A stretch of DNA of 64,000 nt from Kitasatospora mediocidica KCTC 9733. Its GTDB lineage: Bacteria > Actinomycetota > Actinomycetes > Streptomycetales > Streptomycetaceae. The translations under genes and the position numbers were made by a program. Location: NCBI RefSeq assembly GCF_000744225.1, contig NZ_JQLN01000001.1, positions 248,001 to 312,000 on the forward strand. Reading direction: 5' to 3'. Position 1 is the first letter of the stretch, and the number at the start of each line of letters is the position of its first letter. Shown piece by piece: positions 1-64,000 of this stretch. The notes beneath the pieces are model-generated. The model did no database searches. It was given only the letters and a program-made list of their open reading frames with translations, and was not told the DNA's origin.

Positions 1-2
1 CC

Positions 3-2816
3 GTCCCGGTGGCGGCGCCTGCGCGGGTGCCGGCCGGTCGGCGTCCGGTGGGGACGGTGACCGGTCTCGCGGTGGTGTCCGCGCGTCCGCCGCGCGCGGG
101 CGGGCAGGACGGGCTCCACGACCCCGCCGATCCGGCGGAGTCGGCGCCCTCCGCCCTGCCGCACCCGGCGCCGGCCCGGCGGGTCCGCACGGTGGCGGAA
201 AGCACCGCGCGCCCCTCGCTGGTGCACGCGGACGACGCGTACCTGGGCGAGCCCCGGGTGGCGGAGCGCCCGGCCACGCCGGCGTGGATGAGCGGGCTGG
301 GCAGCGCCGGGACCCCGCTGGACATGTCCGCCTTCCTGTTCCCCGGACTGCCGACCATCGAGGAGGCGGCCGAGCTCGAGCCGAGCCCGGCACCACCGGT
401 CTCCCGCGGCGCCCAGCTGCCGCGGCTGACGCTCGGTCAGAGCCGCCGCCGCGGCCGGGACGGCGACCGCAACGAGTCGCAGGGACAGGCCCCCGACACC
501 GCGCCGGACCCCCCGGCGCAGGCACCGGCACCGGCACCGGCACCGGCAGCACCCCCGCAGGCGCCCGCGCCCCGGCCGGAGCCTGCGCCGATGGACGCGG
601 CCGCGACCGAGCCGCCGCAGGCCCTGCCCCATCCCCTGCCCCCGCGTGGACGTTCGGACCGGGCCACCGACCCCGCACCGGCGGCTGACCCGGTCCCGGA
701 CACGCAGTCGGCGCACGCGCCCACCGCCGCCGAGGACGCCGAGGACGCCGAGCCGCAGATCCGGCACCTCCCGCTTCCGCACCCGCCCTCCGGCAGGCCC
801 GGACGCTCCGGTACGGCCGCGCCGGAACCGCACGCGCCCACCGCGGCCGGCTCCCACGACGCGCCGGCCCCCGTCCCCGGCCTCCCCCGCCCGGAGCTCC
901 CGGCCAGACCGGCCGTCCCGGTGGGCCTGCGCGCCCCCCTGCCGTCCCACCAGGCCGCCGCCCCCGAGGAGGCCGCCGACCACGACACCTCCCGCCCGAC
1001 GGACTCCTCCGGCGCGACCGCACCGGTCGGCCTGCACGCCCCGCTGCCGACCCGTCCAGCCGGCCTCGCGGCAGCGGACGGGACTGCGGAGCCCGGCACG
1101 CCGCGGCGCAGCGCCGCTCCGCTCGGGCTCCAGGCACCGCTGGCCCACCCCGCGCGCCGCGCCCCGCGCGCCGACGACGCCTCGGACGCACCCGTGTCCG
1201 TGCCCCAGGACATCGCCAGCACCTTCGCCCGGCTCTACGGCGCCGACGTCTCGTCGGTGCCCGTCCACCGTGGCCCGGCCGCGGACGCCCAGGCCACCGG
1301 ACTGTCCGCCCGGGCCTTCACCCGGGACGGCGAGGTCTACCTGCCCGAGAACGCGGGCCCGTTGGAGCATCCGCGCGTGCGCGGCCTGCTGGCCCACGAG
1401 TTGACGCACGCCGTGCAGCAGCGCCGGCACGGGTCCGCGCTGCCGTCCGAGAACTCGCCGGTCGGGTCGGCGATGGAGCTGGAAGCCCAGGTGGTGGAGC
1501 GGCACGTCTCCGGTGATGCCGGCGTCCCCGCCCCGGAGGTCGCCCGCGACTTCGTCGCGGCGGTCGAGCAGGCCGACTCCGGCCACACCGGCGGGGACGG
1601 CCACGACCACGGCAGCGACCAGTCGGGCACCGACCTGTCGAGCCTGGTCGGCATGTCCTGGAGCCCCGACACCGGAATGGTCCCGGGCGGCGAGGGCGTG
1701 CAGCGGGCCCGCACCGAGATGGAGATCAACAAGGAGTTCCTGGACGAGCTGAACGAGTACAACCTGAAGCGGGGCAAGCCCTCCGTTCCCGGTGTCGAGG
1801 CGCTCGACCCGGAGGAACGCGAAAAGCTGCTGATCAGGCAGCGCCGGGCGGACAACGAATCCGATCCGGACGAGATCGCCGCCGCGGAGAGCCGCAAGCT
1901 CGACTGGTCGGAGTGGGCCGCACAGACCGGCTCGGCCGTGGTCGCCGGCCTCGCCCGGCCCTTCCACAACATGGACGAGGAGCGCGAGAACAAGCTGCGC
2001 GACGACATCCGCGACAGGCACGAGCGCTGGTCGCGCGGCAACACCCCGGGCGAGGAGAACACCGAACTCACCGACCTCGCCCGCCAGGACGCCACCGCAG
2101 GCGGCACGACCGCCGCGAGCGCCCCTGCCCAGCCGCTGGACGCGGGGGCGCTCGACACGTTGTCCCAGCAGGTCTACGACCGCCTGGTGCCCCTGCTCCA
2201 GAAGGACGGTGTCATCGCGCCGGGCGCCCTGCCTGGTGGCGCCAGGGGACGTTCTGCGAGGCGGCCCCCCGCGCCGGGCGCCGCGAAGCCCGCCGCCGGC
2301 ACCCCGGCCACGCCCAAGGCCGCAGCCGTCCCGGCAGGCGCGGCGAAGCCCGCGCTCCCGGGTGCCGGCGCCAAGGCCGCTCTCGGCGGAACCGGCGAGG
2401 CGACGGAGGAACAGGAGGCCGCGAAGCGGCAGCTCGACTGGTCGGAGTGGGCCGCACAGACCGGCTCGGCCGTGGTCGCCGGCCTCGCCCGGCCCTTCCA
2501 CAACATGGACGAGGAGCGCGAGAACAAGCTGCGCGACGACATCCGCGACATGCACGAGCGCTGGTCGCGCGGCAACACCCCGGGCGAGGAGAACACCGAA
2601 CTCACCGACCTCGCCCGCCAGGACGGGGCTGACCCCAGCGGCCTGCCGACCGCGCCGAAGACCCCGCACGCCGGCGCCTCACCTACCACCGCCGACCTGG
2701 TCGAGCAGCTCGACGAGACCGCGATGGCCGCCCTCGCCAACCGTCTCTACGGCCCGCTGTCCCGCATGATGCGGGACCAGCAGCGCATCACCGTCCTGCG
2801 GTCCAAAGGCGGTTGA
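3..2816 (+). CDS. eCIS-associated DUF4157 protein (5' end probably outside window)
   Basis: The reading frame is open to the left edge; the first in-window start is GTG at 9, but no ribosome site can be seen, so the N-terminus may be missing. The first 400 residues are Pro/Ala-rich and disordered, with repeats of the type PVGLRAPLP / PVGLHAPLP / PLGLQAPL. A DUF4157 domain follows at about residues 395-475 (numbering from GTG 9), with a zinc-metallopeptidase HELTH motif at 463-467. The C-terminal third is helical and low-complexity and contains a duplicated 65-residue block (about 630-694 and 808-872). DUF4157 is the hallmark accessory or effector domain of contractile injection loci, and the gene sits directly upstream of the tube genes. 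Whether it is a cargo toxin, a self-processing leader or a structural factor cannot be told from sequence. Confidence 0.8.
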   Translation, partial: VPVAAPARVPAGRRPVGTVTGLAVVSARPPRAGGQDGLHDPADPAESAPSALPHPAPARRVRTVAESTARPSLVHADDAYLGEPRVAERPATPAWMSGLGSAGTPLDMSAFLFPGLPTIEEAAELEPSPAPPVSRGAQLPRLTLGQSRRRGRDGDRNESQGQAPDTAPDPPAQAPAPAPAPAAPPQAPAPRPEPAPMDAAATEPPQALPHPLPPRGRSDRATDPAPAADPVPDTQSAHAPTAAEDAEDAEPQIRHLPLPHPPSGRPGRSGTAAPEPHAPTAAGSHDAPAPVPGLPRPELPARPAVPVGLRAPLPSHQAAAPEEAADHDTSRPTDSSGATAPVGLHAPLPTRPAGLAAADGTAEPGTPRRSAAPLGLQAPLAHPARRAPRADDASDAPVSVPQDIASTFARLYGADVSSVPVHRGPAADAQATGLSARAFTRDGEVYLPENAGPLEHPRVRGLLAHELTHAVQQRRHGSALPSENSPVGSAMELEAQVVERHVSGDAGVPAPEVARDFVAAVEQADSGHTGGDGHDHGSDQSGTDLSSLVGMSWSPDTGMVPGGEGVQRARTEMEINKEFLDELNEYNLKRGKPSVPGVEALDPEEREKLLIRQRRADNESDPDEIAAAESRKLDWSEWAAQTGSAVVAGLARPFHNMDEERENKLRDDIRDRHERWSRGNTPGEENTELTDLARQDATAGGTTAASAPAQPLDAGALDTLSQQVYDRLVPLLQKDGVIAPGALPGGARGRSARRPPAPGAAKPAAGTPATPKAAAVPAGAAKPALPGAGAKAALGGTGEATEEQEAAKRQLDWSEWAAQTGSAVVAGLARPFHNMDEERENKLRDDIRDMHERWSRGNTPGEENTELTDLARQDGADPSGLPTAPKTPHAGASPTTADLVEQLDETAMAALANRLYGPLSRMMRDQQRITVLRSKGG
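1897..2091 (+). repeat. Direct repeat copy 1 of 195 bp inside the DUF4157 gene
   Basis: This in-frame 195-bp block (65 codons, starting LDWSEWAAQTGS) is matched by a second copy at 2431-2625 with one base difference by eye (AGG versus ATG, Arg to Met). Confidence 0.95.
2431..2625 (+). repeat. Direct repeat copy 2 of 195 bp inside the DUF4157 gene
   Basis: This is the second in-frame copy of the block at 1897-2091. The two are separated by a Pro/Ala-rich linker. The near-identity, including synonymous positions, points to recent duplication or gene conversion. Confidence 0.95.
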
Positions 2817-2895
2817 CCGCATCGACGACCTGACGACCTGACGGCGCCGGCCGCACCGGCCGGACACCGTTCTCCACCACCATGAAGGAGTAGCC

Positions 2896-3354
2896 ATGCC
2901 CCTGTCCGACAGCAGCACTCTCGCCCTCGCCAACCGGTTCGCCGTCAAGGTGGACGGCAACAAGAGCTACGACCTCGGAAGCTGGTCCAAGGTCGACGGC
3001 CTGGACGTGCAGTGGAAGATGTGCGACTACCGCGCGGGAGACGCCGGCAACAACCGCTGGTACTTCCCCGGCTTCACCGAGTACAGCACGATCAAGCTGG
3101 TCCGCGCGGTCTGTGACGACTCCAAGAAGGTCAAGGCCTGGCTGGACAGCAACTCCTTCAAGACCGCCCCTTACATGGGTTCGATCAGCCTCATGGACCC
3201 CGCGAACAAGGAGGTCATGAAGTGGGAGCTGCGCCAGATCGTGCCGTCCAAGTGGTCCATCAGCGGCGGCTTCGAGGCGGGCGCCAGCAAGGTCGCCCTG
3301 GAGATGCTGGAACTGACGCACCTGGGCTTCCTTGAGGACGACATCACGACCTGA
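2896..3354 (+). CDS. eCIS inner tube protein (gp19/Afp1-5 type), copy 1
   Basis: The 152-residue protein matches the phage tail-tube/T4 gp19-like family in length and pattern: an opening NRFAVKVDG strand, a Gly-Ser-Trp turn, a YSTIKLVRAV strand and a C-terminal LEMLELTHLGFLE segment. Such proteins form hexameric rings that stack into the rigid tube inside the contractile sheath. AAGGAG lies 7 bases before the ATG. A second, diverged tube gene follows 53 bp downstream; paired tube paralogues are usual in Afp/PVC-type clusters, where one caps the baseplate end. No signal peptide is present, as expected for cytoplasmic assembly. Confidence 0.85.
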   Translation: MPLSDSSTLALANRFAVKVDGNKSYDLGSWSKVDGLDVQWKMCDYRAGDAGNNRWYFPGFTEYSTIKLVRAVCDDSKKVKAWLDSNSFKTAPYMGSISLMDPANKEVMKWELRQIVPSKWSISGGFEAGASKVALEMLELTHLGFLEDDITT

Positions 3355-3407
3355 CCCGCGGCGCCACGGCGCCACCCGAGCCCGTCACAGGAGAAGGAGA
3401 GAGAGCC

Positions 3408-3887
3408 GTGCCGACGAAGCCGACGAACGTCCTGGGCCGGACACCGCGGATCGGCCTGTCCGCCCGCTTCCGTGTCGAGGTCGACGGTGTCGACCTGGGC
3501 GGCTGGGCCAGCTGCAAGGGGCTGTCCGTCACCTTCGACAGCGAGGAGCTGGAGGTCGGTGGCAACTACGAGCACGCGATCCTGCTGCCCAAGCGGTTGA
3601 AGTACAACAGCATCACACTGATCCGGGCCATCACCCCCGAGGGCACCAAGGCGGTGCAGGGCTGGCTGCGCAGTGTCCTCGACGGCTGGGTCGACAGCTA
3701 CCACGGGGACGACTACACCCCGGGCACCGCGAAGATCACCCTGCTGGACTCCGCGTGCAAGACGGTCGTCGGGACGTGGACACTGCGCGACGTCTACCCC
3801 AAGTCGTGGAAGGGCCCGGACCTCGACGCGGAGAGCGGGAAGATCGCCACCGAGACTCTCGAACTAGTCCATCAGGGCTTCCTGTAG
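3408..3887 (+). CDS. eCIS inner tube protein (gp19/Afp1-5 type), copy 2
   Basis: This 159-residue paralogue of the preceding gene starts at GTG after a long purine-rich AGGAGAAGGAGAG tract. It shares the family layout: FRVEVDGVDLGGWASC at the N-terminus, an ILLPKRLKYNSITL strand, a charged middle and a terminal TLELVHQGFL. Similarity to copy 1 is clearest at the two ends. By analogy with Afp5/Pvc5 it may be the tube-initiator ring contacting the spike, but that role is inferred from position next to the baseplate genes. The stop is 11 bp from the next gene. Confidence 0.85.
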   Translation: MPTKPTNVLGRTPRIGLSARFRVEVDGVDLGGWASCKGLSVTFDSEELEVGGNYEHAILLPKRLKYNSITLIRAITPEGTKAVQGWLRSVLDGWVDSYHGDDYTPGTAKITLLDSACKTVVGTWTLRDVYPKSWKGPDLDAESGKIATETLELVHQGFL

Positions 3888-3898
3888 GAGGAGTTGAC

Positions 3899-4609
3899 AT
3901 GATCTATGGCCCTGCCATCCTGATGCGGGCCGAGGCGGGCATTCCGGGCGCCGTCCCCTTCGAGCTGACACCCGACAACATCAGCCTGGCGAAGGAGGTG
4001 CGCTCGCACAGCCACGGCAAGAAGAAGTCCGGCAACTGGGGCACGGTGTTCCGGCGCACCGAACCGACCCGCATCACGCTCTCCGACGTCACGCTGCGCG
4101 GGTTGCAGACCAAACCGCTCTGCGACCAGCTGATGAACTGGATGACGCCCGGCGGCGGCCTGCTGGGGCAGATGGCCGGCGGCGCGGTGGCGGTGCTGCA
4201 GGGCGACAAGAAGGGCGGGTTCACCAACCGCCTGCCGACCCTGCTCTTCCAGTGGGGTCCGCCGCACATGGGGTTCTGCTACACGGTGATGCTCACCGGG
4301 GCAACCATCAAGTTCACCCGGTTCAACCGCGACGCCATCCCGATCCGCGCCAAGGTGAACCTCACCATGACCGAACAGCCCTCGCTGCTCGGCACCCTGC
4401 CGACCAATCCGACCTCCGGCGGACTTCCCGGACGCAGCAGCCGCACCGTCACCGAAGGCGACGACCTGCCCTCGCTCGCACTGGCCGGCTACGGCTCGCC
4501 GGGGGCGTGGCGCGAGGTGGCCGATGCCAACGACATCGAGGATCCGCTGCGCATCCGCCCGGGCCAGGTCCTCTACCTGCCCAATCCCGACGAACTCTCC
4601 GACCGGTGA
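3899..4609 (+). CDS. eCIS LysM-type baseplate adaptor (Afp7-like)
   Basis: The 236-residue protein has an N-terminal beta-rich domain and a C-terminal LysM-like segment at about 185-230 (LALAGYGSPGAWREVADAN followed by DPLRIRPGQVLYLP). This matches the T4 gp53/Afp7-type layout, in which the protein bridges the tube initiator and the spike hub. GAGGAG lies 5-10 bases before ATG 3899, overlapping the end of the previous gene's 3' sequence. It is in the expected place between the tube and spike genes. The LysM fold here would serve protein-protein assembly, not peptidoglycan binding. Confidence 0.8.
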   Translation: MIYGPAILMRAEAGIPGAVPFELTPDNISLAKEVRSHSHGKKKSGNWGTVFRRTEPTRITLSDVTLRGLQTKPLCDQLMNWMTPGGGLLGQMAGGAVAVLQGDKKGGFTNRLPTLLFQWGPPHMGFCYTVMLTGATIKFTRFNRDAIPIRAKVNLTMTEQPSLLGTLPTNPTSGGLPGRSSRTVTEGDDLPSLALAGYGSPGAWREVADANDIEDPLRIRPGQVLYLPNPDELSDR

Positions 4610-4613
4610 ACCC

Positions 4614-6575
4614 ATGACCACTCCCCTCGTCTCCACCCCGGGCGTCTGCGAAGCCCAGGTCCGCGCCGGCTCCGCCGTACCCATGGCCCTCAGCGACAAG
4701 CTGGCCGACCGGATCGTCCGCGTCGTGGTGGACACCCACCTCCACCTGCCCGACATGTTCGAGATCACCTTCTACGAGCCGGACAGCGCCGACGGCACCG
4801 CCGTGGAGGAGCCCGCGCTCCAGATCGGCTGCACCGTCGAGGTGCTGGGCGCGGCCAGCGGCCAGCTCACCAGCACCCGGCTGATCGTCGGCGAGGTCAC
4901 CGCGATCGAGGCCGTGTGCGAGGACATGGGCGTCTACACCGTGGTCCGCGGATTCGACGCCAGCCACCGGCTGCAGCGTGCCAAGCGCAGCTACGTGTAC
5001 CTCGACCAGAGCGACGGCAGCATCGCCGGCCAGCTCGCCCGGGCCTCCGGCCTGAAGGTGGGCGTGGTCGAGTTCGGCGACCGGTCCCCCTACGTGCCGC
5101 AGATCGCCGAGACGGACTGGAGCTTCCTGCAGCGCCGCGCCCGGGCGACCGGCTACGAGACCGGCGTGGAGGACGGCAGGTTCTTCTACCGGGAGGCCGG
5201 CCCGTCGCTGACCGCGAAACTCGGCCTGCTGCCCGAGCTGTCCTTCGGCGACAACCTGCTGGCCTTCCGCCCGCGGGTGAGCAGCATCGGGCTCACCCCG
5301 CAGGTGGAGGTGCGCAGTTGGAGCCCGGAGACCTCCAAGGTGGTCGTGGCGCGGGCCTCGGTCGAGCCGCCCGACACCGCTCTGGACCACCGCACCGATC
5401 CCAAGCGCTACGCCTCCCAGTTCACGCCGTCCTCGTTGCCGGCGGCCACGGTGGGCGACGGTCCGGCGCCCGCCGCGAACGCCTACGTGGTCCCGGACTG
5501 CTCCGCCGGGGCCGGGGCGGGCGCGTCGGCCGGCACCGACGCGACCGCCCAGGCCATCGCGGACCGGATGGCCCGCACCCACACCGAGGCCACCGGCAGC
5601 GCGCAGGGCGATCCGGCGATCCGGGCAGGCGCACTCGTCAAGATCCAGGGCGTACCGAACCGGTTCTCCGGCAGCTGGCGGATCACCCGGGCGGAGCACG
5701 TGTTCGACGAGAACGAGCCCGGCGGCTACCTGACCCGGTTCGAGATCGGCGATCACACGGATCCGGCTCCCGCCGCCGCGGCACCGGGCTCCGAAGCACC
5801 CGTCCAGGGTCTGGTGTGCGGGCTGGTCAGCGACCTGAACGACCCGACCGGCCGGGGCCGCGTCCGGGTCCGGCTGCCCTGGCTGGCACCGGACTTCCAG
5901 ACCGACTGGGCGCGGGTCGTCCAGGCCGGCGCCGGAAAGCGCGGCGGCGCCCTGATGCTCCCCGAGGTCGGCGACGAGGTGCTGGTCGGCTACGAGATGG
6001 GCGACGCCCGGCGGCCGTTCGTGCTGGGCGGCCTGCTCAACGGCCAGAGCAAGTACAACGCGGACGGCCTCGGCGGTCCGATGACCGAGGTCAAGGGGAG
6101 CACCGCGCGCCGCGCCCGGCAGGGCTTCGTGAGCACCTCCGGCAACCGGCTGGTGTTCACCGACAACGTCCCCGAGACCGGGGGCAACGCGACCGAGTCC
6201 GTGGTGCAACTGGGCACCAAGGGCAGCGAACTCGCGCTCACCCTCGACCAGACGGCCAAGTCGGTCACCCTGCAGTGCCAGCCCGGGGAGAACGGGCCGT
6301 CGGGCCGGATCACGATCGCGTGCTCCGACAACGGCACCATCACGATCGAGGCCGCCAAGAACGCGGCGGTCAACGTCAAGGCCGGTGACGACGGCACCGT
6401 CAACATCGAGGGCGGCCGCGCCGTCAACGTCAAGGGCGGCACCGGAACCGTCACGGTCGCCGGCGCCGAGGTGCAGATCAAGGCCGACAAGCAGCTCACG
6501 CTCAAGAGCTCCGGCCCCGTCGACATCAGCGGCGCCACCGTCAGTCTCAGCGGCACACCCATCAAGTTGAACTGA
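4614..6575 (+). CDS. eCIS spike protein, VgrG-like (Afp8-like)
   Basis: The 653-residue protein is assembled like VgrG: a phage late-control gpD-like hub (about 1-390), a gp5-type OB-fold (about 395-480, containing GLVCGLVSDLNDPTGRGRVR and VGDEVLVGYEMGD), then a repetitive beta-helix tail with NGTITIEAAKNAAVNVKAGD-like units ending GTPIKLN. Trimers form the central spike that punctures the target. The gene starts 4 bp after the LysM gene. There is no obvious extra C-terminal toxin domain. The Gly/Ala-rich stretch around 305-325 (AGAGAGASAG) is a flexible linker between hub halves. Confidence 0.88.
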   Translation: MTTPLVSTPGVCEAQVRAGSAVPMALSDKLADRIVRVVVDTHLHLPDMFEITFYEPDSADGTAVEEPALQIGCTVEVLGAASGQLTSTRLIVGEVTAIEAVCEDMGVYTVVRGFDASHRLQRAKRSYVYLDQSDGSIAGQLARASGLKVGVVEFGDRSPYVPQIAETDWSFLQRRARATGYETGVEDGRFFYREAGPSLTAKLGLLPELSFGDNLLAFRPRVSSIGLTPQVEVRSWSPETSKVVVARASVEPPDTALDHRTDPKRYASQFTPSSLPAATVGDGPAPAANAYVVPDCSAGAGAGASAGTDATAQAIADRMARTHTEATGSAQGDPAIRAGALVKIQGVPNRFSGSWRITRAEHVFDENEPGGYLTRFEIGDHTDPAPAAAAPGSEAPVQGLVCGLVSDLNDPTGRGRVRVRLPWLAPDFQTDWARVVQAGAGKRGGALMLPEVGDEVLVGYEMGDARRPFVLGGLLNGQSKYNADGLGGPMTEVKGSTARRARQGFVSTSGNRLVFTDNVPETGGNATESVVQLGTKGSELALTLDQTAKSVTLQCQPGENGPSGRITIACSDNGTITIEAAKNAAVNVKAGDDGTVNIEGGRAVNVKGGTGTVTVAGAEVQIKADKQLTLKSSGPVDISGATVSLSGTPIKLN

Positions 6576-6586
6576 GGAGAAGAGTC

Positions 6587-7006
6587 ATGCCACAGGCCAG
6601 AGCCGCGGACTTCGTCGGCGCCGGCTGGGCGTTCCCGCTCGGCGTGGACGCGACCGGGGGCATCGCCCTGGCCCGGCACCAGCAGGAGATCGAGCAGGCG
6701 ATCCACCTGATCCTCGCGACGTATCCGGGTGAGCGGCCCATGCGGCCGGCGTTCGGCTGCCGGCTGCGGGACTTCATCTTCCGCGACACCGGCGGCCAGA
6801 CCCGGGCCGAACTCGCCACCGAGGTCCGCAACGCGCTGCTCGGCTGGGAGCCCCGGATCGACGTCCAAGCGGTGCGGGTCAGCCCCGATCCCGACGAGCC
6901 GGCCCGGCTCTACATCGACGTGCAGTACGCGATCAAGACCACCAACGACTGGCGGAACCTGGTCTTCCCGTTCTATCTGATCCCCGAGGAAGGAGGCGAC
7001 TACTGA
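6587..7006 (+). CDS. eCIS baseplate gp25-like sheath initiator (Afp9-like)
   Basis: This is a 139-residue GPW/gp25 family protein with the characteristic IHLILATYPGERPMRPAFGC segment (about 45-65), followed by LRDFIF and the C-terminal beta strands of the lysozyme-like fold. In T4 and Afp, gp25 nucleates sheath polymerisation on the baseplate wedge. GAGGAGA precedes the ATG. Its TGA overlaps the next ATG by one base, so translation is probably coupled to the wedge gene. Confidence 0.88.
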   Translation: MPQARAADFVGAGWAFPLGVDATGGIALARHQQEIEQAIHLILATYPGERPMRPAFGCRLRDFIFRDTGGQTRAELATEVRNALLGWEPRIDVQAVRVSPDPDEPARLYIDVQYAIKTTNDWRNLVFPFYLIPEEGGDY

Positions 7007-8964
7007 TGTCCCTGCCCGCACCCGATCTCGACGACCGCCGGTTCCAGGACCTGGTCGACGACGCCAAGCGCCTCGTCATGCGCCGCTGCCCGGAATGGAC
7101 CGACCACAACGTCTCCGATCCCGGCGTCACGCTCATCGAGACCTTCGCCTACATGACGGACCAACTGCTCTACCGGCTGAACCGGGTCCCCGACCGCCTC
7201 TACCTCAAGTTCCTCGACATGCTCGGCATCACCCTGCTGCCGCCGACCGCGGCCCGGGTCCCGCTGACCTTCTGGCTGGCCGGCCCGGCCACCACCGCGC
7301 TCAGCCTGCCCATCGCGACCGCCGCCGCCACCCTACGCGGCGACACCCAGGAGCCGGTGGTGTTCTCGACCACCGAGGTGCTGCAGCTTCCGGCCTGTCG
7401 GCTCGACCACCTGATGACCCTGCACACCGCGGTCGGCGAGCTCCAGCCGCGCGACGAGCACCTGCGACTGGAGATCAGCTTCCCCGCGTTCGGCGACGGT
7501 CGCCCCGGCCCGGGTGACGCGCTGCTCGTCGGCCTGAGCGACCCCGCACCGCGCTGCCTGGTGCGGATCGATCTCGAATGCCACATCCAGGGCATCGGCG
7601 TGGACCCCGACCATCCGCCGCTGCGCTGGGAGGCGTGGGACGGGCTGGCCTGGGCCGCCTGCGAGCTCCAGCAGGACGACACCGGCGGCCTCAACCGCCC
7701 CGGCTCGGTAGTGCTGCAGCTGCCCGACCGGCACGAGGCCAGCGTGCTGGACGGCCGACGGGCCGGCTGGCTGCGCGCGGTGGTCGTACCGGCCGTCGAC
7801 GACCTGCCCGGTTACAGCGCCTCACCGGTCATCGACGCGATGAGCGCCTGTGTGGTCGGGGGGACCGTGCCGGCCGTGCACGCCGAGCTGGTCGGCGAGG
7901 ACGTCATCGGCACCGCCGAGGGAGTGCCGGGCCAGCGGCTGTCGCTGTCCCAGGCGCCCGTGGTGCTCAGCGCCGCCGAGCCGATCCTGGAGACCAGCTC
8001 CGCCGACGGCTGGGAGGCCTGGAGCCGGGTCGACCACTTCGCCGCGAGCGGCCCCGAGGATCGCCACTTCGTCCTGGACGCCACCACCGGAACCGTCCGG
8101 TTCGGACCGGCCGTCCGCGAGGCCGACGGGACGCTGCGGCTCTACGGCGCCACGCCCCGGCGGGACTGCACCGTCCGGGTGCGGCGCTACGCGATCGGCG
8201 GCGGGCGCGACGGGAACGTCGAGGCAGGAGCCATCCAGTCGCTGAAGACCTCGGTGCCCTTCGTGGGGAAGGTGGAGAACCTGCGCCCGGCCCAGGGCGG
8301 CGTGGACGGCGAGAGCGTCGCCGAGGTCCGCGACCGCGCACCGCTGCTCCTGCGCACCAGGGACCGGGCCGTCACCGCCGAGGACTACGAGGTCATCGCC
8401 CGGCAGGCGGCACCGGAGATCGGCCGGATCCGCTGTCTGCCCGCCGGCACGGACGGCGTACCGGCCGGCACCGTCAAGCTCCTGGTCGTGCCCGCGGCGC
8501 AGGCCCGGGACGCACGGGTCGCCTTCGAGGAACTGGTGCCGCCCAGGGAGATGCTGGAGCGTATCGCCGCCCGACTGGACGCCACCCGGCCGATCGGCAC
8601 CACCGTCGTGGTCGAACCACCGCTGTACCGGGGGGTGACCGTGGTGGCCCGGGTGCGGGCCACGCTCGGCGCCGGAGCCGCCCGGGTCACCGCGGACGTG
8701 ACCCAGGCCCTCCACGCGTTCATCAACCCGATCACCGGCGGGCCGGACGGCAACGGCTGGCCGTTCGGACGCCCGGTGCAGTCCGGTGACCTGTTCGCCG
8801 TCGTCCACTCGGTGCCCGGCGTCGAGCTCATCGAGGAGATCCGGCTGTACGGCGCCAACCCGGTCACCGGCGAGCGCGGGGAGCAGACCGACCGGCTGGA
8901 GGTGGCGCCGAACAGCCTCGCCTTCTCCTTCGAGCACCACATCAAGGTCGAGGAGCGGCAGTGA
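7006..8964 (+). CDS. eCIS baseplate wedge protein, gp6/baseplate J-like (Afp11-like)
   Basis: The 652-residue protein begins with SLPAPDLDDRRFQDLVDDAK and the conserved HNVSDPGVTLIETFAYMTDQ segment (about 30-50) typical of putative baseplate assembly (Afp11/gpJ) proteins. A baseplate-J core lies in the C-terminal half (AVTAEDYEVIARQAAPEIGR, about 455-475) and the end has INPITGGPDGNGWPFGRPV. Afp11 homologues form wedge heterodimers with Afp12. The gene overlaps both neighbours, by 1 bp (gp25) and 4 bp (Afp12-like), indicating a tightly coupled operon. Confidence 0.88.
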   Translation: MSLPAPDLDDRRFQDLVDDAKRLVMRRCPEWTDHNVSDPGVTLIETFAYMTDQLLYRLNRVPDRLYLKFLDMLGITLLPPTAARVPLTFWLAGPATTALSLPIATAAATLRGDTQEPVVFSTTEVLQLPACRLDHLMTLHTAVGELQPRDEHLRLEISFPAFGDGRPGPGDALLVGLSDPAPRCLVRIDLECHIQGIGVDPDHPPLRWEAWDGLAWAACELQQDDTGGLNRPGSVVLQLPDRHEASVLDGRRAGWLRAVVVPAVDDLPGYSASPVIDAMSACVVGGTVPAVHAELVGEDVIGTAEGVPGQRLSLSQAPVVLSAAEPILETSSADGWEAWSRVDHFAASGPEDRHFVLDATTGTVRFGPAVREADGTLRLYGATPRRDCTVRVRRYAIGGGRDGNVEAGAIQSLKTSVPFVGKVENLRPAQGGVDGESVAEVRDRAPLLLRTRDRAVTAEDYEVIARQAAPEIGRIRCLPAGTDGVPAGTVKLLVVPAAQARDARVAFEELVPPREMLERIAARLDATRPIGTTVVVEPPLYRGVTVVARVRATLGAGAARVTADVTQALHAFINPITGGPDGNGWPFGRPVQSGDLFAVVHSVPGVELIEEIRLYGANPVTGERGEQTDRLEVAPNSLAFSFEHHIKVEERQ

Positions 8965-9500
8965 GGGGGACCGTCCCGGGGCTTCTCATCCCCTACCCGA
9001 TCGGCGGGCTGCTTCCGGCGGTGTACCAGGAGGACTCCTTCACGCAGCGCTTCACCGCGGGTCTCGACGAGGTGCTCGCTCCGGTGGTCTCCACGCTCGA
9101 CTGCCTGGACGCCTATCTCGACCCGGCGCTGACGCCCGTCGACTTCCTCGACTGGCTCGGCGGCTGGCTCGGGCTGGACCTGGCCGAGCACCTCACCGCC
9201 GACCGCCGCAGGGCGCTCCTCGCGCGTGCGGCCGACCTCTACCGTGCCCGGGGGACCGCGGCGGGGCTGCGCGAGCACCTCGAGCTGGTCTTCGGCGGCC
9301 GGGTCGAGGTGACGGACACCGGCGGCGTGGTGGTCGGCGCGGCCGGAAGCGGCTGGACGGACACGGGTGTCCAGGCGCAACCTGCACTGCTGGTCCGGAT
9401 CGCCCCGCAGGCCGCCGTGTCCCCGCTGCTCATCGAGGAGTTCGTCGCCCGGCTGAAGCCGGCGCACGTGACGCACACGGTCGAGGTGCTGCAGCCGTGA
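8961..9500 (+). CDS. eCIS phage tail protein I-like wedge subunit (Afp12-like)
   Basis: The 179-residue protein starts at a GTG in a GTGA overlap with the previous stop. It has the tail-protein-I signature: an acidic region with LPAVYQEDSFTQRFTAGLDE, then LDAYLDPALTPVDFLDWLGG, LTADRRRALLARAADLYRAR and GTAAGLREHLELVFGG. These proteins complete the baseplate wedge with the gp6-like subunit. It is shorter than Afp12/Pvc12, as is common in actinobacterial eCIS. Its TGA overlaps the following ATG by one base. Confidence 0.82.
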   Translation: MRGTVPGLLIPYPIGGLLPAVYQEDSFTQRFTAGLDEVLAPVVSTLDCLDAYLDPALTPVDFLDWLGGWLGLDLAEHLTADRRRALLARAADLYRARGTAAGLREHLELVFGGRVEVTDTGGVVVGAAGSGWTDTGVQAQPALLVRIAPQAAVSPLLIEEFVARLKPAHVTHTVEVLQP

Positions 9501-11062
9501 TGGTCTGTCGCAAGTGCGGCTTCCGCAACCACCTGGACGACGCCTTCTGCGGGAAGTGCGGCGCCTTCCTGGAGTGGACCGGCCAGAAGGTGGCGCTCGA
9601 CGTCGAGGAGGAGATCCGCGAGGAGGCGGAGACGGGCGCCAAGGGCCCGCAGCCGACCTTCTTGCAACGGGTCCAGCGCAGCCTGTACATCGACGTGGGC
9701 GACCGCGACCCGCTGCCGCCCGACCCCCGCCGCGCCAACATGCCGGGGATGCCCCCCGGCATGGGCGGCGGCCCCGGCATGCCCGGTGGTCCGCCGCGGC
9801 CCCCCGGCATGCCCGGCGCTCCCGGTGGACCGGGTGGTCCGCCGCGGCCCCCCGGCATGCCCGGCGCTCCCGGTGGGCCCGGTGGTCCGCCGCGGCCCCC
9901 CGGCATGCCCGGTGGACCGCCCGCGCCGCCCGGCCTTCCGAAACCGCCGCCACCACCGCCACCACCCCCACCGCCGGGAGTTCCGAAGCGGCCACCGCCA
10001 CCGCCACCACCACCGCCTCCGCCGCCACCAGGGCTGACGAAACCGCCACCGCCGCCGTCCGGGGCCACCCGCGCCGAAGCAGCCGACGAGATCGCGCCGA
10101 CGGACCGGCTCCCGGCAGCTGCGGCACGCCGGGACCCGTTGGTCGACACCATCCCGAACAAGATCGTCTCCGCGCCGGCCACCCGCGACGAGCCGACCGA
10201 GGTGGTCCCCCAGGCGCCGGCACGCCGCCCGGTGGCGCACCGGGAACCGCGCGCGGCGCGCCGGCGCGAGGAGGGCGACAAGCTCTGCCCGTCGTGTCGC
10301 ACGGGCAACGACCCTGCCCGGAGTTTCTGTTACCGATGCGGTTCCTCGCTGGAGGAGGCCGCGGTGGTCCGCGAGGCGTGGTGGCGCAAGTACGTGCCGC
10401 GCCGGCGCAGTGTCGTCCTGAAGGCCGGCGCACGACCGGGGCAGCCCGGCGTCAAGACGAAGCGCGGACTGCCGCCGGTCTCGGCGCTGGCCGGCCCGAT
10501 CCGGTCGTTCGCCGGTGTCGCGGCACTGACCGTGGCCCTGCTGTACTCGATCCACCCGCCGTTCCGCAACGCGGTCTGGCAGCAGGTGGGCAAGGGCCAG
10601 GCTCTGGTCAACGGCATCGTGCACCCCCAGCTCTCGCCGGTGGGTCCGATCGACGTCACGGCGAACGCGGACGTCCCCGACCACCCCGGAAAGCTCGCCG
10701 CCGACGGCTACAGCAACACGTTCTGGGCCTTCCCCACCAACGGCCAGAGCCCGACGCTGACCATGACCCTGCAACGGCCGGTTCGGCTCGACGGCATTCT
10801 GGTACTCAACGGTGCCAACACCGACTACCAGAACTACTCGAGGCTCGACCAGGTCCGCGTGAGCTATTCGAACGGACACTCGCAGGACGTCTCGTTCCAG
10901 AACTTCCCCGACAAGCAGGAGATCCGGCTGAACAGTGAGGGAGCGGTCAGCTCCGTCACGTTCACCGCGCTCTCCTACTTCACCGCCGCGGGAAAGACGC
11001 TGGGCGCCCTGTCCGAGGTCGAGTTGCAGACCCAGACCAGCGGCCTGCGCCTGGGCTGGTGA
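9500..11062 (+). CDS. Zinc-ribbon, Pro/Gly-rich membrane protein with C-terminal NADase-type/discoidin-like domain, inside the eCIS operon
   Basis: The 520-residue protein has four parts. Two CxxC...CxxC zinc ribbons lie near residues 3-20 (CRKCGF...CGKCGA) and 275-295 (CPSCRTG...CYRCGS). A long Met/Gly/Pro region (about 75-190) with 17-residue repeats and polyproline lies between them. A single transmembrane segment follows near 340-355 (GVAALTVALLYSI). The C-terminal 150 residues form a discoidin-like beta-sandwich (NTFWAFPTNGQSPTLTMTL, DGILVLNGANTDYQNYSR) resembling the 'NADase-type glycan-binding' domain. The topology predicts cytoplasmic ribbons and an extracytoplasmic beta domain. Overlap with the wedge gene by one base makes it part of the eCIS operon; membrane tethering or docking of the particle is my inference. 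Confidence 0.75.
   Translation: MVCRKCGFRNHLDDAFCGKCGAFLEWTGQKVALDVEEEIREEAETGAKGPQPTFLQRVQRSLYIDVGDRDPLPPDPRRANMPGMPPGMGGGPGMPGGPPRPPGMPGAPGGPGGPPRPPGMPGAPGGPGGPPRPPGMPGGPPAPPGLPKPPPPPPPPPPPGVPKRPPPPPPPPPPPPPGLTKPPPPPSGATRAEAADEIAPTDRLPAAAARRDPLVDTIPNKIVSAPATRDEPTEVVPQAPARRPVAHREPRAARRREEGDKLCPSCRTGNDPARSFCYRCGSSLEEAAVVREAWWRKYVPRRRSVVLKAGARPGQPGVKTKRGLPPVSALAGPIRSFAGVAALTVALLYSIHPPFRNAVWQQVGKGQALVNGIVHPQLSPVGPIDVTANADVPDHPGKLAADGYSNTFWAFPTNGQSPTLTMTLQRPVRLDGILVLNGANTDYQNYSRLDQVRVSYSNGHSQDVSFQNFPDKQEIRLNSEGAVSSVTFTALSYFTAAGKTLGALSEVELQTQTSGLRLGW
9785..9935 (+). repeat. 51-bp in-frame tandem repeat (GGPPRPPGMPGAPGGPG)
   Basis: Just under three copies of a 51-bp unit (17 codons) lie at 9785-9835, 9836-9886 and 9887 onward, nearly identical at DNA level. 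They are followed by CCGCCACCA-type polyproline tracts to about 10055. The tract is likely length-variable. Confidence 0.85.
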
Positions 11063-11132
11063 CCGAGGCCGGGCCGCACTTCGACCACTCCGCCCCTCCC
11101 CAAGAGCGCACCCGCTCGGAAGCAGGTGACCT

Positions 11133-11549
11133 ATGGCCGGCGACATCGTTCGCACCGGCGACTCGATCGTGATCACACCTCCCCCGGGCGTGTCGATATC
11201 GCCGAACCGGATCCCGCTGGCCAAGGGCTCCGGCGGTTTCCAGGTCGGCGGGGTGCCGGCCTGCATCCCGCCGGACGTGAGCGGGATGCCGCCGGTTCCG
11301 TGCACCTACTCCAAGCCCGGCTTCGCCGGCGGTGTCGGGATGCTCACGTTCACCCTGCTGCCGGGCAACCTCTCGCAGGTGCTGACGACGGGCCAGCCCG
11401 TCGTGGTGGACAGCGGTACTCCGCTCCTTTTCACTTTCATGCTGACCAAACCCGCCCAGACCCCGAACGGCATCCCTGATGCGCTGCCACCGCTGGGCGG
11501 AGACGCGAAGTTCGACCGAAAGCCGCTGCCGCGGGCGGTCCAGGCCTGA
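11133..11549 (+). CDS. Small eCIS-operon protein, possible PAAR-like spike tip (Afp10 position)
   Basis: The 138-residue protein begins MAGDIVRTGDSIVITPPPGV and is rich in Gly, Pro and short beta strands, with two Cys (PACIPP, PVPC) and one central GGVGMLTFTLLPG strand. It has no membrane segment. Every injection system needs a small conical tip protein, and no other gene in the operon fills that slot. Opening with a DxxxxGD-like turn is also compatible with PAAR-like proteins, but the canonical PAAR repeats are not evident, so the assignment rests on context. It is the last gene before a strong terminator. Confidence 0.5.
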   Translation: MAGDIVRTGDSIVITPPPGVSISPNRIPLAKGSGGFQVGGVPACIPPDVSGMPPVPCTYSKPGFAGGVGMLTFTLLPGNLSQVLTTGQPVVVDSGTPLLFTFMLTKPAQTPNGIPDALPPLGGDAKFDRKPLPRAVQA

Positions 11550-11552
11550 CAT

Positions 11553-11585
11553 CGGCCCCGGCGGCGGGCCCACCCGCCGGGGCCG
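11553..11585 (+). terminator. Terminator closing the eCIS operon
   Basis: A perfect 12-bp inverted repeat (CGGCCCCGGCGG / CCGCCGGGGCCG) with a 9-base loop starts 4 bases after the stop codon. There is no U-tract, as usual in Streptomyces. Confidence 0.8.
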
Positions 11586-11727
11586 GTCGGGAATACGGAC
11601 GTCCAGGAATCCACCCGAACGGGCAGCGAGCCCACCGATGCGACGTGCTTCGATGTTGCCACGCCAGCGAGGCCGTCAACTCCCTTGTGGTGACAGCCCT
11701 CTACGACCTGAACGAGACCGGTGGGCC

Positions 11728-12141
11728 ATGCTGTTCCGATACGAACGCCACGTTCGAGCCGACCTGGAGGTCGGCCTGCTGATCGTCGACGACCTGTTCC
11801 TGCGCCTGTGGATCAGCCTCGACTACTGGCCGACCGACCCCTATGTCGTGCGGTGCACCTTCCCCGACGGCTTCGAGGGGCCCGTGGCGTGGTCCATCAG
11901 CCGCGAGCTGCTGCGCCGGGGACTGACCTGCCAGGCGGGCGACGGGGACGTGGCCATCGGGCCGACGGGCGAGGGGAACGTGATCCTGGTGCTCCGTTCG
12001 CAGGAGGGCGCCGCCGTGCTACGGACGAGGGCGGCGGGGCTGGCCCGGTTCCTGGACGGTGTCGAACGGCTCCTGCCGTACGAGCAGGAGCACGTCCGCC
12101 AGGCCCTCGACACCGGCATCGCGCAGATCCTGGACAACTGA
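11728..12141 (+). CDS. SsgA-like sporulation/cell division protein (SALP family)
   Basis: The start at ATG 11728 gives 137 residues, the standard SALP length; the frame runs further upstream but without family sequence. Family features include a DLEVGLLIVDDLFLRLWISL opening, DPYVVRCTFP, the W-SRELL motif (VAWSISRELLRRGL), GDGDVAIGPTG and a helical C-terminus with FLDGVERLLP. SALPs occur only in morphologically complex actinomycetes and control septum placement and peptidoglycan maintenance during sporulation. The gene is 140 bp beyond the eCIS terminator on the same strand and is probably transcribed separately. I cannot say which SALP subtype it is. Confidence 0.85.
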   Translation: MLFRYERHVRADLEVGLLIVDDLFLRLWISLDYWPTDPYVVRCTFPDGFEGPVAWSISRELLRRGLTCQAGDGDVAIGPTGEGNVILVLRSQEGAAVLRTRAAGLARFLDGVERLLPYEQEHVRQALDTGIAQILDN

Positions 12142-12152
12142 CCCCGCAGGAC

Positions 12153-12776
12153 TCAGATCAGGCCCTCGCGCAGGGCATAGGCCACCGCGTGCGCCCGGTT
12201 GTTGAGGTGGTACCGAGTGGTGATGCTGTGGAGGGTGTTCTTCACGGTACGGTCCGAGTACCGCAGCTGATGGGCGATGTCCTGCGTGCTGAGACCGTCG
12301 GCCACCAGCTTGAGCACGTCGGTCTCCCGCTCGGAGAGCCCGATGTCCGCATTGGGTCTGGGTTCGTGGTCCTGGCGCAGCCTGCCGACCTGCTTGAGCA
12401 GGCGGCCGAGCAGGTCGGGCGGTAGCGCGGCCTCGCCCGCACCGGCCCGGACCACGAGTTCGGCCAGACGCGAGGCGGTGGCCTCGGAGCGCGGCACGAC
12501 GGAGCAGACGCCCAGCGAGACCGCGTCGAGCAGCGTGGCGTCGTCGATGTCGAGCACGACGAGCACCGCGCGGCGGCAGCCGTTGCGGTGCAGCCGGCGG
12601 AGTTCCTGCAGCGCGGTGTCGTCGTAGGCATCCGCCGCCTGGAGCACGACTCCGTACTCGTCGAGATCCGCCGCCGGTACGAGGAGGACCTCGGGACGCG
12701 GACGCATGGTGGCTTCCAGACCCGTACTCATGATCGGGTCGGCCGCGTGCACGTGGACGGGTATGCGCTTGTTCAC
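12153..12776 (-). CDS. Orphan LuxR/NarL-type regulator with degenerate receiver
   Basis: The 207-residue protein has a C-terminal LuxR HTH at about 142-205 (GLSERETDVLKLVADGLSTQ, DRTVKNTLHSITTRYHLNNR). The N-terminal half is receiver-like but has lost the acidic pocket: HVHAADP replaces the usual acid pair, and no Asp follows the third strand (VVLQAADAYD). It is therefore probably phosphorylation-independent. No histidine kinase is adjacent. It is convergent with the SALP gene (11 bp between stops). Start chosen at ATG 12776. Confidence 0.8.
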   Translation of the reverse strand: MNKRIPVHVHAADPIMSTGLEATMRPRPEVLLVPAADLDEYGVVLQAADAYDDTALQELRRLHRNGCRRAVLVVLDIDDATLLDAVSLGVCSVVPRSEATASRLAELVVRAGAGEAALPPDLLGRLLKQVGRLRQDHEPRPNADIGLSERETDVLKLVADGLSTQDIAHQLRYSDRTVKNTLHSITTRYHLNNRAHAVAYALREGLI

Positions 12777-12989
12777 TCAGGCTCCAGTGGTGCGGATTGC
12801 TCTCAGCGCGTACGGAAAGGGGTTCGCCCGTCTGCGTACCGCTACGACTCGGCGCCAGTCTTCCGACAGTTTCCATGGCGCACACCAGGGAGTAACCCTG
12901 ATGCGCACCCTGGACGTCATGGCAGCGGGCAGCCGGCCGGACCGCCGCGCACGCACGGTCGTGCACCTCCCCGTCGGCGCGGCGCCGGG

Positions 12990-14588
12990 TCAGTTCACGC
13001 AGGGGATGCCGCCCATCGTCACCGGTGCACCCTGCATCCTGGGAGCCTGCGCGCTCGGGGCCGCCGAGGGCTTGTCGGGTGCGGCGGGAGCAGCGCCGCC
13101 CGCATCCGCGGCCGGCGCCCGGAAGCCGGTGCCGAGCGTCACCACGATGTGCCCGGCCGGCACCGAGGAGGACGGCGAGGCACTGACCCCGTACCGGGCG
13201 GCGACTCCCGCGGCGCCCGCCTCGGCTCCGACTCCGTACGTCACGGTCGTGGTGCCCGACTTCGTCCGCGCGTTCCCCACGGCCCCCGCGTGGTAGCCGA
13301 GTCCGGCCAGCGCGTGGGACTCCTTCGCGGCCGCGCCGGCCACCGGCGAGGCGTTGTAGACGTCGACCGTGCCGCTCCCGGTGCGTCCCGGCGCAGCCGC
13401 CGAGGCTCCACCGGACGGGCTCGCGGTCCCGCTCGGCTGCGGAGCCGGGGCGGCCTTGTCGGTGAAGAGCTGGCGGACCGTCTGCTGGATCTGCTGCTGG
13501 TCGACGGTGTTGACCGACTCCCCGTTGACCGTCTTGAACCCGGTGATCGGAAGCGTGTTGAACTCCACGTTGCCGCCCATCAGGTTCGGCGCCTGCTGGG
13601 CGAAGTCGAGGATGTCCCACTGGTTGTCGATGACGACGTCCTTCTTCACCACGTCGAGCAGCGCGCCCAGCTTGCCGAGGTCGCCGAGGACGCCCTCGCT
13701 CTTCAGCTTGTAGCCGACGGAGGCGAGGAAGGCCTGCTGGCGCTTGGTCCGGTCGAGGTCGCCGTTGGTCAGGTTGTGCCGCTGTCGGACGAACGACAGC
13801 GCCTGCGAGGCGTCCAGCGTGTTGATCCCCGCTTGGAAGTCGGCGCCGGAGCCCTGGCCCTCCATCGCCGGGTCCTTGGTCGCCTTGTTCAGGCAGACCT
13901 GGATGGGCCCGACCGCCTTGGCGATGTCGTAGAAGCCGACCAGGTTGACCTCGGCGAAGTGGTCGATCGGCACGCCGAGGAACTTCTGCACGGTGGCGAG
14001 CGTGGCCTCCCGGCCCACCTCACGGCTCTGCTGCTCGACCTGCGCCTTGGACAGGCCCTTGCCCGACAGTTTGGTCACGGCAGCCGCCTTGGCGATCCCG
14101 TAGGCCTCCTTGATCTTGTGCATCCTGCCGTCGGCGCCGTAGGTCTGGACGTAGTCGTCGCGCGGGATGGAGAGCGCCGTGACCTTTCCGCCGTCCGGCG
14201 GGATGTGCAGCACCATCAGGGTGTTGGTGTTGTAGCCGCCGACGTCGCTGCTGGAGCCGGCGTGCAGCTCGTCCTGGACGAACTGGCCCGGCAGGTCGTT
14301 GCCGTTCATGTCCTTGCGGCTGTCCAGGCCGATCAGCAGCACGTTGACGGCCTTGTCCAGCCGCGGCGGGGCCGAGTGGCGGACCGCGTCCAAGGCCTGG
14401 GAGGTGATCATGCCGTTCGTGACGTTGCGGTAGGCGGCCCAGACGCCGCCGCTGCCGCTCACCACGGCGAGCGCGAGCGTGCACGTCAGGGTGCGCGCCA
14501 GCAGCACGGAGCGGCGGGCCTGTCGGCGTCGGGACGCGGCCCGGCGCATCGCCCGGCCGCTTGGGCCGGCCGCGCGCGGCTCAGTCAC
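12990..14588 (-). CDS. LytR-CpsA-Psr (LCP) family cell-wall glycopolymer ligase
   Basis: The 532-residue protein has a basic cytoplasmic N-terminus (RRAASRRRQARRS), one transmembrane anchor at about 30-52, and an extracellular LCP domain (about 80-335). That domain carries the polyprenyl-phosphate-binding signature: NVLLIGLDSRKD, SIPRDDYV, KIKEAYG and LSFVRQRHNLTNGDLDRTKR with the conserved Arg residues. A LytR_C domain follows at about 405-495 (GTVDVYNASPVAGAAAKESH), then a Pro/Ala-rich tail. LCP enzymes transfer teichoic or polysaccharide chains from lipid carrier to peptidoglycan. Its start overlaps the end of the upstream membrane-protein gene by 8 bp, so the two are co-transcribed. Confidence 0.9.
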   Translation of the reverse strand: MTEPRAAGPSGRAMRRAASRRRQARRSVLLARTLTCTLALAVVSGSGGVWAAYRNVTNGMITSQALDAVRHSAPPRLDKAVNVLLIGLDSRKDMNGNDLPGQFVQDELHAGSSSDVGGYNTNTLMVLHIPPDGGKVTALSIPRDDYVQTYGADGRMHKIKEAYGIAKAAAVTKLSGKGLSKAQVEQQSREVGREATLATVQKFLGVPIDHFAEVNLVGFYDIAKAVGPIQVCLNKATKDPAMEGQGSGADFQAGINTLDASQALSFVRQRHNLTNGDLDRTKRQQAFLASVGYKLKSEGVLGDLGKLGALLDVVKKDVVIDNQWDILDFAQQAPNLMGGNVEFNTLPITGFKTVNGESVNTVDQQQIQQTVRQLFTDKAAPAPQPSGTASPSGGASAAAPGRTGSGTVDVYNASPVAGAAAKESHALAGLGYHAGAVGNARTKSGTTTVTYGVGAEAGAAGVAARYGVSASPSSSVPAGHIVVTLGTGFRAPAADAGGAAPAAPDKPSAAPSAQAPRMQGAPVTMGGIPCVN

Positions 14589-15192
14589 GGCGGCCCTCCC
14601 GCCGGACCGCTCTCCCGCGCTCGCGCACGAGACGCACCGCCACGACCGCCAGGCCGACGATCAGCGCCGTGACCATCGCCGGGAACGCGGCCGCCGTCGA
14701 GCGGATCGCCACCGTCGCCAGGCCGGCCGAGCCGGTGGACGCACTCGCGCCGGCGAGCACGTCCACACCGGCGGTCGCCATCAGGATCAGCGGCGGGACG
14801 CCGGTGAGCACCCACCACCAGCCTTCCCGGGTCGCCCGCGCCACTGCCAGGGCGGTCCCGAGAGCGACGGCAATGATGAGCATGAACTCAGCTGCAGGAA
14901 AAGATAGTTGGATCAGGGCAGCACCGACGACCGGCCCGGATGCCGCCGCCACGGTCACCTCTCGGGCACGCCGCCTGTCCATGCCCGGCGGGCCCGGGCT
15001 CCGCACGGGTCCGCCACGGCCCGCGGGACGGGCCCGGCGGCTGCCCGCGGACCGCGTCGACCGCGCAGGTGCGGGGGGCCGTACACCCGGGCCGCCGGCG
15101 ACGAACGCCGTGGGCGCCCCACCAGGAGGCGAGGGCTGCGACCGGCGGGGCACGCGGGCGACGTCGGCCGATCGCGGCCATTGAGCTGTCAT
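14581..15192 (-). CDS. Small multi-pass membrane protein upstream of the LCP gene (DUF6542-like)
   Basis: The frame gives 203 residues. The first 75 are Pro/Arg-rich and disordered; then four hydrophobic segments follow (VAAASGPVVGAALIQLSF, FMLIIAVALGTALAVA, WWWVLTGVPPLILMATA, FPAMVTALIVGLAVVAVRLV), ending with a basic tail. Its pattern resembles the DUF6542 family of short actinobacterial membrane proteins, by recollection rather than a search. The 8-bp overlap with the LCP gene indicates coupled translation and suggests a role in cell-envelope work. The true start may be a later codon, since the N-terminal stretch is not conserved-looking. Confidence 0.65.
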   Translation of the reverse strand: MTAQWPRSADVARVPRRSQPSPPGGAPTAFVAGGPGVRPPAPARSTRSAGSRRARPAGRGGPVRSPGPPGMDRRRAREVTVAAASGPVVGAALIQLSFPAAEFMLIIAVALGTALAVARATREGWWWVLTGVPPLILMATAGVDVLAGASASTGSAGLATVAIRSTAAAFPAMVTALIVGLAVVAVRLVRERGRAVRREGRRD

Positions 15193-15775
15193 GTCGTTTC
15201 TCCTCGTCGGCTCGGTTCAGCAGCGTCCGTGTGCGGTCGACGACCAGGGATCGTTGGCATGCGAACGCCGCTTGTTACGGGTGATGACGCCACGCCGGAC
15301 TCCCCGGTTGCCTATGCTCCTGCACCACGGCCGGCCCGGCCGGAGAGCGGACGGGCGCCCGGGGTCCCGCTGTCCGAACGGCTGCCCCCGAGGCTCCGGA
15401 CACCGACACCACCGTGGGACAGCCTGGTTGAGCAGCTTTCGCAGGCGACGGAGTCCGATCCGCTGTCCGTCCAGGAGTGTTCCGCGGTGCCGGGGCGCGC
15501 CTCGCGGCGGCCGTCAGGCCCGAAAAGTCGGCCCGATCGGGCCAGTTGATTCCACCACCGGGCCGACCGGTCGGCGGGCGGCGCATCGCGCCGCACCTGA
15601 CCAGAGTGGAGACCGCCACGTTCCGTGACGGCTGGGAGGACGCCGCTCCCGCCGCGCCGCACGTGGCGATTGCCTGTCAACGACGCGGCCCTGTCGATCC
15701 GCCGGACCCGGCCCGAGCGGCGCTCGGCAGCGGTCCTGACACACGCGCGCAACCCTGCGCCAGGAAGAGGAGCCT
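15193..15775. other. 583-bp intergenic region, divergent promoters
   Basis: This stretch separates the divergent LCP operon and glucanase gene. Open frames exist in all registers but none has a recognisable product or ribosome site. It presumably holds two back-to-back promoters. I see no convincing inverted repeat or RNA. Confidence 0.5.
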
Positions 15776-17314
15776 TTGAAGACCGCGCCACGCCGACAAC
15801 ACCGACGACGACCGATCATCGTGCGAACGATGGCCGTCCTGACCGCAGCCCTGGCCACCGCCGCAGCCGTCGCCGCCCTCCCGGCCAACGCCGACGCGCC
15901 TGCCTTTCAGCAGTCGGCCACGGTCAAGGGCGGTCAGCTCGAATTCAGCTTCACGCCAACTCAGGCCGCCGGCTACGTGGACGTCCACTTCGTCCCGAAG
16001 GGCGGGATCGAACAGGACCTCCGGATGGACCAGGGCAACGGCTTGGCCTGGCAGAAGGACGTCCCCGCCCCGCCCGCCGGCACCCCGGTCAGCTACTGGT
16101 TCACGCACGACTACGGCCCCGGCTCCCACTACGACACCCGGCACGTCTCCCTGGGTGGCGGGACTCCCCCCAGCGGTACCGGAACCTTCCCCGCGGTGTT
16201 CCAGAACAACACCCACGGCAAGTACACCGACGACCAGATCTACCTGACGGTGCTCGGCCAGCAGACGCCGGGCAAGTGGTCGTACCTCACGCCGGACGGC
16301 ACGGTGAAGCCCATCGACCACACGGAGGCGGCACAGCCGGGACACCTCACCAAGAACGGCGAGTCGTACCCCGACATGTCGTTCTCGCTCGCGCAGGCGA
16401 AGGACCGTTCGCTGACGATGCCGGAACACCTGGAGGGCGGCCGGATCTACATCTCCCTGGGCTCGCCGATGTACCTGGGCGTCGCCCCCGACGACAGCGG
16501 GTGGGCCGGTCCGGACCTGCACAGCGCCACCGATCCGAACGCCGACGTCATCTTCGACTGGTACGAGTTCACCTACCAGTACGGGAAGATCGCCTTCGGC
16601 GGCAACACCACCCAGGTCGACATGTTCGGCTTCCCGCTGAACGCGCGGCTCCAGCAGGACTCCTCGCACTACGACCAGACCTCCGGCATCAACATGAGCC
16701 GCGATCAGGTCTTCTCCCAATACCTGAGCTCCGTGGGTCCCGCCTTCAAGGGCCTGGAGAATCCGTACCGGATCGTCGCACCGCGCTCCTCCAGCGACTT
16801 CGGCGCCCAGGGCCCGGACGCCGGCTACCTCTCGAAGGTCATCGACCAGGTCTGGAACGAGTACCACCAGAAGCAGTTCACGCTCACCCGGGCGAACCAG
16901 ACCTTCACGGGCCGGGTGGAGCGGGACAACAAGCTCCACTTCACCAAGGACGGCGCGGGCGAGCCGGGCGACAACGGCGACTTCGTCCTGAGCGAGCCCA
17001 CCTCGCAGGACGTGCTGTCCTGCTCCGGCGCGCTGGCGTCGCCGGGCATGGACACCACCGAGCTGGAGCTCGGCGCCGAGTTCTGCGCGGCTTTCAACCG
17101 CGGTGTCGCATCAGACACTTCGAAGTGGTACGACGCCACGAAGTACTACGGGACTTCGGCACCCTCGAACGACTACTCGGCCTTCTTCCACACGATCGGC
17201 ATCGATGAGCACACGTACGGGTTCCCGTACGACGACGTGAACCAGCAGAGTTCCGTCAAGATCCTGCCGAACACCGATCCGCCGAGCAGGCTGACCATCG
17301 GCATCGGCTGGTGA
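15776..17314 (+). CDS. Secreted GH64 beta-1,3-glucanase with N-terminal CBM56-like domain
   Basis: The TTG start has an AGGAAGAGGAG site 3-13 bases upstream. The 512-residue precursor carries a twin-Arg-rich/basic n-region, a hydrophobic core (MAVLTAALATAAAVAAL) and an ANADA cleavage site near 40. Residues about 45-125 match a CBM56-type glucan-binding module (GYVDVHFVPKGG, YWFTHDYGPGSHYDTRH). Residues 140-512 are a GH64/thaumatin-like glucanase (FPAVFQNNT, DQIYLTVLGQ, GRIYISLGSPMYLGV, DVIFDWYEFTY, TTQVDMFGFPL, IDEHTYGFPYDDVNQQSS). GH64 enzymes release laminari-oligosaccharides from beta-1,3-glucan, typically for fungal wall lysis. It stands alone, closed by a strong hairpin. Confidence 0.92.
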   Translation: MKTAPRRQHRRRPIIVRTMAVLTAALATAAAVAALPANADAPAFQQSATVKGGQLEFSFTPTQAAGYVDVHFVPKGGIEQDLRMDQGNGLAWQKDVPAPPAGTPVSYWFTHDYGPGSHYDTRHVSLGGGTPPSGTGTFPAVFQNNTHGKYTDDQIYLTVLGQQTPGKWSYLTPDGTVKPIDHTEAAQPGHLTKNGESYPDMSFSLAQAKDRSLTMPEHLEGGRIYISLGSPMYLGVAPDDSGWAGPDLHSATDPNADVIFDWYEFTYQYGKIAFGGNTTQVDMFGFPLNARLQQDSSHYDQTSGINMSRDQVFSQYLSSVGPAFKGLENPYRIVAPRSSSDFGAQGPDAGYLSKVIDQVWNEYHQKQFTLTRANQTFTGRVERDNKLHFTKDGAGEPGDNGDFVLSEPTSQDVLSCSGALASPGMDTTELELGAEFCAAFNRGVASDTSKWYDATKYYGTSAPSNDYSAFFHTIGIDEHTYGFPYDDVNQQSSVKILPNTDPPSRLTIGIGW

Positions 17315-17348
17315 CCGTCGGTCCCCGGCAGCGCACCGAGAGCTGACG

Positions 17349-17393
17349 AGGCGGCGCCGGATCCCGTGCCCGGCACGGGATCCGGCGCCGCCT
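17349..17393 (+). terminator. Perfect 22-bp inverted repeat terminator after the glucanase gene
   Basis: Arms 17349-17370 and 17372-17393 are exact complements with one central base. The effective loop would be 3-5 bases within GTGCC-C-GGCAC. It starts 35 bases after the stop codon. Confidence 0.85.
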
Positions 17394-17475
17394 CCGGCGT
17401 GCGCGGCGAGTCATCGCCCCGCGAAAGCGTTAACCTCAAGGTCAGGGCACTGCCCGACTCGTGAGAGGGATGGAC

Positions 17476-18123
17476 ATGGGCGCACTGAACGAGATGATTC
17501 GCGTCGTCCTGGCCGACGATCACCCCCTCTACCGCGAGGGCGTGCGGCGGGCACTGAGCATGAGCGGCCGGATCGAGGTGGTGGCCGAGGCCGACTCCGG
17601 TCGTGCCGCGCTGAAGGCCATCGCCGAGCACACTCCGCATGTCGCGGTCGTCGACTACCAGATGCCCGACCTCGACGGCATCGCCGTGGTCCATGCCGTC
17701 GTGCGCGACAAGCTGCCGACCCGGGTGCTGCTGCTGACGGCCTTCGAGGACAGCAGCCTGGTCTTCAAGGCGATCCAGGAGGGCGCCGCCGGCTACGTCC
17801 TCAAGGACGCCCCCCGGGGCAAGATCGTCGAGGCGGTCTCCCAGGTGGCCGGCGGAGGGACGGTGATCCCGCCCGAGCTGGCCGCGGGCCTGGCCGGAGA
17901 GATCCGGGTCCGCCTGACGGACGACACGCCGATCCTCAGCGACCGCGAGCAGGAGGTGCTGCGGATGTTCGCGGAGGGCCTGAGCATCCCGGACGTCGCG
18001 AGCAAGCTCTTCCTGGCCCCGAGCACGGTCAAGAGCCATGCCCAGCGCCTGTACGCCAAGCTGAGCGTGTCCGACCGGGCCGCGGCGGTGGCCGAAGGCA
18101 TGCGCCGCGGCCTCCTGGAGTAA
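17476..18123 (+). CDS. Orphan NarL/FixJ-family response regulator
   Basis: The frame is open from GTG 17461 and ATG 17470, but AGAGGG 6 bases before ATG 17476 favors this start (215 residues). The receiver domain is canonical: ADDH acid pocket, phospho-acceptor Asp in VVDYQMPDLDG, Thr in LLLTAF and Lys in VLKDAP. The LuxR HTH is at about 148-210 (LSDREQEVLRMFAEGLSIPD, STVKSHAQRLYAKLSVSDRA). No histidine kinase lies in the window, so its partner must be elsewhere. It has its own terminator. Confidence 0.88.
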   Translation: MGALNEMIRVVLADDHPLYREGVRRALSMSGRIEVVAEADSGRAALKAIAEHTPHVAVVDYQMPDLDGIAVVHAVVRDKLPTRVLLLTAFEDSSLVFKAIQEGAAGYVLKDAPRGKIVEAVSQVAGGGTVIPPELAAGLAGEIRVRLTDDTPILSDREQEVLRMFAEGLSIPDVASKLFLAPSTVKSHAQRLYAKLSVSDRAAAVAEGMRRGLLE

Positions 18124-18162
18124 CCGGGGACGACGGCCCGCACGCCCCGCCACGCCTCTGCT

Positions 18163-18192
18163 AACCCCCGACCAGCTGACCGGTCGGGGGTT
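18163..18192 (+). terminator. Terminator after the NarL-type regulator
   Basis: AACCCCCGACC (18163-18173) pairs with GGTCGGGGGTT (18182-18192) around an 8-base loop, followed by TTC. It lies 40 bases after the stop. Confidence 0.85.
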
Positions 18193-18349
18193 TCGCCGTG
18201 CCTGCCCGGCTACCCGATCAGCCGTGTCCCGGAGCGGGCCCCCGCGGGTTTGATGGACCAAGGCGCCCAGGAGCCCGCGAGCAGCCGAACGCCGCCCGCT
18301 CGGACGCCCCGGCTGTCGCACCCGACCAACCCACCCGGAGATCGAGGAC

Positions 18350-19891
18350 GTGACCCCTCCCACCCCCGCACCGGCCTCGCGGTCGACACCCGGCCGCTCG
18401 CGCTGGGTCTGCCTGGCCGTGCTGGTCCTGGCCATCCTGCTGGTCTCCGTGGACGGCACCGTGCTGTACCTGGCCCTGCCCTACATCAGCCGGGACCTCG
18501 GTCCCAGCGGTCCGCAGCTGCTGTGGATCGGGGACGTCTACTCGTTCGTGCTGGGCGCCCTGCTGATCGGGATGGGAGCACTGAGCGACCGGCTCGGCCG
18601 CAAACGGCTGCTGCTGGTGGGCGCCGCCGCCTTCGGCGCGGCCTCCGTACTCGCCGCCTTCGCCGGCAGCCCCGGGTGGCTGATCGCCGCCCGCGCGCTG
18701 CTGGGAGTGGCGGGTGCCACGATCATGCCGTCGACCCTGTCGCTGATCCGCACGATCTTCCCGGACGAGCGCGAACGCTCCGCGGCCATCGGCCTCTGGG
18801 GTGCGGCGGCGGCCGGCGGCGCGGCGCTCGGGCCGCTGATCGGCGGCGTCCTGCTGGAGCACTTCTGGTGGGGTTCGGTCTTCCTGCTCAACCTACCCGT
18901 CATGGTGCTGCTGCTGGTCCTGGGCGCCCTACTGCTGCCCGAGTCGCGCGATCCGGCGCCGGGGCCGTGGGACGTGCGCAGTGTGCTGCTGTCCGCCGTG
19001 GGCATCTTCGGCGCGGTCTACGCGGTGAAGGAGGGCGCCCTGCACGGCCTGGGCCGCGCCGACGTGCTGGGCGCCGCTGTGATCGGCTGCGCCGCCCTCG
19101 TGCTGTTCGCCCGCAGGCAGCGCCGGCTGCGCGTTCCGCTGCTGGACCTGGCCCTGTTCCGCGAACCGCGGTTCGCCGCCGCCGCACTGTCCGCACTGGT
19201 CGCCCTGGTGGGCTTGGCCGGCGTGGTGTTCTGCCTCTCGCAGTACCTCCAGCTGCTGCGCGGGCTCTCGCCGCTCCGGGCCTGTCTGGTCGAACTCCCG
19301 GCCTTTGCGGGCGCGGTCGCCGGAGGCCTGGCGGTGCGCGCTCTGGTGCGCCGGACGAGTGCGCGCACCGCCATGGTCGGCGGGCTCCTGCTGATGGGCG
19401 CGGGACTGGGCGCCGTGGGCTGGGCCGACTCCGGCACGGGCTACCTGCTTCTGGGTGCCGCCTTCCTGGCCGTCGGCGTGGCCGAGGGCCTCGTCTACAC
19501 GCTGGCGACCGAGCTGGTGCTGACGTACTCGCCGAAGGAGAAGGCCGGAGCGGCCGCCGCGGTCACCGAGAGCGCCTACGAGCTGGGCACGGGCCTCGGG
19601 GTGGCACTGATCGGATCGGTCCTCACCGCCGTGTACCAGGCCCGGCTGGACGTCCCCGCCGGCCTGGGCGCGGCCCTGACCGAAACCGCGCACGAGTCGC
19701 TGGGCGGAGCGGTACACGCGGCCGACCTGGCGCCGGACCTGGGCGCGACGCTGGTGACCGGCGCGCGCGACGCCTTCCTGCACGGGATGAACCTGGCCGC
19801 CTGGCTGGCCGCAGGCCTGCTGCTGGTCACGGCCTGGGGCGTCTGGCACCTGATGGGACGACGCCCCCACGAGAAGGGAACCACGCCATGA
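18350..19891 (+). CDS. MFS drug-efflux transporter, DHA2 (14-TMS) type
   Basis: The 513-residue protein starts at GTG 18350. It has about 14 hydrophobic segments and the DHA2 hallmarks: VDGTVLYLALPYISRDLG at TM1 (the VD-T-v-AlP motif), motif A between TM2 and TM3 (GALSDRLGRKRLLL), and motif C-like GLWGAAAAGGAALGPLIGG in TM5. These antiporters export hydrophobic or cationic drugs using the proton gradient. Its TGA is inside an ATGA overlap with the next gene, so the two are co-translated. No regulator is adjacent; substrate unknown. Confidence 0.88.
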   Translation: MTPPTPAPASRSTPGRSRWVCLAVLVLAILLVSVDGTVLYLALPYISRDLGPSGPQLLWIGDVYSFVLGALLIGMGALSDRLGRKRLLLVGAAAFGAASVLAAFAGSPGWLIAARALLGVAGATIMPSTLSLIRTIFPDERERSAAIGLWGAAAAGGAALGPLIGGVLLEHFWWGSVFLLNLPVMVLLLVLGALLLPESRDPAPGPWDVRSVLLSAVGIFGAVYAVKEGALHGLGRADVLGAAVIGCAALVLFARRQRRLRVPLLDLALFREPRFAAAALSALVALVGLAGVVFCLSQYLQLLRGLSPLRACLVELPAFAGAVAGGLAVRALVRRTSARTAMVGGLLLMGAGLGAVGWADSGTGYLLLGAAFLAVGVAEGLVYTLATELVLTYSPKEKAGAAAAVTESAYELGTGLGVALIGSVLTAVYQARLDVPAGLGAALTETAHESLGGAVHAADLAPDLGATLVTGARDAFLHGMNLAAWLAAGLLLVTAWGVWHLMGRRPHEKGTTP

Positions 19892-20724
19892 CGTTCACGT
19901 TGGAGCACTATTTCACCGAGGCGGATCATTACTACCGGTTCGACGAGTTCCAAGAAATAGTCGCTGCGACCTGCCGGGCAGGCCTGCGGCCGCCGCCCTT
20001 CGGCTGGAGCTGGGCCGACTGGTACGACAACCTGCCCGAGGAGGTGCGCCAGGCGCCGGAGTTCGTCCCCTTCGTCAACGTTCTGCTCCGCAACTGCGAC
20101 CTCCAACTCGTGGCCCCCGAACAGGACTTCCACCAAGCCGTGTACGTCGAGTGGACGGTCGCCGAGGAGCAGCTCAAGTCGGTGATGCGGTTCGAGGAGG
20201 CCGTGGCCCTGCTGGCACGCCTCGCACCCTGGTTCGCCGCTCCTGCCGACACGGCGGAGTGGGACGGCTGGGCGGCGGCGGTGCTCGCCAGCGACGCCCG
20301 CTGGCAGGAGCTGCTCGACCACGTCGCCCTCTTCCGCGGCGGACTCCAGCCCGAGGAGCAGTTCACCGGACTGCTGGGCGATGCGTGGCACGCCGCCCGG
20401 GCGGCGTACGGCAGTGCCGGAATATCACGGCAGACCGTTGACAGCCACCAGGCCGAGCAACCCGCCGCACCGACGACCGACGGCCGACGGACCCCCGCGG
20501 GCCCGATCCGGGAGGAGCCCGTCGCGGCATCGACGGCGCGCCGCAGGGACACCGTGCCCGCCGCAGTCGAGGAGAAGCCCGCGGCGCAGCAGCTGTCCGA
20601 CGCGGCGATCGCGACGCGACGCCCAGAGATCGACGCGGCGTGGAAGCGCCTGGGCGACGGCCAGGGGACGGAGCAGGACCTGCGGCTGCTGATCGACTGC
20701 GGCCTGACACTGACCCACCCCTGA
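19888..20724 (+). CDS. Uncharacterised protein translationally coupled to the MFS transporter
   Basis: The ATG overlaps the transporter stop (ATGA), giving 278 residues. The N-terminal about 180 residues form an acidic, Trp-rich, helical domain (PPFGWSWADWYDNLPEEVRQ, WTVAEEQLKSVMRFEEA), the middle is Pro/Thr/Glu-rich and disordered, and the C-terminus ends with a short helical segment (WKRLGDGQGTEQDLRLLIDC). No signal peptide or membrane segment is seen. I do not recognise the family. The coupling suggests a function linked to the transporter, or simple transcriptional convenience. Confidence 0.7.
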   Translation: MTFTLEHYFTEADHYYRFDEFQEIVAATCRAGLRPPPFGWSWADWYDNLPEEVRQAPEFVPFVNVLLRNCDLQLVAPEQDFHQAVYVEWTVAEEQLKSVMRFEEAVALLARLAPWFAAPADTAEWDGWAAAVLASDARWQELLDHVALFRGGLQPEEQFTGLLGDAWHAARAAYGSAGISRQTVDSHQAEQPAAPTTDGRRTPAGPIREEPVAASTARRRDTVPAAVEEKPAAQQLSDAAIATRRPEIDAAWKRLGDGQGTEQDLRLLIDCGLTLTHP

Positions 20725-20783
20725 GCGGCCCGGCCGCGCCGGCCGGGTACGCACAACCACACTGCCCCGCGGAAGGAACAACG

Positions 20784-22055
20784 ATGCAGCAGCCGACACT
20801 GGAGCCCATCCCCCTCTGGCTCGACCGGGCGCCGTGCGAGCGCTACGTCCACACGACGTACGCCGAGTTCCTCGAGTCGGATCCGAAGACCGCTCTCCCA
20901 AGTCGTGCCGACACCGGCGGTGCCGAATTCACGGTCGTACTGGCCATAGCCCTCACCCTCGGCTCAGCGTCGACCACGCAGTGGCACGACCGGCGCAAAG
21001 CCGTCCTCATGCCGGTGGACCAGCTCGACAAGTACGTCGCCGCCGGGAAGCCCGACGTGCCGCTGCCCACCGTGGAGGCGCTCGCCGCGGTCGTCAAGCG
21101 CGAACTGGGTATCCAGGAGGAGTGGCACCGGTACTTTCGCAGCCATCCCGGTATCGTCGCCACGGACTGGCCCGAAGCCAGCCCGCGCCGGCAGTTCTGG
21201 GAGGCCTGGAGCCGGCGCCAGAGGAGCTGCGACGACGCCTATCGGGCCGTCGTCAAGGGCCTCACCAATCGCGACTCGCCGTCGGCGGCGTCCAGCACGG
21301 CCGACAGCTCGCCACCTGGCAATGCGGCCGCGCTGAGCGGGTCCGGCATGGTGATCGACCTGTCCAGCACGACGGTCATGAATGGGTTGGAGATCCGTGC
21401 CTTCTCGGCGGTGCGTGCCTGGACTCCGAGGTACCAGCAAGTGGCAGCCCGCCCCGGGCACGAGATCATCCATGACGGCACCGAGCAGAAGTACCGGTTC
21501 ACCATCTCGATCACCGCGATCGCGGGCCTGACCCGGCTGGAGGATTTGGCACCCTGCCCGGTATCCCGACTGGATCTCAAGGGTGCCCTGCTCTGGGAGG
21601 GGGAGCACGTGCGGGATCCCAAGTGGTCGGCGCCGACCGAAGCGGTCGAGAGCGGCGCCGCGGAGGCGGACACCAAAGCGTCGAAGCCAGAGCCCGTGCA
21701 GCCGGTGCAGCCGGTGCAGCCCGCGAAACGGAAGTCACTGAAGCAGCGCTTCAAAGAGCAGTGGGCAGGGAGTCATACTCCAGGCTTCGCAGCGAACAAC
21801 ATCCGGGTGCAGGTCAGCGAGGTCCGCGCCGGCCTCGACGAAGCCGTTCGAGTCTTCTTCGTCTTCCACGCCCCGCGCAAGAACACGCCGGAAGTCTGCG
21901 CAGTCACCGCGCACATCAGACTTGGCGGCAACAAGCAACTCGAGCTCCAGCCGCTTCTCCGGGAGGCGAAGTTCCTGCTGGAGGTGGCGGACTGCGGAAC
22001 CGCCGCGACGGTCCGCCGCGAGGGTTCGACCTCTCTGGTGCTCACGGAGGGCTGA
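20784..22055 (+). CDS. Uncharacterised soluble protein
   Basis: The 423-residue protein has GGAAGGA 7 bases before ATG 20784. It appears to have an N-terminal mixed alpha/beta domain (about 1-165, including EFTVVLAIALTLGSASTTQW and VEALAAVVKRELGIQEEWHR), a central beta-rich region (about 190-290), a short linker with three VQPVQP-like units, and a C-terminal beta domain (about 330-423). It follows the coupled unknown gene by 59 bp on the same strand and may belong to that operon. No family recognised and no catalytic motif seen. Confidence 0.65.
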   Translation: MQQPTLEPIPLWLDRAPCERYVHTTYAEFLESDPKTALPSRADTGGAEFTVVLAIALTLGSASTTQWHDRRKAVLMPVDQLDKYVAAGKPDVPLPTVEALAAVVKRELGIQEEWHRYFRSHPGIVATDWPEASPRRQFWEAWSRRQRSCDDAYRAVVKGLTNRDSPSAASSTADSSPPGNAAALSGSGMVIDLSSTTVMNGLEIRAFSAVRAWTPRYQQVAARPGHEIIHDGTEQKYRFTISITAIAGLTRLEDLAPCPVSRLDLKGALLWEGEHVRDPKWSAPTEAVESGAAEADTKASKPEPVQPVQPVQPAKRKSLKQRFKEQWAGSHTPGFAANNIRVQVSEVRAGLDEAVRVFFVFHAPRKNTPEVCAVTAHIRLGGNKQLELQPLLREAKFLLEVADCGTAATVRREGSTSLVLTEG

Positions 22056-22068
22056 CCGCCGCGGTCAG
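22052..22068. terminator. Small bidirectional hairpin overlapping two convergent stop codons
   Basis: CTGACCGC-C-GCGGTCAG: 8-bp arms contain the TGA of the plus-strand gene and the stop of the minus-strand regulator. The two genes end only 9 bp apart, so one hairpin probably serves both. Confidence 0.55.
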
Positions 22069-22751
22069 GCCTCCACGTCCGGAGCGCTGAGGCTGACGCC
22101 CACCCGGCGGACACTGCCCAGGTACCGCGGCTGCGCCGCCGTCTCCCCCAACTGCCTGCGCAGCCAGCACAGATGCACGTCGATGGTCTTGTTCGTGGTG
22201 TAGGCGTTCTCCCACACCCGCTCCCGCAGTTCCGCCTTGCTGACCACCCGGCCGGCGTTGGCGGCGAGATGGGCGAGCAGGCGGAACTCCATCGGGCGCA
22301 GGTCCAGCACCCGGTCGCCCAGTGTGGCCGTGTGGGCCTGGACGTCGATGACCAGTCCGCCGACCGTCATCACCTCCGGCGGCTCCTCGGCCCCGCAGCG
22401 CCGCATGAGCGCGGTCAGCCGGGCATCCACCAGGTTGACCGAGAACGGCTTCTCCAGCGAATCGTCGGCACCGGCGCGAAGCGCCTGGACGGCGAGGCTT
22501 TCGTCGGCGCGCGCCACCGCCGCCACGATGGGGAGTCGGACCACCGATCGCAGGATCCTCAGCACCTTCAGACCGCTCATGTCCGGCAGGTCCAGGGCGA
22601 GGATCACCACGTCGGGGGCATCCTCGATGACCCGTGACATCCCGTCCTGCCCCGACTCGGCGGCGGAGACGCGGTATCTCAACTGCTGCAGCGCACCCTG
22701 GAGGCCGGCGCGGGTGCCGGCGTCGGGCTCGACGATCAAGACGTGGGTCAT
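22065..22751 (-). CDS. OmpR/PhoB-family regulator lacking the phospho-acceptor Asp
   Basis: The 228-residue protein has a receiver domain (1-120) and a winged-helix trans_reg_C domain (about 130-225; LRPMEFRLLAHLAANAGRVV, TTNKTIDVHLCWLRRQLGE). The usual Asp at the end of strand 3, three residues before LPDMSG, is Ala (VVILALDLPDMSG), and the acid pair reads VEPD. The Lys in LEKPFSV is kept. The protein therefore should not be phosphorylated normally and probably works as an atypical regulator. No kinase is adjacent; the divergent neighbour is a methyltransferase. Confidence 0.82.
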   Translation of the reverse strand: MTHVLIVEPDAGTRAGLQGALQQLRYRVSAAESGQDGMSRVIEDAPDVVILALDLPDMSGLKVLRILRSVVRLPIVAAVARADESLAVQALRAGADDSLEKPFSVNLVDARLTALMRRCGAEEPPEVMTVGGLVIDVQAHTATLGDRVLDLRPMEFRLLAHLAANAGRVVSKAELRERVWENAYTTNKTIDVHLCWLRRQLGETAAQPRYLGSVRRVGVSLSAPDVEA

Positions 22752-23064
22752 GCGACCGGTAGCTCCTGTGTCCACACGGCACACGACAACCTGCAGGGAT
22801 GCCCGGCCCGGACGGCCGACCGCTGCCACCATGCTGCCCCGCCGTTCGCGGCGCCGAGGTCGTCCGATCGGCCGCCGCCGCGGACGAACCCGGGCAGCCT
22901 CCGGCCACCGGTGCGCGGGCCCGCGCGTCCTCGGCCGGGCGGCAGAGCACCGCTGGATCCACCGATCGGATGAGCGGGCAGCGGCGGGCTCGCAACCAGG
23001 CTGGAACCGTGGCCACCCACCCCGAACCGGCTCCCGGGTGTCCGGAGAGCGAGGAGTTCCGCCG
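22752..23064. other. 313-bp divergent intergenic region
   Basis: This lies between the atypical regulator and the methyltransferase gene, and presumably carries both promoters. No gene or clear palindrome is seen. Confidence 0.4.
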
Positions 23065-23874
23065 ATGAGCACGGCATCACAGACGCGGTACGCATTTTCC
23101 GGCGCGGACGAGGTGGACGACCAGCTCGACGCGTTGGAGACCATGCTCGATCCGGGGACCCTCCAGTGCCTCGACCGGCTGGACCTACCGGCCGGCGCCC
23201 GGTGCTGGGAGGTCGGAGCCGGCGGGGGCTCGATCGCCCGTCACCTGCTCGAACTCGCCGGCCCCGGCGGACGGGTCGTCGCCACAGATCTCGACACCTC
23301 CCGGATCGCGGCACCCGGCGCACGGATCCTCCGGCACGACGTCCGCTCGGACCCCGCTCCTGACGGCGGCCCCTTCGACGTGATCCACGCCCGGTGGGTG
23401 CTCATGCACCTGCCCGAGCGCCGCGAGGTGCTCGCCGGGCTGGTCGACGCGCTGGCCCCGGGCGGATGGCTGGTCATCGAGGAGAGCACGGTGGAGCCGG
23501 ACGGGCTCCCCGTGCTGACCAGTTCAGCCCCGGCCGACGCCGCGCTCTTCCGACGGTTCAGCGGCGCCGTCGTGCAGATCCTCGCCGATGCCGGAGCCGA
23601 CCCCCGGTGGGGCGCCCGCGGCCTGTACGCCGCGATGGCCCGGCTGCGGCTGGAGGACGTGCACAGCGTCCACCGCACGGACAGTTGGACGGGCGGCGGA
23701 CCGGGCAGCCGTCTGCACGACATCCACACCCGCCAGCTCCGCGACCCCCTGCGGGCCCGGGGGTTCACCGACGGCGACCTCGCCCACGTGCGGAAGCTCG
23801 CCGCCGACCCGGGCTTCAGCGCGCTGTGGTACCCACTCGTGTCCACCTGCGGACGCAAGGCACTCAGCGCGTGA
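23065..23874 (+). CDS. Class I SAM-dependent methyltransferase
   Basis: The 269-residue protein has GAGGAG 9 bases upstream. SAM-binding motif I is CWEVGAGGGSIARHLLE (about 53-69), with an acidic motif II (VVATDLD) and a post-II segment (DVIHARWVLMHLPERREVLA, LAPGGWLVIEE). This layout is typical of UbiE/menaquinone-like and small-molecule methyltransferases. The C-terminal 90 residues form a variable lid. Substrate cannot be predicted. It is divergent from the atypical OmpR-type regulator, which may control it. Confidence 0.85.
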   Translation: MSTASQTRYAFSGADEVDDQLDALETMLDPGTLQCLDRLDLPAGARCWEVGAGGGSIARHLLELAGPGGRVVATDLDTSRIAAPGARILRHDVRSDPAPDGGPFDVIHARWVLMHLPERREVLAGLVDALAPGGWLVIEESTVEPDGLPVLTSSAPADAALFRRFSGAVVQILADAGADPRWGARGLYAAMARLRLEDVHSVHRTDSWTGGGPGSRLHDIHTRQLRDPLRARGFTDGDLAHVRKLAADPGFSALWYPLVSTCGRKALSA

Positions 23875-24231
23875 TCCGCCCGCGGAAGCTTCGGACAGGC
23901 GACCCGGGCGAGGGCATCGCGCCGCGCGGCGGCGAGCGCCGCGGCCACCTCCGGCGAGTCGAGCTCGTCGGAGACGTTGCCCGCACCGGCCCCGGCGAGC
24001 AGCGAGGCCACCGTCAGCACGACGCCCGGCCGGGCGGCCTCGCCCAGCCGCAGCACGCTCGCCGCGGCCCCCGGCAGCGGGCTGCGGGCCAGCTGCGGCG
24101 CCCCCGCGTGCCCACCGCGCCCGCGCACCACCACCCGCGGGGTCCGGCTGCGGCCCGAGCATGCCTACCGAGCGACGGCCACACACCTCACCTGGGAAAA
24201 CGTGACCCTACCTTCGATGTGGGAAGCGCTT
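23875..24231. other. 357-bp stretch without a confident gene
   Basis: High-GC open frames exist on both strands. The minus-strand one ending near 23880 reads VLTVASLLAGAGAGNVSDEL and could be a decayed fragment, but it runs into the antisense of the methyltransferase. The last 40 bases hold the palindrome GAAGCGCTTC at 24223-24232. No function is assigned. Confidence 0.35.
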
Positions 24232-24530
24232 CTAAGCGCTGAAGGACGCAGTGCTGCCACGGTACTTCGCCTGGAGCGGAAAGGGTGTGCCATGGGCGGG
24301 GACCACCAGTGTTGCCGTCGACCCGTCACCCGTGTCCACGGTCAGGGCGATGGCTGGCTCGCCGTTCAGCGTTGCCGGTGCGCTGCTCTTCGCCTGGCCC
24401 GACTTTGGAGATCTCCTGGTAGAGCTCGACCTCCGCGTCACAGAGAGCAGTGACCTGCCGCCCCACCTCGCTCCACAGCCCGGTGTGCACCAGGATCATC
24501 AGGCCATCGACAGTTGATGCCGCATCAATA
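24232..24530 (-). pseudogene. Frameshifted 3' remnant of a LolA/LprG-like secreted lipoprotein gene
   Basis: Two adjacent minus-strand frames together rebuild the C-terminal part of a lipoprotein of a type common in Streptomyces. Frame one (about 24530-24400) reads TVDGLMILVHTGLWSEVGRQ then VTALCDAEVELYQEISK. Frame two (about 24400-24232) reads LNGEPAIALTVDTGDGSTAT then HGTPFPLQAKYRGSTASFSA and a stop. The NGEPAIAL...G-P-PL pattern is the family hallmark. The signal peptide and N-terminal half are gone, so this is a decayed gene. Family membership is from recalled patterns. Confidence 0.55.
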
Positions 24531-24711
24531 TCTGCTGATATCTGCTGTCGGAACCGGTTTTGGCTGGCCCTGAGATCACGGGTGGGCGTCGGCCGCAGGA
24601 CTGACAGGACGTCCGAGGCCGCTCGGTCGGGTCGGCCCGCACAGTGGTGACGCCGCCGGTCCGTTGGCGCAGCCGCCGGGAAATGTGGGCACCAAGTGTT
24701 CAACTGGGAGT

Positions 24712-24728
24712 CATTCGATAGTCGAATG
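24712..24728. promoter_or_regulatory. 17-bp palindrome CATTCGATAGTCGAATG
   Basis: Perfect 7-bp arms around TAG lie in an unusually AT-rich stretch 70 bp upstream of the next start codon. It is followed at 24733-24757 by a weaker GTGCAAT...ATAGCAC symmetry. A candidate operator for an unknown regulator. Confidence 0.4.
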
Positions 24729-24797
24729 CGTAGTGCAATATCACATAGCAATAGCACTCCGGACGACCCGATCGCCGCCCGACAAGGGAGACATCCG

Positions 24798-25262
24798 ATG
24801 ATCCGACTTACCCTGCTCGCGCTCGGTACGGCAGGCGTGGCACTGCTCGGCACCACCCCGGCGAGCGCCGACACGCTGCCCCCGCCGAGCGGTGGCACCA
24901 CCGTGACCTGCGGTACGTCCGCTCTCCAGTCGGGCCTGCTCACCCAGGTCTGCGCCGAGCGGACCGGCACTTTTGTACAGCTCTACGGTCAGATCAGCCT
25001 GGCCGGCCCGCCCTCGCCGCCCTCCCCGGGCAGCCCGGCCCCGCTGCCGCCGCAGTTGCAGGCCACCCTGACGGGCTCGGTGGTCAGCGGCTACTCCCTC
25101 GGGACGGTCCAGCAGTACGTGCTGTTCGCCAACCAGACGGTCCAGGTCCGCGGGGTGAATGCCACCATCGCCTGCGGCTCGACGGTCCACGCGTCATTCT
25201 CGGTCACCGCCTATCCGTGGCCGCCGGCGCCGGTCACACTCGACCTGCCCACCGAGTGCTGA
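24798..25262 (+). CDS. Small secreted protein of unknown function
   Basis: AAGGGAG precedes ATG 24798. The 154-residue precursor has a Sec signal peptide (MIRLTLLALGTAGVALLGTT, cleavage after PASA near residue 25). The mature part is beta-rich and Pro/Gly-containing, with Cys at about 35, 48, 137 and 154 that could form two disulfides (VTCGTS, TQVCAE, IACGST, terminal TEC). No catalytic motif. It lies alone after an AT-rich palindromic promoter region. Confidence 0.75.
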   Translation: MIRLTLLALGTAGVALLGTTPASADTLPPPSGGTTVTCGTSALQSGLLTQVCAERTGTFVQLYGQISLAGPPSPPSPGSPAPLPPQLQATLTGSVVSGYSLGTVQQYVLFANQTVQVRGVNATIACGSTVHASFSVTAYPWPPAPVTLDLPTEC

Positions 25263-25309
25263 CCCACCCCTGGCAGCTCTGCCACGGGTAACCCGCCCGC
25301 GGAAGGCGG

Positions 25310-25581
25310 CCGCCGCCACGACGCGCGCATCGACGACCGGTGCGTCGACGACCGGTGCAAGGCGTACATCCGCGGGCGGCACACCGCCGCCAGGACACCG
25401 TCACCCTGATCCTCACCCGCGCCCGCCTGGCCCCCGCAGCCCTGGTCGGGCTCAGCGACCAGGGTCCGGGCCGGGCCGGGCGGGGCCTGCGAACGCCTCG
25501 ACGAACACGCGGCACGGTCCATGCCGCTCGACGGCCCCGCGCCGCTTGGGTCCCGGGACGCCCTCGCAGACGGCCCGCTGA
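25310..25581 (+). pseudogene. Decayed 3' fragment of a paralogue of the gene at 58951-59646
   Basis: DNA from about 25325 to 25581 aligns by eye with 59424-59646. Shared landmarks are CGCATCGACGA, GCGTACATCCGCG / GCCTACATCCGCG, GCCAGGACACC, CGACGAACACGCGGCAC versus GAACGAACACACCGCCC, TGGGTCCCGG and the terminal TGA. The copy carries a local duplication (CGACGACCGGTGC twice, 25332-25359) and frameshifts, so AYIRG, HRRQDTVTLILTRARLA and CERLDEHAARSMPL lie in different frames. The 5' two-thirds is absent. Confidence 0.6.
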
Positions 25582-25869
25582 GCACCGGCCGGTCTGCAGG
25601 TACGGCCGGCGGGCTCGGGCTCACGCCGACCGGGCTTCCCACCCCGGATGAGCGGCAGCCGCGAACGAGTACTCGGCACAGCAGCCCAGGCACACACACG
25701 GGCGGATGCGCCGCAGACCGCTATCGCGCATCGTGGATGGGTACGACGCGCACGGACAGCGAGGGCCCGTGCCCCGCGGGACCCTCTCGGTCACCAGGAC
25801 ACCTCGTCCCGCCCCTGGGCGCCTCGGCCTGCGCGGGCCACCGCGCCCGCAGACCGAAGGAGTCGCAGC

Positions 25870-26370
25870 ATGACCACCAGGAAGATCCATCGCCCCGTCC
25901 TGGCCTTGGCCGTCGCCGCCCTCGCTGCCCCGGCTGTGACGGTGGCGGCGCCGGTGAGCGCTAATGCCGCCGCCGGGCCCGCCGTCGTGTCGGCCGCATC
26001 GACGGCCCCGCCGACCAGCTTCGTCGACCTGCCGACCAGCCCGCTGCCGACCGACCGTGCGCCGCACGAGGTCTCCTTCCAGTACCGCAACGACTCGGCC
26101 GGCGACCAGATCATCGCACCGCAGGTCCTGATCGAGGGCCCGGTCAACGGCCCGTTCCTCGATCCGAGGGCGATCAGCCTCCGGGTGGAGAACGCCGACG
26201 GCAGCTGGCAGACCCTGCCGCTCGGCGTGCAGACCGGAACCCTCTTCACCGACCTGATCCCGGCGAAGCACGTACTGCACAGCCACCACACCCTCACCGA
26301 GCACTACCGCTTGACCCTCCTCAAGCCGTCCCCGGGTACCGTCGCCCCACGGATCGCGCTCTACAGATAG
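25870..26370 (+). CDS. Secreted protein of unknown function
   Basis: The 166-residue precursor has a typical signal peptide (KIHRPVLALAVAALAAPAVT, cleavage around SANA/AAG near 33). The mature 130 residues look like a single immunoglobulin-like beta domain: HEVSFQYRNDSAGDQIIAPQ, ISLRVENADGSWQTLPLG and HTLTEHYRLTLL. It has no LPXTG or membrane anchor, so it should be released. The ribosome site is GAAGGAG 8-14 bases upstream of ATG. No family recognised. Confidence 0.75.
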   Translation: MTTRKIHRPVLALAVAALAAPAVTVAAPVSANAAAGPAVVSAASTAPPTSFVDLPTSPLPTDRAPHEVSFQYRNDSAGDQIIAPQVLIEGPVNGPFLDPRAISLRVENADGSWQTLPLGVQTGTLFTDLIPAKHVLHSHHTLTEHYRLTLLKPSPGTVAPRIALYR

Positions 26371-26371
26371 C

Positions 26372-26401
26372 CGACCGCCGACAGCGGCCTGACGGCGGTC
26401 G
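26372..26401 (+). terminator. Terminator after the secreted protein gene
   Basis: CGACCGCCG (26372-26380) pairs with CGGCGGTCG (26393-26401), 12-base loop, directly after the stop codon. Confidence 0.75.
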
Positions 26402-26543
26402 CGGGTGCCCACCCCCTCGAATCGAGACGGGCAAACGCGAGAGCGGTGGGCAGGGGCAGTCGCAGGGGGCGGTGTCGTGGGTGCCGCCCTGATCACACGG
26501 TTGCTGCCCCTGGTGCCCGGTCACGGTCTGCCCCGCCGGTCCG

Positions 26544-27524
26544 TCAGGTCGTCGCCGATCCGGCGCGCGGTGTGCGGTTCTGCCCCTGCGCGAGGCTGCT
26601 GGTCCAGGCGGGGAGAGTGGTTGCCGGGAGGGCGGTCGGGTTGACGCGGGCCTGGTCGGCGAGGAGGTCGGCGAAGGCGGCGCTGAGGGGGTCGGGGCGG
26701 GTGCGGGTGTAGGCCGTGAGGGTGCGGCGGATCGCGGGGTCCGGGCGGAGCACGACGCCGTCGAAGTGGAGCGGGACGATGTTGGCCGGCACCAGGGCCG
26801 GGCCGAGCCCGGCCGCGGCGAGCAGGGGCACGGCCGAGGTCTGTTCGGCGCGGATCGCCACCTTGGGGTGGAAGCCCGCCTGGGCGCAGACGCGGTCGAG
26901 CAGGTCGGCCAGGCCGTTGTCGGGGGCGTAGTGGACCCAGGTGCGGTCGGCGAGGTCGGTGAGCGCGATGGTGGCGCCAGGGCTGACGGCCAGCGGGTCG
27001 TCGGCGGGCAGGATGATCGCGAACTCCTCGACGCCGAGCTCGCGGATCGGCCCCTGCCAGGCGGTGGGCGTGGGACCGACGGCGAGGTCGGCGCGGCCGG
27101 CGACCATGGCGGCCTGGAGCCGGTCGGCGTGCGCGTACTCGCGCAGCCGGATCCGTACGCCGGGGTGACGGCGGCGCCAGATGCGCAGAACGGACGGCAG
27201 GATGCCCAGGCTGACCGAGTACACGGCGGCGACCTCCAGCTCACCCTCCTCCAGGCCGGCCGCGTGCCGAGCCACCGTGTGCAGGCGCTCGGCCTCGGCC
27301 AGTGCGGCGCGGGCGTGCGGCAGCACCGCCCGGCCCACCGGGGTGAGCCGCACGGAGCGCGGCAGCCGTTCGAGGAGCGGGCTGCCGACTGTTCTCTCCA
27401 GAGCCCGGATCTGGTGGGAGAGCGCGGGCTGGGTGACGTGCAGGTGCTCGGCCGCGCGGGTGAAGGAGCCGGTGTCGACCACGGTGACCAGGTATTCGAG
27501 CTGCCGGAGCGTCGGGATTGCCAT
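26544..27524 (-). CDS. LysR-family transcriptional regulator
   Basis: The 326-residue protein has an N-terminal winged HTH (TLRQLEYLVTVVDTGSFTRA, LHVTQPALSHQIRALER, residues 5-65) and a LysR substrate-binding domain (about 90-295) with GELEVAAVYSVSLGILP and the inducer-pocket GLGPALVPANIVPLHFDGV. The C-terminal 30 residues are a Pro/Thr-rich extension. It is divergent from an SDR-type gene 135 bp away, the classic LysR arrangement, so that gene is its likely target, with the effector unknown. Confidence 0.9.
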   Translation of the reverse strand: MAIPTLRQLEYLVTVVDTGSFTRAAEHLHVTQPALSHQIRALERTVGSPLLERLPRSVRLTPVGRAVLPHARAALAEAERLHTVARHAAGLEEGELEVAAVYSVSLGILPSVLRIWRRRHPGVRIRLREYAHADRLQAAMVAGRADLAVGPTPTAWQGPIRELGVEEFAIILPADDPLAVSPGATIALTDLADRTWVHYAPDNGLADLLDRVCAQAGFHPKVAIRAEQTSAVPLLAAAGLGPALVPANIVPLHFDGVVLRPDPAIRRTLTAYTRTRPDPLSAAFADLLADQARVNPTALPATTLPAWTSSLAQGQNRTPRAGSATT

Positions 27525-27659
27525 GAGCAGATTTTATCGCTGCGGTAGAGAGCAAGCCTTGGACTCATCATCGGGACCCGGGAGAGGGTCGTGGTGCGGC
27601 CGCCGCGGAGATGCAGTGGCGGCCGATTCCCGATTCCCGATTCCCCCAAGGAGTTTCCC

Positions 27660-28385
27660 GTGTCCATTGGCACCCCCCTCTCGGGACAGCGCGTTGTCGT
27701 CGTAGGCGCGGGCTCGCGCACCGGGCGAGCGATTGCCCGGGCCGCCTCGTCGGCCGGTGCCCGCGTCGTGCTGGCCGGTCCGGATCCGCGCAAGCTGGAG
27801 TGGACGGCCGGTGAGCTCTCCGGCCCGTCCGAGGTGCTCACGCTCGACCTCGCCGACGAGCGGTCGATCGCGGACTTCGCCGCCGCGGTCGGCCGGTTCG
27901 ACCACCTGGTCTCCACCGCCGCGATGCCGGCCAACGGCCCGCTGCGGGACCTCGAACTCGCCGACGTACAGCGGGCGTTCTCGGCCAAGGTGATCGGACC
28001 GCTGCTGCTGGCCAAGCACCTGGCCGGCCAGGTGTCCGAGAGCGGATCGTTCACCTTCTTCTCCGGTGTGGCCGCCTGGCGTCCGGCCCCCGCACGTACG
28101 GTCATGGCCACCACCAACGGCGCACTGGCCTTCCTGGTGCAGGCGCTGGCGGTGGAGATCGCCCCGGTCCGGGTCAACGCCGTCTCCCCCGGCATCGTCG
28201 ACACCGGTTCCTGGGACGGCCTGGGCACCGACAAGGAGACGTTCCTGCGCGGTGTGGCCGAGCGCAACCCGGCCCGCCGCGTGGGCAGTCCGCGGGACCT
28301 GGTGAAGGCCGTGTTCTACGCCATCGACAACTCGTACGTCACCGGCACCGTGCTCCACGTCGACGGCGGCGGCCGCCTCGCCTGA
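27660..28385 (+). CDS. SDR-fold protein with degenerate active site
   Basis: GTG 27660 has AAGGAG 7-12 bases upstream and gives 241 residues. The Rossmann start VVVVGAGSRTGRAIARAASS and the NNAG-equivalent (LVSTAAMPANGPL) identify a classical SDR. The catalytic YxxxK is not present: aligning APARTVMATTNGALAFLVQA with the usual YSASKAAL places Met and Asn at the Tyr and Lys positions. The C-terminal RVNAVSPGIVDTGSW and YVTGTVLHVDGGGRL are standard. It may bind NAD(P) without normal dehydrogenase activity. The divergent LysR gene probably regulates it. Confidence 0.85.
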   Translation: MSIGTPLSGQRVVVVGAGSRTGRAIARAASSAGARVVLAGPDPRKLEWTAGELSGPSEVLTLDLADERSIADFAAAVGRFDHLVSTAAMPANGPLRDLELADVQRAFSAKVIGPLLLAKHLAGQVSESGSFTFFSGVAAWRPAPARTVMATTNGALAFLVQALAVEIAPVRVNAVSPGIVDTGSWDGLGTDKETFLRGVAERNPARRVGSPRDLVKAVFYAIDNSYVTGTVLHVDGGGRLA

Positions 28386-28395
28386 CGTCCAGCCC

Positions 28396-28423
28396 GCCGG
28401 GCCGGCGCACAGGTCGGCCCGGC
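28396..28423 (+). terminator. Terminator after the SDR gene
   Basis: GCCGGGCCG (28396-28404) pairs with CGGCCCGGC (28415-28423), loop 10 bases, 10 bases after the stop codon. Confidence 0.7.
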
Positions 28424-28688
28424 ATCCGGGGCGGCGATCCTTCACTCCCTCCGCAAGGTTAGGCGACTGCCCAACCACCTCGGCGAACCCGAGGACGCCA
28501 CCCGGGCGACCGCCCGTCCGCGCGCGCCCATCACGGGCCAACTCACCGGCGCAGCCCCAGCCAACGGCGCGGTGCGCCCCATCCTGACGGCCCACCACCA
28601 GTTCCTCCGGCCGGTCGCAAGGACCGGCCGGCCACCCCGGCACGCCCGAAACCGCAAGCGTGACCGGCCGATTCGAGGAGTTGCCCTC

Positions 28689-29297
28689 ATGCGTTCGCGA
28701 ACCCTGATCCGTACCGCCGCCCTCGCCGCCGTGGTGGCGAGCCTGGCGGGTGGCACCGCCGCTGCCGCCTTCGCCCACGACAACGACCGCCACCAGTCCC
28801 CGCACACCTGGCCGCGGCGCCTGGTCGACCGCTCCCCCGCACTGGTCCAGCCGACCTCGCTCACCGTCGACCGCTCGATCGGCCAGCAGCGCGCGGCCCA
28901 GGAGGTCCACCTGGCTCAGCAGCTCTACACCTTCTGGAACACCGGGCAGCAGACGTACCTGGACGCCGCGATCAGCCCACAGTTCAAGGACGACACCCTG
29001 CCCGCAGGCCGCCCGCAGGGCCCCACCGGTCCGGTCCTCGCCTCGAAGAACTTCCGCACCGCCGTGCCCGACCTGACCTGCGAGCTGTCCGACCTGCTAG
29101 TCACCGGCGACAAGATCACCGCCCGGCTGGTCTTCCGCGGCCACTTCACCGGCACCTTCAACGGCGTCCGAGGCAACGGCCAGAACGTCGACTTCAACGC
29201 CATCGACATCCAGCACGTCGGCACCGACAAGATCATCGAGGACTGGCACATCGAGGACAACCAAACGCTGCTGACCCAGTTGGGCGTCAACGGCTGA
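28689..29297 (+). CDS. Secreted SnoaL-like (NTF2-fold) protein
   Basis: ATG 28689 gives 202 residues. A signal peptide (RTAALAAVVASLAGGTAAAA, cleavage near AFA/HD, residue 28) is followed by a His-rich linker and an NTF2/SnoaL-like domain (about 75-202): LAQQLYTFWNTGQQTYLDAA, FKDDTLPAGRPQGPTG, VTGDKITARLVFRGHFTGTF, and FNAIDIQHVGTDKIIEDWHI at the conserved C-terminal strand. Such domains act as polyketide cyclases, isomerases or mere ligand binders; secretion argues against a cyclase role here. GAGGAG lies 11 bases upstream. Confidence 0.8.
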   Translation: MRSRTLIRTAALAAVVASLAGGTAAAAFAHDNDRHQSPHTWPRRLVDRSPALVQPTSLTVDRSIGQQRAAQEVHLAQQLYTFWNTGQQTYLDAAISPQFKDDTLPAGRPQGPTGPVLASKNFRTAVPDLTCELSDLLVTGDKITARLVFRGHFTGTFNGVRGNGQNVDFNAIDIQHVGTDKIIEDWHIEDNQTLLTQLGVNG

Positions 29298-29874
29298 GCA
29301 CCGGACCATCACCGCGTCCACCGGCGGCCGCCTGCCTGCCTGCCTGCCTGGGCTCCCAGCGATCGGCGGGCTCCCTCTCCCAGCCCGTGGGCGGAGGCCA
29401 CGGCACGCCCCGAGCCGCGATCTGCACCGGCGTCCAGTCGCCTACGGGCGGGAGCGGCAATCCGGGGGGAGCTGAGCCGGGAAGTACGTCCTCCCGCAAC
29501 GACGGGTCGTCGGTCAACTGTCCCCGACGATTACCTGCTGACCGTCCACCGGGCCGGCGGCCCGGCCTTGTTCGACCGCGAGATCTCCTGCCCGGACCAG
29601 TGACGGCAAGCTGACAACCCATCAAGCGGCGCCGACTGTTGCACATGGGCATTCGCCGACACAGTTCAGCGCTGGTCAGTGCGCGGTGTGCTCTCGCCGC
29701 CGACCGTTCCACTCGACACCGGCGTCCGGTTCATCATCGGCCGCACCCCGATGACGGACGACGTCGCCGGCCCGTCCAAGGCAAGAAGGCTGCGACGAGG
29801 CGTCGGATCTCGTTACAGGTCAGCGGGCCGAGTAGGGCCGCCGCGACGGTCGTGGGCGGGGGACACCAGCCGGC
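29298..29874. other. 577-bp non-coding stretch
   Basis: It begins with five CCTG tetramers (29331-29350). The rest shows no gene with a credible start or family. It separates a plus-strand gene from the 3' end of the MarR gene. No hairpin strong enough to call. Confidence 0.4.
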
Positions 29875-30339
29875 TCACCCGCCCGGTGTCAGGGCGGGCG
29901 CCTTCAGGTTGCGGACGGCCGCCACCAGCGGCGCCAGCTCGGCCCGCTGCTCGGCGGCGGCGAGGGCCTCGTGCAGGGCCGCGTCGTTGACCGGCCGGGC
30001 CCGCTCCAGCAGGGCCAGCCCGGCCGGGGTGACGTCGGTGTAGATGCCGCGCCGGTCGGTCGCGCAGAGGTAGCGGGTCAGCAGGCCGCGCTCCTCCAGC
30101 CGGGTCACCAGGCGGGTGGTGGCGCTCTGGCTGAGCACCACGGCATCGGACAGCTCGTGCATCCGGAAGTGGCCGCCCTCGCCCTCGTGCTGCGCACTGA
30201 GCACGTCGAGCACCGAGAACTCCCGCACGCTCAGCTCGTGCGCCGCCTGCAGGGCCCGCTCGACGTGCGTCTCGATCCGGCCGTGCAGGGCGGACAGGGC
30301 GCACCAGCCCTGGGCGAGGCCGGGCTGCGGCCGGGTCAT
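29875..30339 (-). CDS. MarR-family transcriptional regulator
   Basis: ATG 30339 is preceded by AAGGGAG and gives 154 residues. The winged HTH is clear: LSVREFSVLDVLS, FRMHELSDAVVLSQSATTRL, VTRLEERGLLTRYLCATDRR and GIYTDVTPAGLALLERA. MarR proteins dimerise and repress adjacent transporter genes until a phenolic or antibiotic ligand binds. It is divergent from an MFS exporter, and the space between holds four 16-bp direct repeats. Confidence 0.9.
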   Translation of the reverse strand: MTRPQPGLAQGWCALSALHGRIETHVERALQAAHELSVREFSVLDVLSAQHEGEGGHFRMHELSDAVVLSQSATTRLVTRLEERGLLTRYLCATDRRGIYTDVTPAGLALLERARPVNDAALHEALAAAEQRAELAPLVAAVRNLKAPALTPGG

Positions 30340-30375
30340 GGGAACTCCCTTCGGAGGCATACCCCCCAGCATAGT

Positions 30376-30439
30376 CCAGAAGCGCAATAGACCGCGTATG
30401 CAATATGCCGCGCTTGCAACTACCCGCGTCTGCAATTAA
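30376..30439. promoter_or_regulatory. Four 16-bp-period direct repeats in the MarR-MFS intergenic region
   Basis: Units begin at 30376 (degenerate), 30392, 30408 and 30424. The last three read CCGCGTATGCAATA, CCGCGCTTGCAACT and CCGCGTCTGCAATT; the first keeps CC and GCAATA. The exact 16-bp phasing (about 1.5 helical turns) and the AT-rich TGCAAT cores suggest a cooperative operator for the MarR protein overlapping both promoters. Confidence 0.6.
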
Positions 30440-30483
30440 TGTCGAAGCGATCCCCCTCCCCACCCACCGAGAGGCTCCCCGCC

Positions 30484-31689
30484 ATGCCACTCGCCCTCCT
30501 GGCGCTCACCATCGGCGCCTTCAGCATCGGCACCACCGAATTCGTGATCATGGGGTTGCTGCCCGACATCGCCGTGTCCTACGGCGTCTCCATTCCCACA
30601 GCCGGTCTGCTCACCACCGGCTACGCCCTCGGCGTGGTGGTCGGCGCCCCGCTGCTCGCCGTGATCGGCAGCCGGATCAGCCGCAAGCGGATGCTGATGG
30701 CGCTGATGGGCCTGTTCGTGGCCGGAAACCTGGTCTCCGCGCTCGCCCCCACCTTCGCCCTGATGCTCACCGGCCGGGTGATCGCCTCGCTCGCCCACGG
30801 CGCCTTCTTCGGCATCGGCTCGATCGTCGCCGCGCGCCTGGTCGCTCCCCAGAAGCAGGCCGGCGCGATCGCCACGATGTTCACCGGCCTGACCGTGGCC
30901 AACGTGGTCGGCGTCCCGCTCGGCACGATGATCGGCCAGCAGACCGGTTGGCGGATCACCTTCGCACTGATCGCCGGGCTCGGCGTGCTCGGCCTGCTCG
31001 GCGTCGCCGCCCTCATCCCCCAGGACGAGCCGCCGCGCCGCGGCGAGGCCCGGATCCGCCGCGAGCTGGCCGCCTTCCGCAACGTCCAGGTGATCCTGTC
31101 GATGGCGATGACCGTGCTCGGCTTCGGCGGCGTCTTCGCCGCGATCACCTACATCACCCCGATGATGACCGAGGCCGCCGGCTACGCGGACGGATCCGTG
31201 ACCTGGCTGCTGGTGCTGCTCGGCCTCGGCATGGTGGCCGGCAACCTGGTCGGCGGCCGCTACGCCGACCGGCGGCTGATGCGGATGCTGTTCGTCGCGC
31301 TCGGCTCGCTGGCCGTGGTGCTCGCCCTGTTCGCCTTCACCGCGCACAGCAAGCCGCTCGCCGCCGTCACCATCCCGCTGATCGGCGCTTTCGGCTTCGC
31401 CACCGTGCCGCCGCTGCAGAAGCGCGTACTGGACCAGACAGCGGACGCCCCCACCCTCGCCTCGGCCGTCAACATCGGTGCCTTCAACCTCGGCAACGCG
31501 CTGGCCGCCTGGCTCGGCGGGCTGGTGCTCACCGCCGGCTTCGGCGCCACCGCCCCCAACTGGGTCGGCGCCCTGCTGGCAGCCTCCGCCCTGGTGATCG
31601 CGGTGGTCGCGGTCACCCTGGAGCGCCGCGGCCGGGCGCGCGGTACGGCGCCGGCGCAACCGCGCCCCGAACCGGCCCCGGTCGGCTGA
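30484..31689 (+). CDS. MFS efflux transporter, DHA1 (12-TMS) type
   Basis: The frame is open from ATG 30439, but that codon touches the repeat array and lacks a ribosome site. ATG 30484 has GAGAGG 11 bases upstream and begins directly with TM1 (LALLALTIGAFSIGTTEFVI), giving 401 residues. The EFVIMGLLPDIA signature after TM1 is shared by the AraJ/chloramphenicol/sugar-efflux branch of DHA1. Motif A is GSRISRKRMLMALMG and motif C-like is GLTVANVVGVPLGTMIGQQ. It is probably repressed by the divergent MarR protein. Confidence 0.88.
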   Translation: MPLALLALTIGAFSIGTTEFVIMGLLPDIAVSYGVSIPTAGLLTTGYALGVVVGAPLLAVIGSRISRKRMLMALMGLFVAGNLVSALAPTFALMLTGRVIASLAHGAFFGIGSIVAARLVAPQKQAGAIATMFTGLTVANVVGVPLGTMIGQQTGWRITFALIAGLGVLGLLGVAALIPQDEPPRRGEARIRRELAAFRNVQVILSMAMTVLGFGGVFAAITYITPMMTEAAGYADGSVTWLLVLLGLGMVAGNLVGGRYADRRLMRMLFVALGSLAVVLALFAFTAHSKPLAAVTIPLIGAFGFATVPPLQKRVLDQTADAPTLASAVNIGAFNLGNALAAWLGGLVLTAGFGATAPNWVGALLAASALVIAVVAVTLERRGRARGTAPAQPRPEPAPVG

Positions 31690-31696
31690 GCACGCC

Positions 31697-31770
31697 CCCG
31701 CGCCACCGCCCGACCCGGCCCCGCCCGGCCCGCCGCAGCTCGTCTACAGCGGGCCGGGCGGTGGCGCGGG
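31697..31770 (+). terminator. Long-stem terminator after the MFS gene
   Basis: Outer arms CCCGCGCCACCGCCCG (31697-31712) and CGGGCGGTGGCGCGGG (31755-31770) are exact complements. An inner stem CGGCCCGC / GCGGGCCG (31726-31733 / 31749-31756) competes with part of the second arm. It lies 8 bases after the stop. Confidence 0.8.
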
Positions 31771-32077
31771 TTCAGCGTCCGACGCCGACGAGCCAGCCCC
31801 GCCGGCATTCAGCGACTGGCTGTGAACGGTCAACATGCCCGGCTGCCGTCCGGAACCCGGTCCTCGAGGGCGCGCGGATCTATCAGCGCATCATTCCTGG
31901 CTGGCCCTGCTCATTCGTGGCCGTGCTGGAGCCGGGGGCCAGGTCCTGGACCGCGATCCCCGGCTCGGTCCGACGGACGACGCGACCGCGGTCACGGTCG
32001 CTCAGCTGCGATGAGGCCGGGTGCAGAGCAGATCGCGCAGCGCCGCGCGGATCGAAAGTCCCGCGAGAACGACGGAG
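31771..32077. other. 307-bp intergenic stretch between convergent genes
   Basis: No start codon with ribosome site and no recognisable protein fragment. It separates the MFS terminator from the 3' end of the oxidoreductase gene. Confidence 0.4.
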
Positions 32078-33028
32078 TCATGCGGACACCGTGACCACGT
32101 GCTTGCCCGCGACGCCACCGCGCTCGAACGCCTCGTGCGCCGCGACGATGTCCGCGAGCGGGTACACGCTGTCGACCACCGGACGCAGCGCACCCGAGGT
32201 GACGTGGTCGGCCACGTCGCCCAGCAGGGCGCTGCCGGGGTTGGCGCTGAAGGTGCGGATGCGGCGGGAGCCGTGCACGCTCGACGCGGCGATCGCGGCC
32301 AGGGCGGACAGGGACAGCCCGACGGTGACCATCCGGCCGCCCTTGGCCAACCGGTCCCGGTAGCGGGGCATTTCCGCGCCGACGGTGTCGACGATGACGT
32401 CGAACGGGCCGATCCGGTCCGAGGTGGTGGAGCGGTAGTCGAGGACCTCGTCGGCACCGAGTCCGGTGAGAAGTTCTGCATGGCGGTCGCGGGCCAGCGC
32501 GGTGACATGGCCGCCCATCGCGTGTGCCAGTTGCACGGCGGCGGTGCCGACTCCGCCGGCCGCGCCCCGCACCAGGACCCGTTCCCCGCCCGCGAGTTGC
32601 ACGCTGTCACGAAGCGCGATCAGCGCCGTGGCGCCCGCCACGACCAGCGAGGCCGCGCCGACCGACGACAGGCCCACCGGAGCATGCGAGATACGGTTCG
32701 CTGCCACCGTGACGTACTCGGCCGCCCCCGCGGTGACGTGCCTCCGCCGGGGGTGCACCATGCCCCACACCCGGTCCCCGGCCCGGTAGCCCTGGACGTC
32801 GGGCCCGGTCTCGACGACGGTGCCCGCGAAGTCCAGCCCCGTACCGATCGGGAACCGACGTCCCGAGACCATCTTCAACTCCCCCGAGCGGAAGATCACA
32901 TCGTGGCCGTTCACGCTGGTCGCCTCGACCGACACCAGCACCTCGCCCGCACCGGGAGCGGGACGGTCGACCTCGTTGACGCGCAGGACGTCCGCCGCAC
33001 CGTAACTCATGATCTGAACGGCCTTCAT
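32078..33028 (-). CDS. NADPH:quinone oxidoreductase-like MDR-family enzyme
   Basis: The 316-residue protein is a zinc-independent medium-chain dehydrogenase/reductase. The N-terminal GroES-like domain has EVLVSVEATSVNGHDVIFRS and GLDFAGTVVETGPDV. The Rossmann segment has VLVRGAAGGVGTAAVQLAHA (NADPH loop) and the C-terminus has YPLADIVAAHEAFERGGVAG. No catalytic zinc ligands are present. These enzymes reduce quinones or enones. The gene diverges from an MmyB-type XRE regulator that probably represses it. Confidence 0.88.
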   Translation of the reverse strand: MKAVQIMSYGAADVLRVNEVDRPAPGAGEVLVSVEATSVNGHDVIFRSGELKMVSGRRFPIGTGLDFAGTVVETGPDVQGYRAGDRVWGMVHPRRRHVTAGAAEYVTVAANRISHAPVGLSSVGAASLVVAGATALIALRDSVQLAGGERVLVRGAAGGVGTAAVQLAHAMGGHVTALARDRHAELLTGLGADEVLDYRSTTSDRIGPFDVIVDTVGAEMPRYRDRLAKGGRMVTVGLSLSALAAIAASSVHGSRRIRTFSANPGSALLGDVADHVTSGALRPVVDSVYPLADIVAAHEAFERGGVAGKHVVTVSA

Positions 33029-33108
33029 GTCGCTGTCCTTCCGTGACCGCTGTGGTGCCTCCGATGCTGGACCCCGGACGCGACATCACGGTCGTTCCGC
33101 TCTTCCTA

Positions 33109-33121
33109 GGTCTGGCAGACC
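33109..33121. promoter_or_regulatory. 13-bp perfect palindrome GGTCTGGCAGACC
   Basis: This GGTCTG-G-CAGACC site is in the divergent promoter region, 37 bp before the GTG of the XRE regulator. It is the most probable operator for that regulator, controlling both genes. Confidence 0.6.
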
Positions 33122-33157
33122 CACCCTCGCCGGCCCCGCCCGCGTCATACTGCTGCG

Positions 33158-34021
33158 GTGACCTACGACCTGCTCACCCTGAGGGAAGCCCCCCGGCGCG
33201 AACTCGCGGAGTTTCTGCGCACCCGCCGAACCCGGCTACGGCCCCAGGACGTCGGCCTGGAACCGGGCCCGCGGCGGCGGGTCGCCGGGCTGCGGCGCGA
33301 GGAACTGGCCCTGCTGGCCGGGGTGAGCTCGGACTACTACCAGCGCATGGAACAGGGACGCGACGTACGCCCCTCCGACCATGTCCTGGACGCCCTCGCG
33401 CGCGCCCTGAACTTCTCCGCCGAGGAGACCCGGCACCTGCACAGCCTCGCCGCCGCCGCGCGAACCCCGGCCCGTCCACCACGTTCGTCCATACCGGAGG
33501 AGGTACCCGACACCACGCAGCGGCTGCTGCGCACCATGAGCACACCCGCCCTGGTCGTCGGCCGGTTCCTGGACGTGCTGGCCTGGAGTCCGCTCGTCGG
33601 CGCCCTGCTGGGCGAGTTCACCCAGCTGCCCCAGGCGCAGCGGAACCTGCTGTCCCTGTTCCTGCACCCCGAGGCCGACAAGAGCTGCCCTGAACGAGCG
33701 GCCACGGTCGCGGAACTGACCGGGATGCTGCGCACCCAGGTCGCCGCCGACCCCGGACACCCGCGCGCCGTCGAGCTGGTGGGGGAACTCGCAGTCCACA
33801 GCGACGAGTTCGCCGCCCTCTGGGCCCGCCACGACGTCGAGGAACCGACCCGCGGCCAGATGCGCGTCCACCACCCCCTGGTCGGCGAACTCAACCTGGA
33901 CTGGGACGCCTACCCCATGCCCGGCACCCCCGGCCCCATGCTCATCGTCTGCACCACCGCCGAGGGCAGCCCGGACGCCGAACGACTCCAACTCCTCGCC
34001 GGTCTGCTCGACGTCGGCTGA
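33158..34021 (+). CDS. XRE-family regulator with MmyB-like ligand-binding domain
   Basis: GTG 33158 gives 287 residues. The N-terminal HTH_31/XRE domain (about 12-90) shows LAEFLRTRRTRLRPQDVGL, RRVAGLRREELALLAGVSSD and YYQRMEQGRDVRPSDHVLDA. The C-terminal MmyB-like domain (about 105-280) contains ALVVGRFLDVLAWSPLVGAL and NLDWDAYPMPGTPGPMLIVC. This family typically autoregulates and represses a divergent oxidoreductase, exactly the arrangement seen. The C-terminal pocket may bind a fatty acid or small hydrophobic ligand, by analogy with MltR/MmyB structures. Confidence 0.88.
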   Translation: MTYDLLTLREAPRRELAEFLRTRRTRLRPQDVGLEPGPRRRVAGLRREELALLAGVSSDYYQRMEQGRDVRPSDHVLDALARALNFSAEETRHLHSLAAAARTPARPPRSSIPEEVPDTTQRLLRTMSTPALVVGRFLDVLAWSPLVGALLGEFTQLPQAQRNLLSLFLHPEADKSCPERAATVAELTGMLRTQVAADPGHPRAVELVGELAVHSDEFAALWARHDVEEPTRGQMRVHHPLVGELNLDWDAYPMPGTPGPMLIVCTTAEGSPDAERLQLLAGLLDVG

Positions 34022-34254
34022 CCCCATTACCGACAGCTGGGTGTTCACGAGTGTTCGCGGATACCCAGGAGGGACTGTGCCAGAGCTACAACCAGACACT
34101 GGCTCCGCCCCGGCAGGAAGAGGGCCTGAGCGCTGCCGGTCAGGGACGCGGTCGGAGCTGGATCCAAACCACCGGGCTCGGCCGACCCGACCGTATCGTC
34201 AACATCAGAGGCGGAGCTACCGGCTGAACCCGGCGGCCTCGCCACACTCACCAG

Positions 34255-37200
34255 CTACGGCTCGGCTGTTCCGTCCGTGCGGAAGAGTGCCAGGTCGGCG
34301 CCGAACGCGACGACGAGGCCGTCAGGGCACAGCCAGACATCCTCCACGGGATCGGTCACCACGAACTGGGTAGCCTCGCTCGTGTCGCTGGCGAGATCCC
34401 AGAGATACGTGACCCCGTTTCCGCGGCGGCCGTCGGTCGCCACCACCAGCTGGGGACGGCCCGGCGGCAGTTCTCCGACCAGCCACCTCATGGGTTCCCC
34501 GGGCAACGACAGCGACTTGACGAATTCGAGGTCCAGGACGTCCCAGACTCCCGCTCTGCCGTCCTTGTCGAGCGTGACGAGGCGCATTCTGCCGTCCACT
34601 TCGGCGTAGTTGAGGGACAGCCAGGAGTTGGCGGGGTGCTCGTGAAGCGAGTGGAGATCCAGGACGGCCAGCAGTTCGCCCGACTCCGCGTTCCAGGTCC
34701 GCACGCTCAAGTCCGAACCGAGGGTCAGCACGAGGTGCGTCTCCTCGATGGTGAGGACGTGGATGAGGCACGGCTCGACATCTCCGGGATGCGTCAACGT
34801 CGTACGGAATCCGTTGTCGGCGATGTCCCAGATGCGGACCTCTCTTCCTCCCTGGACCGTGACGGCCACGATCCTGTCCCCCATTTCCGCCAGCAACCCT
34901 TGTGCCTTCTCACGAAGGTCCGGCTCCAGGAGAGCCCCTTCCTCCGCTCCGGTGACCGTGTTCCAGACGTGCCACCACCGCTCCTCGCCCTGGGGCGTGG
35001 TGGTGAGCAGGAAGGTGCGCGAACCGAAGCTTCCGATCGCGACCACCGTCCGGCCGGCATCGGCCGGAGTGTGCTTCAGAGAGCGCCAACTGTTCCGGCC
35101 GAGATCCCAGACGGTGACGTGCCCGTCGGCGCCGTCCCCGGTGGGGACCGCGCTGATGACGAGGTGGTCGCGGTCGTCGGCGAGGGCCATGGCGATGTTG
35201 ACCGGCCCAGCTGCCGTATGGACCCGCTCGGTGCCGTCGACGAAGTTCCACACCTGGATCGACGCGTGGTCCGGTGCATGGGCGGCCGCATGCGTGGAGC
35301 CGATGTACACGGTCGGTTTGTCGTCCCGCTCCGACCTCCAGGAGTCCTGAGCGTCAAACGATCTTCCGGCGCGGCCGGTGGCCAGATCGATCAGCGACAT
35401 CGATCTCTCGCGGATGACCAGGGCGGATCGCCTGCCCCCGGCCTCCACGACGCCCAGACCCTCCACCCTGCCCTTCTCGAACAGCATCTCCTGCAGCTGT
35501 GTGGGGGCGGAAAGGTCCCACACCCGCACCACTCCGTCGCCCGCGGTCGTGACGATCACCGGCCGGTCCTCGACCTCCGCCACCGTGGCGGTGTCCTTGG
35601 AGTAGTTTCCCCTGGTCACACCGTCGCCATGGGAGAAGGCGTGCCGCAGAGTTCCGGTGGCCACGTTCCAGACCTGGACGACGCCGAAACACAGGAAAGC
35701 AACATGCAGGTCGTCCTCGATGACGGCGGTGCCCGCGATTTCCACCCACACATCGGGGACGAGGGCCACGGGGAAGGCGGCGACGGGCGCTCCGTCGGCC
35801 ACGTTCCAGATTCTGACGCGATCCGGCTGCACCGTGATCAGGCAGAGACGGTCGTCGATCTCCTGGAAACGGGCCGTCAGCGGGAACGCGCCGTCGTCGC
35901 CCGCGCAGGAGAACTCCGCCGGCGCAGGTCCACTGCCCAAGTTCCAGCCGGTGACCGTGCCTGACCTGTCCAGCATGAACAGACAGGGCCCGCCTTCGGA
36001 TCCGTCGGTGACGGCCATGACGTAACCGTCGTGGTGATGGGGAACATCCACGACCAGTGAGTTCTCACCGACGTCCCAGATCCGCAGGCGGGTCTCCTCC
36101 TTGAGGAACAGGAAGGGCTTGCCGTCTCCGGCGACGAGCCAGCTGAAGCGTTCACGGTTGAACCTGGTCGGCGCGGTGTCGACGCTCAGACCCGCCGCCC
36201 CCGTGGCAAGGTCCCAGACCGTGAGACGGTCCTTCTCCCCGACGAGGAGCAGGGGTACGCCGCCGCCAGTCATCAGGAACCCGACCGGATCGGGAATACG
36301 GTCGCCGTCCGGGCGTACGGGGAGCTCCAGATGCTCGTGGCCGCAGTCCATGTCCCATACCTGCACACCACCGTCCCGCGTCGTGATCGCGAAGAGATGG
36401 CCGTCGCTGACGAAGACCTTGGACACTCGGCTTGCGTAGGAGTCGAGGGAAACCGAGATGGTAAGGGTAGTTCCCTGTTCATCGGACGCCGGTTCAGGGC
36501 GCGGTTCGGGGCGCGGTTCGGGAGTCGAGAAGCTCATGGTGCCGTCGGTCAGGTTCCACGCCCGGATGACGTCCTGTTCGTCCTGGGTGATCGCGTGCGC
36601 GTGCCCGCGGAACCGGAGGATGTCCAGGACGTGGATGCGCTTCGACGTACCGCCGAACTGCCGCAGTGAGTGTCGCTGGTTTCCGTCGGCCAGGTCCCAG
36701 ACCTGGACCGTACCCTCGCCGTGGACCGCACTCGTCGTCAGCGCGTGCGGGCGGCCGTCGATATCGGCTATCACCGGCTCCTCGACTCCGTCGCCGTGTA
36801 CCAGGGTGTGCCGCAGCGCCCGGTTGGTCAGCGAACCGGTCGCCCAGGAAGGGGTCGGCGAGACCGTCCGATCGGTGGTGACCACCGACGAGACGGCCTC
36901 CGCGAGCGCCGGCTGCTTCCAGCGGAGGGCGTCCAGTACGAGGAGTTGGCGCCGCGCCTCCGGCAACTCGCGCAGCGGGTGGTGGGTGAGGGTGGTGCGG
37001 TAGACGGAGGCATGGATCTGCGCGGTCGGATCGCCTGCGAGGTGGAGGTGGGGCGCGAGGCCGGCCGGTTCCGCGTGCACGAGGAAGCCCGGATCCGTCA
37101 GAAGCCGATCGACAGCGCCACCACCGGCCGCGACCGCGTGCTCCATCGCGTGGCGCCTGAGGTACGGCTGAGCCAGCTCCCAGGCGACACAGCCGTCCGC

Positions 37201-39249
37201 GTCCGCGGGGACCTGCGCGATCAGCGCGTCCAGCACGGCGCCGCCGGCCGGTGGCGCGGAGTGCTCCGCCAGGCTCTGGTGGAAGAAGCGGTAGAGCTGT
37301 CGTCCGTCGGTGTCCCTGTCGGCTCGCAGGTAGAACGAGGCGTGGTCCAACGCCTGCCTGGTGGTGTCCAGATCGGGCGGCAACCGGTCGGGGTCCTGAG
37401 CGGGCGCGAGGGCTACGGCGGTGACGTGCAGGAGTTCCAGCGGCATACCTCGGCCCCGGGCATGCCCCAACGCCGCGACGACCGGCCGGACCCAGGGGTC
37501 GGTCCGGCTGAGGGTGTCGATGTGCAGGTCCAACATCCCCGCGATGGTGTTCGGCAGTCGCTCGACGACCTGTTCGGCCGTCAGCTCCGTCTCGGCGGGC
37601 AGTTGGGCGAGATGGTCGGCGAACAGGGTGGCGAGCAGGAATCCCCCGTGGTCGACCGCCCCGGCCAGCGCTGCGGCCAGTGCTGCCAGGGTCTCGTCCG
37701 GGTAGCGACGGTCGTTCCACAGCAGGTCGCCCAGGAAGCCTGCCAGGTCCTTGGTCAGGCGCTTCTCGGGCACCGTGTCGAGAGAGAGGAGGCTGCCCGG
37801 TTTCAGGGCGGCGTTGCGCAGGTTCGGCAGGCGCTTCCACAGGGGACGGGTGCCGATGAGGAAACGGCAGTCCGGCTGCGGTCCGTCTCCTCCCCGGTCG
37901 GCGAGCGGAAGGATCACCTGCTCCAGCAGGCCCTCGGGATCGGTGGCCTCGTCGAGAGCGTCGAGGATCAGGATGACCGGCCCGGCATCGGCCAGGCGTG
38001 ACCGCAGAGTTTCCAGTGTCGCCGCGCCCGCCGCGCTTGCCGTGCCGTTGGTGGCGGGGAGGTGGTGGGCGTCCGGTTCCCCGTCGAGCTGGCGCAGGAG
38101 CGACGCGATCAGTTGGTCGCCGTTCTGCCGGCGGGCGTGGACGGCGAGGACCCGCCCGGCCGGACGCGGGCGGTGATCCCGGACCCGGCTGAAGACGGCA
38201 CCTGCGAGCGGGGCCAGCTGAGGGTGAGTCAGGCAGGCCGTGACGCCGAGCAACGCGGATTTTCCGGAGCCGGCACTGCCGGTCACGACCAGCAGGTTCG
38301 ACTCCTCGCCGGCCGAGTCCTCCAACCAGCGGGCGATACGTTCGCGTTCGACGTCCCGGCCGGTGAACAGACAGCGGTCGGTCCCCTGGCTGCCGGTCGC
38401 GCGTCCGACGAAGTGAAGGGGGTCCAGCCCCGGATCGACCTCGGCGGCCAGCTGCCACAGGGCCGCACTGATGCGCGCCCGGTACCGTTCGGCCGGAGCC
38501 TCGGCGTAGGCCGGATTGACGAAGAACGGAGCGGGATCGAGCAGCGCCTCGGTGGTCGGGGTCCGGACCACGGACGTCGGGTAGTCGTCCGCGCCGGCGC
38601 CGCGGTTGAGCTCGCGGTGGATCTCGGCGGCGAAGGTGTCCACGGGAACGTGGGCGAGGACAGGGGAGATGTCCAGCCACCCCTTGGCCAACCGTTCCAG
38701 TACCTGAGCGGTGGCATGGCTGAACCTGGCTCTGAAGGTCGTCCTGCCCGGTCCGCAGGCAGCGATCACCCAGGCCTTTCGTTCCCTGTCGGTGATCTTC
38801 CGGAACTCCTGGGCCGAGAGCGCGGTTCCAGCGGAGCAGACGTCCAGCAGGAACAGGACGGGGCCGGCCGGACCGGCTTCGGCATCGCCGAGCATCGTCG
38901 TCACGTTGAGCGCCGTCCGACGCAGGTTCGAGCCCTGCGTACTGTCCATGACCGCGAGGTAGAGCTCCCCATGGAGGACGTCTCCGTGACCGCTGAAGTG
39001 AACGATCAGGGGCTCTCCGGCGGCTTGGTCCTGCACATCGGCCCAGGCCTCCGTCGCCTTGCCGAAGGACGGATCAAGAAGCGGGTGGGCGGAGCGGACT
39101 CCCACGCCGTCGAGCGCACGGGCCACGCGCTCCACGGCCGACGCCACGCTCGGCAACGGTTCGAAGCCCGTTTCACCGCGGGCGGCTTCGTCCTCGGACA
39201 CGAACCGCGGAGCGAACCCGCCCGCGCCGACCACCCACGACTTCGTCAT
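34255..39249 (-). CDS. Caspase-like peptidase - NACHT/STAND ATPase - WD40 repeat protein
   Basis: The 1,664-residue protein has three modules. Residues 1-240 are a caspase/CHAT-clan peptidase with the catalytic His in LIVHFSGHGD (H88) and Cys in VLFLLDVCSAG (C138). Residues about 300-760 are a P-loop STAND NTPase: Walker A VTGSAGSGKS (K330), Walker B VILILDALDEAT (D433/E434), then a helical winged-helix-like region. Residues about 790-1660 are a sensor made of beta-propeller repeats; I count sixteen W-D/N motifs such as VQVWDLADG, VRIWNVADG, VQVWNVATG and VRIWDIADN. No signal peptide or membrane segment. STAND proteins oligomerise on ligand sensing and activate the attached effector, here proteolysis. 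It lies 134 bp downstream of a hydrolase gene on the same strand, a possible partner or substrate. Confidence 0.92.
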   Translation of the reverse strand: MTKSWVVGAGGFAPRFVSEDEAARGETGFEPLPSVASAVERVARALDGVGVRSAHPLLDPSFGKATEAWADVQDQAAGEPLIVHFSGHGDVLHGELYLAVMDSTQGSNLRRTALNVTTMLGDAEAGPAGPVLFLLDVCSAGTALSAQEFRKITDRERKAWVIAACGPGRTTFRARFSHATAQVLERLAKGWLDISPVLAHVPVDTFAAEIHRELNRGAGADDYPTSVVRTPTTEALLDPAPFFVNPAYAEAPAERYRARISAALWQLAAEVDPGLDPLHFVGRATGSQGTDRCLFTGRDVERERIARWLEDSAGEESNLLVVTGSAGSGKSALLGVTACLTHPQLAPLAGAVFSRVRDHRPRPAGRVLAVHARRQNGDQLIASLLRQLDGEPDAHHLPATNGTASAAGAATLETLRSRLADAGPVILILDALDEATDPEGLLEQVILPLADRGGDGPQPDCRFLIGTRPLWKRLPNLRNAALKPGSLLSLDTVPEKRLTKDLAGFLGDLLWNDRRYPDETLAALAAALAGAVDHGGFLLATLFADHLAQLPAETELTAEQVVERLPNTIAGMLDLHIDTLSRTDPWVRPVVAALGHARGRGMPLELLHVTAVALAPAQDPDRLPPDLDTTRQALDHASFYLRADRDTDGRQLYRFFHQSLAEHSAPPAGGAVLDALIAQVPADADGCVAWELAQPYLRRHAMEHAVAAGGGAVDRLLTDPGFLVHAEPAGLAPHLHLAGDPTAQIHASVYRTTLTHHPLRELPEARRQLLVLDALRWKQPALAEAVSSVVTTDRTVSPTPSWATGSLTNRALRHTLVHGDGVEEPVIADIDGRPHALTTSAVHGEGTVQVWDLADGNQRHSLRQFGGTSKRIHVLDILRFRGHAHAITQDEQDVIRAWNLTDGTMSFSTPEPRPEPRPEPASDEQGTTLTISVSLDSYASRVSKVFVSDGHLFAITTRDGGVQVWDMDCGHEHLELPVRPDGDRIPDPVGFLMTGGGVPLLLVGEKDRLTVWDLATGAAGLSVDTAPTRFNRERFSWLVAGDGKPFLFLKEETRLRIWDVGENSLVVDVPHHHDGYVMAVTDGSEGGPCLFMLDRSGTVTGWNLGSGPAPAEFSCAGDDGAFPLTARFQEIDDRLCLITVQPDRVRIWNVADGAPVAAFPVALVPDVWVEIAGTAVIEDDLHVAFLCFGVVQVWNVATGTLRHAFSHGDGVTRGNYSKDTATVAEVEDRPVIVTTAGDGVVRVWDLSAPTQLQEMLFEKGRVEGLGVVEAGGRRSALVIRERSMSLIDLATGRAGRSFDAQDSWRSERDDKPTVYIGSTHAAAHAPDHASIQVWNFVDGTERVHTAAGPVNIAMALADDRDHLVISAVPTGDGADGHVTVWDLGRNSWRSLKHTPADAGRTVVAIGSFGSRTFLLTTTPQGEERWWHVWNTVTGAEEGALLEPDLREKAQGLLAEMGDRIVAVTVQGGREVRIWDIADNGFRTTLTHPGDVEPCLIHVLTIEETHLVLTLGSDLSVRTWNAESGELLAVLDLHSLHEHPANSWLSLNYAEVDGRMRLVTLDKDGRAGVWDVLDLEFVKSLSLPGEPMRWLVGELPPGRPQLVVATDGRRGNGVTYLWDLASDTSEATQFVVTDPVEDVWLCPDGLVVAFGADLALFRTDGTAEP

Positions 39250-39383
39250 CCGCCCCGGCCCTCCACTTCTGAAACCCGCTCAGCACTATAGGAGCGGCGC
39301 CATCGGCATCGAGGCAACTTCTGGGAGCAGGCCCGCTCCCCCGACCGGCTGCTCACCGGAACGGCCGCCGGGTCTCGCCCTTT

Positions 39384-40259
39384 TCAGCTCAGGTAGGGCG
39401 CGATCGCCGCGGCGGTCAGGCCGCCGGCGAGATAACCGCCCAGCGTGTGTGGGTCGAACAGACCGATGTCCGTGGTCACGTGCTCCTCGACCAGGAACCG
39501 CCCGCCGAGCTCCGGCGGCACCGCCACGAGGTCGCCCGCGTCAGCGATGTTCACCCAGCGCCGCACTCCCGGCGACCGTGAGCCCACCCCGTGCCGCAGG
39601 GCCGGTTCCAGCTTCCGGATCAGCGTCGGTAGCCCCAGAGGCGAGCCAAGTGTCACGAGCAGTTCCACCTCGAGGTCGGGGTAGGCGTGCAACGTCTCCC
39701 AGGCCACCACCGACCCCAGCGAATGCGCCACCACCACGTCCGGGCGCTGCGCCCGAATCGTGCCGGCCACCCGGTCACGCACGGCTGCCCGCACCTGCGG
39801 TCGCGAGGTGTAGGCGTCCAGCTCTCTGATCGACGCGATCACGAGCCGCCCCAGCCGCTCCGTCACCTCCTCCCGGATCCGTGACGCCAACGTCGCACCG
39901 CCGTCCCGGCGGACGAGCCAGCCCAGTCCCTGCCTCACGGGTGCCAGCCAACCCGCCTGCGCCTCCTCCGGTTGGGGCACGCCGGCCGCCAGCAGCCACT
40001 CCCACGCCTCGCGCAGTTCGTCGTCCGACAGTTCTTCCAGACCCGGGACCCCGCCGGACTGCTGCTCCACACCGTCGGCCAGCAGATCGGCGTAGTAGGC
40101 CATGGCCAGTTCCGTCACCGGAACGTGCGACAGACCCGCGGCCCGCAGCCCCTTCTCCAGACTCGGCCGTGCCGCGTCCGCCAGCAGCGACGCTGCCACG
40201 TCCGGGGCCACACCCCGCTGCTGGTTCCAGATCCCGTGGACCAGTACCGCTCCCGCCAC
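39384..40259 (-). CDS. Alpha/beta hydrolase (lipase-like) upstream of the caspase-STAND gene
   Basis: GTG 40259 has GGAGGGG about 10 bases upstream and starts right at the first strand (AGAVLVHGIWN), giving 291 residues; the open frame reaches 40322. The oxyanion HG (VHGIWN), the nucleophile elbow VVAHSLGSVVAWETL (Ser about 180; Ala replaces the first Gly of GxSxG), a later Asp (NIADAGDLVAVP) and a C-terminal His (LFDPHTLGGY) complete a lipase-type triad. A helical insertion covers about 30-150. It is the first gene of a probable two-gene unit with the caspase-STAND-WD40 gene, so it may be its effector or substrate. The reaction is unknown. Confidence 0.75.
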   Translation of the reverse strand: MAGAVLVHGIWNQQRGVAPDVAASLLADAARPSLEKGLRAAGLSHVPVTELAMAYYADLLADGVEQQSGGVPGLEELSDDELREAWEWLLAAGVPQPEEAQAGWLAPVRQGLGWLVRRDGGATLASRIREEVTERLGRLVIASIRELDAYTSRPQVRAAVRDRVAGTIRAQRPDVVVAHSLGSVVAWETLHAYPDLEVELLVTLGSPLGLPTLIRKLEPALRHGVGSRSPGVRRWVNIADAGDLVAVPPELGGRFLVEEHVTTDIGLFDPHTLGGYLAGGLTAAAIAPYLS

Positions 40260-40443
40260 GACCCCGCCCCTCCGCCGTAACACCCCTGCTCTGCACCGCA
40301 CTTGCACTCGGTCACTCGTCATGAACGGCCCCGGCCGTGTGGGCCCGGGGGCGGATTCGTCGAAGCGGCCGGACAGAGCCTAGTGCCGCGTCAGGCCAGC
40401 CGACCACCGTCCACCTCAGCATGCCCGACCCCGGTGCAGGACA

Positions 40444-41055
40444 CTAGGTCGCCGTGGACGCACCGCCTGACCGGTGCCCATTCCCGTTGCCGAGCAGCCT
40501 GTCGACGAGGAGTTCGGGGTAGCCGGTGGCCGGCGGGTCGATGCCGAAGATCGACCGGATGTAGAACGGTGCGATGAGCTGGTCGAGGATCTGCTCCAGG
40601 GGCGGCGGGTTCTCGCCGCGGGCCGTGGCCCGCCGGCGGATCTGCTCGATGGAGTGCATCCGGCGCTGGAAGTGCTGCGCACGATCGGCCTTGGCCTGGG
40701 TGCTGTTCGGCATGGACAGCATGACGGCGCGTACGAGAGCGCGTCCTTCGGGTGTGCGCATGCTCGCGACGCTGGCTTCGGCCCAGGCGAGGAGGTCGCC
40801 GCGCAGGGTGCCGGTGTCGTTCAGCGGTGAGTCGCGCTCGAGGCGGGTGGTGGCCGTGTCGGCCAGGAGCGCGTCGAGGTTGCCCCAACGCCGGTAGACG
40901 CTGGTGTGGTTGACGCCCGCGCGTTGCGCGATGGCGGGGATGTTGAGGTCCTCTCCCTGCGGGTCGCAGAGCAGGTCGATGACCGCCTGGTGGACGGCCG
41001 CGCGGACCTGTTCGGGGCTCCTGCGGATGCGCGTGGTCGGTTGCTTCGAAGTCAC
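40444..41055 (-). CDS. TetR-family repressor
   Basis: The 203-residue protein has an N-terminal TetR HTH (about 12-60: VRAAVHQAVIDLLCDPQGED, IPAIAQRAGVNHTSVYRRWG, NLDALLADTATTRLE) and a TetR_C_11-like all-helical ligand domain with LRGDLLAWAEASVASM and LEQILDQLIAPFYIRSIFG. It is divergent from an alpha/beta hydrolase gene. Two TAAGCACAGAT-containing near-palindromes in the 105-bp gap are its probable operators. Confidence 0.9.
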   Translation of the reverse strand: MTSKQPTTRIRRSPEQVRAAVHQAVIDLLCDPQGEDLNIPAIAQRAGVNHTSVYRRWGNLDALLADTATTRLERDSPLNDTGTLRGDLLAWAEASVASMRTPEGRALVRAVMLSMPNSTQAKADRAQHFQRRMHSIEQIRRRATARGENPPPLEQILDQLIAPFYIRSIFGIDPPATGYPELLVDRLLGNGNGHRSGGASTAT

Positions 41056-41065
41056 CCGACCATCG

Positions 41066-41085
41066 TAAGCACAGATGTTTGCTTT
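41066..41085. promoter_or_regulatory. TetR operator candidate 1 (TAAGCACAGATGTTTGCTTT)
   Basis: It shares TAAGCACAGAT with site 2 and ends TTGCTT, an imperfect inverted repeat. It is placed 10 bp upstream of the TetR start, so it would mediate autorepression. Confidence 0.6.
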
Positions 41086-41116
41086 GCAGCATCCGGAGGG
41101 TCTACAGTTCCCACCA

Positions 41117-41136
41117 TAAGCACAGATCAGTGCTTA
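41117..41136. promoter_or_regulatory. TetR operator candidate 2 (TAAGCACAGATCAGTGCTTA)
   Basis: Perfect 7-bp arms TAAGCAC / GTGCTTA around AGATCA lie 24 bp upstream of the hydrolase ATG. The two sites are 51 bp apart start to start. Confidence 0.7.
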
Positions 41137-41160
41137 GCGCCTCCGAGGAGAGTGTGTGCG

Positions 41161-42381
41161 ATGAAGCAGCTGCTGTTCCCGAACAACACCCAGTTCTGGT
41201 ACGAGACCCTGCGCTCGATGAGTCACATCGCCTACGGCGGGGCCGACTTCGGCGAGGTCGTCTCCACCGGCGAGCGCATCGTCGAGGGCGACTACGCCAG
41301 CTGGCACACCGAGTGGCTCGCCACCGCCGACCGCGTGGCCGCAGAGGCCGACAAGGCACTGGCCGCCGGACACCGGATCAGCGCCCGGGACGGCTTCCTG
41401 CGGGCCTCCAACTACTACCGCTCGGCCGAGTTCTTCCTGCACGGCCGCCCCTGCGACCCCCGCCACGACCACGCCTACGACCGCAGCGTGGCCTGCTTCC
41501 GGGCGGCGGCGGCCCTGTTCACCCCGGTCATCGAGCCGGTCGAGATCCCGTACGAGGGCACCACGCTGCCCGGCTACCTGTACCGGGTGGACACCACCGG
41601 CACCCCGCGCCCGACCGTGATCATGCACTCCGGCTTCGACGGCACCGCCGAGGAGATGCACTTCGGCGGCGCGCTGGCCGCCGTCGAGCGCGGCTACACC
41701 GTCCTGACCTTCGACGGCCCCGGCCAGCCCGGACCGCGCCACCACCAGGGCCTGGTCTTCCGGCCCGACTGGGAGAACGTCATCACCCCCGTGATCGACT
41801 TCGCCCAGACCCTCCCGGAGGTCGACAACAGCCGGATCGCGCTGCTGGGTTCCAGCATGGGCGGCCTGCTCGCCCCCAGGGCCGCGGCCTTCGAGCACCG
41901 GCTGGCCGCCTGTATAGCCGTCGACGGCGTCTTCGACCTCGGCCAGGTCTCCGTCCGCTTCACCCCCCACGACCGCGAGGAGGCCGAACGCCTCCTGCGC
42001 GCCGAGCACGCCCCCGAACTCGACACCGCCCTCGACGCGGTCATCGCCGACAACGCCACCGCCCGCTGGGCGTTCAACCACGGCATGTACGTCATGGGCG
42101 TCGACACCCCCCGCGCCTTCGGAGCCGCCTACCTCGACTACACCCTCGCCGACGGCATCGCCGAGCGCATCCAGTGCCCCACCCTGGTCTGCGACGCCGA
42201 AGAGGACGAGTTCTTCAAGGGCCAGCCCGCACAGCTCTACGACCACCTCACCTGCCCCAGGACCCTGATGCACTTCACCGTGGCGGAGGGCGCCGGCGCC
42301 CACTGCCACCCCGGCGCCATGCGCCCGGCCCTCGCCCGCATCTACGACTGGCTCGACGACACCCTCAAGACGACCGCCTGA
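41161..42381 (+). CDS. Alpha/beta hydrolase of the FrsA/2,6-dihydropseudooxynicotine-hydrolase-like type
   Basis: ATG 41161 has GAGGAGAG upstream and gives 406 residues. About 130 N-terminal helical residues (FWYETLRSMSHIAYGGADFG, YYRSAEFFLHG) precede an alpha/beta hydrolase core with YEGTTLPGYLYRVD, VLTFDGPGQPGP, nucleophile elbow ALLGSSMGGLLAP (Ser232), acid LVCDAEEDEFFKG and a His near GAGAHCHPG. The layout matches the esterase/C-C hydrolase group often annotated as dipeptidyl aminopeptidase-like. It is most likely controlled by the divergent TetR repressor, whose ligand may be related to the substrate. Confidence 0.88.
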   Translation: MKQLLFPNNTQFWYETLRSMSHIAYGGADFGEVVSTGERIVEGDYASWHTEWLATADRVAAEADKALAAGHRISARDGFLRASNYYRSAEFFLHGRPCDPRHDHAYDRSVACFRAAAALFTPVIEPVEIPYEGTTLPGYLYRVDTTGTPRPTVIMHSGFDGTAEEMHFGGALAAVERGYTVLTFDGPGQPGPRHHQGLVFRPDWENVITPVIDFAQTLPEVDNSRIALLGSSMGGLLAPRAAAFEHRLAACIAVDGVFDLGQVSVRFTPHDREEAERLLRAEHAPELDTALDAVIADNATARWAFNHGMYVMGVDTPRAFGAAYLDYTLADGIAERIQCPTLVCDAEEDEFFKGQPAQLYDHLTCPRTLMHFTVAEGAGAHCHPGAMRPALARIYDWLDDTLKTTA

Positions 42382-42414
42382 GGAGGCTGAGAACGCGTCG
42401 AGGTCGTGACTGGA

Positions 42415-42530
42415 CCTGTGACGCCGTGGTCGTGGGCGGTCGCGTCGACATCGGTCATCGCGTCGGTCACGAGCACGACGTTGTAGCCGAACTCGTAGGC
42501 CGTGTGGGCCGTGGGCGCAGGTGGGGTCGC
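42415..42530 (-). pseudogene. Fragment of a cysteine hydrolase (isochorismatase-like) gene
   Basis: The minus strand encodes TAYEFGYNVVLVTDAMTDVD followed by ATAHDHGV. This is the conserved late segment of isochorismatase-family cysteine hydrolases (usual form A-ELGY-V-vv-DA-td). The flanking sequence in this frame is not family-like and no start is present, so only a scrap survives between the hydrolase and phosphatase genes. Confidence 0.55.
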
Positions 42531-42650
42531 TGGCCGGCGAGCACCGGTCGGTCTTGGCCATCCGCAGATCACTCGGCCGGGAGTCGGGCTCGGGCAGGAG
42601 CTCGGCCACAAGGCCTCGCCCGCCGGGGCGCCGGCTCGTAGGGTGTGCCC

Positions 42651-43397
42651 ATGGAACGGATCATCAGCTTCACCCACCTGCGCAACGTCCGCGATCTGGG
42701 CGGTCTGCTCACCACGGACGGGCAGGCGATACGCCCCGGGCTCGTCTACCGGTCCGACGGCCTCCACAAACTGGTAGGCGCGCACGCGGCCGAGGACCGG
42801 GAACGCTACGCGAAGCTCGGCGTGCGCACCGTGATCGACCTGCGGCACCGCTGGGAGATCGACCAGCAGGGCCGGGCGCCGCACGACACCGCGCCCGCCT
42901 GGCATCACCTGAGCATCGAGCACCGCTCCTACGACCAGTACCACCAGTCGTTCGAGGACGTCGCACAGTTCTTCGCGGACCGCTACGTCGAGACCGCGGA
43001 GGACGGACGGGAGGAGATCCGCGCCGTACTGGAACTGGTGGCGGACCCGCAGTCCGTGCCCGTGCTGTACCACTGCAAGGGCGGCAAGGACCGGACCGGG
43101 ATCATCACCGCCCTGATCCTCAGCCTGCTCGGTGTCCCCGAGGCCGACATCGTCGCGGACTACGCGTTGACGGAGGCCGTACGCCCCGCCCTGCTCGCCG
43201 AGTGGGAGGCTGCGGGAGGAAAGCCGCTGCCACCAGGCACCGGTGCGTTCCGCGCCCCCGCCCGCGCCATGGAGCTGTTCCTCGTCGAGCTCGCGCAGAA
43301 CCACGGCTCAGTCTCCGGCTACATCGCCTCCACCGGCGCCGACCCGGAGGACCTGGCGCGGCGGCTGCGCGACCTCTACCTCGAGAGGGAGCTCTGA
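42651..43397 (+). CDS. Tyrosine/serine protein phosphatase (PTP-like, DSP family)
   Basis: ATG 42651 (GTG 42645 also possible) gives 248 residues. It starts with FTHLRNVRDLGGLLTTDGQA and RPGLVYRSDGL, the signature of Tyr_phosphatase_3/IphP-type enzymes. The P-loop is VLYHCKGGKDRTGIITALIL, i.e. C142-x5-R with the Lys-Asp variant typical of lipid- or Ser/Thr/Tyr-phosphatases like MptpB. The C-terminus holds GSVSGYIASTGADPEDLARR. Substrate not known; no kinase is adjacent. Confidence 0.88.
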   Translation: MERIISFTHLRNVRDLGGLLTTDGQAIRPGLVYRSDGLHKLVGAHAAEDRERYAKLGVRTVIDLRHRWEIDQQGRAPHDTAPAWHHLSIEHRSYDQYHQSFEDVAQFFADRYVETAEDGREEIRAVLELVADPQSVPVLYHCKGGKDRTGIITALILSLLGVPEADIVADYALTEAVRPALLAEWEAAGGKPLPPGTGAFRAPARAMELFLVELAQNHGSVSGYIASTGADPEDLARRLRDLYLEREL

Positions 43398-43640
43398 GCT
43401 CTCTCCGCTCGGTCGGAAGGCGTCGTTCATTCGGACCAGGTTGCTGTCGATGTCCTCGACGTCCACGCCGTCACCAGCGTCCGCGCCCACGGCTCCACCG
43501 GAATCACCTGCCTCCTGGGCCCAACTCGCCCGCTACGGCGCGAAAATCCAGCTACCGATGTACGACGCCACCCTCCACCCACCCGCATGGGCCGCCGAAC
43601 TACAAGCAGCCGGGTCGGGTGCGACGGCTACCATCCCCTG

Positions 43641-44033
43641 ATGGTGCGCAGCAGCAAGAAGGCCCGGCGTCTGGTGGTCGGCGGTGAGACGTTCCTGTGG
43701 TCGTTGGGACACGAGCACCGCCTGGAACAGGGCCGGTACCGGGACTGCCGCGAGACCCTCACCATCCGCCGCCTCGGAGCGCGCGGGCGACTCCTGATCG
43801 TCTTCCAGGCAGGCGCCGGCCGACGGGTCCCCGACGGATACCTCCCCTCCGGAGCCGTCGGCGCCGCGGAGGGCGGCTTGTTGAACCTGCATGAGCCGGG
43901 CACGGTGAGAGCCCTGCTCGACGAGGCGATGACCGGCGGGTGGCACCCGAACGATCCTCCGGCCGCACAGATGGACGGCTGGCTCCTGTTCGACACAGTG
44001 GCTGTGCGCCGGGGCGTGACCCCGCCCGCCTGA
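43641..44033 (+). CDS. Conserved small protein of unknown function
   Basis: The 130-residue protein begins MVRSSKKARRLVVGGETFLW. It is beta-rich with RLLIVFQAGAGRRVPDGYLP and ends with LHEPGTVRALLDEAMTGGWH-PND. I recall similar proteins as common hypotheticals in Streptomyces, but no function is assigned. No signal peptide, no catalytic motif. It is free-standing. Confidence 0.7.
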   Translation: MVRSSKKARRLVVGGETFLWSLGHEHRLEQGRYRDCRETLTIRRLGARGRLLIVFQAGAGRRVPDGYLPSGAVGAAEGGLLNLHEPGTVRALLDEAMTGGWHPNDPPAAQMDGWLLFDTVAVRRGVTPPA

Positions 44034-44055
44034 AGTCCCACGTCGGTCGGTCAAG

Positions 44056-44187
44056 TCAGCGGGCTCCTGGGGTGAGGGCCGTGCGGTCGAACGGGCCACC
44101 GTGCGCGGCGGCGTACGCGAGGGCGTCGTTGACGGCGTCGAGGCCGAACGACCGGACTCGTTCGGGTGCGAGGTCCAGGGCGCCCCT
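44056..44187 (-). pseudogene. C-terminal scrap of an MDR/zinc-binding dehydrogenase-like gene
   Basis: The minus strand reads ALDLAPERVRSFGLDAVNDA then LAYAAAHGGPFDRTALTPGA-R and a TGA (44056-44058). The F-LDAVNDAL...HGGPF ending resembles the last helix of actinobacterial alcohol dehydrogenase/quinone reductase paralogues. Nothing of the enzyme core is left, and the fragment abuts the stop of the LuxR-type gene. Assigned from recalled pattern only. Confidence 0.4.
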
Positions 44188-45161
44188 CACAGCCAGTCCT
44201 TCCGTACAGCTTCGGCCCCTGCCTGGAAACGGCTTTCGGCGCCCAGACGATTCATCAGGTCCTGCATCATTCGACGCACTGTCCGCAAGGACAGGCCCAG
44301 CTTGCGGCTCGCGGACTGGTCTGTGTGGCCATGGCCCAGCAGTTGCAGCAGAGTGCGCTCGGCCCCGGTGAGGTCCTGGTCGTCACGGGGGGCGGGCTGC
44401 CCGAGATCGGTTCCGCTGCGCCACAGTTCGTCGAACAGTGCGCACAGGGGCTGGATGAGGGCCTCGCCGCGCAGTTCCAGTGCGCCGCGGCGGCCGTCAC
44501 TGGGGTCGGTCGGGACCAGGGCGATGCTGCGGTCGACGATGACCAGTCGAATCGGCAGCAACGGCACGGTGCGCGTCAGACCGCCCAGATCGGTCAACCA
44601 CCGCGCGTAGCGCAGGGTGTCGGGGTCGTTGCGGAAACTGTCCTGGAAGATGCTGCGGATGACCACCCCGCGTTCCAGTGCCACCTGGTTGGGATGCTTG
44701 CCGGCCTGGATGGAATCGGGGCGAACCGCTCCCCCGCGCATCAAGGACAGGCATTCCTCGGTCGCGGTCGCTGCGAGTTCCTCGAGGCGGTCGCGGACGG
44801 CTTCGAGGGAGTCCAGCCGCAGGACCATCTCGTCGTCGGGTCGTCGGTCGATGTACGCGGCGGACAGGGCCGCGATCGCGGTGCGGGTGTTCTCCAGTTG
44901 CTCCTGACGGAAGAGCAGCTGGTTCTGGTTGTGGGCGAGCAGCCTGGTCAGTCCGACCTCCGGACTGACGGCCCGCAGGCTGTCGGATCCGGTCGCGGGC
45001 CGCAGCAGCGTCAGTTCCAGCAGTTCGTCGAGTGCTTCACGCGTCTCCGCTTCCGACAGGTGCAGGCTGGCGGCGATCCGGTCGACCCCCCAGTCCGGCT
45101 CGGCCAACAGAGTCCGGTAGACGCTCTCCGTCAGTGCGCTCAGTCCGAGTGCTTGCAGCAT
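44187..45161 (-). CDS. LuxR-family regulator with N-terminal TrmB-like HTH
   Basis: ATG 45161 has a GAGGGGGAA site upstream and gives 324 residues; longer in-frame sequence upstream is not family-like. Residues 1-60 form a winged-helix (LGLSALTESVYRTLLAEPDW, LHLSEAETREALDELLEL). The middle is a coiled, phospholipase-D-like ligand region (LRLDSLEAVRDRLEELAATA), and residues about 262-320 are a LuxR HTH (DLTGAERTLLQLLGHGHTDQ, SLRTVRRMMQDLMNRLGAES). Such proteins often sit next to secreted peptide or secondary-metabolite genes; here a cluster of secreted proteins is directly upstream on the same strand. Confidence 0.85.
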   Translation of the reverse strand: MLQALGLSALTESVYRTLLAEPDWGVDRIAASLHLSEAETREALDELLELTLLRPATGSDSLRAVSPEVGLTRLLAHNQNQLLFRQEQLENTRTAIAALSAAYIDRRPDDEMVLRLDSLEAVRDRLEELAATATEECLSLMRGGAVRPDSIQAGKHPNQVALERGVVIRSIFQDSFRNDPDTLRYARWLTDLGGLTRTVPLLPIRLVIVDRSIALVPTDPSDGRRGALELRGEALIQPLCALFDELWRSGTDLGQPAPRDDQDLTGAERTLLQLLGHGHTDQSASRKLGLSLRTVRRMMQDLMNRLGAESRFQAGAEAVRKDWL

Positions 45162-45297
45162 CGTTCCCCCTCGATGTCGGTGATCATCATCGGGGCATGG
45201 CGACCGGAGAGGCAATGCTTTTTGGCGAATTGATGGATCATCACATTTGGGGGTTTTGCGGGTGCAGGTGAGGGTTGCGGCGATACCGGCGGGGACG

Positions 45298-45364
45298 CAC
45301 GTCGAAGCCCCGCCGGGCGGGTGACCTTGTCCAGGTCGCCCATGTCCGACGGGGCTTCGACGTG
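45298..45364 (-). terminator. 15-bp inverted repeat downstream of the I36-CHAP gene
   Basis: CACGTCGAAGCCCCG (45298-45312) pairs exactly with CGGGGCTTCGACGTG (45350-45364), loop 37 bases. It is 66 bases beyond the stop of the minus-strand CHAP gene and upstream of the LuxR-type gene, so it insulates the two. Confidence 0.65.
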
Positions 45365-45429
45365 TATGGCTCATCCCGGCTGTGGAGCCGGCCTCACTCC
45401 GGGCGTGCCGGTGATGTACTGATGGTCGA

Positions 45430-46251
45430 TCAGAAGTGCAGCATCCACTGGAAGTCAGCCTGTGCGTCGCTGACGTGGACGTGGCTGCGGGTGCCGTAGG
45501 CGAGGGGGTTGTTCCAGTTGTACTCCTCCACGTCGAAGGAACCGTCGGAGTACACGGCGTTGACGTAGGCGACGTGGCCGACCTTGTGGACGTCGTTGAC
45601 GGCGATGGCACCGACGGTGGGGGTGGTGTTGACGGTGACGCCGACGCTGCGGGCGGCGTTGGCCCAGTTGCCCGCGTCACCCCAGGTGGTGCCGCCCCAG
45701 GAGTTGCTGAAGTTCGGGACGCCGAGACGGCTGGCGATGCGGTAGGCCGCGAAGGCGGTGCAGTTGTCGGCGGCGAAGCCGCGGGTGCCGTGGTCGAAGT
45801 CGTTGGTGGGGCTCTGGTTGCTGGTGCCGCCGCCACCACCGCTGAGGAACTGGTGAGAGGCCTCGTTGTTCTTCAGAGTGGCGTCGAGGTTGCCCTTGGC
45901 GCCGGGGGCGAAGTCCTGGCTGGCGCCGCCGAAGCCGCTGTTGAAGTAGACGCGGACGGTCTGCCCGGTGCGGTTCCACACCGATGCGGCGTTGTTCTTG
46001 ACGCAGACGCCCTGGCCGGCGCCGGAGCCCTTGAACTCGTAGCAGGTCGGCTGGGTGGATCCGAGGTCGCTGATGGAGCCGGTGAAGTCGGAGACCGAGC
46101 CGGCCTGGTTGCTGTTGTAGTAGTAGCAGAACTCCCCTGCGTCGCAGACTCCGTCGCGGGAGGCGGCGAAGGCGGGGGCAGCGCCGATGAGGGGGATGGC
46201 CATGGCCAGTGCGGTGCCGGCGATGGTGAGCGAGGTACGTATCTTCTTCAC
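45430..46251 (-). CDS. Secreted protein with I36-type inhibitor domain and CHAP amidase domain
   Basis: The 273-residue precursor has a signal peptide (KIRTSLTIAGTALAMAIPLI, cleavage after AFA near 29). Residues about 33-130 match the peptidase inhibitor I36 / beta-gamma-crystallin-like pattern (CDAGEFCYYYNSNQAGSVSD, TVRVYFNSGFGGASQDFAPG). Residues about 150-273 are a CHAP domain with the catalytic Cys in FAADNCTAFAAYRIASRLG, His in KVGHVAYVNAVY and FDVEEYNW. CHAP domains cleave peptidoglycan amide bonds. The I36 half may inhibit a peptidase or mediate wall binding. The 94-bp leader to the previous gene carries ACGACCAG/CACGAACCAG repeats. Confidence 0.85.
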   Translation of the reverse strand: MKKIRTSLTIAGTALAMAIPLIGAAPAFAASRDGVCDAGEFCYYYNSNQAGSVSDFTGSISDLGSTQPTCYEFKGSGAGQGVCVKNNAASVWNRTGQTVRVYFNSGFGGASQDFAPGAKGNLDATLKNNEASHQFLSGGGGGTSNQSPTNDFDHGTRGFAADNCTAFAAYRIASRLGVPNFSNSWGGTTWGDAGNWANAARSVGVTVNTTPTVGAIAVNDVHKVGHVAYVNAVYSDGSFDVEEYNWNNPLAYGTRSHVHVSDAQADFQWMLHF

Positions 46252-46345
46252 GGTTTACTCTTTTCGTGACGTGTCATCGACTGGTTGTCTGGTCGTGCTG
46301 TCTGGTTCGTGTTGCCTGGTCGTGCTCGGGTGGTACCGTGCGCGG

Positions 46346-47236
46346 TCAGTGAGTGCGCTGGTACTGCTCCCAGGTCTGGATGGGGATGCGGGGGCCGTCG
46401 TCGGCGCCGTGGTTGGCCAGGCCGTTGAAGCCGAGGTAGTAGTCACCGGTCTGGTTCTGGGCCTGGGTGGACAGATCGGTGTCGCTGATCGCTGCGGCGT
46501 GGATGTGCCACGGCCAGTCGCCCTGGGTGGGGTTGCGGATCCAGGCGGCGAATCCGACCTCGCGCAGCGCCTTGTCGACGGCGGTGCGGGTGGTGCTGGA
46601 CATGCCGTCGATGTTGATGTCCACGACGCCACCGCCGTCGTGGGTGCCCGCGGAGGTGGGATCGCCGCCGGGGTTGTAGGAGCCCTGGGACAGGGTGAGG
46701 TGGAAGCCCAGGAGGCCCTCGGCTGCCGTGAGCATGTTCTGGGTGCGGGTGTCGATGGTGTATCCGTCGCGCTGCAGCTTGGCTCCGGGCCCGATCTGGT
46801 GGGTGACGGTGTATCGGCCCTGGCCGAGTGCGGTGAGGGAGGTGGCGCCGGGCAGTCCGTTGGCGGCCAGACCGCTGTAGCCGAGGGAGCGCTGGAAGGC
46901 GGCGTAGGCGGTGATGGTGGTGGTGCCGAAGTAGCCGTCCACCCAGCGGGCGTCGAGGAAGCCACGGGCCTGCAGGGCCTGCTCGACGGCAAGGACCGAG
47001 TCATGGGCCCCCGGGGTCTGCGTGTTGTCGGCGCGTCGGGGATCGATCTGGGCGGCCAGAACAGTGGCTTCCATGTCCACCACGGGCAGCGCGGTGGTGG
47101 TGGCCGCCGCTGTCTCGGCAGAGGACGGCGGGGTCGCCGCGTGGGCCGGTGCGGCGCTCAGGACCAGGCCGCTCAGGACGGCGACGGCCGCGAGCAGCCG
47201 GGTTGCGGGATTGCGGGTCTTGATGGCGGTTGCCAT
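46346..47236 (-). CDS. Secreted peptidoglycan-binding protein with M15/endolysin-like C-terminus
   Basis: ATG 47236 gives 296 residues; upstream in-frame sequence is not credible. The signal peptide is RLLAAVAVLSGLVLSAAPAHA. A PG_binding_1 module at about 80-140 shows VLAVEQALQARGFLDARWVD and GYFGTTTITAYAAFQRSLGY. The C-terminal domain (about 165-270) has THDGGGVVDINIDGM and DWPWHIHAAAI, the H...D...WHxH arrangement of M15/lysozyme-clan metal-dependent D-Ala-type peptidases, so it probably cleaves cell-wall peptides. It is followed 95 bp later by the I36-CHAP gene, suggesting a shared transcript of wall-active enzymes. Confidence 0.82.
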   Translation of the reverse strand: MATAIKTRNPATRLLAAVAVLSGLVLSAAPAHAATPPSSAETAAATTTALPVVDMEATVLAAQIDPRRADNTQTPGAHDSVLAVEQALQARGFLDARWVDGYFGTTTITAYAAFQRSLGYSGLAANGLPGATSLTALGQGRYTVTHQIGPGAKLQRDGYTIDTRTQNMLTAAEGLLGFHLTLSQGSYNPGGDPTSAGTHDGGGVVDINIDGMSSTTRTAVDKALREVGFAAWIRNPTQGDWPWHIHAAAISDTDLSTQAQNQTGDYYLGFNGLANHGADDGPRIPIQTWEQYQRTH

Positions 47237-47593
47237 GGGGTGGTTCCTTCTGGTTCGGTGGGGGATCGGCCCTGACCTCGTCCCGGTGTCGGGCACCGGC
47301 GGACGAGAGGGCTGAGGGAGGGCTCCCGGCTTGGGGCAGCGCTCAGCGGCACCGCAGGTGGGTGCGGCCGTCCTTGACGTGCTTGCTGCGGGGAGGGGCA
47401 AGGCAGCGTCTGCGCAGGCGCGCTTGCCGGTGTCCGGCGAAGCCGGGTGAGTCGGGTGAGTGGTACGAGCTCAGGTGCCGGCCCGGGGACCGGAACTGCT
47501 CGCTGGACATGACCGGCTTCGCCGAACCTGCCGGACAGTCAGCAACAGCCGTCTGGAACCCGGCGCCACGGCGGTCGCCGTGGCGCCGAGAGG
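47237..47593. other. 357-bp intergenic region on the secreted-protein side
   Basis: It contains the promoter for the peptidoglycan-binding gene and the terminator of the next gene at 47561-47588. No additional gene seen. Confidence 0.45.
47561..47588 (-). terminator. Hairpin downstream of the small secreted protein gene
   Basis: CGGCGCCACGGCG (47561-47573) and CGCCGTGGCGCCG (47576-47588) are perfect 13-bp arms. The hairpin starts 5 bases past the stop codon of the minus-strand gene. Confidence 0.8.
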
Positions 47594-48028
47594 TCAGCAG
47601 CGTTCGTCGGTCTTGACGGCGACGTCGCCGGGGTAGGGAATGGGGCCGGTCCCGTTGAAGCCCAGGGCCTGGGTGCACTGCGACAGGGTGGCGGCGCCGG
47701 AGGACCAGATCTCCACGGAGTTGTGGCCGCACATGGGGTCCTGGACGTCGTGTCCGCCGCCGGTGACGATGGCCGCGCACACATCCCAGCTGCTGTGGGA
47801 GTCGCGGTAGCCCTGCCACACGTACAGGTAGGAGTAGTTCTTGCCGCAGCCCTTGTACTGCTTCACCGACGCCATCGTCTGCCCGCCGACGTTGAGGTAG
47901 GCGGTGCTGCCGATCTGCGTGACGCTGGAACAGCCGGACGGAGTGGAGGCCTGAGCGGTCGCGGGAATCGCGACGAGCATCGGCACGGCAATGGCGGCGA
48001 CGGCAGCGATCTTCTTCAGAATGCGCAT
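47594..48028 (-). CDS. Small secreted cysteine-containing protein
   Basis: ATG 48028 is preceded by AGAGAG and gives 144 residues with a signal peptide (ILKKIAAVAAIAVPMLVAIP, cleavage after AQA near 27). The mature part contains six Cys (SGCSSV, YKGCGKN, WDVCAAI, DPMCGHN, LSQCTQA, terminal ERC), probably three disulfides, and aromatic strands (KNYSYLYVWQGYRDSHSSWD). No family recognised. It is likely an extracellular stable domain expressed alongside the wall-active proteins downstream. Confidence 0.75.
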   Translation of the reverse strand: MRILKKIAAVAAIAVPMLVAIPATAQASTPSGCSSVTQIGSTAYLNVGGQTMASVKQYKGCGKNYSYLYVWQGYRDSHSSWDVCAAIVTGGGHDVQDPMCGHNSVEIWSSGAATLSQCTQALGFNGTGPIPYPGDVAVKTDERC

Positions 48029-48632
48029 GGCGGAACAACTCTCTTTCAGGAAAGGTGAATGAAGGGGCTGCCCTCGGCCGCTGCCAGGGCGATGGAGTGA
48101 GCGTGTTCCGCGGACAGGCCGGACTGCCGAGTCCCCGGTGCCGGGTCGACGGGGCGCTCCGGTCCGCGTCGGGTCACCTGGCGCCGGTCCAGCTCGCCGG
48201 CGCAGCCGGCCAGGGACCTCAAGGCGCGTGGACACCGGCGGATGAGGCGGAAGAGCATGTGGTAACTACCGCTGTGCCGGCCATCAGGGCTGTCACGGTC
48301 GGGCGTTACTGTCGAGCGGGCATCACGCCTGCTCGGTTTGGTTCCTGGAGGTCTTACGTGAGGGCGAGGCGCCAGCCACGCAGGGCTGGTGTGTGCCGCA
48401 GAGCGCGTTCGCAGACGCGGCGCAGGCTCGCGGTCGCCGCATCCGACGTGGCTGCGATGATCGCGGCAGCGATGTGACAGCGGTTGAGATCGACGCGGGA
48501 GCGGATGTGTTCCACCCGGTCTTCGTGTTGGCTGTGGAGCCAGATCAGATCGGTGACTGCTCCAGCCGTCAGCTGCGATGACGCCGGATCAGCACAGATG
48601 AGAGTCACCGCGACCAGATACACGGAATCCGA
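48029..48632. other. 604-bp stretch; possible small minus-strand ORF at 48354-48623
   Basis: The only attractive frame is minus 48354-48623, with AVTDLIWLHSQHEDRVEHIR and DLNRCHIAAAIIAATSDAAT. It reads like a real helical segment but has no clear start or known family. It may be a degraded gene fragment. The remainder near 48029-48250 is promoter and spacer. Confidence 0.3.
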
Positions 48633-48809
48633 TCAGCTCTGTGCTGGTGCGGTGAGGCGAATGCCGTCCCAGTCGAAACCCGAGCCGGTGACGCCGTGCT
48701 GATCGGTCGGGCGATCTGCGACGACGACGCCGCCTACGGCGGTGGTGCCCAGGCCGACGGTGAATGCCACGACCATGGCGGCGCAGACAATGCGTATCGA
48801 GTGGCTCAC
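48633..48809 (-). CDS. Short secreted peptide precursor (58 aa)
   Basis: GTG 48809 has GGGGAGA 7-13 bases upstream. The 58-residue product is a signal peptide (IRIVCAAMVVAFTVGLGTTA, cleavage near VGG) plus about 30 mature residues ending GSGFDWDGIRLTAPAQS. Short extracellular peptides of this type are common in Streptomyces and easily missed. Function unknown. Confidence 0.55.
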   Translation of the reverse strand: MSHSIRIVCAAMVVAFTVGLGTTAVGGVVVADRPTDQHGVTGSGFDWDGIRLTAPAQS

Positions 48810-49328
48810 GACTGTTCTCCCCTGTTTCGTCACCAACGCGGTGCCCGTGAATGGTTCGCGGAACTCGCCCCGGTTCTTGTGGCGTTCTCCGCTGCTGAGA
48901 AAGATCCTGCCGTCCACACACGGCGGTGTCACTGCTTCAGAGGTGGCACCAAGTCGCTTGGCAGCTAGGTGCAAGATCATCTCGAAGTCAGCGCGTTCGG
49001 CGCACTGAGTGGACTCCGAGGATGCTGATCGTGGGACGCCTGGAGCCTTACGAGCCAAGGGAGTTGTTCACCGACTCGCGCCGGGCCCACGTGCTCGCAC
49101 AGATCGTCCACCCGGACGCAGGACCGGGCAAGCAAGCCTGTGATCCCGCTTTCAGCCATGCGCAGCGCGATTGCCCTGCCTACGCTGCCGGTACGGCCAG
49201 GGCATGCCAGACAAGATCACCGGAGAGAGTCCGCCGGGACCGCGCGAACGCCTGCGGCAAGCCCTCGCGAAACGGCGCGAGGTCATCTTGCCCGCACGCG
49301 GCGCGTTCGGCAGGGACGAGGTTGACGT

Positions 49329-49600
49329 GTGAGCAAGCCGCTTCGGACTCTGCTCGGCGCGTCGATCCTCGCCAACACGGGCGACGGCATCCGTGACACT
49401 GCGCCAGCAACTGACACGCCCCGAGATCCGAGGAGCAGTCGGCGGCGCCTACCGCACCATCATCATGGGATCCATGCCCGCCGGCGCAGCGCTCGGCGCG
49501 CTGCTGCAGAGCATGCTGGGAACCCCTCACCCCTTCCTGCTCTTCGGCGCGAGCATGGAGCTGCTGGCGATCCCCGTCTACGGGACCACGATCAGGCGGC
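49329..49600 (+). pseudogene. MFS transporter pseudogene with internal deletion
   Basis: GTG 49329 overlaps an upstream stop (GTGA). The first codons SKPLRTLLGASILANTGDGI match TM1 of an MFS exporter. After GACGGCATCCGTGAC the frame changes and the sequence resumes in the C-terminal half: LRQQLTRPEIRGAVGGAYRT then IIMGSMPAGAALGALLQSML. About 300 residues are missing between. The preceding small frame ending RREVILPARGAFGRDEVDV (about 49213-49332) may be the tail of its former partner. Confidence 0.6.
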
Positions 49601-49800
49601 CGGCGAGGTCTACGGCCTGCACTGCTCGAACGGCCCGTGGGCCATCTCGCGGGTCTTCAGCAACGGCAACGGCTCGCCGTGGGTCTGGTCGAACGGCATC
49701 GGCGCCCCGTAGCGGGCGGCCACCGACGGCGCGGCAGCGACCGGCTCGCTCGGGTCCCCCGGATCCGGGCGGGCGGGTCGGCCCATCGGCGGGGAGGGCC

Positions 49801-50919
49801 TCACACGGGGGCGTCGGGCAGTTCGGTCGACGCCGGGCGGCTCTCCGGCTGCGAGGGACCGTCGGTGCGCGGTGCGTTCCCGGCGGGACCGGTGAGGTCG
49901 GACACCACCAACTCGGCCGCCCGCACCGGGTCCCCACCTGCGCGGGCGAGCAGTGCGGCCACGTCGTAGCCCGCGTCGAGCGTCTCCCGGTGGGTCACCT
50001 CCATACGGTGCACCGACTCGTAGCGCGGTGAGCTGAGCGCCGCACCGAGGTCGGGGCGCAGCCGCTCCAACTCCAGGACGACCCTCCAGGCGTCGTCCTC
50101 GATCCGGGCCCGCCGCTCCGGGTCGCAGGCCGCGATGGCCTCGTCGGTTTCGGCTGAGCCGGGCTCGCAGGCGGCCAGGGCCGGCAGGAGTTCGGGGACG
50201 CCCAGGATCGCCGCCGCGTCGAGGATGAGGTGGCGGGACCAGTCGTCGGTGCCCAGCAGTTGCGCGATCAGTGGGACGGCCCGTGGGTCGTGCCGTCGGG
50301 CCAGCCCCCGCGCGCCCTCCTCCCGGACCTCGCCGTCCTCATCGGTGGTGCACTCCCACAGCGCGTCCCTGATGGCGGTCGTGTCCTGCTCCAGCAGGGT
50401 TCCCAGCGCGAAGGCCGCCCAGTTGCGGACCTCGGGGTCCTGGTCCCGAGTGAGCCGGATCAGCGCCCGGATGTCGGGCCCGTCGGGCAGTCCGCTGAAG
50501 ACGATCTGCGAGGCGACCACACGCCGCAGCTCGACGTCCTCGTGTGCGGAGAGCCTGACCAGCACCGGAACGGCGCGCGGGTCCTGCGCCCGGTGCAGGG
50601 CGCAGACGAGGGAGTGCAGGACGCGGGACTCTGTCTCCACCTCGGCCAGCGCGATCAGGGCGGTTGCCACCTCACGCCGCAGCGGCGCGTGCTCGGCGGC
50701 CGCGTATCCCGCCAGATCACAGCCCACCCCGCGCTCCAGGACGTCGGCCGACCCCAGCAGCCCCTGCGCGCAGCGCAACGCGCTCTCCCCGCTCTCCCCC
50801 GCCGTCACGGCCTGCGAGAGCACCGCCCAGTAGGCGTGCCCGTCGTCGTCCGCCTGCGAGTCCTCCGCCACCCGCGCTGCCGTCATCAAGCGCCCTGCCA
50901 GCCCCGCCACGTTGTCCAT
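49801..50919 (-). CDS. HEAT-repeat protein
   Basis: ATG 50919 gives 372 residues. At least five HEAT/PBS-lyase-type repeats occupy about 60-255: LRREVATALIALAEVE, DPRAVPVLVRLSAHEDVELR, DIRALIRLTRDQDPEVRNWA, AIRDALWECTTDEDGEVREE and DPRAVPLIAQLLGTDDWSRH. The rest is helical with an acidic, Pro-rich tail. HEAT solenoids are protein-binding scaffolds; the partner is unknown. No signal peptide. It is divergent from the membrane-protein gene downstream on the other strand. Confidence 0.82.
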   Translation of the reverse strand: MDNVAGLAGRLMTAARVAEDSQADDDGHAYWAVLSQAVTAGESGESALRCAQGLLGSADVLERGVGCDLAGYAAAEHAPLRREVATALIALAEVETESRVLHSLVCALHRAQDPRAVPVLVRLSAHEDVELRRVVASQIVFSGLPDGPDIRALIRLTRDQDPEVRNWAAFALGTLLEQDTTAIRDALWECTTDEDGEVREEGARGLARRHDPRAVPLIAQLLGTDDWSRHLILDAAAILGVPELLPALAACEPGSAETDEAIAACDPERRARIEDDAWRVVLELERLRPDLGAALSSPRYESVHRMEVTHRETLDAGYDVAALLARAGGDPVRAAELVVSDLTGPAGNAPRTDGPSQPESRPASTELPDAPV

Positions 50920-51182
50920 AGGCGCATTCTTGCCCGAAGGACCTGGTGGCGGGCACTGGATTTCCACAGCGGAAGCTCCCGCGCCGGCGGCGCCCTCGGG
51001 TGGCAGGACGGTGCGGTGGGGCCAGGCCGGGCTGTCGAGTGACGGACCGTCGGCTCTGCCGATGGGCGCGAGGCGAGCCGACGCCGTCCACCATCGTTCG
51101 ATTTCAGCGGATATGACGATGCGTCAAGTCGGTCTCGCCCGTGGGGTATCCAGGTGTCGGCGGCCGCCCTACGGTGGCTGCC

Positions 51183-52439
51183 ATGACGACGGATCCGCCC
51201 CGAGCGCCTCAATCATCCAGACTGGCTCTCGTGCCGCAAAGCCGTCCTGGCTACCTCTGCTCCCCCGTGTGGTCAGCGCTGTCGGGCGCGCTGACGCTCG
51301 GGGTTGTCACGCTCCCGCTGGTGGCGCTGTTGGGGTTGATCAACCTGCACGCCTTCCTGAGCGGGGCACTGGCCGACGTCTACCTCTTCGTCACGCTCGG
51401 CCTCTGCGTCGGCTTCGCCTTCGCCGTGGGACGACGCCACGACGTCCACCGGGTCGAGTTCCTCCCCGCGGGCCGGCCCACCGAGTTGCGGGTCGTCCGG
51501 ATGGTCGGGCGCAGCAGCATGCCCATCGGGGACCTGCGGGAGGCGACGGCCGTCGAGCACATCGAGACGCCCTACGACGAGTGTGATCCGGACCCTGAGT
51601 GCTCCCTCGGCGTGGAGGTCCGACTCCACACCGCGCTCGGCCTGGTGTCGTCCCCACGGCATCTGCGGACCAGCCTGCGGGCGGCGGGCGACGAGTTGGA
51701 CGCGATGCTGCCGGACGGCATCACCACGGCAAGGCGGACCGAGTACTCCCCTCGCCGCCGCCCCACCATCGAGCAGGAACGCAAATCCTGGTGGCGACTC
51801 GAACAGGTCGCCGGGGCGTGGAATCTCTCGACCGCCGATGCCAGGGCCCTCGCACTGCGCCTGCAGGTTCGCTGTTCCGTCAAATCCAGCGGTTCCACCT
51901 ATGACCCGGGCGTGACGCTGTACGAGCCCTACGCGGTGAAGATGGTCGCCGGGCAGCTCGCGGACGGCACGGTCGCGCGCTACGCCGTCTCGGTTCTGCT
52001 GGAGCAGTTGGCACGCGTCGGCGCGCCCGGCGAGCCGATCGTGCCCGCCCGCCGGGCGCACAGGACCAGGGAGCTGTTCTTCGAACGCTTTCTGGTCGCG
52101 CTGCTGGGCGAGGCGGAACTCACCGCCCGCTGCGAGGTGCTGCGCCGGCTGCTGCAGGCCTGGGGACACACCCACCGTGGGGAGAGTGACCCCGGCGCGC
52201 TGCCCACCGAGGTGGCGGCCTACCTGTCCTACGTCCAGTACTCGCTGTGCTGTGCCGCGCATCGTCAGGACCTGCCGGCGCACGTACCGCCGCCGACCTC
52301 GCTGGACTGCCCCGCCGGCCCGTGGAGCGGCCCGGCGGGCATGCCTGCAGCCGACGAGCTCGCCGCCCACGTCCAGCGGGCGCTGGCCGACAGGCCCGTC
52401 GTGCGCCTGCGGAGGCAGCAGTCTCCTGAGCTCGCCTGA
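51183..52439 (+). CDS. Membrane protein of unknown function
   Basis: ATG 51183 gives 418 residues. Two transmembrane segments lie at about 30-53 (LSGALTLGVVTLPLVALLGL) and 65-85 (VYLFVTLGLCVGFAFAVG), followed by a 330-residue cytoplasmic part with beta strands (FLPAGRPTELRVVRMVGRSS), then helices (FFERFLVALLGEAELTARCE). No recognisable catalytic motif and no family I can name. It has no obvious operon partner. Confidence 0.72.
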   Translation: MTTDPPRAPQSSRLALVPQSRPGYLCSPVWSALSGALTLGVVTLPLVALLGLINLHAFLSGALADVYLFVTLGLCVGFAFAVGRRHDVHRVEFLPAGRPTELRVVRMVGRSSMPIGDLREATAVEHIETPYDECDPDPECSLGVEVRLHTALGLVSSPRHLRTSLRAAGDELDAMLPDGITTARRTEYSPRRRPTIEQERKSWWRLEQVAGAWNLSTADARALALRLQVRCSVKSSGSTYDPGVTLYEPYAVKMVAGQLADGTVARYAVSVLLEQLARVGAPGEPIVPARRAHRTRELFFERFLVALLGEAELTARCEVLRRLLQAWGHTHRGESDPGALPTEVAAYLSYVQYSLCCAAHRQDLPAHVPPPTSLDCPAGPWSGPAGMPAADELAAHVQRALADRPVVRLRRQQSPELA

Positions 52440-52657
52440 TCCGGCCTCACGGCCTCACAGCCTGCGGCAGGGCGTCGCGCGGCAGGGGTTTCGGGGGACG
52501 TCGTCCTGCGAGGCAGTGGTCGGTGGTCGGCGACAGCCGCGGTCACTGCTCACGGGCGCGCCGCGAGCCGATGCCGCGCCGTAGCGCTGGTGGGCGGGCG
52601 GGCGGCGCCCCGGCCGGCCGGTAGTGGCCGGCCGGGGCGGTCGTGCGTCTACGGCGG
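52440..52657. other. Spacer between the membrane protein gene and the MITE
   Basis: No gene seen. A GC-rich GGCCGGCCGG tract lies at about 52612-52640. Confidence 0.35.
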
Positions 52658-52826
52658 CTAGGCCGTGTCTGACAATTCCCGCCGGGCCCGCGACGCCGGG
52701 CATCCCGGCTGGACGCACCGGCGGATCATCCAAGTACGACCCAGTACGAGGACGATCCGCCGGCACGCCCAGCCGGGCGCCCAACGCCGCGGGCTCATCC
52801 GACGCGAATTGTCAGACACGCCCTAG
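52658..52826. mobile_element. MITE-like non-autonomous element, 169 bp including CTAG duplications
   Basis: The ends are 19-bp inverted repeats differing at one base (TAGGCCGTGTCTGACAATT versus TAGGGCGTGTCTGACAATT). CTAG occurs at both borders (52658-52661 and 52823-52826), consistent with a 4-bp target duplication of the kind made by IS427-type IS5 relatives. The interior is also an imperfect inverted repeat (about 75-bp arms; CGGCTGGACGCACCGGCGGA pairs with the right half), with a loop containing AAGTAC-GACCCA-GTAC. It has no transposase and must move in trans. Confidence 0.75.
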
Positions 52827-53563
52827 CTCAGATGCCGGGTGAGGAACCGGGACGCAGCCTCCCCCTCGGACTGCGGGACGCCGGTGTGCCCGCCCATATT
52901 GGCGTGCAGGGACTTCTCCTTGGAGCCGAAGGCGTCGAAGAGGTCCAGTGACGCCTGCCGGTCGTTGCCCTCGTCGTCCCACTGCAGCAGGACGTGCAGC
53001 GGAATGGTGACCCGGCGGGCCTCCTCGACCATGGCGCGGGGCACGAAACTACCAGCGAACAGGACGGCGGCCGCGATGCGCGGCTCGACCAGCGCCAGCC
53101 GGACGCCGATGGAGATCACTCCCCCCGAGTATCCGACCGGGCCCTCGATCTCCGGCAGCGCGAGGAGGGCGTCGAGGGCGGTCTGCCATTCCGGGACCGC
53201 CGCGTCGACCAGCGGGAGGATGAGGGCGTCGATGATCTCGTCGCCGACCGGCTCGCCCGCCTCCATCGCCCGGCGCAGGTCGGCGCGGGCCTGGTCGACG
53301 GCGGCCAGCCGGGGCCGGTCGCCGCTTCCGGGGAGCTCGATGGTGGCCGTGGCGAGTCCCTGTGCCGCGCAGTACCGGGCCCGGGCCGCCAGCCGGGGGT
53401 ACATCCTGCCCAGCCCCAGCGGAGGGTGGCCGAGGAGGACCAGCCGCGCCGGTGCCGCTGCGGATGCGGCTGCGGGCGTCCACAGGATGCCGGGGATCTC
53501 GCCGAGGGTGAACTCGCGCTCGATGACGTCGTCGTCGAGGCGCTGTTCGGAAGTGAAGTGCAT
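52823..53563 (-). CDS. Dienelactone hydrolase-like alpha/beta hydrolase
   Basis: The 246-residue protein has VLLGHPPLGLGRMYPRLAAR at the oxyanion region, a nucleophile segment GPVGYSGGVISIGVRLAL (Ser in YSGG), an acid-bearing LHVLLQWDDEGNDRQASLDL and a His in ANMGGHTGVPQSE, the order expected for DLH-family enzymes. The stop codon TAG lies inside the CTAG at the border of the MITE, so the insertion defines or coincides with the gene's 3' end; the protein nevertheless ends naturally (FLTRHLS). Substrate unknown. Confidence 0.82.
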   Translation of the reverse strand: MHFTSEQRLDDDVIEREFTLGEIPGILWTPAAASAAAPARLVLLGHPPLGLGRMYPRLAARARYCAAQGLATATIELPGSGDRPRLAAVDQARADLRRAMEAGEPVGDEIIDALILPLVDAAVPEWQTALDALLALPEIEGPVGYSGGVISIGVRLALVEPRIAAAVLFAGSFVPRAMVEEARRVTIPLHVLLQWDDEGNDRQASLDLFDAFGSKEKSLHANMGGHTGVPQSEGEAASRFLTRHLS

Positions 53564-53792
53564 GGTCGTGCCTTTCGGGAGGGCTCAGATCGGCGCTCCC
53601 GGACGACCTATCGCCCGGCCGTGACCCCGAAGGGGAGCACCCATGTCGTTACTGCGTTCACGGGTACCACCTCCTCGTTCTCTCGCACGGCCTCGGGGAA
53701 GGTAGCAGCGGTCGCCTCGGTCCGCCAAATGGTTTCGGGCGCGGGCTGCGCGGACGGGGACTGGGGGTTGGGGCTGGGGCTGGGGCTGGGCC

Positions 53793-54362
53793 TCACGCGT
53801 CGTGGCCCGCGCGCCGGGCACGAAAGGCCGCCGCCTTGACCCTGTTCTGACACGTCGTCGAGCAGAACTGACGGCCGGCATTGCGGGAGGTGTCGACGTA
53901 CACCCGGTCGCAGTGCGGGGCCGCGCAGACCCCGAGGCGCCCGGCGTGGTCGCCGCCGAGGGCCATCGCGAGGCCGGTGGCGCAGCCGGCGCTCCAGCCG
54001 ACGGCGTAGGAGTCGTCGGCGCCGTGGAAGTGGACCTGCCACGGCTCGCCGGGGGTCCGGTCGAGCTGGGGGCGGGCGCCGCTCTCGCGCAGCAGTGCGT
54101 TCAGGGCCGCGGCCGCGTCGTCGAGGCGGTCGGCGGCTGCGGCCTCGAACACGCCGCGCAGGGCGCGGGCGGTGTCGGCCAACCGGTCGGCCTCGCCGAC
54201 TTCCAGGTCCGTCCCGGCAGCGAGGGCCGCCCGGACCGCCCCGACCCGCTGGGCGCCCTCGGGGGCGATGTAGCGGCGACCGTGCGCCTGACCGTCGGTC
54301 AGTGCGTTGACGAGCGCCACCGAGGCCTCGAGCAGGATGCGCATGTGACTGTCGAACAACAC
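53793..54362 (-). CDS. CGNR zinc-finger transcriptional regulator (ABATE domain)
   Basis: GTG 54362 gives the usual LFDSHMRILLEASVALVNAL opening (189 residues; ATG 54344 is an alternative). The N-terminal ABATE-like helical domain spans 1-135, and the C-terminal CGNR zinc finger is at about 143-183: GVCAAPHCDRVYVDTSRNAG then RQFCSTTCQNRVKAAAFRAR, with the Cys residues intact. These regulators sense an unknown ligand and control divergent transporters. The adjacent gene is an MFS exporter on the opposite strand 60 bp away. Confidence 0.88.
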   Translation of the reverse strand: MLFDSHMRILLEASVALVNALTDGQAHGRRYIAPEGAQRVGAVRAALAAGTDLEVGEADRLADTARALRGVFEAAAADRLDDAAAALNALLRESGARPQLDRTPGEPWQVHFHGADDSYAVGWSAGCATGLAMALGGDHAGRLGVCAAPHCDRVYVDTSRNAGRQFCSTTCQNRVKAAAFRARRAGHDA

Positions 54363-54397
54363 TTGACCAGTTACCTCTCGCCAACCTACCGTGTCCG

Positions 54398-54425
54398 TCA
54401 CTGACAATAGACCATTAGCCAGTGA
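54398..54425. promoter_or_regulatory. Inverted repeat TCACTG-N16-CAGTGA before the MFS start
   Basis: The repeat overlaps the start codon of the MFS gene and contains AT-rich ACAATAGACCATTAG, a plausible -10/operator for the CGNR regulator. The MFS start has no ribosome site, so its mRNA may be leaderless. Confidence 0.45.
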
Positions 54426-55693
54426 TGGGAGGCGCTGTGCCACGCTCCGACCCGCGCTCCGACCCACGCCCCGACCCGCTCCCCCGCACCGTCCGTCTGC
54501 TGCTCCTCGCCCGGACCGTCAACCAGCTCGGAGCCTTCTCACTGCCCTTCCTCACCGCACTGATCTGCGCCGACCACGGCGTGCGTCCGACCACCGCCGG
54601 GCTGGTCAGCGCGGCTTTCGGGCTCGCGACGATCCCCTCGCGACTGGCCGGAGGCCGGCTTGCCGACCGCCTCGGCCGGCGCACGACCATCACGCTGGGG
54701 CTCTGCGGATGTGCCGTGGCACAGCTGGCGATCGCGGCCTCCCCGTCGCTCACCTGGACGGTCGCGGCGGCGGTGCTGCTCGGGCTGGCCTTCGAGCTCT
54801 ACGAGCCGCCGAGCCAGGCGCTCATCGGCGAGTGCGTGCCGCCGGGGCAGCGGGTACGCGCGTTCAGCCTGCTCAGCGCGGCGCTCGCGGCCGGCGCCAT
54901 GGGCGCCGGACTGCTCGCCGCGTTGCTCGGGCGGTGGGACCTGCACTGGCTCTTCGTCGCCGACGCCGCGACGTGCCTGGCCTGCGCACTGCTGATCCGG
55001 CTGGCCCTTCCGCACGACCGTGCGCCAACACCCCGAGCGGACCGGCACGACACCGCGGTGCGGCCGCTGCGCGACCGCGCCCTGCTGAGCGTCCTGGCCA
55101 CCGGAACCGGCTACGCCCTGATCAACCAGCAGACCGTGATGACCCTGCCGCTCGCGCTCGCGCGCCAGGGCCTGCCCGCCGCCGACGCCGGACTGCTGTT
55201 CACCGCCACCGCGGCCACCACCGTCCTCGCCCAGCCACTGATCCGGCTGCCCTGGACGAACCGGCTCACCACCCCGGTCGCCCTCGCCCTCGCCCATCTC
55301 CTGCTGGCCGCAGGGCTCATGGGCTACGCCCTCGCCCCCGCCCTGCCCGCGCTCCTCGTGTCGGCCGGCGTGTGGGGCCTCGGCAACCTGCTGATCATGG
55401 GCCGCCTCTACGCACTCGTCACCGACCTCGCGCCACCTCTCGGCGTCGGCCGCTATCTGGCCGTCTTCGGCACCAGCTGGGGTGTCGCCGCGACGCTCGC
55501 GCCCCTCCTCGGCACCCAACTGCTCACCCGCACGGGGACGACCGCCCTGTGGTCCACGACGGCCGCGCTCTGCCTGCTGCTCGCCGCACTGCACCTGCGC
55601 GTGACCCCGCACCCGCCCGCTCCCCCCGACGTCGCGGCACAGCTGCGCCACCGCGCACGGCACGTGGACGTGGAGTCGGACTGCGGTCAGTAG
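54425..55693 (+). CDS. MFS transporter
   Basis: ATG 54425 (or GTG 54422 just before it) gives 422 residues. Twelve hydrophobic segments are visible. TM1 is TVRLLLLARTVNQLGAFSLP; motif A is GGRLADRLGRRTTITLG between TM2 and TM3. The half-molecule duplication is evident in LTTPVALALAHLLLAAGLMG. It belongs to the same broad class as MFS exporters next to CGNR regulators. The 3' end overlaps, convergently, a small minus-strand gene by 7 bp. Confidence 0.85.
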   Translation: MGGAVPRSDPRSDPRPDPLPRTVRLLLLARTVNQLGAFSLPFLTALICADHGVRPTTAGLVSAAFGLATIPSRLAGGRLADRLGRRTTITLGLCGCAVAQLAIAASPSLTWTVAAAVLLGLAFELYEPPSQALIGECVPPGQRVRAFSLLSAALAAGAMGAGLLAALLGRWDLHWLFVADAATCLACALLIRLALPHDRAPTPRADRHDTAVRPLRDRALLSVLATGTGYALINQQTVMTLPLALARQGLPAADAGLLFTATAATTVLAQPLIRLPWTNRLTTPVALALAHLLLAAGLMGYALAPALPALLVSAGVWGLGNLLIMGRLYALVTDLAPPLGVGRYLAVFGTSWGVAATLAPLLGTQLLTRTGTTALWSTTAALCLLLAALHLRVTPHPPAPPDVAAQLRHRARHVDVESDCGQ

Positions 55694-55938
55694 GTGTAGC
55701 CGGGCCAGTGTGGATCGCACCAGCGGGCGGGCCCGGGGAGGCCGATCAGCCTCAGGCGCTGGAGCAGGTGGTCCGGGGAGTTGTGCGCGATGAGCCGAGC
55801 GGGGGCGTAGCGGGTGAGCCAACTGGTGAGGACCGCGAGCTGCTCGTCCTTGTCGTACAAGGTGCACCAAGGGAGCTCGTCGGCGAACAGGTCGTAGTCC
55901 CACGTGTCGACTGCCTCCGCGAGGTTCCGGTCGGCCAT
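55687..55938 (-). CDS. Small conserved-looking protein, possibly 5'-truncated
   Basis: ATG 55938 gives 83 residues: ADRNLAEAVDTWDYDLFADE, LPWCTLYDKDEQLAVLTSWL, then HNSPDHLLQRLRLIGLPGPA. In the same frame the sequence continues upstream (LHAEPWLDVWEALEHPMADR) to a stop at about 56026 without a good start codon, so the gene may have lost its 5' end. No family recognised. Confidence 0.5.
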   Translation of the reverse strand: MADRNLAEAVDTWDYDLFADELPWCTLYDKDEQLAVLTSWLTRYAPARLIAHNSPDHLLQRLRLIGLPGPARWCDPHWPGYTY

Positions 55939-56073
55939 CGGGTGCTCCAGCGCCTCCCAGACGTCGAGCCAGGGCTCTGCATGCAGGCCGCAGCTTGTGG
56001 GGCCACTTGCTCACCCGGTCGTCGCCGAGGCCCTGGTGCGCGCGATGGCGGCCGGGCACGCTAGGTTGCTCGG

Positions 56074-56513
56074 GTGAGTCTCCTCGATGATGTGGCCCAG
56101 CGCGACGGCTGGCGATGCTGGGTGTGCGACGAACCGGTCGATCCCGACAAGTCGGTGACGACCCGCGGGGACCCAGCGTTGACAGCCGGACCGCCGACCG
56201 GAAGGCCAAGGTCGTCGAGCGGCTCGCGCACCGCGGGTGCAACACCCGCAAGGGCGCGGTCAAGGTGGTCATCGCCTGGCCGGAGCGCCTGTACGTCGTC
56301 GAACCCGCGCCGCTGATCACCGTCGCCGCGAGGCTGGAACGCAAGGGCGGCCGCGAGATCGTAGGCCGTTGTCCGACCAGGCAGGACGCCCGGGAAGCGG
56401 CGGACTGGCTGGTGGACCGGTTCTCCCGACTGCTGCCGGGAGTGCCGGTGACCGCCGACATCGAGGCGGGCGGCGGCCAGTTCCTCGTCGTCCTGGCCAC
56501 CGGCCGCCGCTGA
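56074..56513 (+). pseudogene. HNH-endonuclease-type gene interrupted by a frameshift
   Basis: GTG 56074 encodes MSLLDDVAQRDGWRCWVCDE and PVDPDKSVTTRGDPA, then runs out of frame. The remainder is in another frame from about 56160: DDPRGPSVDSRTADRKAKVV, ERLAHRGCNTRKGAVKVVIA and the C-terminus to 56513. Joined, they make an HNH-like protein of about 145 residues with CWVC and HRGCN zinc/nuclease landmarks. The shift is in TCGGTGACGACCC at about 56153-56162. It is either a true pseudogene or a sequencing error. Confidence 0.7.
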
Positions 56514-56590
56514 CCGGTGATCGCCACCGCGCACCCACCGGAGGTGGAGCCGGGTCTTCCGGAACCGCCGGGCCCCGGCATACTGCGCAG

Positions 56591-57397
56591 GTGACCCGCG
56601 ACATGCTCTCCCGCCACCCCTATCTCGACCACCCCGGCCCGCTGGCCTTCGCCCACCGGGGCGGGTCGCTGGGCGGTCCGGAGAACTCCCTCGCCGCGTT
56701 CGCGCACGCCGTGGAACTGGGCTACCGGTATCTGGAGACCGACGCGCACGTCACCGCCGACGGGGTGCTGATCGCCTTCCACGACTCCCGGCTGGAGCGG
56801 GTCACCGACGGCGCGGGCGCGGTCAAGGACCTGCCCTGGCGGACGGTGGGTGCCGCCCGGATCGCGGGCACCGAACCGATCCCCCTGCTGGAGGACCTGC
56901 TGGGGGCCTTCCCCCGCACCCGCTTCAACATCGACGTCAAAGCCGCCCGCGCGGCCGGCCCGCTCGTCGAGGCGATCCGGCGCACCAACGCCTGGGACCG
57001 GGTCTGCGTGGGCTCGTTCTCCGATGCCCGCCTGGCCGCCGTCCGGGCGGCCGCCGGAGCACGGCTGGCCACCTCACTGGGACCGCGCGCCGTCCTTGGC
57101 CTGCGGCTGCGCTCGCTGGCCCAGCGGACGCAGCCGCGGTCCCAGGCGTCAGCCCCGGCCCCGGCGAGGCAGCAGGCGCTGTGCGTCCAGGTGCCCCGCT
57201 CCTGGGCAGGGCTGCCGGTGGTCGACCGGGCCTTCGTCCGCACCGCCCACCGCCTCGGCCTGCAGGTCCACGTCTGGACCGTCGACGACCCGGACCAGAT
57301 CAGGGCCCTGCTGGACCTGGGCGTGGATGGCATCATGGCGGACCACATCGACATCCTGCGCGATGTCCTCATCGAGCGCGGCTGCTGGACCGGATGA
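56591..57397 (+). CDS. Glycerophosphodiester phosphodiesterase (GDPD)
   Basis: GTG 56591 gives 268 residues (ATG 56603 is the next option). GDPD motifs are complete: AFAHRGGSLGGPENSLAAFA with the catalytic His and Glu, YLETDAHVTADGVLIAFHD with Asp/His and metal ligands, FNIDVKAA, and the C-terminal LQVHVWTVDDPDQIRALLDL plus GVDGIMADHID. It hydrolyses glycerophosphodiesters to glycerol-3-phosphate and an alcohol. No signal peptide is present, so it acts in the cytoplasm. Its stop overlaps (ATGA) a possible start of the UMF1 transporter. Confidence 0.92.
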   Translation: MTRDMLSRHPYLDHPGPLAFAHRGGSLGGPENSLAAFAHAVELGYRYLETDAHVTADGVLIAFHDSRLERVTDGAGAVKDLPWRTVGAARIAGTEPIPLLEDLLGAFPRTRFNIDVKAARAAGPLVEAIRRTNAWDRVCVGSFSDARLAAVRAAAGARLATSLGPRAVLGLRLRSLAQRTQPRSQASAPAPARQQALCVQVPRSWAGLPVVDRAFVRTAHRLGLQVHVWTVDDPDQIRALLDLGVDGIMADHIDILRDVLIERGCWTG

Positions 57398-57432
57398 CCG
57401 GCGCACAGCACCCCCGGCAAGAGACGAGCACC

Positions 57433-58884
57433 ATGACCACGGACCGGGACGCCGGCGTCCACCTCGCACCGACCGCTGCGGACACCACCACACCCACCAC
57501 CGCCACGGCAGCGCAGGAGGCGACGCAGCAAGCGGCGCAGGAGGCGGGCACCGGCGCGCTGCGCCGGATACGGCTGGGCTGGTACTTCAACGACTGGGCC
57601 AACTCCGCCTTCTCCGCGACGGTCCTCACCGTCTTCCTCGGCCCCTACCTGACGACCGTCGCCCAGGCGGGCGCCGACTCCCACGGCAACGTCCACCCGC
57701 TGGGCATCACCGTCCGGGCCGGGTCGTTCTTCCCGTACACGGTCTCGGCCTCCGTCCTGCTGTCGGTGGTCGCGATGATGCTGGTCGCCTCGTTCGCCGA
57801 CCGCACCGGGCGCCACAAGGAACTGATGTGCGCCTTCGCCTACGTGGGCGCGGCCGCGACCGTGGGCATGTTCTTCCTCGCGGGCGACCGCTACCTGCTG
57901 GGCGGCGCCCTGCTGATGATTGCCAACATCGCCTACGCGGTCTCGGTCGCCCTCTCGTACTCGTTCCTGCCCGCCCTGGCCTCACCCGACGAACGCGACG
58001 CCGTCTCCTCCCGGGGCTGGGCATTCGGCTACGCCGGTGGCGGGCTGCTGCTGATCGTCAACCTGGCACTGTTCGAGGGCCGGGCGAGCCTGGGACTGTC
58101 CTCGGGCACCGCGGTGCGACTGTGCCTCGCCTCGGCGGGCCTGTGGTGGGCGGCGTTCACCGTACTGCCCATGCTCCGCCTGCCCTCACGCGCCACAACC
58201 CCCCGCACCACGGCCACTACCCCCTCCGCGGCCACCGAGCGGACCGGGAGCCTGCGCGAGCTGGCTGGCACACTGCGCGGGATGCGCCGCTACCCGCTGA
58301 CGCTGCTCTTCCTCGCCGCCTTCCTCTGCTACAACGACGGCATCCAGACCGTGGTCTCCCAGGCCTCCCTCTACGGCAGCCAGGAACTGGGCATGAGCGA
58401 AACCGTCCTGGTGGCGGCCGTGCTGACGGTACAGATCGTGGCCATCGCCGGCGCCCTGCTCCTCGGACGCCTCGCCCGCCGCTACGGCGCCAAGCGCACC
58501 GTCCTGGGCTCCCTGGTGGGCTGGACGATCACCCTCGCCCTGGGCTACGTCATGCCCGCCCACCAGCCGCTCTGGTTCTTCGCCCTGGCCTGCATGATCG
58601 GCCTCGTCCTCGGCGGAAGCCAGGCACTGTCCCGCTCCCTCTTCTCCCACCTCGTCCCGGCGGGCAAGGAGGCGGAGTACTTCAGCCTCTACAAGATCAG
58701 CGACCGCGGCACCAGCTGGATGGGACCGCTGGTCTTCGGCCTGGCCTACCAACTCACCGGCAGCTACCGCTCGGCGATCATCTCCCTGCTGGTGTTCTTC
58801 GTCATCGGCTTCGCCCTCCTGCTGCGCGTCCCGGTCCGCCGGGCCATCGCGGCAGTCGGCAACCCGGTCCCACAACGCCTCTGA
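57433..58884 (+). CDS. UMF1-family MFS permease (Atg22-like)
   Basis: ATG 57433 (483 residues) has AAGAGACGAG upstream; ATG 57394, coupled through ATGA to the GDPD stop, is also possible. After a 45-residue Thr/Ala-rich tail, GWYFNDWANSAFSATVLTVF identifies the UMF1 family. ASFADRTGRHKELMCAF is motif A and GSQALSRSLFSHLVPAGKEA is the family-specific repeat. Function in bacteria is unknown; the yeast relative Atg22 effluxes amino acids from vacuoles. Pairing with GDPD suggests export or uptake linked to phospholipid breakdown. Confidence 0.87.
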   Translation: MTTDRDAGVHLAPTAADTTTPTTATAAQEATQQAAQEAGTGALRRIRLGWYFNDWANSAFSATVLTVFLGPYLTTVAQAGADSHGNVHPLGITVRAGSFFPYTVSASVLLSVVAMMLVASFADRTGRHKELMCAFAYVGAAATVGMFFLAGDRYLLGGALLMIANIAYAVSVALSYSFLPALASPDERDAVSSRGWAFGYAGGGLLLIVNLALFEGRASLGLSSGTAVRLCLASAGLWWAAFTVLPMLRLPSRATTPRTTATTPSAATERTGSLRELAGTLRGMRRYPLTLLFLAAFLCYNDGIQTVVSQASLYGSQELGMSETVLVAAVLTVQIVAIAGALLLGRLARRYGAKRTVLGSLVGWTITLALGYVMPAHQPLWFFALACMIGLVLGGSQALSRSLFSHLVPAGKEAEYFSLYKISDRGTSWMGPLVFGLAYQLTGSYRSAIISLLVFFVIGFALLLRVPVRRAIAAVGNPVPQRL

Positions 58885-58950
58885 CGAGCGCGACCCGACA
58901 AGGGCCACGTCACGGACCCCCTCTGGTTCGCCTACGCCCGATGTGATGAG

Positions 58951-59646
58951 ATGTGCGCTCACGGTCATGGTCGCTGGTGGGGGTGCGATGTGCTCAGGAG
59001 TGGACGGCTGCTCACGCTGGACGAGGACGCGGTACAACTGGCCGCCGCGGGCCTGATACGGCTGGGAGTCCACCAACGCGGGGACACAACAACCGGGGCC
59101 GCCGCGTGGCAGACCCGCGCCGGCTCGTTCGCCCACGCATGGCTGGCCTTCGGCGACACACCGGGCGGCCCCGGCCTACGGGTACCGGCCACAGCGGTGC
59201 TGCGCTCACTCGTCCACAGCTCCGCGCAACTCCTCATCCGAGCCCACGACGGACACCGTCCGGCCGTCCTCGAATGGCTGGGCCTGCGCTCGGCCCAAGC
59301 CCGCGAACAGGCCCACCACGCACAGGTGACCCACCCGGCGCAACCCACCGCCCTCGCCCTGGTCTGGCACGGCGTCCAAGCCCTCACCACCGACGGCGAA
59401 CCCGGCCACCACCAGCGCATCGACGAACGGTACGAGGCCTACATCCGCGAGCACCACCACCGCCAGGACACCCTCGCGCTGATCCTGGCCTGCGCCCGGC
59501 TCGCCGCCACCACACTGACCGAGCTCAACCGCCACCACCCACACCAGACGGACGAACATCTGAACGAACACACCGCCCGCCACCTGCCCCTGCACACCCC
59601 CGCACCCCACTGGGTCCCGGCACGACCCCCACAACCCACCACCTGA
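58951..59646 (+). CDS. Uncharacterised His-rich protein (paralogue of pseudogene at 25.3 kb)
   Basis: The 231-residue frame may start at a later codon, as the first 15 residues look unstructured. The core is helical: LLTLDEDAVQLAAAGLIRLG, AHAWLAFGDTPGGPGLRVPA, RPAVLEWLGLRSAQAREQAH and HRQDTLALILACARLAATTL. The C-terminus is His/Pro-rich (HTARHLPLHTPAPHWVP). No catalytic motif or membrane segment. The decayed copy at 25310-25581 shows that the family was duplicated in this region. Function unknown. Confidence 0.62.
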   Translation: MCAHGHGRWWGCDVLRSGRLLTLDEDAVQLAAAGLIRLGVHQRGDTTTGAAAWQTRAGSFAHAWLAFGDTPGGPGLRVPATAVLRSLVHSSAQLLIRAHDGHRPAVLEWLGLRSAQAREQAHHAQVTHPAQPTALALVWHGVQALTTDGEPGHHQRIDERYEAYIREHHHRQDTLALILACARLAATTLTELNRHHPHQTDEHLNEHTARHLPLHTPAPHWVPARPPQPTT

Positions 59647-59682
59647 CCAGAGTGAGGCGCGTTTGCTCGACCACGGGGTCCG

Positions 59683-59728
59683 CGCGTGCGTCCGGCCCGC
59701 AGGTTTCCCTGCGGGCCGGACGCACGCG
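59683..59728 (+). terminator. Perfect 21-bp hairpin terminator
   Basis: CGCGTGCGTCCGGCCCGCAGG (59683-59703) and its complement (59708-59728) enclose the loop TTTC. It serves the His-rich gene and, because it is symmetric, could also insulate the convergent anti-sigma gene. Confidence 0.85.
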
Positions 59729-59862
59729 TGTCGGGTGCTCTCGTGTCGGGTGCTCTCGTGTCCGGTGCTCTCGTGTCCGGTGCTCTCGTGTCCGGTGCTC
59801 TCGTGTCCGGTGCTCTCGTGTCCGGTGCTCTAGCGTCGGGTGCTCTAGCGTCGGGTGCTTGG
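59728..59862. repeat. 15-bp tandem repeat, about 9 copies
   Basis: Units read GTGTCGGGTGCTCTC (2), GTGTCCGGTGCTCTC (4), GTGTCCGGTGCTCTA, GCGTCGGGTGCTCTA and a final GCGTCGGGTGCTTGG. The array fills the gap between the terminator and the stop codon of the minus-strand gene. The period is a multiple of three, so all frames stay open (e.g. VSGAL repeats on plus, EHRTR on minus). Confidence 0.9.
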
Positions 59863-61104
59863 TCAGGAGCGCCAGGCAGGGTCGGTGGCGATGGCCTTCA
59901 GTTGCTCCGGGCTGAGCGCCGGGGTACCGGGCCGGGCCGTGTAGCCGTTCTCGCCGTTCCACTCGTAGAGGGACACATGGCGGCCGTCCGGGTAGTAGAC
60001 GTCGGCCGTCCAGTGGAGGACGGGGTCGGTCGCGGTCTTGCCGTTGCCGAAGCGGTTGGTGACCACGAGGGTTCCGTCGGCCAGCTTCTCGCGCACCTCC
60101 AGCGGAGTGCTGGGGCTGGTCTCGGTGGACGCCTCGGCCTGCTTGCCCTTGTCCGACGCCGGATCCACCCCGACCTGCACCATGCTGGTACGCCCGTCCA
60201 GGGTCACCGTGAGGTCCGCCTGGTCCGAGCCCTTCGGGGTCGATGACGTGGCCCCGGCCGGGAGCATCCGTACCAGCTTGGTGAGCAGCTCGGCCGCACT
60301 CGGGCCGGCCACCGGCGTCGGCGTGGCCGGGGCAGGGGCGTTCTTCACGGGCGCCAGCGCCGCGAAAACCCGCTCCCAGGACGCGGCCGTGACGAAGGCC
60401 GTGAGCTGTTGCGAGCTCAGCGGCGGGTTCGGCCGGTCCGCGCCGGCCGGCTGCCCGTTGTACTCGATCACCGACACCCGACGGCCGTCCGGAGCCGCCC
60501 AGGTGGCCCGCCACTCCAGGCCACCGGGAGTGTTCTGGGACCGCAGCTTGTCGATCACCATGACCGCGCCACCCGGCAGCTCGGTCCGGTCGCAGGAATC
60601 CTGCGGCATGGTGAAACCGTCCATGCAGACGGCGCCCGCCGCGGGCGTCAGATCCGTCCGCTCGGCGCGGTATTCGAAGATGCTCGCGCCGGCGCCGTCG
60701 TCGAACATCAGCGTGCCGCCGGTTCCGGACCCGGCGACCGCGCCCTGACCCGTCCCGCCCGCCGTGATCACCGACACCTTCCCCGGCGGGAGCAGGGCCG
60801 TGACGAGGGAGACCACCTCCTGCTCCGACATCGGCACCGGCTTCTGCGACACCGTCCCGACCGGACCGGCGGTGCGGGACGGGCCACGGCCGACCGCCAT
60901 GAAACCCCCCGCCCCGGCGAGCACCAGCACCGCGAGGCCGCCCGCCACCGCGGTGCGCCGGCGGCGACGCCAGCGGCGCCCGTACTGCTGCGCTCCGGCC
61001 GTCAGGCGATGGCCGAGCACCTCAGGCGCCAGCTCGGCCGCCCCCTGCAGGGCGCGGGCGAAGCCGTCCGCGAAGTCGTCCTCGAGGTCGTGGTCAGTTG
61101 ACAT
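59863..61104 (-). CDS. Putative membrane anti-sigma factor with duplicated extracytoplasmic domain
   Basis: ATG 61104 gives 413 residues, overlapping the sigma-factor stop by 11 bp. The N-terminal 55 residues are cytoplasmic and sigma-binding in position (DLEDDFADGFARALQGAAEL). A single TM segment follows (AVAGGLAVLVLAGAGGFMAV). The outer part has two related halves: about 90-270 with EWRATWAAPDGRRVSVIEYN and about 285-413 with LHWTADVYYPDGRHVSLYEW. No zinc-binding HxxxCxxC is present, so it would be a non-ZAS anti-sigma factor. Role inferred from operon position. Confidence 0.72.
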   Translation of the reverse strand: MSTDHDLEDDFADGFARALQGAAELAPEVLGHRLTAGAQQYGRRWRRRRRTAVAGGLAVLVLAGAGGFMAVGRGPSRTAGPVGTVSQKPVPMSEQEVVSLVTALLPPGKVSVITAGGTGQGAVAGSGTGGTLMFDDGAGASIFEYRAERTDLTPAAGAVCMDGFTMPQDSCDRTELPGGAVMVIDKLRSQNTPGGLEWRATWAAPDGRRVSVIEYNGQPAGADRPNPPLSSQQLTAFVTAASWERVFAALAPVKNAPAPATPTPVAGPSAAELLTKLVRMLPAGATSSTPKGSDQADLTVTLDGRTSMVQVGVDPASDKGKQAEASTETSPSTPLEVREKLADGTLVVTNRFGNGKTATDPVLHWTADVYYPDGRHVSLYEWNGENGYTARPGTPALSPEQLKAIATDPAWRS

Positions 61105-61690
61105 GACGCAGCACCGCCTTCTGGGTGGACGAGCTAGTACCGGGGGCCCGCCGCACGGCCGCGCCGAAGTCGTCGGCGAAGTCGTCGGCGAGGGCGACAC
61201 GCATCCGGGCCAGCGCCCGGCTGCTGCGTGTACGCACGGCGGCCGAGCTCAGGCGCAGCGCGGCCGCCGTCTCCTCGACGCTGCGGTCCTCCCAGAACCG
61301 CAGCACCAGCACCGCGCGGTCCTTCGCCGCAAGCTCGCCCAACGCGCGCAGCAGGGTCAGCCGCAGCGCCGGGTCCGGATCGTCGACGGCGACGTCGGGG
61401 AACTCGGCGGTGACCCGCTCGGAGGCACTGCGCCGTCTACGGTGGGAGAGGAAGGTGTTGACCAGAACGGTCTGGGCGTAGCCGCTCGGGTTCTCCAGCC
61501 GCTCGATCTTGTGCCACTTCACGAAGATCCGGCCCAACGCCTCCTGGACGAGGTCCTCCGCGAGGTAGGCGTCACCGCCCGTCAACAGGAATGCGGTCCG
61601 CAGCAGCTGTCGCCCGCGTGAGGCGACGAAGTCCGGGAACTCCGGTGACCGGGATCCGGCCGGGGAGTCCGCACTCGATGATTGATCCAT
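61094..61690 (-). CDS. SigE-family ECF RNA polymerase sigma factor
   Basis: ATG 61690 gives 198 residues. Sigma-2 region: FPDFVASRGRQLLRTAFLLT and DAYLAEDLVQEALGRIFVKW. Sigma-4 region: LAAKDRAVLVLRFWEDRSVE, EETAAALRLSSAAVRTRSSR. This matches the actinobacterial SigE-subfamily (M-x-F-x-F-V...R-LLR-A-LLTGD). The C-terminal extension is longer than usual. The downstream overlapping membrane protein is its likely anti-sigma factor. Confidence 0.9.
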   Translation of the reverse strand: MDQSSSADSPAGSRSPEFPDFVASRGRQLLRTAFLLTGGDAYLAEDLVQEALGRIFVKWHKIERLENPSGYAQTVLVNTFLSHRRRRSASERVTAEFPDVAVDDPDPALRLTLLRALGELAAKDRAVLVLRFWEDRSVEETAAALRLSSAAVRTRSSRALARMRVALADDFADDFGAAVRRAPGTSSSTQKAVLRHVN

Positions 61691-61921
61691 ACCTACATAA
61701 CGTTCCACCCCCTCGATTATGTGACGTAACGACTGGTCAAAGCCGCCAGCGGCGGCGGTGCTCACCGGCCTTGGCAGGACGAATCCCAGCGGGTCGCCGT
61801 GACCTTGATGGCGCTGGTGCGGTTCACCTGTCATGACGACCGTGACCGTCCTGTCCCCACGGTGACCAGCACCGCGGCGAACTCCAGGGCGCGTCCACAC
61901 CAGGCGACAGGAGTCCCCACC

Positions 61922-62287
61922 ATGACCGACCCCAACACCGGCATCGACGGAGTCGACCCCGGCGCCCCGCCCTCCGGCACCGGCTGCGTCGAGTGCGACG
62001 CGGCGGGCGGCTGGTGGTTCCACCTGCGGCGCTGCGCCCAGTGCGGGCACATCGGCTGCTGCGACTCCTCCCCCGCCCAGCACGCCACCGCGCACTGGAC
62101 GTCCACCGGCCACCCCCTGATCCAGAGCTTCGAACCGGGTGAGGACTGGTTCTGGGACTACGGCGCCAACGCCCTCTACGAAGCCGGTCCCGAGCTGGCG
62201 CCCCCGGTCAGCCACCCCGCCGACCAGCCGACGCCGGGTCCGGCCGACCGGCTCCCGCCGGACTGGACGAGCAAGCTGCACAGCTGA
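61922..62287 (+). CDS. UBP-type zinc finger protein
   Basis: ATG 61922 gives 121 residues. The zinc ligands are GCVECDAAGGWWFHLRRC, AQCGHIGCCDSSPAQHATAH and then STGHPLIQSFEPGEDWFW, the UBP/ZnF-UBP pattern. Bacterial members of this family are small single-domain proteins without ubiquitin; their ligand is unknown, and in some genomes they flank redox or stress genes. The C-terminal tail is Pro-rich and disordered. Confidence 0.85.
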   Translation: MTDPNTGIDGVDPGAPPSGTGCVECDAAGGWWFHLRRCAQCGHIGCCDSSPAQHATAHWTSTGHPLIQSFEPGEDWFWDYGANALYEAGPELAPPVSHPADQPTPGPADRLPPDWTSKLHS

Positions 62288-62601
62288 ACGGGAGCCTCCC
62301 CCGATTCCAGCGCACGGCAGCCGAGCTGACCGAACTGGGACGGCAACTCTACGAACTGCTCGCGCAGTTCCCCGGATATGTCGCCGCTCAGGTCGGCTGG
62401 GATCCGGAATGACTCGTGGACCCCGCTGAGCTCCGCAACGAGTGGTCGGCCGAACTGAGCGACGGCAGCCTCCACGGGCTCGTGCTCTGCGACAAGCTGC
62501 ACGCGGAACTGGGCCTGAGCGCCGACTACGAAGTGTTCCAGCCCGGATACCGATGGATACCGTATCGCGGGGAGGGGCCGAGCGGGTTCACGGCCGACTG
62601 A
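62288..62601 (+). pseudogene. 5'-truncated gene split by an in-frame TGA
   Basis: One reading frame runs through RTAAELTELGRQLYELLAQF, PGYVAAQVGWDPE, a TGA at 62410-62412, then LVDPAELRNEWSAELSDGSL, HGLVLCDKLHAELG and FQPGYRWIPYRGEGPSGFTA to a stop at 62599-62601. Both parts look like one protein, so the TGA is a nonsense change. The N-terminal part is missing, and the frame begins immediately after the UBP gene. A GTG at 62416 could restart a 61-residue product. Confidence 0.55.
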
Positions 62602-62693
62602 CGAAACAAGCCCGGCCCAGGCCGACTTCGCGGTCCCGGTCGAGGCAGCGTGCCATGCTGACCGACGATCACCATCCATCGGAGGAGGACCTC

Positions 62694-63098
62694 ATGGCGG
62701 ACCTGGACACCCAGCCGACCGGCACGTTCACGTTGGTCTCGGACGACAACTACGACGAGTACCTCAGGGCCCGAGGCGCCGACGCGGTCATGATCGAGCT
62801 GGCCCGGTCGGTCAAGCCGACCGTCACGATCGCCGTCGAGGGGGGCTCGGTGAGGTTCACCGTGGGGAGCGCCGTCAAGACCCTGGTGTGGGAGTTCACG
62901 CCCGGCCAGGAGCAGCAGATCGAGCTGATGAACGGCACTTCGGTCAAGGCGGTCCTGACGAGCGAGCGCGGACAGTGGATCATCAGAGAGCTGGGGAGCC
63001 CCGACACCGTCCAGGTGTGGGAGATGGCCGACGGCGAACTGAGGAGCACGCTGACCTACGGAGACGTCGGATGCGTCCGCACCTACGCGGCCGCGTGA
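62694..63098 (+). CDS. Fatty-acid-binding-protein-like (iLBP/FABP family) protein
   Basis: GGAGGAGG lies 5-12 bases before ATG 62694; the product is 134 residues, the FABP length (131-137). Residues 10-24 (GTFTLVSDDNYDEYL) satisfy the PROSITE-style FABP signature G-x-[FYW]-x-[LIVMF]-x4-[NHG]-[FY]-[DE]-x-[LIVMFY]-[LIVM]. The order of strands follows the family: VKPTVTIAVEGGSVRFTVGS, FTPGQEQQIELMNGTSVKAV, then the C-terminal LRSTLTYGDVGCVRTYAA, which keeps the carboxylate-binding Arg-x-Tyr of heart-type FABP (VCTRTYE). It has no signal peptide, so it is a cytosolic lipid-binding barrel. Such proteins are classically known from animals. Confidence 0.85.
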   Translation: MADLDTQPTGTFTLVSDDNYDEYLRARGADAVMIELARSVKPTVTIAVEGGSVRFTVGSAVKTLVWEFTPGQEQQIELMNGTSVKAVLTSERGQWIIRELGSPDTVQVWEMADGELRSTLTYGDVGCVRTYAAA

Positions 63099-63230
63099 CA
63101 CATCTTCTGGAGTGGCCGGGGATCTTCTCCTCGGCCACGGCGTTCGGCGGCTGACCGGCCGCTTCGGTCCGGGCGGCCTACGGTGGAAGGGATGTGCGAC
63201 CCCGTCGTCGATCCCGCAGGTGAGGCAGCC

Positions 63231-64000
63231 ATGACGAACCCCGCCGGCGCCCCGACCACGCAGGCGGCCGACCCGCGCCCGGAGCGGCGGGCCCGGTGGT
63301 CGGCCGCCGCCGTGGCCTTCGCCTTCTGGACCACGATGGCCGGCACCACCGCGCCGACGCCGCTGTATCCGCTCTACCAGGAGGCGTTCGGGCTCACCGC
63401 GTTCACCGTCACGGTGGTCTTCGCCGTCTACGCGCTCGGCGTGGTGGCGGGGCTGTTGCTCTTCGGACGGCTCTCCGACCAGGTGGGCCGCCGTCCGGTC
63501 CTGATGGGCGCGACGCTGGTGGCGATGGCCGCCGCCACCGTTCTGCTGCTGACGCGGAACCTCCCGGTGATGCTCGTCGGGCGGGTCCTGTCGGGGTTTG
63601 CCGCTGCCCTGATCACCGGGGCCGCCACCGCCGCGCTCAGCGAGGTCATCCCGCCCGGCGGCCGGATCCGCCCGGCGACCGCGGCGCTGGTGGCCAATAT
63701 GGGCGGCCTGGCCGGCGGCACGCTGCTGGCCGGCATCCTGGCCGACCTGGCGCCGGCGCCGCTGCGCACCCCGTGGGCCGTCCTGCTGGTCCTCTCCGCG
63801 ATCGCGCTGGCCGGGGTCGCCGCCACCCGGGAGAGTTCCGCGCAGCGCCCGGGGTTCGCCCTCCGGGTGCAGGCGCTGCGGATCCCGGCCGGGATCCGCC
63901 CGGCCTTCCTGCGGGCGGCGATGGCCACCGGCGCGGGCTTCGCCGTGCTGGGCGTGCTGACCGCCGTCACCGGGCTGTTCCTGGGCGGCGAGCTGCACCT
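63231..64000 (+). CDS. MFS transporter (3' end beyond the window)
   Basis: ATG 63231 is chosen because AGGTGAGG lies 6-13 bases upstream; ATG 63192 is in frame but has a poorly spaced site. The visible 256 residues hold about seven TM segments, beginning SAAAVAFAFWTTMAGTTAPT, with motif A FGRLSDQVGRRPVLMGA and motif C-like ALVANMGGLAGGTLLAGILA. The frame is open to the right edge. The PTPLYPLYQ segment after TM1 resembles sugar- or drug-proton exporters of the YfcJ/MFS type. Substrate unknown. Confidence 0.85.
   Translation, partial: MTNPAGAPTTQAADPRPERRARWSAAAVAFAFWTTMAGTTAPTPLYPLYQEAFGLTAFTVTVVFAVYALGVVAGLLLFGRLSDQVGRRPVLMGATLVAMAAATVLLLTRNLPVMLVGRVLSGFAAALITGAATAALSEVIPPGGRIRPATAALVANMGGLAGGTLLAGILADLAPAPLRTPWAVLLVLSAIALAGVAATRESSAQRPGFALRVQALRIPAGIRPAFLRAAMATGAGFAVLGVLTAVTGLFLGGELH

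Follow-up and report, generated by a model that had tools for sequence, protein, structure and literature searches.

A predicted intracellular lipid-binding protein of the fatty-acid-binding protein family in a Streptomycetaceae bacterium

Introduction

Fatty-acid-binding proteins (FABPs) hold one amphipathic ligand inside a barrel; the ligand enters under a lid and its carboxylate rests on Arg126 and Tyr128. Pocket arginines R78 and R106 are a trait of many but not all FABPs, and the retinol-binding members differ at 106. Lipocalins proper have an eight-stranded barrel and a C-terminal helix. Nitrobindin-type proteins, such as Rv0813c and SCO4179, have a barrel similar to that of FABPs, of a shared calycin type. 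Further, a bacterial protein with lipocalin-like domains has reportedly been described.

According to excerpts of a 2019 paper, the FABP family appears to be confined to metazoans and had not yet been reported from bacteria (PMC6646235). The bacterial proteins called 'FABP-like' in print, Rv0813c and SCO4179, are placed in the nitrobindin group in excerpts of two papers (PMC11133741; PMC4255298), one of which describes haem and NO binding for that group (PMC4255298). Among the matches listed in a search of open-licence PMC text, we found no literature on true bacterial FABPs. Here we describe a gene in a Streptomycetaceae bacterium whose predicted product has a known fold and belongs to a known family in an unexpected host.

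Results

A complete gene of FABP length

The window, that is, the whole stretch of 64,000 nucleotides that was analysed, comes from an 8.68-Mb genome with a completeness of 99.99%, in which it is part of a 1.02-Mb contig. The following features were assigned to it.

62694..63098, + strand: FABP-family gene of 134 aa (product P0001), complete from ATG to TGA (ORF, Pfam, phmmer, predicted fold, codon bias)
62681..62688, + strand: probable ribosome-binding site GGAGGAGG, 5 nt 5' of the ATG (read from the sequence)
62721..62774, + strand: codons of the N-terminal FABP signature GTFTLVSDDNYDEYLRAR, residues 10-27 (pattern matched on the alignment)
62751..62810, + strand: codons of the predicted two-helix lid, helices 20-26 and 31-39 (structure prediction)
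63018..63020, + strand: Trp109 codon, at the position of FABP4 Arg106 (alignment; FABP4 numbering)
63078..63086, + strand: Arg129-Thr-Tyr131 codons, at the position of the FABP4 Arg126-x-Tyr128 carboxylate site (alignment)
62607..63173, no strand: stretch without DNA match (among the matches listed in 60 genomes of the genus and in three compared loci)

The G+C contents at the three codon positions of the gene were 0.60, 0.47 and 0.95, a bias typical of a real gene of a high-G+C genome. The mechanical ORF list also contained a longer frame starting from GTG at 62442; in the 134-aa form, no Pfam or PDB match begins before residue 9. On reading the sequence of P0001, no leader peptide was visible. 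A search of 62400-63300 for a sigma-70-type promoter gave no match.

P0001 matches FABPs by sequence

Pfam family PF14651 (Lipocalin_7), described as 'Lipocalin / cytosolic fatty-acid binding protein family', matched residues 9-129 of P0001 with 38.6 bits (cut-off, 25.4; E 1.2e-9). The rest of the Pfam listing was a glycosyl hydrolase domain below threshold (0.038), and NCBIfam gave no match. PF00061 was absent from the Pfam matches of P0001 at E up to 10; it exceeded its cut-off in 8 of the 11 bacterial relatives described below. When P0001 was compared with the PDB using phmmer, 270 distinct sequences matched at E up to 10, and the best 60 of these were all named FABP, myelin P2/PMP2 or ReP1-NCXSQ. 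The top match was 5gge, a Drosophila FABP according to the structure title (E 1.3e-17, residues 13-133). ReP1-NCXSQ (3ppt), which we take to be a squid protein, matched at 9.6e-15, followed by many vertebrate FABPs.

As a control, P0001 was scored against nine animal FABP rows. It reached 66.8 bits, compared with 3.8 for the reversed sequence and 6.9 for the best of 200 shuffles; thus, the likeness to FABPs is above chance. Further, PS00214, the PROSITE pattern for the N-terminal FABP signature, matched P0001 at residues 10-27 (residue numbers counted by hand because the aligned row contained gaps). The homology to animal FABPs, the FABP-like length (134 aa, with similarity over nearly the full length) and the N-terminal signature had been proposed in a first-pass annotation made from the letters of the window, and all of these held; the profile search suggested there for the lipocalin/FABP family returned the significant PF14651 match. 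Judged by sequence, the product of the gene is thus predicted to be a genuine intracellular lipid-binding protein (iLBP, FABP family), encoded by a Streptomycetaceae bacterium that is probably a Kitasatospora.

Predicted fold

We modelled P0001 with AlphaFold2, using an alignment of seven bacterial sequences as input (pLDDT 90.9, pTM 0.83). The model contained ten strands and no C-terminal helix; two helices, 20-26 and 31-39, separate strand 1 from strand 2. In a Foldseek search, the best 50 entries listed were all iLBPs by title (TMq 0.83-0.89, identity 25-34%). VIA-align placed FABP5 first (Z 22.2, rmsd 1.4, 133 residues aligned), and the other 49 of the entries listed had Z values of 21.3-21.9. 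The predicted fold of P0001 is therefore a ten-strand barrel with a two-helix lid, as in FABPs, and both the strand order read earlier from the letters and the barrel with helical lid expected from it agree with the model.

The carboxylate site is kept and two pocket arginines are replaced

Site numbers below are those of FABP4, and the numbering of the chain comes from an alignment with an FABP4 chain. FABP4 Arg126 and Tyr128 correspond to Arg129 and Tyr131 of P0001, in agreement with the C-terminal R-x-Y (residues 129-131) pointed out by the first-pass annotation. Pro38 and Tyr19 of FABP4 are also kept. Three other positions are replaced in P0001: Asp76 by Asn, Arg78 by Thr82 and Arg106 by Trp109.

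Across the 12 bacterial rows (P0001 and its 11 relatives), site 126 is Arg in ten, and in those ten, site 128 is Tyr in five and Phe in five; the protein of the Streptomyces plasmid of CA-256286 lacks R-x-Y. Arg at site 106 was found in 3 of 12 bacterial rows versus 8 of 9 animal rows. The ninth animal row, the CRABP2 chain 1bm5, has Met at this site and is probably a mutant, since another CRABP2 chain, 5hzq, has Arg. Trp at site 106 also occurs in the proteins of NRRL S-87 and of cyanobacterium G953. R-x-(Y/F) is thus mostly kept in bacteria and the second arginine mostly is not, which is the clearest departure from animal FABPs. With both R78 and R106 of FABP4 replaced, the latter present in eight of nine animal rows, P0001 may bind something other than an ordinary long-chain fatty acid. 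As read from the sequences, the arginine losses would weaken the case for such a ligand without excluding it, and we do not treat R78 and R106 as defining for the whole family.

Bacterial relatives are few and scattered

We found 11 bacterial relatives of P0001: six in Streptomycetaceae, one in Kribbella, three in cyanobacteria and one in Thiohalocapsa. PF14651 or PF00061 exceeded its cut-off in 9 of the 11. The G764 protein (P0007) and the G953 protein matched PF14651 below cut-off (E 0.0007 and 0.0006, respectively) and were recovered by profiles built from six rows (1.3e-15) and 11 rows (7e-27), respectively.

Within the genus, PF14651 matched in 2 of 70 genomes at E 0.01, namely the genome of P0001 (over cut-off) and G448 (under cut-off, E 0.004). 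The G448 protein (P0003, 140 aa) exceeded the cut-off of PF00061 and matched ReP1-NCXSQ at 8.8e-14. In the family, the six-row profile matched 6 of 394 genomes at E 0.001, and five of these were counted as having an FABP (the genome of P0001, G448, G583, G713 and G764); the sixth, G596, had a partial match in a frame of 1216 aa. With P0001 alone as query, 3 of 396 genomes of the phylum matched, and the genome of P0001 was the only one counted, the matches in G204 and G379 being partial and in frames of 1198 and 813 aa. The 11-row profile counted 2 of 394 genomes in the class (the genome of P0001 and G583). In a separate search, three of five matching genomes, G404, G409 and G419, were left out, with partial matches in frames of 758-1277 aa. 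The G404 locus (L008) visibly encodes a WD-repeat protein, the G204 locus (L002) was recognised as WD-repeat by eye, and for G379, G409, G419 and G596 the exclusion was based on the length of the frame and the partial coverage.

The 11-row profile gave similarly small counts elsewhere: 2 of 292 genomes in the phylum of the Anabaena genome (that genome and G953), 1 of 249 in the phylum to which Thiohalocapsa belongs and 1 of 38 in the genus Kribbella, the single match being the Thiohalocapsa or the Kribbella genome, respectively. The phylum and class counts for Anabaena, Thiohalocapsa and the genome of P0001 include the centre genome. In genome_contigs (84,980 species), scanning with one degenerate peptide after animal rows had been added yielded six loci, in Streptomyces sp. 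AP-93, NRRL S-87, Kribbella albertanoniae, Anabaena sp. UHCC 0204, a Planktothrix MAG and a Thiohalocapsa MAG; six is a lower bound, because the scan used one short peptide pattern that does not fit P0003 and P0007. An earlier scan of genome_contigs, before the animal rows were added, found none. These scattered bacterial relatives indicate that the FABP family is wider than was thought.

Among plasmids, tblastn found two relatives, both on linear Streptomyces plasmids: the proteins of CA-256286 (WP_207565693.1) and NBC_01471 (P0005, WP_331760515.1). Sequence databases thus already name two relatives, in generic terms, as 'lipocalin/fatty-acid binding family protein'. Like P0001, both match the lipocalin/FABP Pfam families; their genes have an accessory setting on the linear plasmids. 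The CA-256286 protein differs from P0001 in that it carries an added N-terminal leader and lacks R-x-Y. Among phages, the 11 records that tblastn returned for P0001 had E values of 0.5-0.8 and carried primase or primase/helicase annotations; tblastn with P0005 returned none, and four scans of viral_contigs revealed no relative. Carriage by phages was accordingly rejected.

Surroundings of the FABP genes

In the window, the FABP gene is preceded by a UBP-type zinc-finger gene and, on the opposite strand, by a sigma factor gene; downstream, and in the same orientation as the FABP gene, lies a gene for an MFS transporter. DNA matches in the left flank reached 62606 (87%, G439) and 62603 (85%, G435), and in the right flank a match began at 63174 (88%, G443). 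The two flanks never both matched in one of the three compared loci, which places the FABP gene in a variable stretch. In these three loci of genus genomes, no clean empty site was found.

The neighbours of the other bacterial FABP genes, as called with a simple ORF caller, differed between genomes, and across these loci we saw no shared partner gene and no conserved neighbour pointing to fatty-acid metabolism. In NRRL S-87, a carboxylesterase ORF starts 27 bp 3' of the FABP gene on the same strand, as a single instance. In NBC_01471, a gene for a zinc-type alcohol dehydrogenase lies upstream. The G764 copy is located approximately 6 kb from a contig end, and in the linear plasmid of NBC_01471 approximately 11 kb separate the FABP gene from the plasmid end.

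Some loci showed further peculiarities. The CA-256286 plasmid contains a 7.8-kb perfect inverted repeat (L011:415-8207 and 8577-16369) around a centre of 369 bp, which could be a genuine palindrome or have arisen during assembly. The FABP gene (7851-8384) spans the inner edge of the repeat, so that its first two thirds are present twice, and the repeat may explain the odd C-terminus of the protein. Its N-terminal leader, MFLRTALTSAVATTTLAAGLVLLPVQAHA... (L011:7851-8000), resembles a signal peptide, and this resemblance suggests a possibly secreted bacterial FABP. In G448, an inverted repeat (L004:1415-1463; 23 nt, 96% complementary, 3-nt loop) that is operator- or terminator-like lies just 5' of the FABP gene; with the same settings, no similar repeat was found in 62590-62710 of the window.

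Discussion

P0001 resembles animal iLBPs (5gge, 3ppt, human FABP3, FABP4 and FABP7, and myelin P2) in length, identity (25-34%), predicted barrel and lid, Arg-x-Tyr and, as far as reading the sequence shows, the lack of a leader. It differs from them in its bacterial host, in the replacement of FABP4 R78 and R106, in its long branch in the tree described below and in the lack of a known partner such as a nuclear receptor. True bacterial FABPs contradict the metazoan-confined distribution given in the excerpted 2019 paper (PMC6646235), and they raise the question whether the family has a bacterial root or genes flowed from animals to bacteria. Bacteria are also genetically simple hosts, in which the role of a minimal FABP could be studied where nuclear receptors are absent.

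The first-pass annotation proposed either an ancient bacterial branch or a transfer from an animal, to be examined by a phylogeny with animal iLBPs. We built such a tree from 12 bacterial and 9 animal rows. All locus rows were made to start with M, so that the rows of L011 and L025 differ from the original sequence at one residue, and the animal rows include the engineered chains 1g74 (by title) and 1bm5 (by comparison with 5hzq). Three of the 18 branches were starred. One of them, which groups Thiohalocapsa, Anabaena and Planktothrix, was supported at 100/100, which suggests that the gene moved between bacterial phyla. The branch of P0001 (1.71 changes per site) is among the two longest in the tree and may reflect relaxed constraint; because of its length, the place of this row is unsure. 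With these sequences, the tree does not separate a single ancient lineage of bacterial FABPs from single or repeated transfer from animals.

We regard it as possible, though open to considerable doubt, that bacterial FABPs descend from an old bacterial lineage that spread, was mostly lost and was possibly ancestral to the animal family, with no transfer from animals. Relatives in three phyla fit this history, as does the grouping of 11 of the 12 bacterial rows on one side of the tree, with G764 on the animal side; this split is weak (66/87), and bacteria fell on one side in just 17% of 200 bootstrap trees. Constraining all 12 bacteria to one clade was not rejected (p-AU 0.355), and neither were a clade of Actinobacteria (0.494), P0001 with 5gge (0.469) and G953 with CRABP2 (0.565). 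The bacterial or animal label changes 2 times on the tree versus 7.0 times in shuffles, which leans towards few origins. Against an old lineage stands the extreme rarity of the gene (2/292, 1/249 and 2/394 genomes in the counts above). Further, for P0001, CA-256286, G764 and Kribbella, 4 of the 12 bacterial rows, the highest identity is with an animal sequence. P0001 is 33% identical to Drosophila 5gge and at most 29% to any of the 11 relatives (27% to CA-256286 and 24% to NBC_01471), and the Kribbella protein is 44.1% identical to FABP4 versus 39.5% to its best bacterial row. The proteins of NBC_01471 and AP-93 are 43% and 45% identical to 5gge, respectively, and 61% identical to each other. 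The best PDB matches of the G953 protein (L036:1495-1911) are CRABP2 chains (1e-21); unlike it, the Anabaena member best matches ReP1-NCXSQ and adipocyte FABP.

A different and rather unlikely history is that soil and water bacteria captured animal FABP genes repeatedly, G953 taking up a CRABP-like gene, for instance, and Streptomycetaceae and Kribbella FABP-like ones, and passed them between bacteria, partly via linear plasmids, as cytosolic and once perhaps secreted lipid carriers.

As for the genome studied here, the gene probably arrived by horizontal transfer and then took on the codon bias of its host. The occurrence in 2 of 70 genomes of the genus and 5 of 394 of the family, the count of a single genome among 396 of the phylum with P0001 as query, the relatives in three phyla, the differing surroundings, the Thiohalocapsa, Anabaena and Planktothrix group (100/100) and the two linear plasmids argue for horizontal transfer. 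Since its codon bias is that of the high-G+C host, the composition of the gene bears no sign of recent foreign origin. The Anabaena and Planktothrix FABP genes have a third-position G+C of 0.52, compared with 0.15-0.43 for the other ORFs listed at the two loci, which points to a foreign origin in these cases.

With regard to function, P0001 is probably a cytosolic protein that takes up a hydrophobic carboxylate and either transports or buffers it. The ligand, such as a free fatty acid or lipid-like metabolite, would enter through the two-helix portal. The pocket, with less charge than in FABP4, would hold it by means of Arg129 and Tyr131, and P0001 would then buffer the ligand or carry it between the membrane and enzymes.

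MFS proteins are often exporters of small molecules. With an MFS transporter gene next on the same strand and a rare, accessory distribution, P0001 may instead use the FABP fold to trap a toxic or signalling hydrophobic compound, either a secondary metabolite of the cell itself or a lipid derived from a host or competitor, and so serve as a buffer or resistance protein. The loss of FABP4 R78 and R106, with Trp at site 106 in two relatives as well, fits such a role, whereas the retained Arg-x-Tyr carboxylate site speaks against it. Further, the match to G443 (88%), which covers the MFS gene, ends before the FABP gene, and the pairing is not conserved there. We hold the trapping role to be the less probable one and retain the reading of P0001 as a carrier or buffer of a hydrophobic carboxylate.

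That P0001 is instead a bacterial protein of the nitrobindin (Rv0813c) or lipocalin type is very improbable, even if the calycin-type barrel is common to both groups. Proteins of this kind occur in actinobacteria and are called FABP-like in the excerpted papers (PMC4255298; PMC11133741). P0001 matched PF14651 over cut-off, its similarity to animal FABPs extends over residues 9-133 and the predicted two-helix lid lies between strands 1 and 2. Neither the nitrobindin family (PF08768) nor any other lipocalin family matched P0001 at E up to 10, a range in which the HMMER filters drop most matches above approximately 0.1. Both types were thus rejected on the Pfam matches and predicted fold.

Contamination by animal DNA or a spurious ORF, a suspicion invited by a family thought to be animal-only, is the most improbable explanation of all and was rejected on the genome completeness (99.99%), the codon bias of an unbroken gene (third-position G+C, 0.95) on a 1.02-Mb contig and the shuffle control, with relatives on bacterial contigs and plasmids also speaking against it.

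Apart from the FABP gene, and a few kilobases upstream of it, the window contains a tandem array at 59727-59859 that consists of 8.9 copies of a 15-bp unit with 96% matches.
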